IMG/VR virus record: IMGVR_UViG_3300006802_000747
Location: 1-20,813 of that record
Length of the DNA: 20,813 nucleotides
From: a virus
Reading direction: 5' to 3' (one strand)
The first letter of the stretch is position 1. The number at the start of each line of letters is the position of its first letter. The notes below the pieces were generated by a model, which worked only from the letters and a program-made list of their open reading frames with translations, ran no database searches and was not told where the DNA came from. Both the position numbers and the translations under genes were made by a program. This document shows positions 1 to 20,813 of the stretch, piece by piece.

Positions 1-1
1 A

Positions 2-1255
2 GGTAGAAAAGTTTTCTATATTGACGTTGGAAACGTTCCTCCTGAAGAAGTTGCAAATTATATGGAGCAAGCACAATCATCGTTAAAAAGATCATCAATT
101 GTTGATAAGCAGACAGGAAGAGTCGACCTAAGATACAATCCTTTATCAGTCGACGAAGACTATTTTATTCCAGTTAGAGGCGGTGATAGTGGAACAAAAA
201 TCGATCCGATCGCAGGAGACACCATCGCGGGAGAAACGCAAGACGTAGAATATATTCAGAAAAAGCTATTCGCAGCTCTTAAAATTCCTAAGGCATACCT
301 AGGTTATGATGAAGGTTTAGGTGCAAAAGCAACACTTTCACAAGAAGATATTCGATTTAGTAGGACAATTGCGAGAATACAGAGAACAGTCCTTTCCGAA
401 ATGAATAAAATTGCAATTGTACATTTGTATTGTAATGGCTTTAGCGATGAAGATCTTTTAGACTTTAAATTAATGCTTTCAAACCCATCAACAATTGCTC
501 AGCAACAAAAATTAGAACTTTATGGTGGTAGATTTGATACTGCAGCAAAAGCCTTGCAAACTGCTGGGTTGGTAGATAGGACATGGGTACAAAAAAATAT
601 TCTAAGACTTTCTGATGAAGAAATTGAATCGATTGCACATGGCTTAAGAAGTGATAAAATTAACGACTTAGAGATTGAAGCAACACAAATCGTACAACCT
701 GATGGGCCAGAAAACCCTATGGCAGCGCCGCCCCAATTTGATGGTGGTAATGTTGAATTAGGTGCAGGTGGTATTGACTTAGGTGCACTATCAGAACAAC
801 AAAGTGTCGAAGATGATACATACCCTATAAGAGTTCAAAAATTAATTGAATTAAGTTTAGAAAATATTGATGATGATGACGATAAAAAAGAAGACAACAT
901 TGAACGTTCAAATAAAAAATTTAATACAACAGGTACTAATTCGTCTCTTAAAGCTAGAAAAAGAGATGATCTTGCCAATGCAGGTATGCAAAAGCTAGCT
1001 TATGATAACAGTATTAAAAACTTATCTAAATCACCAAAAATTCCTTCGAGTAAAGATTTGCTTTCCGAGGAAGATTTTAATATCGATCAATATTTAGACG
1101 AACAAATTTCTATAAATGCATCATTGAATGACACAATTAAGTCGACATTACAAAGATTTGATAATACTTATGGAAGAACAGCTAGTTCAAATTCAATTTT
1201 AATTTCTGAGAATAATTCATCAGAAGAGGATGGAAAAAGTAAAAATGACGATTAA
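2..1255 (+). CDS. 20: Portal vertex protein, T4 gp20-like (5' end outside window)
   Basis: The reading frame is open from base 2, so the N-terminal part lies upstream; 417 residues remain (T4 gp20 is about 524 aa). The portal is the dodecameric ring at one capsid vertex through which DNA is packaged and to which the neck attaches. The segment RKVFYIDVGNVPPEEVANYM at the window start and YIQKKLF...KIPKAYLGY (about residues 84-102) match the conserved portal core of T4-like phages. The last roughly 180 residues are not conserved in my reading: they are acidic and Asn/Ser-rich, include a DDDDDKK run, and look disordered. The first Met in the window (base 62) is internal, not a start. The end overlaps the next gene. 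The family call is strong; the tail extension has no assigned role. Confidence 0.93.
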   Translation, partial: GRKVFYIDVGNVPPEEVANYMEQAQSSLKRSSIVDKQTGRVDLRYNPLSVDEDYFIPVRGGDSGTKIDPIAGDTIAGETQDVEYIQKKLFAALKIPKAYLGYDEGLGAKATLSQEDIRFSRTIARIQRTVLSEMNKIAIVHLYCNGFSDEDLLDFKLMLSNPSTIAQQQKLELYGGRFDTAAKALQTAGLVDRTWVQKNILRLSDEEIESIAHGLRSDKINDLEIEATQIVQPDGPENPMAAPPQFDGGNVELGAGGIDLGALSEQQSVEDDTYPIRVQKLIELSLENIDDDDDKKEDNIERSNKKFNTTGTNSSLKARKRDDLANAGMQKLAYDNSIKNLSKSPKIPSSKDLLSEEDFNIDQYLDEQISINASLNDTIKSTLQRFDNTYGRTASSNSILISENNSSEEDGKSKNDD

Positions 1256-2093
1256 CAAGCACAACAAAAAGAGAAACATTGGTATAGTTTATGAATTATT
1301 ACTTAATCATATAGCTACTTCCTTAATTGAAGGCAACAAAAGTCAAGCAAAAAAAGCAACAAAGATAATTGAAAAAAACTTTAAAAAAGGTACAGAACTT
1401 TATAAGGAGTTTAGACTGTTTAATGCTTTGGCAAACTCAACAATAACTAATACACACACAGTTGCATCTATTTTAAATGAAGCAAAAATTGCTGCAAAAA
1501 AACTTGATCATGATAAGTTAAAAAAAGAAAAATCTTCCTTATTGAGAGAAATAAACTATACTATTGGAAAAGACTTTTTCTATAAAAATATCTCTAATTA
1601 TAGAGAGTTAGGGTTGGTGCAAATGACACTAAACGAATGGAGAAAAGAAGACAAAGACATAAAAAAATTAGTTGATTTTGAAACTCGATTAGGTGAGCTT
1701 TTACTTAAAGAAAAAAGTAATTTATTTGTAGAAAATAAAAATATTAATGCATCTCATTCTGATAAGCTAGTATTAAAAATTCTTAATGAAAAGTTTAATA
1801 AAAAGTATGGTGAAGAACTAAACAAAGATCAAAAAACTATAATTGAAAACTATGTTTTTTTATCTTCCAAGAAAAAGACAGATCTTAATAACTTTTTCTT
1901 GCAAAAAAAGAAAGAGTCGCTAGCTATCTTAGAGAGATTTGAAGACATGTCAGAAAACAAATATTTGCTTTCAAAAGTAGATAGTGTTAAAAATAAAATT
2001 AATGAACTTTCACACACAGATGTTAATGACAGTTCTATTATTAAGTTTTTAACACTAACAAAAATGATTAATGAAATAGAAAAGGAGTTATAA
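1245..2093 (+). CDS. Conserved-looking hypothetical protein between portal and protease
   Basis: A 282-aa lysine-rich, mostly helical protein opening with KHNKKRNIGIVYELLL. It overlaps the 3' end of the portal gene, so translation is probably coupled. Start choice is uncertain: ATG at 1230 directly abuts an AGAGG (1225-1229), which is too close, while ATG at 1245 leaves a long spacer. I prefer 1245 because the basic segment KHNKKR then lies at the N-terminus. In T4 the small prohead core genes 67 and 68 occupy this slot between 20 and 21, but I see no sequence resemblance to them. It carries no membrane segment or catalytic motif. LIEG near residue 28 fits the protease cleavage rule, so a core protein is possible. 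Function unknown. Confidence 0.8.
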   Translation: MTINKHNKKRNIGIVYELLLNHIATSLIEGNKSQAKKATKIIEKNFKKGTELYKEFRLFNALANSTITNTHTVASILNEAKIAAKKLDHDKLKKEKSSLLREINYTIGKDFFYKNISNYRELGLVQMTLNEWRKEDKDIKKLVDFETRLGELLLKEKSNLFVENKNINASHSDKLVLKILNEKFNKKYGEELNKDQKTIIENYVFLSSKKKTDLNNFFLQKKKESLAILERFEDMSENKYLLSKVDSVKNKINELSHTDVNDSSIIKFLTLTKMINEIEKEL

Positions 2094-2094
2094 A

Positions 2095-2697
2095 ATGTCA
2101 GTAGATTTAAAAGTTTTAAGAGATTGGACACCTATTACGTGCTCTAAAGAAATAATTAAAGAGTCTAGATCAAAATATAATGGAAAAATTATGTTATCAG
2201 GAATCATTCAAAGGGCAAATACACTCAATCAAAATGGTAGGGTATATCCTAGAACTATACTTGAAAGAGAAATTATGAACTATCAAAAGCTTATTAGAGA
2301 AAATAGGGCATTAGGAGAATGTGATCATCCTGACTCATCTGTTATTGAACTTAAAAATGCTTCGCATATTGTAAGAGAAGCATATATGAAAGGTGATGAT
2401 GTGTATGGAAGAATTGAAATATTAGATACCCCTAGCGGAAAAATTATTCAGTCTTTAATTGAGAGCGGTGTGACCCTAGGAATATCTTCTAGAGGCGTAG
2501 GCTCTACTGTGTCAAAAGACGGTCATCAATATGTTCAAGATGATTTTCAATTAATTTGTTTTGATATGGTATCTGAACCATCAACACCAGGAGCTTTTAT
2601 GTTAAAAGAGCATAAGATTAAGAGAAGAGAATTAGATAAAATTTTTAACCAAACAGATAAAATAGATAGAATGTTTAATGAAATCTTGAGGTGGTAA
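2095..2697 (+). CDS. 21: Prohead maturation protease, T4 gp21-like
   Basis: This serine protease (T4 gp21 / peptidase U9-S80 type) cuts scaffold, core and capsid proteins inside the prohead, usually after Glu in (I/L)-x-E sites, before DNA packaging. The 200-aa protein has the family signature: the NGRVYP motif near residues 47-52, the catalytic His in GECDHPD (His78), and the nucleophile Ser in GISSRGVG (Ser131/132), followed by the conserved DMVSEPSTPGAFM near 157-169. Length is close to T4 gp21 (212 aa). A clear AAGGAG lies 7 nt before the ATG. Its stop codon overlaps the next start (TAATG). It sits before the scaffold and capsid genes that would encode its substrates. Confidence 0.95.
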   Translation: MSVDLKVLRDWTPITCSKEIIKESRSKYNGKIMLSGIIQRANTLNQNGRVYPRTILEREIMNYQKLIRENRALGECDHPDSSVIELKNASHIVREAYMKGDDVYGRIEILDTPSGKIIQSLIESGVTLGISSRGVGSTVSKDGHQYVQDDFQLICFDMVSEPSTPGAFMLKEHKIKRRELDKIFNQTDKIDRMFNEILRW

Positions 2698-3239
2698 TGA
2701 ACAACAAAACAAAAAAAGCACTAAAAGGAATTGTTAAAGAGTGTCTAATAGAAATTTTGGCAGAAGGTTTAGTAGGAAATAATCAATCAACTTTAAGTGA
2801 AAAAAGAGAACTTAAAGGAGCACTCCACGAAGCTTATGAAAAAAATGAGACTAAAAATAGAAATTTAGTTGAACGAAATATTAGTATGCCTACGCAGACA
2901 ACTTCTAGGGTGAAAGGAAACTCTGCAAAAAGATCATCTTATTTGGATAGCATAACAATGGGAATTGATAATGCTAATCAATCTTTTAGTGTAAGTGAAA
3001 AAGCTAAAAAAAGAGCAAACAAAATTACTAATGATCCGATAATGGCAGATATTTTAGCAGATACTGCAATGACAACATTACAAGAACAAAAGGAAGGATC
3101 CAGACCTTCTGGTCCTAGTATAATGTCAGGCGGTGATCAGGCTGCAAAAATTGTAGATCAACAATCACCAGAGTCTTTGTTTGGAGAAGCATCATCAAAA
3201 TGGGCTAATTTGGCGTTTGCGCCCTCAATTAGAAAATAA
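2697..3239 (+). CDS. Probable prohead core or internal protein, unknown family
   Basis: The protein is 180 aa from the ATG at 2697, which overlaps the protease stop and is preceded by GAGGTGG; an in-frame GTG at 2691 is a less likely start. The N-terminus is a basic-amphipathic helix (KKALKGIVKECLIEILAEGL) whose LAE|G at residues 21-24 fits the gp21 cleavage rule and loosely resembles the N-terminal peptide shared by several genes downstream. The rest is polar, low in hydrophobic content, and ends with a Trp-containing tail (SKWANLAFAPSIRK). There is no catalytic motif or membrane segment. Position between protease and scaffold suggests a prohead core component. The function is inferred from location only. 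Confidence 0.75.
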   Translation: MNNKTKKALKGIVKECLIEILAEGLVGNNQSTLSEKRELKGALHEAYEKNETKNRNLVERNISMPTQTTSRVKGNSAKRSSYLDSITMGIDNANQSFSVSEKAKKRANKITNDPIMADILADTAMTTLQEQKEGSRPSGPSIMSGGDQAAKIVDQQSPESLFGEASSKWANLAFAPSIRK

Positions 3240-3282
3240 TTTTTAAAAATATATTTTTACCAAATAATTATTTAAGTTAATC

Positions 3283-3287
3283 GGAGG
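3283..3287 (+). promoter_or_regulatory. Strong ribosome binding site GGAGG
   Basis: GGAGG lies 8 nt before the ATG of the 79-aa lysine-rich gene. It is the strongest Shine-Dalgarno match in this part of the window and supports a small gene that has little else to identify it. The 56-nt gap in front of this gene is otherwise very AT-rich and shows no TATAAATA promoter. Confidence 0.75.
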
Positions 3288-3295
3288 CCATCGAG

Positions 3296-3535
3296 ATGAA
3301 AAAAGTTGTTAAATTAACACCTGGGTTAATCAAAAAAATGATTAATGAAGAAAAACAAAGAATAAATAAAGAGTTAAAAGAGTCAGCACTTCAACAAAAG
3401 CAAAAATTGCTTAAAGAGTTAAGACTTTTAAAAAAACTTAAAGAGAAAGAATCAAAAGAGTCAAGAAATTTTAATGTCTTGAAAGAAATGAAAAAAGTCA
3501 TGATTAAAAGACTGTCTAAGAAGGTAGGTAAATAA
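3296..3535 (+). CDS. Small lysine-rich helical protein, candidate capsid-internal protein
   Basis: A 79-aa very basic protein (about one third Lys/Arg), predicted as continuous helix or coiled coil from the repeated Leu and Lys pattern in the middle. It opens with VKLTPGLIKKMINEE, a variant of the N-terminal peptide found on several downstream proteins; INE|E (residues 16-18) and LKE|S (about 27-29) fit the prohead protease rule. A small, basic, protease-cleavable protein is what a T4-style internal or core protein looks like, and basic peptides could neutralise packaged DNA. T4 gp67 has a similar size but is acidic at its end, so I do not equate them. A strong GGAGG precedes the start. Confidence 0.75.
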   Translation: MKKVVKLTPGLIKKMINEEKQRINKELKESALQQKQKLLKELRLLKKLKEKESKESRNFNVLKEMKKVMIKRLSKKVGK

Positions 3536-3536
3536 T

Positions 3537-4049
3537 ATGGCTGAACAAAGACATACAATTGTAAATGCAAACTTAGTTGTTCCAAAAGCAAAAGGAACAA
3601 GAAACGATGTTAATATTAAAGCAGCCTTTCCTAATTCACCTATACATTTAGGAGTAGTAACAGACGAAGAAAGAAAAAAACTATACCAAGAATTAGCGTT
3701 AGATGGAATAGTTCTTAACGGCCATGGGATTAATTCATACGACAGAGATTTTAAAGGAACAACTCAAAATCCTGTTCCAAATTTAGAAGATGTAGAAACA
3801 GGAGGCGGTGGATTACCGGCTTCACCATATGTCCCTAATTTGGCATCTCCAGGCCCAGGTAGTGTTAATGCTGCTGATCAACCAGTTTATGAAGGGGAGT
3901 TGCCAAATCAAGATTATAATGTAGAGTTTGGAACTGGGATGGGAGGTTTAGTGTCACCATCTCAAACATCCGCTGAAATCTCTAAGCAAGGGACTCTAGG
4001 TAGCTATATATCAGGCAGGTCTTATCAAGGTTCAGATGGGAAAGCATAG
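3537..4049 (+). CDS. Hypothetical protein in head-assembly block (170 aa)
   Basis: I do not recognise this family. The start is 1 nt after the stop of the previous gene, so coupling is likely; AAGG precedes it. The protein is rich in Gly, Pro, Asn and Ser, especially residues 75-165, with motifs such as GGGGLPASPYVPNLASPGPG and a C-terminal LGSYISGRSYQGSDGKA. There is no membrane segment and no Cys. Such a composition suggests an extended or flexible structural protein, for example a minor head component, but that is inference from neighbours. It overlaps the next gene by 14 nt. Confidence 0.75.
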   Translation: MAEQRHTIVNANLVVPKAKGTRNDVNIKAAFPNSPIHLGVVTDEERKKLYQELALDGIVLNGHGINSYDRDFKGTTQNPVPNLEDVETGGGGLPASPYVPNLASPGPGSVNAADQPVYEGELPNQDYNVEFGTGMGGLVSPSQTSAEISKQGTLGSYISGRSYQGSDGKA

Positions 4050-4656
4050 TAATTTATATGAAATATTTTTTGGACCTATCGGAGGTTTTAGTGCATATGA
4101 CAGTCTTAAAAATGGACATCGTGGGAGTACTCATTCTGTAGGAGACCCTCTTCAGTTAGATGCTGAATTTGAAGATGAATCAGAACTAGAAGATATTGAT
4201 GAAGCCGATATTGGGTCAAAAATAGCAATAAGCAAAGCTATTGTACCTACAGATACTGCTAGTAGAAATCCGCAAAACACATCATATGATAACATAGGTT
4301 ATGCTTATCCAATGGTTTCAGCGTTAACAGAGAAGGCCGTACACACTAATACAGCGACTGTAGGGTTAACGCCTAATTTAACTTATCGCGGTGCAAAAGG
4401 CAACAAAGTTACAAAAACTAGTTTTAATGCAAATAGCTATCCAAAAATATATAATAGCCCTAGAAAAGATATGATAGCCACGCAATACGGTACTAGTCGA
4501 TCTAATCTACCTAGACATAATGAGTTCGATGATAATGTTTGGACGCTTAATGACATGATCGATAAATACGAGCTCTCTTTGAATCGACATACAAAAAGAA
4601 TAAATAAAATAAATAAAATAATAAATGAGATAAATTTAAATTTTTATGATAGTTAA
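4036..4656 (+). CDS. Hypothetical protein in head-assembly block (206 aa)
   Basis: Unrecognised. It starts inside the preceding gene, with CAAGG 5 nt upstream of the ATG. The first third has an acidic patch (FEDESELEDIDEADIG, about residues 46-61); the middle is Thr/Asn/Tyr-rich; the end is an Asn/Ile/Lys low-complexity stretch (NKINKIINEINLN) encoded by an AATAAA-type repeated sequence. It sits directly upstream of the scaffold gene and could be a core or minor head protein. No motif supports a specific role. Confidence 0.72.
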   Translation: MGKHSNLYEIFFGPIGGFSAYDSLKNGHRGSTHSVGDPLQLDAEFEDESELEDIDEADIGSKIAISKAIVPTDTASRNPQNTSYDNIGYAYPMVSALTEKAVHTNTATVGLTPNLTYRGAKGNKVTKTSFNANSYPKIYNSPRKDMIATQYGTSRSNLPRHNEFDDNVWTLNDMIDKYELSLNRHTKRINKINKIINEINLNFYDS

Positions 4657-4680
4657 TAACTGAACAAATATTTATTTCAA

Positions 4681-4706
4681 ACGATAATGTTATCGTCTTA
4701 TATAAG
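4681..4706 (+). promoter_or_regulatory. Hairpin and adjoining palindrome before the scaffold gene
   Basis: ACGATA and TATCGT flank a 4-nt loop at 4681-4696, followed directly by the 10-bp palindrome CTTATATAAG (4697-4706), whose last three bases form the start of the AAGGAA ribosome binding site. There is no T-run, so it does not look like an intrinsic terminator. A role in controlling scaffold translation or RNA processing is possible but only inferred. Confidence 0.4.
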
Positions 4707-4714
4707 GAAAAAAT

Positions 4715-6133
4715 ATGAGCAAATTATTTGAAGAAGCAATCGCCGATGCTAAAAAACTTAAAGAAGTCGCTGAAGAAAATGCAAAAAAAGCTATTTTGGA
4801 ATCAGTAACACCGCAGATTCGTGAATTTATTGAAGAGCAGCTTCTTGAAGGCGATGATAAAATGTGCGAACAATGTGGAAAATCATTATCAGAAGGTGAT
4901 CATGATCATGATGAAGATGATAAAGAAGGCGATTTAAATGAAGAGGTTTATCTTGACGAGGGTGCATTAGCATCTTTAGTTAATTTAATTGGTGTAGATG
5001 CTTTAGATTCTCTAAATGAGTCTAAGACAAGTAAATTAAGGAATGCTAAGCGTTCATCTAAGACAAAGAAAGGAGAAAGAATGTCTAGAAAATATTATGA
5101 AGTTGATCTTAGAGCTCTTAGGGAAGCTATAGATCTTGAAGAAGAAGACTTCCAAGAAATGGAAGATGTAGGAGAAGGTGACATTGACGAAGAGCTCAGT
5201 GAGCTTTATGAAGAGTTTGCACATCTTCTTGAGCAAGATGAAGAAGAAGCCCCCGAAGAAGACGAAGGCGAAGACATGGAAGACATGGAAGACATGGAAG
5301 ACATGGAAGGTGGTGAAGGCGATATGCTTTCCCGGGATGAAGTATCTGCTGCTATTCAAGACTTAATTGACGATTTAGACTTGGATCTTGGCGCAGGCGG
5401 TGCAGATATGGCTGAACCAGGCGCAGAAGGCGAAGAAATGGAAGATGAAGAAATGGAATTTGATCTTTCAGGTATGGGTGCAGAAGGCGAAGAAGGCGAA
5501 GATCTTAATGAAGTTTTCGAAGTTGACGCACGTGTGTTACGTCAAGAAATTAATAGAATTAAAAGACTAGTCCGGGAAGGAAAAATGGATCATCACTTTG
5601 GAGGCCGCGGTGGCGGTAAAGCAGGAGTAGATGGTGCATTTGGTGGAAAAGGAAAGTCAAAAGCAGGTGTTAATGGTGCATTTGGTGGAGGAAGCTATGG
5701 AAAAGATCCTTTTGTTAATCCTCCTCAAATCAACAAACTTAACGAGGCAGTACGCCAACTGAGACGTCAAAATCGAGCTCAGACTGAGAAACTGAATAAA
5801 TACAGAGGAGCTGTTAACTCTCTCCGTGAACAGTTGGAAGATCTCAATTTATTTAATGCAAAACTTTTGTATGTCAACAAGTTGTTGCAGAACAAAAGCC
5901 TTAACGAATCACAGAAAAAGTCTGTTATCAAGGCTTTAGATGCGGCAAAATCTTTGACTGAAGCAAAATCTTTGTATAAGTCATTAACTGAAACGTTTAG
6001 TCGTGGAAGCAGAAAAACAATTTCAGAATCACGTGTTCTTGGAAGTTCTTCTCGTGCAACCACTTCTTCACAGTCAAGCGCAACATCTACTAACTCTGAG
6101 TTAGGTCGATGGCAACGTTTGGCCGGTTTATAA
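4715..6133 (+). CDS. 22: Prohead scaffold protein, T4 gp22-like, with an unusual N-terminal extension
   Basis: The scaffold forms the core around which the capsid protein assembles, and is then digested by gp21. At 472 aa it is much longer than T4 gp22 (about 269). Order: helix 1-45; a CEQC pair (51-54) followed by HDHD (63-66); a basic linker (105-121); Met123 behind an internal AAGGAG; an acidic middle with EDM repeats (187-198); two related segments, YYEVDLRALREAID (127-140) and VFEVDARVLRQEIN (267-280); a Gly-rich repeat with GAFGG twice (295-326); and a coiled-coil C-terminus with LNLFNAKLLYVNKLL (377-391), typical of gp22. Many (I/L)-x-E sites, such as LLE|G (43-46), LNE|S (100-103) and LTE|A (414-417), fit digestion by gp21. 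Position directly before gp23 matches T4. Confidence 0.88.
   Translation: MSKLFEEAIADAKKLKEVAEENAKKAILESVTPQIREFIEEQLLEGDDKMCEQCGKSLSEGDHDHDEDDKEGDLNEEVYLDEGALASLVNLIGVDALDSLNESKTSKLRNAKRSSKTKKGERMSRKYYEVDLRALREAIDLEEEDFQEMEDVGEGDIDEELSELYEEFAHLLEQDEEEAPEEDEGEDMEDMEDMEDMEGGEGDMLSRDEVSAAIQDLIDDLDLDLGAGGADMAEPGAEGEEMEDEEMEFDLSGMGAEGEEGEDLNEVFEVDARVLRQEINRIKRLVREGKMDHHFGGRGGGKAGVDGAFGGKGKSKAGVNGAFGGGSYGKDPFVNPPQINKLNEAVRQLRRQNRAQTEKLNKYRGAVNSLREQLEDLNLFNAKLLYVNKLLQNKSLNESQKKSVIKALDAAKSLTEAKSLYKSLTETFSRGSRKTISESRVLGSSSRATTSSQSSATSTNSELGRWQRLAGL
5069..5083 (+). promoter_or_regulatory. Internal ribosome binding site and in-frame start within the scaffold gene
   Basis: AAAGGAG (5069-5075) lies 5 nt before an in-frame ATG at 5081 (Met123 of the scaffold). 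This is as good as the sites in front of the genuine genes and nearly identical to that of the capsid gene. Initiation here would give a 350-residue shorter scaffold beginning MSRKYYEVDL. Such nested products are known for scaffold genes in other phages; here it is inferred from sequence. Confidence 0.55.
5270..5305 (+). repeat. Four perfect tandem copies of GAAGACATG
   Basis: The 9-bp unit GAAGACATG occurs four times without a mismatch inside the scaffold gene and encodes EDM repeats in an acidic stretch. The unit is in frame, so copy number could change without breaking the gene. Confidence 0.9.
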
Positions 6134-6136
6134 ATA
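6129..6136 (+). promoter_or_regulatory. T4-type late promoter for the major capsid gene
   Basis: An exact TATAAATA, the consensus -10 element of T4 late promoters (read by host RNA polymerase with the gp55 sigma-like factor), overlaps the scaffold stop codon and lies 34 nt before the capsid ATG. T4 gene 23 also has its own late promoter. An 8-base AT word will occur by chance in this AT-rich sequence, so the placement is what supports it. Confidence 0.7.
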
Positions 6137-6170
6137 AATAAGAACTACAATTTTCAAAAAGGAGAAAAAA

Positions 6171-8075
6171 ATGAGTAGATCATTCACTTTAAATCAATTA
6201 ACAGAAGGTATTCGCGATCGACATGTTGGTCAAGAAGCTTCTCGTATTCAAGAAAAATGGACTCGTACTGGACTTTTAAGAGGTCTTGAGGGTCATAACC
6301 GTGAGAACATGGCACGCTTAATGGAAAACCAAGCTGCACAAGTTCTTCGCGAAGCAAACACTTTAGGATCATCAGGTGCAGATAGCGGTCAAATTGACGG
6401 TTTTTCTAACATTGCATTCCCAATTGTACGTCGTGTATTTGGTGGTTTGGTTGCTAATGAATTAGTTTCAATCCAACCTATGTCATTACCATCAGGTCTT
6501 TTGTTTTACTTAGACTATACTTATGGATCTGACGTTGGTGGTGATACATCTGCTTCTACAGGTTTGGGTACCAATGTAACTTATAATAGAGGCGACTCAA
6601 TTTACAACAACCCAGCTGGTGCTAGTGTTCGTACCGGTTCTGATGCTGTTGGTGGTCAATATGACTTAGTTGGAACTTCTTTTACTAAGATCCACAGTTC
6701 ATCTGTAACACCAACACTCTTAGCTTCTGGTGCATTTGGTGGAGCAGCTGCTCAGTCTTATACAGCTGGTAACGTATTGGTAGCTTCTGGTGCAGACGGT
6801 AAATTGTTACAATTTGACCCACAAATTACAACTGCCATTGATTCAGACGGTGAAGCTTTTACAGCTTTAGTACTTGATGCTGATACTGGTTTCTTTAACG
6901 GAATGGATACAACTGACGTTAAGTCTTTTGCTTTGCATACAAGTAACGGTAGTAGTACAAGTGGTTTGTCAGCTCCTGGTTCAACTTATCAAGGCGGTAA
7001 CAATATTCTTAATATTAGACGTCTTAATCAATTAGGAACGTTTAATACATCTACAGAAGTATTCACTCCTAACCCGTTTATTGAAGTAGGTTCTGCCAAC
7101 GCAGGTAATAACGCTGCATTACTTGTTATTTGTAAAGGTACATTAGCTGCTGGTGCAGGTGCCGGTAATTTGTTAGGCGCAACACTTTCTGGTTCGTTTG
7201 CTAAAGCTGATACAGTTGGCACAGCTGGTGGTACAGGTGGAACGTTAGTTATTCCTTCATTTGAGTCTGACTTTGATACAACTCCGGAGCCTATTATCCC
7301 TGAAATCGATATCAAGATTGAGTCTATTGCAGTAACAGCTACAACTCGTAAGTTGAGAGCTCGTTGGTCACCAGAACTCGCACAAGATCTTAATGCATAT
7401 CACTCAATGGATGCTGAAGTTGAATTGACTCAAATTCTTTCTGAGCAGATTGCATTGGAAATCGATCGTGAAATCTTGAATGACCTCTTGGTTGAAGCAC
7501 AAGGTGCTAACTTCTATTGGGATCGTCGTCCAGGTCGTTTTGTTAATAAACGTACAGGTGTTGATCAAACAAGTGCTGGTTCACTTACATCGCCTACTTT
7601 CACTGGTACAGTTCGTGAATGGTATGAGACTCTGGTTGAAACCATCATCGACGTAGCTAACGAGATTCACAGAAAGACTCTTCGTGGTTCTGCTAACTTT
7701 ATCGTGGTTTCACCTGAAGTTGCTACAATCTTCGAAGCTTCTGTACTCTACAAGCCTTCTATTAAGATTGACGGTCAAGGTCAAGCTGCTATTAGCGGAA
7801 TTGGTGCTGAGGCAATTGGTTCTCTTTCAAATCGTTTTACGGTATACAAAGACCCATACTTCCCACGCAACAAGATCTTGGTAGGTTACAAAGGTGGTTC
7901 ATATCTTGAGAGTGGATACGTCTATGCTCCATATGTTCCGTTAATCGTAACTCCAACAATCTTCGCACCAGAAGACTTCACACCACGTAAAGGTGTAATG
8001 ACCCGTTACGGTAAGAAAATGGTTCGTGCAGACTTCTACGGTACAGTAACTTGTTTAGGTATGGATGTAATCTAA
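6171..8075 (+). CDS. 23: Major capsid protein, T4 gp23-like
   Basis: The 634-aa protein builds the hexagonal lattice of the head. The N-terminal region (residues 1-61) resembles the cleaved delta domain of T4 gp23, and LRE61|A62 fits the gp21 rule at nearly the same place as T4 (after Glu65). The conserved FSNIAFPIVRRVFGGL follows, then the HK97-type fold with KLRARWSPELAQDLNAYHSM near residue 390 and EQIALEIDREILNDLL, both hallmarks of gp23. The region between about 120 and 370 is Gly/Ser/Thr/Ala-rich and longer than in T4 (521 aa total), suggesting an enlarged surface insertion domain. AGGAG lies 6 nt before the ATG. Codon use is more GC- and T-ending than its neighbours, as expected for a very highly expressed gene. 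It has its own late promoter and a terminator. Confidence 0.96.
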   Translation: MSRSFTLNQLTEGIRDRHVGQEASRIQEKWTRTGLLRGLEGHNRENMARLMENQAAQVLREANTLGSSGADSGQIDGFSNIAFPIVRRVFGGLVANELVSIQPMSLPSGLLFYLDYTYGSDVGGDTSASTGLGTNVTYNRGDSIYNNPAGASVRTGSDAVGGQYDLVGTSFTKIHSSSVTPTLLASGAFGGAAAQSYTAGNVLVASGADGKLLQFDPQITTAIDSDGEAFTALVLDADTGFFNGMDTTDVKSFALHTSNGSSTSGLSAPGSTYQGGNNILNIRRLNQLGTFNTSTEVFTPNPFIEVGSANAGNNAALLVICKGTLAAGAGAGNLLGATLSGSFAKADTVGTAGGTGGTLVIPSFESDFDTTPEPIIPEIDIKIESIAVTATTRKLRARWSPELAQDLNAYHSMDAEVELTQILSEQIALEIDREILNDLLVEAQGANFYWDRRPGRFVNKRTGVDQTSAGSLTSPTFTGTVREWYETLVETIIDVANEIHRKTLRGSANFIVVSPEVATIFEASVLYKPSIKIDGQGQAAISGIGAEAIGSLSNRFTVYKDPYFPRNKILVGYKGGSYLESGYVYAPYVPLIVTPTIFAPEDFTPRKGVMTRYGKKMVRADFYGTVTCLGMDVI

Positions 8076-8090
8076 TCTAATTAGATAACA

Positions 8091-8137
8091 ACCCGTATTA
8101 ATTGGGGGGGGCGGGTATTTTATTCGCTCCCTTTTTT
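8091..8137 (+). terminator. Intrinsic terminator after the capsid gene, with an alternative stem
   Basis: GGGGGCG (8107-8113) pairs with CGCTCCC (8125-8131), with one G-U pair and an 11-nt loop, followed by TTTTTT and more T-rich sequence, which is a standard rho-independent terminator. An upstream ACCCG (8091-8095) can instead pair with CGGGT (8112-8116), which shares bases with the terminator stem, so the two structures exclude each other. A run of eight G (8104-8111) lies in the loop/stem. Confidence 0.75.
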
Positions 8138-8157
8138 ATTTTAAAAGGAATATAAAA

Positions 8158-8610
8158 ATGAAAATAAGTAGAAAAAGACTGAGAAGAATGATTATGGAAG
8201 AGTTAAGTTATAGCTCTAAAAATAAAAGACAATTAAATGAAATTGGTATGATTGCTGGGTTACCTTTAATGGTAATGATAGGTGCAGTAGGTTTTGCAAC
8301 CGTTTCAGCAGCTGATAAGATTTTAAGAAAATTAAAGATCGGAGAATACGCAGAAATTGAGGAATTAATCGAAAATGATCCTGAATTAAAACAAATGATG
8401 GCGCAAGCTGGTGAAATGGTTACACAAGGTATGTCACCTGAAGAAGCGGTTAGAGAATTAGCAAGGCAAGATAGTAGGGTTGCAGATAGAATTCGTGCTA
8501 TTGAAAACAAATACCGTTCTGATACACTAGGTAGTTCGCCTTACGATCGAGCGCTAGGTACGACACCATCCCAACAGCCTGGATATCGTTTTGATTATGA
8601 TGATCTTTAA
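8158..8610 (+). CDS. Small membrane-segment protein with candidate capsid-targeting peptide
   Basis: A 150-aa unknown protein. It opens MKISRKRLRRMIMEE, one of the clearest copies of the shared N-terminal peptide, with IME|E (12-15) and a second site LNE|I (26-29) fitting the prohead protease rule. A hydrophobic segment follows at about residues 30-53 (GMIAGLPLMVMIGAVGFATV), then a helical acidic domain (60-120) and a polar tail. If cut at the second site the mature protein would begin exactly at the hydrophobic segment. It could be a minor head protein or one carried in the capsid that inserts in the host membrane on ejection; both are inferences. AAGGAA precedes the start, and the stop codon interlocks with that of the convergent minus-strand gene. 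Confidence 0.75.
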   Translation: MKISRKRLRRMIMEELSYSSKNKRQLNEIGMIAGLPLMVMIGAVGFATVSAADKILRKLKIGEYAEIEELIENDPELKQMMAQAGEMVTQGMSPEEAVRELARQDSRVADRIRAIENKYRSDTLGSSPYDRALGTTPSQQPGYRFDYDDL

Positions 8611-8828
8611 GTAACAATAAACTTATTGATAAAATCTTTTGTTTGAAAAGAAATTCTTTTATCATCTAACCATTGAACTTTGTAGCATCTAGAATTAAAG
8701 TCTGATGCTACAATTTTTATTTGTGTATTATAGCCGTATATATTTAAGTCAACTACTTGGTTGACAGCTAACTTATTTCTTTTGCAGATTTTAATTAAAG
8801 CTGTTATTAGATTGATTATATTTTTCAT
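8607..8828 (-). CDS. Small hypothetical protein on the minus strand
   Basis: A 73-aa protein of unknown family. It is accepted as real because AGGAG stands 6 nt before its ATG on the minus strand, a TATAAT-like box lies upstream, and it fills an otherwise empty gap. The first 20 residues are a hydrophobic/basic helix (MKNIINLITALIKICKRNK); the remainder looks like a small beta domain (VVDLNIYGYNTQIKIVASDF, then YKVQWLDDKRISF). It runs against the surrounding late genes and its stop codon overlaps that of the preceding plus-strand gene (the shared bases are TTAA). Opposite orientation and a sigma70-like promoter suggest expression at a different time from the structural genes. Confidence 0.65.
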   Translation of the reverse strand: MKNIINLITALIKICKRNKLAVNQVVDLNIYGYNTQIKIVASDFNSRCYKVQWLDDKRISFQTKDFINKFIVT

Positions 8829-8854
8829 TGTTAACTCCTGTATTGTTTTATTAT

Positions 8855-8860
8855 ATTATA
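8855..8860 (-). promoter_or_regulatory. Candidate -10 box for the minus-strand 73-aa gene
   Basis: TATAAT on the minus strand, 26 nt before the ATG. There is no convincing -35 element at the usual distance and no T4 MotA-type box, so the call rests on the -10 match and the location. Confidence 0.4.
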
Positions 8861-8905
8861 AACTATTTTTTTAGGCGTTGCATTTTTACATAAGTTTTTT
8901 CTTTG

Positions 8906-8911
8906 TATAAT
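8906..8911 (+). promoter_or_regulatory. Candidate sigma70-like promoter for the 70-aa gene
   Basis: TATAAT at 8906-8911 with TTTACA (8885-8890) upstream, though the 15-nt spacer is short. The expected transcript would start near 8917, at the foot of a small hairpin (TGTGC 8917-8921 with GCACA 8927-8931), and run about 45 nt to the ATG at 8962. It faces away from the candidate promoter of the minus-strand gene. Confidence 0.45.
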
Positions 8912-8961
8912 AATACTGTGCATATCGCACAACTACACATTACACACACAAAGGAGCAAAC

Positions 8962-9174
8962 ATGAGTAGTAAACCATTTGAACTTAGAGCAGGCTTGCTA
9001 GGTCAAGCAGAAGGAATTTTATCACATAGATATCATCAAGAGTATGAAAGGCTTCGATATCTATGTGATAGGAACTTGATCGATGCAAAAACAGTGACGT
9101 GGCCTGTTCCACCGACAACAGAAGAAATTATTGCTGAGGCTGAAAAACTATATAAGTTTGTTCAAACAAAGTAA
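8962..9174 (+). CDS. Small conserved T4-like phage protein of unknown function
   Basis: The 70-aa protein begins SSKPFELRAGLLGQAEGIL and ends PPTTEEIIAEAEKLYKFV. This KPFE(L/I)R...PTTEEI layout resembles a small hypothetical protein I recall from T4-like cyanophages, but no function is known to me. AAGGAG is 5 nt before the ATG. It is followed by its own terminator and has a sigma70-like promoter, so it appears to be an independent transcription unit inside the late region. It lacks the shared N-terminal peptide. Confidence 0.8.
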   Translation: MSSKPFELRAGLLGQAEGILSHRYHQEYERLRYLCDRNLIDAKTVTWPVPPTTEEIIAEAEKLYKFVQTK

Positions 9175-9204
9175 TATAGAAACTATAGATTCTGTAAGAT
9201 AATT

Positions 9205-9232
9205 AAGGCTAGGACGATGTTCTGGCCTTTTT
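9205..9232 (+). terminator. Intrinsic terminator after the 70-aa gene
   Basis: AAGGCTAG (9205-9212) pairs over 8 bp with CTGGCCTT (9222-9229), with one G-U pair and a 9-nt loop, followed by three further T. It closes the short unit carrying the 70-aa gene and isolates it from the 945-aa gene. Confidence 0.75.
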
Positions 9233-9255
9233 AAATTAAAACAGATAGGATAGTA

Positions 9256-12093
9256 ATGTTATTAAATAGACTAAGTTTAAGAAAACTACTTTTTGAGCAT
9301 TTATTAGTTGAATCTGCACAGCAAGCCTTAATTAGCAAATACCCTAAATTAGATACACAAGGGTATGTCGATTCGATAAATGAAATAAAAAACAAAAATA
9401 AATATTTACCTCTTCTTGACGCATTACTTGCAGACTATTCTTTGTCACGTGATTTTACAACAGATCACTTGATTCGCCATGGTGAAATTATATTTATGGT
9501 GCTTATGCATGAAAAATATTCTAATAGTCAAGCAATGTCAAACAACGACAAAGATGTGCAAGGAATCAAAGAATATTTACGAATGGTTCAAATTATTGAC
9601 GACTTAGATGCCAAATTTTTTGCAAAAAACTCGTCACTTTATGACAACCTAATTCGTATAGATGCATCAGTAACAGAAGATTATAAAGCTGAATTATTAG
9701 ATAGAGAAATAGCAGAAGAAGATGATGACAGCATATCATTAGAACATGAAGTGAGACCGGGACTTAAGCTTTTGCAAATTATCGATGGCTGGCAAATACT
9801 TTTACCAATTAATTTAGAAGGCGGAAAAGCTATTGGTGTACAAGAGTGGTGCACTGTTAATAGCGATGCTTGGTTAACATATACTAATATGGGTAATACT
9901 TTATTTTATGTAGCCAAAGATCAAAACTACGACAGCTTAGGTGGGTACGGGTATGACTACGCCACTAGCCCCCATAATTATGTTTCTATTGGCTTTAAAG
10001 GAAATAACATATACATACCTAGTGGTAACGCAGAATTAAGCGTTTGGGGAGATCAAGAAGGTGTAACTTATAATAACTTGGCTAGAAGGTTAGGAAAAGA
10101 AGTATCAGAAAAAATTATAGCCTATATTAAGGAATACTTTAATAGAGGACAAGGATTACCATCAGGAAACTCTGCTAACCCAGCTGAATCAGCTAAAAGA
10201 GAGACTCGACGACAACAAGGAAAACTAGCAAGAGCGATAGGAAGAAATAAACGAATATTTGAGCAATATTTCTACAATATCGGTGATCCTAACGCGCGGG
10301 CCGAGTTTGTTTTAGACACACTTGTAGGCACCGAGTTAAGTCAAAACATACTCGAACTTATAATGCTTAAATACTGCATACTCAACAGAGACAGTGTTTT
10401 AATGGAATCTGACGCATACAAGGCAGGTGAATGGGAAACGATAGTTGTTGGTCTCTATATGGATGTACATATGACCCCTTCTGACGACTTTAAAAATCAG
10501 ATCGTTGCATGGCTGCTACAAGAAAATAATAGAATTCATTTGCAAAAACTTTTAGATGATAATTTTTATGACTATTGCAAGCCTTATTTGTCAAATGAAT
10601 CAGGTGTCGCATATGATCATGCTGACAGCCGTATAAATTATGAGTTATTTGCCAAGAGAAATATGCGTGGAATAAGTGTAGAAAACTATTTAAAGATGTT
10701 TAATCTTATTCCTTTTGAATTAATTGAATCTTATGAAAACTGGGATATAAGCTTAAACTCGCAATTATCTGATTTTGATCTAGGTTTTTCTAAAAGATTT
10801 AACGAAGGGCTAAATAACTCATACAATACTGACAAACCTACAATTGCACTAGCGTTTAGTCAAGTCTATAATACCCCTAGGTTTGCATCATTACAAGATC
10901 AACTTTTCGAATCAATTTATGGTCCTCGTGAAGTAAAAATGAAATATACATCAATAAGGGATAGAAATCTTGTAGTTAATAATTTTTTAAAGCTCGATGA
11001 AATATTGACTAAAAAGAACAAGCTAGTACCCACAGAGGTAATAGAAGGCTATATAAGTAAACGTGTAGAAATGTACAAGGAAAATTCACTAAGCGCTGCA
11101 TCTAATTATGACATGTTAACCGAAGAGCATTTTAACCCATTTGTTCCAGAAATATCTGCGATTAAAGACCTGACAAGAAAAGGTGTTCAAATACCTGAAA
11201 ATGTAATAAACTCAATTAAAAAAGTTAAGTATTTTATTGATATGACAAATAGAGGCCCTAGAGATGCATATCGCATAATCAAAGAAAGACCGGAATCTAA
11301 AATGGCGCAAGAATACACTGCTTTGATGTTTGCAAAAGCTGAGGCAATATATAATGCTAAAAAAGTGTGTATTTCTTATTTTTCCTCGAGAGACGATGTA
11401 AATTATTTTCCTAGATTCAAGCCGATGTCGATAGTGTTCGACATGGAGTTTATCTCTAAATATGAAGACAAACTAAAGTATGCATATCGAGTTATGGATA
11501 TGTTAGAAGATATTGGTTCAAATGAAAGAGCTTCTTTTATTCGAGCATCATCTTCTTATTTTACCAAACTTAGAGACGATATCACGCCAGTAACCGGTCT
11601 CGAGAATAACATCAGACCTTTTGAATTAATAGATTTTTATGAAGATATCAGACTGAAAACAATTGAGGTCATGACAAAAAATTCTTCAGAAGCACAGAAA
11701 AAAGATATCGATGAAGGAATGGCCGGTCTCTATAAACAAATCTTAGAAAGCACTTCGCTGCTAAACTGGTACATCTTCTTTAAAAATGACAGAGAGTTAT
11801 TTAAGCAGTTTTGCATCGATGTTTATAGCAGTAGATGGTTTATGAAAAGTAGGCAACCTTATGAACTACTACCTATTCAGGCAGCGTATAAATCAATTGA
11901 GGTTATGATTTACGCTCCGAACGAAGAGCTAGGAAGAATTACAATCGAACAAGCTAACGCAGATCTTCAAGACCTGATTCAAATCAGCAAAGAAGTAACA
12001 GATATAACAGGGGAATTCAAAGCTAGCATGTACAATCCAAGACCTTTTGTCGAAAGAGTTGACGAAGATGACGAAGAAGAAGATTGGGACTAG
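9256..12093 (+). CDS. Large hypothetical protein with WCT motif and candidate capsid-targeting peptide
   Basis: This 945-aa protein is the largest complete gene in the window. It opens NRLSLRKLLFEHLLVES, a variant of the shared N-terminal peptide, with LFE (12-14) and LVE|S (17-20) fitting the gp21 rule. After an acidic segment (about 150-165) comes a domain with GWQILLPINLEGGKAIGVQ, EWCTVN (197-202) and TLFYVAKD; this arrangement of a polar strand, W-C-T and an aromatic strand resembles a domain I have seen in other marine phage proteins, without a known function. The remaining roughly 600 residues look helical and repeat-free, ending in a very acidic tail (DEDDEEEDWD). No membrane segment is evident. 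AGGA precedes the ATG by 5 nt. All Trp codons checked here are TGG. It could be a large capsid-internal or ejected protein; that is an inference. Confidence 0.8.
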   Translation: MLLNRLSLRKLLFEHLLVESAQQALISKYPKLDTQGYVDSINEIKNKNKYLPLLDALLADYSLSRDFTTDHLIRHGEIIFMVLMHEKYSNSQAMSNNDKDVQGIKEYLRMVQIIDDLDAKFFAKNSSLYDNLIRIDASVTEDYKAELLDREIAEEDDDSISLEHEVRPGLKLLQIIDGWQILLPINLEGGKAIGVQEWCTVNSDAWLTYTNMGNTLFYVAKDQNYDSLGGYGYDYATSPHNYVSIGFKGNNIYIPSGNAELSVWGDQEGVTYNNLARRLGKEVSEKIIAYIKEYFNRGQGLPSGNSANPAESAKRETRRQQGKLARAIGRNKRIFEQYFYNIGDPNARAEFVLDTLVGTELSQNILELIMLKYCILNRDSVLMESDAYKAGEWETIVVGLYMDVHMTPSDDFKNQIVAWLLQENNRIHLQKLLDDNFYDYCKPYLSNESGVAYDHADSRINYELFAKRNMRGISVENYLKMFNLIPFELIESYENWDISLNSQLSDFDLGFSKRFNEGLNNSYNTDKPTIALAFSQVYNTPRFASLQDQLFESIYGPREVKMKYTSIRDRNLVVNNFLKLDEILTKKNKLVPTEVIEGYISKRVEMYKENSLSAASNYDMLTEEHFNPFVPEISAIKDLTRKGVQIPENVINSIKKVKYFIDMTNRGPRDAYRIIKERPESKMAQEYTALMFAKAEAIYNAKKVCISYFSSRDDVNYFPRFKPMSIVFDMEFISKYEDKLKYAYRVMDMLEDIGSNERASFIRASSSYFTKLRDDITPVTGLENNIRPFELIDFYEDIRLKTIEVMTKNSSEAQKKDIDEGMAGLYKQILESTSLLNWYIFFKNDRELFKQFCIDVYSSRWFMKSRQPYELLPIQAAYKSIEVMIYAPNEELGRITIEQANADLQDLIQISKEVTDITGEFKASMYNPRPFVERVDEDDEEEDWD

Positions 12094-12114
12094 TAATTTA
12101 ACAGAGGAGTTGTT

Positions 12115-12696
12115 ATGACAATGTATATATTGCTAATTAGTATGGCACTGGCACAAACCTTTGACGTATACGTCGCACCTATACAAAAGCGTGTATACTC
12201 TAATCAGGTTGAAGCAGTCATCGGATCAAAATCTGCTTATGGATATAATACAGCATACTGGAAGAATGCCAAGTCTTTGACACAAAGAGGTACAAAAGAA
12301 CCAATATCCTTAAATAATCTTGTTCGTTTTTATGATGAAGACACAATAGGATATGCATATAAAAATTGCAATTATAATAGTGACTACAAAAAATGTGCAA
12401 ATCAAAATAATCACTACACTGTTGAAACCCACATAACTGTGGATGATCATGAGATTGTCGTACAAATGATTCTGTACGCTCCTGACATGACCGTGATTAA
12501 TATATCAAGTGTGTCTGAAAAGTCATCTGTCCGCTGGATTAGACAACAAGAAGTAACAGTTATACAAACACGTGAAGCAACAATTACGCATATGCCAAAA
12601 GAAGAGTTACCACTTAAATGGTTAATACCTGTAAATCTCATGAATGAGCAAATTAGAAGAGCAACAGCTGGATTGTGGGCAGGAGTAATATTATGA
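12115..12696 (+). CDS. Putative exported protein with signal peptide
   Basis: A 193-aa unknown protein whose first residues, MTMYILLISMALAQ, look like a short signal peptide with a cleavage site after ALA or ALAQ. The mature part begins TFDVYVAPIQKRVY and is mixed alpha/beta, with two Cys (NCNYNSDYKKC) that could form a disulfide in the periplasm. The charge of the n-region is weak, so a membrane anchor is also possible. GAGGAG stands 5 nt before the ATG at 12115, favouring this start over ATG 12121. Its TGA stop overlaps the ATG of the next gene (ATGA), coupling the pair. It lacks the shared N-terminal peptide, consistent with a different destination. Role unknown. Confidence 0.75.
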   Translation: MTMYILLISMALAQTFDVYVAPIQKRVYSNQVEAVIGSKSAYGYNTAYWKNAKSLTQRGTKEPISLNNLVRFYDEDTIGYAYKNCNYNSDYKKCANQNNHYTVETHITVDDHEIVVQMILYAPDMTVINISSVSEKSSVRWIRQQEVTVIQTREATITHMPKEELPLKWLIPVNLMNEQIRRATAGLWAGVIL

Positions 12697-13628
12697 AAAT
12701 AACAAAGAAAAAGCTAAGAAAGATAATTAAAGAATCCGTAAAAAAGATATTGTTAGAAACAACTGATCATGACAAACTATTAGCAGAAATGCCTAATCTA
12801 ATGTTAAAATACGAAGAAACATATGATTCGAATCAACAAGACGTTACGATTCTTGACTTATTTAGCGGTAATCGGTTAGTTGCATCAGCGACTTTGACAA
12901 AGCTGACCGGCCAATTGCACGGCCACCCAATTAAATTATCAAACCCTAATGAGGAGCATAGTGATGATTTAGGGAAAGATGAAGATGGCGTGATGAGGCA
13001 TTGGAAAGAATCCGGATGTATTCCCAATACATACTCAGTTAGTTCTATATACACAAATATTAATTTTCAAAACTCAGGAATAGGCGAGTTAATGCTTGAC
13101 TTAATTTTCTACTATTGTGAAGCTATTGCACCACTAAGCCCAGCAGGAATTACTACAGACTTTGAAGGCGGAAACACTGCAATTATTAATTACATTATTA
13201 AGTCTAAGATTGGCGAAAGCGGAGGCGGTGTGTATTATAAACAATCAACTAGCGTTGGTAACCAACAAATGGACTTTTTTGGTGCTACTACAGACCCTGA
13301 CGACGATTGTTATTCTGAGTTATTTGATGACGAAGGTGTTTATGAGTTAGTCATCGATCAAGGTTATACAGAAGAAGAGGCGTATGCCGAGGTCGGCTAT
13401 GGTTCATCGTATGATGAAAAATTTCCTTTTGGAACTACTAGCTCTTGGAGAAAAAGAGGAATTCAATCCATGGCGCCTGTCTGGGAAGAACTCACATCCA
13501 AAGCTTTGGATTTTAGTATTGGTGAAGACCGGATGCAAAATAAAAGATTATCAGGCTTTAGAGACGCTTATGATAACACTCCCACCCCAGAAGAAATTAG
13601 TCGCCGTCAAAGAGAAAAAAATAATTAA
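12693..13628 (+). CDS. GNAT-like acetyltransferase candidate with capsid-targeting peptide
   Basis: A 311-aa protein from the ATG at 12693 (AGGAG 7 nt upstream). It opens MKITKKKLRKIIKES, a textbook copy of the shared peptide with IKE|S (12-15) and LLE|T (20-23) matching the prohead protease rule. Residues 50-71 form two probable strands (VTILDLF, LVASATLTKL), and SVSSIYTNINFQNSGIGELM (115-134) resembles GNAT motif A, with Q-N-S-G-I-G in place of the usual Q/R-x-x-G-x-G/A that binds acetyl-CoA; a later N-x-x-A...Y segment (161-167) fits motif B loosely. The C-terminal 130 residues are acidic then polar. If correct, it could be an enzyme carried in the capsid that modifies host proteins, as T4 Alt does by ADP-ribosylation. 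The GNAT call is moderate. Its stop abuts that of the convergent gene. Confidence 0.72.
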   Translation: MKITKKKLRKIIKESVKKILLETTDHDKLLAEMPNLMLKYEETYDSNQQDVTILDLFSGNRLVASATLTKLTGQLHGHPIKLSNPNEEHSDDLGKDEDGVMRHWKESGCIPNTYSVSSIYTNINFQNSGIGELMLDLIFYYCEAIAPLSPAGITTDFEGGNTAIINYIIKSKIGESGGGVYYKQSTSVGNQQMDFFGATTDPDDDCYSELFDDEGVYELVIDQGYTEEEAYAEVGYGSSYDEKFPFGTTSSWRKRGIQSMAPVWEELTSKALDFSIGEDRMQNKRLSGFRDAYDNTPTPEEISRRQREKNN

Positions 13629-13970
13629 TTACAAGTACTTCTTCCAAGCGTGTTTTTCTCTTGTTTTTAAATAGTCTTTGTTGTAGTGATTATCATAAGC
13701 TTCCTTCTCAAACGGAATATTAAAATAAGCATCGTCGTTTGACATTCCTTGAACTTTGCCCTTAGCCCAATAGAAAACATATAGAACATAGAAAAGAATA
13801 ACAAACAGTTCTCGTTGCTGCTCTATGTGTATCTTTTCGTGGTTTATTGTGATAGGATTGTCATAATCAGATCTTAAGATGATAAACGGGAAAAGGGTGA
13901 TTGCACCGACTGAGATAAAGATAGAGAGTGCTTTTGTGATTTTGTCAGATTTAATAATTATAGGTTTCAT
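13629..13970 (-). CDS. Small membrane protein with HExxH motif (minus strand)
   Basis: The protein is 113 aa from the ATG at 13970, which has GGAG 6 nt upstream on the minus strand; an upstream TTG at 13982 lies before that site and is rejected. Hydrophobic segments at about 14-33 and 55-68 flank NHEKIHIEQQRE, with the zinc-metallopeptidase motif HEKIH at 44-48. FEKEAYDN (87-94) could supply the third, glutamate ligand as in M48-like peptidases. The pattern HExIHxxQQxE...NIPFExEAY also resembles small uncharacterised proteins I associate with Bacteroidetes, but I could not check this. It is encoded against all flanking structural genes and has a T4-type late promoter of its own. Catalytic activity is unproven because the protein is very small. 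Confidence 0.72.
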   Translation of the reverse strand: MKPIIIKSDKITKALSIFISVGAITLFPFIILRSDYDNPITINHEKIHIEQQRELFVILFYVLYVFYWAKGKVQGMSNDDAYFNIPFEKEAYDNHYNKDYLKTREKHAWKKYL

Positions 13971-14002
13971 TAGATACTCCAAAATTTTGTTAACTTTAAT
14001 AG

Positions 14003-14043
14003 TTTTGCATATATTTATATATGCTTATTCTATGCAAAAGGAG
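14003..14043. promoter_or_regulatory. Nested inverted repeats between two divergent genes
   Basis: GCATATAT (14007-14014) and ATATATGC (14017-14024) form a perfect inverted repeat with a 2-nt gap. TTTTGCATA (14003-14011) can also pair with TATGCAAAA (14031-14039), a perfect 9-bp match. The two stems share an arm and exclude each other. The second arm overlaps the AAGGAG (14038-14043) of the plus-strand coiled-coil gene. The two TATGC half-sites on the right are 11 bp apart. It could be a protein-binding operator or RNA switch. Confidence 0.5.
14012..14019 (-). promoter_or_regulatory. T4-type late promoter for the minus-strand HExxH gene
   Basis: Exact TATAAATA on the minus strand, 41 nt before the ATG at 13970, centred in an inverted repeat. 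Chance matches are expected in AT-rich DNA, but this one is placed and oriented correctly for the only minus-strand gene nearby. Confidence 0.55.
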
Positions 14044-14048
14044 AAAAA

Positions 14049-14294
14049 ATGGCACAAACTAAAAAATCACCTGCAACACTTGACAAGACTAGTCTAGTTG
14101 AAAAAGAAGTTGCAGTACTCAAAGAAGAAAATAAAAGATTATTAAAAGAAGTTGCTGATCTTAGAAAACTAGTAGAAGGTTTGACACTTAAGTTAGAAAA
14201 ACATGATCATCCACAAAAAGCAGTCGTTGCCCAGGATAAAGCACTTAGAGCAGGATTGTTAAAGTTTAATCCTAAGATTGCTAGATATATCTAA
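14049..14294 (+). CDS. Small coiled-coil protein
   Basis: An 81-aa protein, unrecognised. AAGGAG lies 5 nt before the ATG. Residues 15-53 (VEKEVAVLKEENKRLLKEVA and following) show a clean heptad pattern of Leu/Val typical of a parallel coiled coil; a short His/Pro hinge follows and then KALRAGLLKFNPKIARYI. It could be a small trimeric fibre, adaptor or regulator; nothing visible decides this. It does not carry the basic shared N-terminal peptide. The gene after it starts 3 nt downstream. Confidence 0.72.
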   Translation: MAQTKKSPATLDKTSLVEKEVAVLKEENKRLLKEVADLRKLVEGLTLKLEKHDHPQKAVVAQDKALRAGLLKFNPKIARYI

Positions 14295-14297
14295 AGA

Positions 14298-14432
14298 ATG
14301 CCTAAAAAGAGAATTAAGATCGGGTTATTTGAAATTATCTTGGTTCTCTTTTTAATATATTTTAATACAATTATTTTATTTAATCAAATAAAAGATTGCT
14401 TAGTTTATTTTAAAAAAAAATTTACAAGATGA
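14298..14432 (+). CDS. 44-aa single-pass membrane peptide
   Basis: The open frame MPKKRIKIGL...KKKFTR starts 3 nt after the preceding stop and ends with a TGA that overlaps the next start (ATGA). It has a basic N-terminus, a hydrophobic stretch at about 10-28 (LFEIILVLFLIYFNTIILF) and a basic C-terminus, the layout of a small inner-membrane protein. The ribosome binding site is weak (AAAGA), so translation probably depends on coupling to the upstream gene. Acceptance rests on tight packing between neighbours and the membrane pattern. Confidence 0.5.
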   Translation: MPKKRIKIGLFEIILVLFLIYFNTIILFNQIKDCLVYFKKKFTR

Positions 14433-14830
14433 AAATAACAAAAAATCAGTTAAGGCGTATAATATTGAAGGAGCTAGCCAGACTTTCATATGCTAGTAAA
14501 GAGCAAGGTTATACATACGGATTAGACCATATTAGTAAAAGAGATAAGGCTGCTGACGATATTATCGGCCATACATGACTGACGCATGTTAAGCGGAAGG
14601 ATTCCGCTATTAGCGAAGTAGGTAAAGTACTTTGGCATAGCCTAAACAAAGATGGCATAATCGAAATATATGACGTAGAATGGCCTAAAAGTGGAATTGA
14701 AACTGATATTCCTGCCATTTTGTTAGAAAAAGTAAAAGATAGTGATGACTTAGGAGAAGCTCATGAGTCTCACGGTGTAAAAGGGCATGAAAAAGATTTA
14801 CTTAAGTCTGATAGAAAATATAAAAAATAA
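14429..14830 (+). pseudogene. Shared-peptide protein interrupted by an in-frame TGA (nonsense or readthrough)
   Basis: Starting at 14429, overlapping the previous stop, the frame reads MKITKNQLRRIILKELARLS, a clear copy of the shared N-terminal peptide with LKE at 13-15, and continues to DKAADDIIGHT before TGA at 14576-14578. The same frame then stays open for 83 more codons (LTHVKRKDSAISEVGKVLWH onward) to TAA at 14828. The second part has protein-like composition and no in-frame ATG or ribosome binding site. A single TGG-to-TGA change at codon 50 would explain it; TGA followed by C is also a leaky context, so readthrough cannot be excluded. As written the product is 49 aa; if read through, 133 aa. 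No family recognised. Confidence 0.65.
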
Positions 14831-14863
14831 GATATATATATAAAAGAAGCTTTAGGAGAGTAT

Positions 14864-15154
14864 ATGAGTAAAAAAATCAACAGAAACAAATTAAGAAAAA
14901 TGATTATTGCTGAGGCAAAAAATATGATATCAGAAATGGGAATGGGTGGCGCACCACATCCAGATTCACCTGAGTATGAAACTACAGCACAGGTTATTCA
15001 AAATTGCATTATGAGCTGTATCCATGCAGGAAGATGTGATCCCATGCGAGTTCAAATGATGACTCAAGAAATGTGTGAAGACTACGGATGTCCACAATAT
15101 GCTGATTATTGCGCTCAAAGAGTTATTTCTGCATGTCAAAGAATGGGCTTGTAA
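14864..15154 (+). CDS. Small Cys-rich protein with candidate capsid-targeting peptide
   Basis: A 96-aa protein opening INRNKLRKMIIAEAKN after three residues; IAE|A (15-18) is the same cut context as the T4 capsid-targeting peptide (MKTYQEFIAE). The mature part contains seven Cys at 48, 52, 58, 71, 76, 83 and 91 (CIMSC, GRC, MCEDYGC, DYC, SAC), spaced for helices held by disulfides or a bound metal; I cannot tell which. AGGAG lies 5 nt before the ATG. A TATAAAAG near 14839 resembles a late promoter imperfectly. It is the last accessory gene before the neck genes. Family unknown. Confidence 0.75.
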   Translation: MSKKINRNKLRKMIIAEAKNMISEMGMGGAPHPDSPEYETTAQVIQNCIMSCIHAGRCDPMRVQMMTQEMCEDYGCPQYADYCAQRVISACQRMGL

Positions 15155-15207
15155 TTAAAAATAAATTTAAATTATTAGTAAAGTATTTGTTGAGTTTTTA
15201 GCCTAGT

Positions 15208-15215
15208 TATAAATA
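15208..15215 (+). promoter_or_regulatory. T4-type late promoter for the neck and tail genes
   Basis: Exact TATAAATA 18 nt before the GTG start of the gp13-like gene, in the gap between the accessory block and the neck genes. Transcription from it would read 13-14-15-18 as one unit. The leader would be very short, with GAGGT (15223-15227) just inside it. Confidence 0.65.
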
Positions 15216-15233
15216 AAGATATGAGGTAAAAGC

Positions 15234-16382
15234 GTGGCAAATTTTGAAAATACATCTAGTCCGACTCCTTTTGGAATATATGATAGCGAAACAGAATTTA
15301 TTTCTGATGCTGATAATATCGTTACTTTTGTTAAGCGCAAGCTAGGTGACGATATTCTTTCTGTAGAACTTACAAAAAAACAAATTTGGGGTAACTTCGA
15401 AGAAGCAACCTTAGAATATAGTTCAATATTAAATCAATACCAAGCCAAGTCTCAACTGGTAAACTTTTTAGGTTACGCCACTGGGAGCATGACCGGAAGT
15501 GAAGAAAAATTCATAAGAGAAAATTTAGAATTTTTAGGAAGATTTGCAGAGCCATACGCAATGGAAGCAGGAATTGGTGGATCATACAATTCTCTATCAG
15601 GTTCAATTCAATTAGAAATAGGACGTCAAGACTATAATATTTATACTGAATTAAGCGGGGCGAACGGTCTTCTTTTTGATGACACAAAAGGTAAAATTAA
15701 AATTGAAGAAGTTTTTCATTACAACCCGCAAGCTGCTTACAGGTTTTTTGACACTACTAGTGCAATCAATTATTTAAATAATGAATTTTCTTTTGAATCT
15801 TTTACTCCTGAGACAGTCTTTTATATTCTTCCTGTATATGAAGATATACTTAGAGGTGGGCAACTTGACCTGTCCAATAGAGTTAGACGGTCAAATTACT
15901 CTTACAAGATTAATGGTACAAATTTTAGAATATACCCACTACCAACAACCGAAACAAAGCTATTTTTAAGAGTTCGACAATATCCAGACCCACTTTCCCC
16001 TTCATATACTGATGCAACCGTGCACGGCGTATCAAATATGAGCAATCTTCCTTTTGGAAATGTCAAATACAATAGAATTAATAGTATAGGGCGTCAGTGG
16101 ATCAGAAGTTATACTCTAGCCATTTCAATGGAGCAGTTAGGTTATATTAGGAGTAAGTTTGGAAGTATTCCTGTACCTAACGCAGAAGTCTCTCTAAACG
16201 GTTCTGATTTAATTAGTAACGGTAGGACAGACAGGGATGGACTTAAAGAAAAATTAAGAGAAATGTTGGAGTCGATGACGTATGATAAGTTAATGGAAAC
16301 GCAATCGACAAGATCAGAATTAATTCAAAAACAACTAAAGTATATACCTATACCAAATGGTAAAGCAATTTTTTATGGATAA
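15234..16382 (+). CDS. 13: Neck protein, probably T4 gp13-like head-tail adaptor
   Basis: A 382-aa protein from a GTG start chosen because GAGGT lies 6 nt upstream and the frame has no better ATG. The N-terminal helical part (DNIVTFVKRKLGDDILSVEL then TKKQIWGNFEEATLEYSSIL) is typical of connector proteins that dock on the portal, and the C-terminal half has strand-rich segments (YRFFDTTSAINYLNN, FYILPVYEDI) and a long helix (TDRDGLKEKLREMLESMTYD). In T4, gp13 sits directly under the portal and with gp14 closes the filled head. Assignment relies on this fold-like pattern plus position before gp14- and gp15-like genes, rather than close identity. It is longer than T4 gp13 (309 aa). Confidence 0.68.
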   Translation: MANFENTSSPTPFGIYDSETEFISDADNIVTFVKRKLGDDILSVELTKKQIWGNFEEATLEYSSILNQYQAKSQLVNFLGYATGSMTGSEEKFIRENLEFLGRFAEPYAMEAGIGGSYNSLSGSIQLEIGRQDYNIYTELSGANGLLFDDTKGKIKIEEVFHYNPQAAYRFFDTTSAINYLNNEFSFESFTPETVFYILPVYEDILRGGQLDLSNRVRRSNYSYKINGTNFRIYPLPTTETKLFLRVRQYPDPLSPSYTDATVHGVSNMSNLPFGNVKYNRINSIGRQWIRSYTLAISMEQLGYIRSKFGSIPVPNAEVSLNGSDLISNGRTDRDGLKEKLREMLESMTYDKLMETQSTRSELIQKQLKYIPIPNGKAIFYG

Positions 16383-16387
16383 TTATT

Positions 16388-17053
16388 ATGGCTAGACTTT
16401 TTATCACACCAAGAGAAATGAACTTTATTAACGATATTGCAAAAGAAGTTATTAAAGATGTTGTTGGGCAAAAAATTTATTTGTTTCAAATATCAGAAAT
16501 TAAGTCAAAAGTTCACGATGTATACGAAGAAAGCAATGACAAAGTTTTTGAAACGCCTATTGAATTAGATTGTTTAGTACAATATAGCGCACAAGAAATA
16601 AGAACAAACCGTTTTGGTTCAGAAGAATATTATTCAATTGAAGCTTATATACAATCACGCGATTTACTAGATAAGGGAATAGAAATACTAGAAGGTGACT
16701 TCTTTTCTTATGGAAATACTTTTTTTGAAGTTATTAAAGCACCTTTGACAAATACTATTTTTGGCCAAATTGAACATAAGCGCTTTGTAACAATTACCGG
16801 ACGTCAATCCCGCAAAGAACAGTTTCTTGCCAAAGTCTTTGGGCCTACTTCTGAGGACTATTCTGATGCAGACGCCATTCAAGAAACTTTTGTTCAACAA
16901 CGAGGGGCTAAGAAAAATAAATTAGGTGAAACTGCTGATGTTAGAGATCTACAAAAAAACGGAGTACTTGATGCTCCTATTACAGGGCCTAAGGAAGTTT
17001 CACCCTTAGGTGATGACACCGGTGCCGGGTCATCATTTTATGGAGATGATTAA
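16388..17053 (+). CDS. 14: Neck protein, probably T4 gp14-like head closure
   Basis: A 221-aa protein. The core (about residues 25-145) is beta-rich: KIYLFQISEIKSKVHDVYEE, then PIELDCLVQYSAQE, YYSIEAYIQSRDLLDKGIEI, GDFFSYGNTFFEVIKAP and HKRFVTITGRQSRKEQF. The succession of a linker, barrel strands and 'D-Y/F-x-x-Y/F-G-x-x-F/Y-E-V' is what head-closure proteins of contractile phages show. The last 60 residues are Gly/Asp-rich and probably flexible. It starts 5 nt after the gp13-like stop and its stop overlaps the next start (TAATG), so the three neck genes form a tight cluster. The ribosome binding site is weak, in keeping with coupling. Confidence 0.68.
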   Translation: MARLFITPREMNFINDIAKEVIKDVVGQKIYLFQISEIKSKVHDVYEESNDKVFETPIELDCLVQYSAQEIRTNRFGSEEYYSIEAYIQSRDLLDKGIEILEGDFFSYGNTFFEVIKAPLTNTIFGQIEHKRFVTITGRQSRKEQFLAKVFGPTSEDYSDADAIQETFVQQRGAKKNKLGETADVRDLQKNGVLDAPITGPKEVSPLGDDTGAGSSFYGDD

Positions 17054-18255
17054 TGTCTAATAAAAAAAATCCACAAAAAAAATTAATAATTAAAAAGTTT
17101 AATGGGGATAATGTACCTGAAGATTTTAACTTTCCATCAATTGGTATTGAAGATGTTGACCGCGCGATGTTTGATTTATTTGACAAGGTTTTAAATTTTG
17201 AAACTAGTTCAAACGGTGTTTCAAATAAAGTCCCAGTTATATTTGCAACAGGTGAAAGATTTGCCTTGACTAGGAGAAAAAGACCGGTAAGAGATCGAAA
17301 CAACACAAACATTTTACCACTTATAAGTATACAAAGACAAAACTTTGATATTGGCCCTAGCCAAGGAGGTAAAGGTACAGCAATATCTTTTAGGGCACAA
17401 CCAAATTACACAATAAAGTATAGACTGTCAAAAAAAGATAGAAGTTTTCAAAACTTAATAAATAAAGCAGGAATTCAAAATCAAGATAATGTACACGATA
17501 AAAGTCATTTTCAAAACACTAGTACATCTTTAAATTCAGTTGAAGGTACTGTTGCTTCAAGAAGAGAAAAAAATAATCTAAAGTTTTCTAGAAACGCAAC
17601 AGTTAATTTAAAAAGCGATATTGAGACAAATATATTTGAAATTATTCAAGTTCCTTATCCGTATTTTTTTACCTCTACTTATAATGTTGTATTTTGGGCA
17701 CAATATATGTCACAAGCCAATCAAATGGTTGAATATCTATTCAATAATATAGACGTTCCTGGTGGTGAGTTTGCAATTAAAACAAGAGAAGGATTTGAAC
17801 TAGTTGCTTTTTTAGGTGATAATTTAAATTTTGAAAATAATTTTGACAGTATGACAGATGATGAAAGAATAATTAAGTATTCTTTTGATATTACAATTCC
17901 TGGTTATTTAATTAATCCAGGATTACCGGGTAATCCAAACCAGTTAAGAAGTTTTTATTCTGCTCCTTTTATTGATTTTTCATACTATGATAATGCGTCA
18001 CCCGTTGTCACAAACTATCAACCAGAAAATACAAATGATAAAATTATTAAAAATGCTTTAACAGATTTAACAAATGTAAATGAATTAATTCTGCAGAGAG
18101 GAGAAACAACAGAAAATATTTCTGAATATATAACTAATCCTTTTTCTCAAAAAGGTACAAACGAGATTGTAAAGATAAAATCGTCAAACACTAGAACAGG
18201 TGAATCTGTATTATCAGGAAAAATTATAAAAGAAATTGACAGTCAATTCGAATAA
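17053..18255 (+). CDS. 15: Tail completion / terminator protein, T4 gp15-like
   Basis: A 400-aa protein longer than T4 gp15 (272). In T4, gp15 caps the finished tail tube and sheath and provides the surface joined to the head. The gp15 pattern is visible: KVPVIFATGERFALTRRKRP (about 58-77) followed by ILPLISIQRQNFDIG, and later YFFTSTYNVVFWAQYMSQAN (about 206-225), then MVEYLFNNIDVPGGEF and IKYSFDITIPGYLINPG near 275-292, corresponding to the T4 order of VPITYAS, ILPRINL, the T-R-Y-E-D helix and the W-S-L-T-F-E-V-N-G-W strand. The C-terminal 100 residues are polar and unrecognised. GGAG lies 7 nt before the ATG. Confidence 0.75.
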   Translation: MSNKKNPQKKLIIKKFNGDNVPEDFNFPSIGIEDVDRAMFDLFDKVLNFETSSNGVSNKVPVIFATGERFALTRRKRPVRDRNNTNILPLISIQRQNFDIGPSQGGKGTAISFRAQPNYTIKYRLSKKDRSFQNLINKAGIQNQDNVHDKSHFQNTSTSLNSVEGTVASRREKNNLKFSRNATVNLKSDIETNIFEIIQVPYPYFFTSTYNVVFWAQYMSQANQMVEYLFNNIDVPGGEFAIKTREGFELVAFLGDNLNFENNFDSMTDDERIIKYSFDITIPGYLINPGLPGNPNQLRSFYSAPFIDFSYYDNASPVVTNYQPENTNDKIIKNALTDLTNVNELILQRGETTENISEYITNPFSQKGTNEIVKIKSSNTRTGESVLSGKIIKEIDSQFE

Positions 18256-18313
18256 TTACCTAAGACAATTAAACTAATTATGAATACTTATACAAGTAAT
18301 AAAGGAGAGATCG

Positions 18314-20813
18314 ATGGCAGAACAAACATTTAGGTCTCCGGGTTTTTTCGAAAGAGAAGTTGATTTAACCCAGAGAGCGGTAGAAATTGATGGTGTCCCT
18401 GCAGGCATAATTGGAACTGCAACACAAGGGCCGGCATTCGTACCTGTCACTGTTGGATCATTTATTGATTTTGAGAGAAAATTTGGAACGTTAACAAAAG
18501 ATTATTTTGGTCCATTTGCAGTAAGAGAATGGCTTAAAAATAGATCGTCTGTGACCTATGTAAGAGTTTTAGGTGCAGGTGCGACTTCTACTGCTGCACA
18601 TATTGAAACTACTGAGGCTAACGGAACGGTTCCAAATGCAGGATTTATTGTAAAAGGTACAGCATCGGAAGATAGGTGTCACAAAGGATCGGTTCAATTT
18701 TTAGTGGCAGCTCATGACATTAATGAAAATGAATCTGCAGGCTATCCGCTCTTTACTGATAGCGATGCATATGATACAACGTCAGAGATTAAGATTGCAC
18801 GTGCAATGTTATTTATGGCATCCGGTTCGCAAGCATATGTGTTAAATCATAATCAAACTTTTTCAGCAGGTAACAGTACAGATAGCGCAACTATCAAAAA
18901 TTATAACGGTGGTAGTGATGAAGGTACTTTTAAGCTTGTACTATCGAGTGCTTTAGGGAGTTCATTTTCAAATGACGAAGGTACCCCGGGGATAAAAATC
19001 TATACTGCATCACTGGATCCTTCTAGTAAACACTACATAGGAAAGTTTTTAAACACCAACCCGGACCTCTTTCATTCTGAACAACACTTATTATATGCAA
19101 ACTTTGAAATTCCTTCAGAAATTGCCAAAGTCACATATCATGTATCTAACCCAACTGTAGGTATAGTTTCTGGTAGTGATAACAATAGCGGTGCAGGGAT
19201 TAATTTTAGAGACACATTTGGAAGATTTGACACCAGATATCAAACTGCAAAAACAACACCTTTTATTTCTCAGCCTTTTGGAACAAAAGAATATGACTTA
19301 TTTTACTTTGAGTCTCTTGATGATGGTGAAATTGGTAATACTCGCGTAAAAGTATCAATATCTGATATTAAAAGATCTACAAACCCCAAAAATAAATACG
19401 GTACTTTTACTGTTTTAGTAAGAGATTATAATGATACTGATACAAATATTAAAGTTTTGGAGCAATATTCGCAATGCTCATTAGACCCTAGAGACGAAAA
19501 TTATATTGCAAATAAAATAGGCGACTTTAAAGTCTATTATAACTTTGATGCAGCTCAAGAGTCTGAAAGAAGATTAAATATTGGAGGGAAGAGGCCAAAT
19601 CGCTCAAGATATGTTAGGGTTGTAATGAATGCAAATGTTGAAGATAGAATCGTACCTGAAGATTCATTGCCTTTTGGTTTTAGAGGAATTCCTGTTCCAA
19701 AATTAAATGATAATCTAACAGATTCTATTTCCGGGACAGATTCACCCAGGCTAGGATATGTTATATCTAGTGACGATACTTACGGACTCACAGGATCAAT
19801 TGTACCACCTGTGCCTATGCGCTTTAAAACAACTAGAGGTGCTATTAATAGTTCTCCATCATTTACCGGTCAGCCGGGTGGATTAGAACTAGCAGACAAA
19901 AGATACTTCTGGGGAGTTCAAACTGAAACCTTACCCTTGACAGGTACAATAGGAAACGCAACAACTCAACCAAATGCTTCTTCAGCAAAAAGTGAATTGG
20001 TAAAAAGTTATGGAAAATTCTTAGGAATACAAAAATTAGATGGTTTAACCACCGGTTCAGCAGCAGATACTTTTAACAATAATAAGTTTACATTAGCAAA
20101 GGTAGCTTTTTACAATCAGATTGCAACTAGCTCAACAATCGAAGACTCTATTTCAAGCACTATCACAGGATCTGCAGATCTTCATATTAAAGAAGCAGCT
20201 TATATTAGAAACGGTATTTTAGAAACAAAAAATTATACAATCACAGATGATGTAGGATCAATACAGCGTGTAACATTAGCAACGTTGGCTGCTGCAAGAT
20301 CTGAAAAATATTTTAATAGATTTATTGATTATAATAAGTTTACAAATATTCTTTATGGTGGATTTGATGGCTTAAATATTCTTGACAAAGATAACAGATT
20401 AATGAATGACAGAGCTAGCTCTATGGACGCTTTAGGAAAAGCAAATTTATCAAATGGAGAATTTACACACGAAAACTTGCATGAAGATTCAAGCCCAGGT
20501 AGTGGAAAAGATAATAATATTATTAGTGCTTATAGAACAGCTGCCAAAATCATTACTGATCCATTTGCATCGCGTGTTAATATCGTTGCAGTTCCTGGAA
20601 TCAAAGAACCTTTTGTTACTGATTATCTATCAGATGCTGTCAGAGATTACAGTCATGCAATTTACTTAATGGATATTCCATCATATGACGATTCAGGTAA
20701 CAGAATACACGATACACTAACATTACCTAGCGTTCAAGAAACTGTTGATTCTTTTAATGCTAGAGCAATTGACAACAATTATGTAGCAACTTATTTTCCT
20801 GATGTTGTTATGA
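18314..20813 (+). CDS. 18: Contractile tail sheath protein, T4 gp18-like (3' end outside window)
   Basis: Open from the ATG at 18314 (AAGGAG 6 nt upstream) to the window end, 833 residues, so already longer than T4 gp18 (659 aa). The sheath surrounds the tail tube and contracts to drive it through the cell envelope. The N-terminus RSPGFFEREVDLTQRAVEI then GVPAGIIGTATQGPAFVPVT and SFIDFERKFG is the standard sheath opening; SSVTYVRVLGAG and the late segments TDPFASRVNIVAVPGIKEP and YSHAIYLMDIPSYDD are also typical. The middle (about 100-600) is Ser/Thr/Gly-rich with variable inserted domains, which accounts for the extra length. It follows the gp15-like gene directly, without the terminase genes 16 and 17 that separate 15 and 18 in T4. 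Confidence 0.93.
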   Translation, partial: MAEQTFRSPGFFEREVDLTQRAVEIDGVPAGIIGTATQGPAFVPVTVGSFIDFERKFGTLTKDYFGPFAVREWLKNRSSVTYVRVLGAGATSTAAHIETTEANGTVPNAGFIVKGTASEDRCHKGSVQFLVAAHDINENESAGYPLFTDSDAYDTTSEIKIARAMLFMASGSQAYVLNHNQTFSAGNSTDSATIKNYNGGSDEGTFKLVLSSALGSSFSNDEGTPGIKIYTASLDPSSKHYIGKFLNTNPDLFHSEQHLLYANFEIPSEIAKVTYHVSNPTVGIVSGSDNNSGAGINFRDTFGRFDTRYQTAKTTPFISQPFGTKEYDLFYFESLDDGEIGNTRVKVSISDIKRSTNPKNKYGTFTVLVRDYNDTDTNIKVLEQYSQCSLDPRDENYIANKIGDFKVYYNFDAAQESERRLNIGGKRPNRSRYVRVVMNANVEDRIVPEDSLPFGFRGIPVPKLNDNLTDSISGTDSPRLGYVISSDDTYGLTGSIVPPVPMRFKTTRGAINSSPSFTGQPGGLELADKRYFWGVQTETLPLTGTIGNATTQPNASSAKSELVKSYGKFLGIQKLDGLTTGSAADTFNNNKFTLAKVAFYNQIATSSTIEDSISSTITGSADLHIKEAAYIRNGILETKNYTITDDVGSIQRVTLATLAAARSEKYFNRFIDYNKFTNILYGGFDGLNILDKDNRLMNDRASSMDALGKANLSNGEFTHENLHEDSSPGSGKDNNIISAYRTAAKIITDPFASRVNIVAVPGIKEPFVTDYLSDAVRDYSHAIYLMDIPSYDDSGNRIHDTLTLPSVQETVDSFNARAIDNNYVATYFPDVVM

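Follow-up and report, generated by a model that had tools for sequence, protein, structure and literature searches.

The scaffold gene of this virus raises the question of whether a single reading frame supplies the prohead with one scaffold protein or with two. In the window (the whole stretch of 20,813 nucleotides that was analysed) the gene stands in a T4-type head cluster formed by part of a portal gene, a prohead protease, unassigned open reading frames, the scaffold and a gp23-type capsid gene, and it contains a second, in-frame ATG directly behind a ribosome binding site. Judged from sequence comparison, the gene most likely makes a long and a short scaffold protein from one reading frame, and a probability of roughly 85% is given here to a nested in-frame pair of 472 and 350 amino acids.

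The scaffold gene and its locus

The gene occupies the position of gp22, between the gp21-type protease and gp23, with unassigned open reading frames separating it from the protease, and its product is probably the internal scaffold for head building in uncultured T4-like phages. The features of the locus are the following.

62-1255: portal protein, C-terminal part, matching profile positions 290-508 of 528
2095-2697: prohead protease, gp21-type (Pfam Peptidase_S77 at 2095-2694)
4703-4708, + strand: TAAGGA, the ribosome binding site of the gene's first start, spaced 6 nt from the ATG at 4715
4715-6133, + strand: scaffold gene at the gp22 position, long product of 472 aa
4715-4852, + strand: N-terminal helix domain, residues 1-46, long product only (helix 2-49 in the model); also kept in the related short group
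4853-5080, + strand: variable linker, residues 47-122, long product only, mostly of low confidence in the model
5069-5075, + strand: AAAGGAG, the internal ribosome binding site, spaced 5 nt from Met123 (ATG, codon 123, at 5081-5083)
5081-6133, + strand: nested frame beginning in phase at Met123, with a predicted short product of 350 aa
5093-5134, + strand: motif 1, YYEVDLRALREAID, residues 127-140, directly after the internal start, carrying L-x-E
5513-5554, + strand: motif 2, VFEVDARVLRQEIN, residues 267-280
5591-5704, + strand: Gly-rich repeats in region 293-336, three units (HHFGG..AGVDGAFGG..AGVNGAFGGG), kept among the 12 sequences of alignment A1
5723-6001, + strand: helices of the C-terminal part, residues 337-429, where conservation is highest and the prediction best; present in both products and in the related short group
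6171-8075: gp23-type major capsid protein (Pfam Gp23 at 6171-8072)

The sequence-only reading had described a protein almost twice as long as T4 gp22 with AAAGGAG 5 nt before in-frame Met123 and two related segments behind that start, and all of this is borne out: the protein has 472 residues against 269 (a ratio of 1.75), the signal and the ATG are in place, and the two segments are identical at 7 of 14 residues. The middle part (123-292) is acidic, with 68 Asp or Glu and 12 Lys or Arg among 170 residues, and the C-terminal part (337-472) is rich in Lys and Arg and holds the best predicted helices. Much of the structure model is of low confidence (mean pLDDT 61); a fold search with it gave no PDB match at E<=0.001 and two matches to uncultured-phage proteins in BFVD. 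The scaffold protein of the window had no passing match in PHROG or Pfam, weak stray PHROG matches being confined to relatives, and neither had residues 1-122 taken separately (best phrog_24029, of unknown function, E 0.026 over 7-56). In the linker, 27 residues of L001-L005 are missing in the window. The linker also carries a CxxC with a His/Asp-rich stretch (MCEQCGK..HDHDED, window 4862-4918), which within the 12 sequences of A1 is shared with L001 only.

The neighbouring gp23-type capsid protein is 634 aa long. Its matches to the 40 relatives listed highest in the phage collection fall into two pieces that span only about 54-63% of the protein and leave a long unmatched stretch between the N- and C-terminal parts. 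The nearest among the matches listed are LR756508, Immutovirus, Mel-JY01, LR756511 and RM378, at 39-48%. Far-T4 phages form a group in gp23/gp20 phylogeny according to the available part of PMC4360716.

Relatives

Two viral-contig scans, one of which contributed the best 80 of 99 relatives, gave 141 loci; adding the window and the records of three named phages (L082-L084) brings the number of sources to 145, many of the contigs being partial. Complete and unique scaffold proteins were obtained from 99 of these, the other 46 being incomplete or duplicate and uncounted. They divide into the window's long clade (56, window included), a related short group (28, with Immutovirus immuto) and 15 more distant proteins; the median length is 488 aa in the long clade (n=56) and 371 aa in the short group (n=28). 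Alignment A4 comprises the clade except for L016, L130 and L137 (53 of 56 members). The tree was built from the C-terminal part of the scaffold with 104 rows and a midpoint root only; it omits L028 and so includes 42 of the 43 complete proteins from outside the clade. The single relative found in a scan of genome contigs, L162, comes from a contig of 305 kb that was binned into the MAG Methylococcaceae bacterium TMED69, possibly a host hint or a binning error and too little for naming a host.

Conservation of the internal start

GGAG is found 5-10 nt before a homologous in-frame ATG in 56 of the 56 unique full-length clade members, and in 53 of them it is extended to AGGAG. Among eight later loci with a complete-looking scaffold reading frame the signal is present in six (L147, L148, L150, L152, L161 and L162), L157 has only a weaker AAAGGAAG at the internal start, and L153, which is of the short type, has no signal. 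Relatives keeping the internal start have 33-73% protein identity to the window scaffold, which suggests that two forms of scaffold are needed. The position of the internal Met ranges from codon 114 to 259 across the clade.

What is conserved at this place is the nucleotide signal and not the encoded peptide. The GGAG is read in the phase xxG GAG in 49 genes and GGA GAx in 7, with spacings of 5, 6 or 9, and the peptides encoded at the signal differ accordingly (KGE, QEN, KEN, EEN, KET, QES and others). Glu codons at positions -4 and -3 are GAG in 53 of 53 cases (49 genes), compared with 1084 of 4059 (27%) overall; counted by column, GAG makes up 89% at the signal and does not exceed 65% in any of the 18 other conserved Glu columns. 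The Met is kept although the neighbouring residues vary, and the second residue is Ser in 32 of the 56. The calculated pairing with the anti-Shine-Dalgarno sequence is stronger for the internal signal than for the gene's own start in 54 of 55 clade genes (L016 left out), with medians of -8.7 and -6.3 kcal/mol, and the median for the gp23 starts (n=52) is likewise -8.7 kcal/mol, equal to the internal scaffold start. The mRNA at the internal start is less folded than the gene average in 55 of 56 genes, but this is not an independent proof because the stretch preceding the site is also poorer in G+C (32%) than the gene (41%).

Such a signal is rare elsewhere in the same sequences. Among the remaining 654 in-frame ATGs of the 56 genes only 4 have GGAG at 5-10 nt, and none has AGGAG; for in-frame internal ATGs in other long reading frames of the same loci the count is 23 of 1889, and three other conserved Met columns gave 0/24, 0/35 and 0/39. 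Given the protein and the codon usage, the chance of a GGAG is 0.15 on average; when the codons of 15 representatives below 60% nucleotide identity were shuffled under the same protein, 3.3 were expected with GGAG and 15 were observed. The initial choice of the internal Met relied on GGAG; the nearest Met before the motif, chosen blind to the signal, is the same Met in 51 of the 52 genes with the motif (4 of the 56 lack it by the pattern used), and since this blind check and the Met columns agree, the circularity is answered. Products of these chances are not true P values, as the 56 sequences are related; nevertheless the internal start goes beyond chance, being kept in 56 of 56 relatives. 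These comparisons support selection on the internal site as a start site, and very probably it is in use.

A second case was considered at gp21, where AGGAG or GGAG stands before a Met near codon 169, and was rejected: it follows from a Pro-Gly-Ala stretch, in which 9 of 30 use GGA.

Two probable products from one gene

Ribosomes starting at codon 1 would make a prohead scaffold of 472 aa, and independent initiation at codon 123, behind the strong Shine-Dalgarno sequence, would give a scaffold of 350 aa that lacks the N-terminal helix and the linker and retains the rest: acidic middle, Gly-rich repeats and C-terminal helices. Both forms would assemble together in the prohead core through their common C-terminal helices and would later be cleaved by the gp21-type protease. 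The short form, whose start signal equals that of the capsid gene in strength, may constitute the bulk, and the long form a minority whose N-terminal helix adds a function such as contact with the portal or the shell; this division of labour is conceivable, with the odds somewhat against it. Still more tentative, and on balance unlikely, is a lineage-wide core of two isoforms in which the N-terminal helix of the minority long form anchors or starts the core and the majority short form fills it, the ratio being fixed by the unequal ribosome sites and perhaps helping to set head size, with an AT-rich element adding control in part of the clade.

The AT-rich element before the internal start

In many members (L007, L023, L103, L093, L120, L131 and others) ATAAATAAT or a near form lies 31-40 nt before the internal ATG, an element which we take to resemble the T4 late promoter word. 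The short product might also come from its own mRNA, from a late promoter ATAAATAAT inside the gene. In favour of such a promoter, every exact copy of ATAAATAAT within the genes called at the 56 loci (326 kb of coding DNA) lies 20-60 nt before the internal start (18 of 18), the Ile codon in the element is ATA in 26 of 26 cases against 269 of 1123 overall, and TATAAATA with at most one mismatch occurs near the internal start in 23 of 56 genes against 5.1% of AT-matched windows. However, TATAAATA is not the word found upstream of genes in these loci, where it shows no enrichment (5, against 10.7 in shuffles) and the strand-specific upstream words are ATAATTAA and ATATTTAA; the window itself, L001-L005 and L085 lack the element; and an AT-rich stretch could equally serve as an unstructured landing place for ribosomes. 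In the window TATAAATA occurs at chance level (4 observed, 3.2 expected). As a late promoter, TATAAATA is suggestive near the internal start but was rejected, and transcription of a separate mRNA from inside the gene is considered unlikely.

A possible leader peptide on the short product

The short product could instead be a separately targeted internal head protein, its first 15 or so residues being a cleavable capsid-targeting leader, and not the bulk scaffold. In T4, gp21 cleaves after L/I-x-E, as stated in the accessible portion of PMC9026906. L/I-x-E motifs are present in the scaffold, and in 53 of the 56 clade members the short product has one inside the stretch of residues 9-20, compared with 43% of like windows, which would suit a leader. 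Yet L/I-x-E is common in this acidic protein, the cleavage motif is borrowed from T4 gp21 and may not be that of this clade, and the short product retains the whole conserved core. We regard a targeted head protein as a distinctly improbable substitute for a short form of the scaffold.

Origin of the internal start

The sequence-only reading had explained the internal start by an upstream core gene that fused with gp22 near codon 122, the old start site remaining active. The internal start fares well, its conservation in all 56 clade members supporting selection, whereas the fusion does not. A conserved N-terminal domain followed by a variable linker and then by the start signal is an arrangement that a fusion could leave behind. 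Against it, a profile search of all + strand reading frames of at least 40 aa found the scaffold spread over two reading frames in none of the 145 sources, among which incomplete contigs are frequent, and in the related short group the same N-terminal domain sits on the same core, in one gene, without a conserved signal (hhalign 98.3% between the N-terminal slices of the two groups and 100% for the C-terminal core). Because the domain and the core are also joined in a group without the conserved start, the N-terminal part probably predates the internal start, and fusion near codon 122 is very improbable. A fusion predating both groups, or an insertion of the middle part alone, is possible.

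The proposed duplication in the acidic region holds for a short motif and not for a larger region. With motif 1 fixed and the rest of the protein shuffled, none of 2000 shuffles reached the score of motif 1 with motif 2, and the profiles of the two motifs matched in hhalign at 44.6% (E 2e-4), where seven control slices gave at most 7.1%. On the other side, when residues 120-290 were freely compared with themselves, 29 of 200 shuffled sequences yielded an equally good pair. The duplication is therefore read as a motif of about 15 residues that occurs twice, perhaps a binding or cleavage site. Further copies of motif 1 were sought by PSSM and were mostly no better than shuffles: the best other match resembled motif 2 in no more than 8 of 54 members, and in only 2 of 54 did it score above every one of the 200 shuffles.

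On the tree the label of the internal start needs two changes. Inside the clade a single row is unlabelled, that of L075 on a long branch, in which AAAGGAAG precedes a Met at the corresponding position. The scaffolds of L075 (3228-5357) and L157 have 709 and 692 aa, a Pro/Ala-rich linker and AAAGGAAG before Met codon 305 or 303, respectively, and these sites are perhaps weaker versions of the internal start. The distribution supports an internal start that arose about once and was retained across the clade. Outside the clade, no conserved internal start recurs group-wide among the 28 members of the related short group, in which GGAG precedes 12 of 493 in-frame internal ATGs and three near-identical members have a common GGAG site at codon 100. 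In Immutovirus (L082) the in-frame Met146, which precedes that phage's own acidic motif, has AAGGAG 8 nt in front of it; its relatives show no counterpart at a like place, and the site is possibly an independent internal start. The Immutovirus scaffold (4092-5333) is annotated as 'DNA polymerase phi-like protein', which is likely a low-complexity misannotation. In L016 the N-terminal domain is lost and the internal start kept, with a UvdE gene directly upstream (1670-2590; scaffold 2627-4012); on this 6.5-kb contig the loss may be real or a misassembly.

In some authors' view, internal Shine-Dalgarno-like words slow elongation. That the AGGAG is such a pause signal at a domain boundary, and not a start, fits its place between the linker and the next helix predicted by the model, but is hardly credible, since a pause requires no ATG and an in-frame ATG lies 5-10 nt downstream in 56 of 56 genes, with a Met kept amid varying neighbours, Ser mostly following it and the mRNA little folded.

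Comparison with known systems

The scaffold gene is a positional counterpart of gp22, which it resembles in lying between gp21 and gp23, in its acidic middle and in being mostly helical where the structure model is confident. Its profile shows no homology to gp22: hhalign gave 2.8% with the T4-like and 1.1% with the cyanophage gp22 proteins, and 1.3% in another comparison, whereas the T4-like and cyanophage profiles match each other at 99.8%. A further difference is that the internal start signal was found in none of 25 unique T4-like and 11 unique cyanophage gp22 genes. In the cyanophage set the gp22 of Synechococcus phage S-ShM2 (L166, 2804-3934), which has AAAGGAG before Met18, was read from this Met as its real start, the annotated one probably lying 17 codons upstream of it. 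The composition of the T4 core is covered in the available part of PMC9958956.

Two starts are also known from other genes. T4 gene 21 is a T4-type head gene with an annotated internal start that gives a smaller protein (NC_000866), but it encodes the protease and the internal start is near its 5' end. Phage endolysins can consist of two isoforms that arise through internal translation start sites and act together (PMC9430671, in the portion available); there one gene gives two in-frame products from two starts, although these are lysis enzymes, another kind of protein. Immutovirus immuto and the short group share the N-terminal domain and the C-terminal core with the window scaffold and differ in being shorter and without the conserved internal start. 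The available part of PMC3185693 makes no mention of nesting, and none of the matches listed describes an internal start for a scaffold of the gp22 type. Ordinary gene calling would report the long product alone. Silent changes in the internal signal should abolish one form only and would offer a simple handle on the two forms.

In phage lambda the scaffold Nu3 is made from an in-frame internal start within the longer gene C and has a common stop codon with it. This protease-scaffold gene with its nested scaffold was reportedly described by Shaw and Murialdo in 1980. Their work is reference 43 of PMC8508860, in the part of that paper available. The gene of the window, as known from its sequence alone, is similar in the nested in-frame start of a scaffold and the common stop codon, a likeness in nesting and not one drawn from sequence comparison. 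It differs in that the long product of lambda carries the protease, whereas here no protease is found in the long product, which adds only a helix and a linker, and the protease has a separate gene at 2095-2697. In its predicted nesting the scaffold gene is like lambda C/Nu3, and it stands outside that family.
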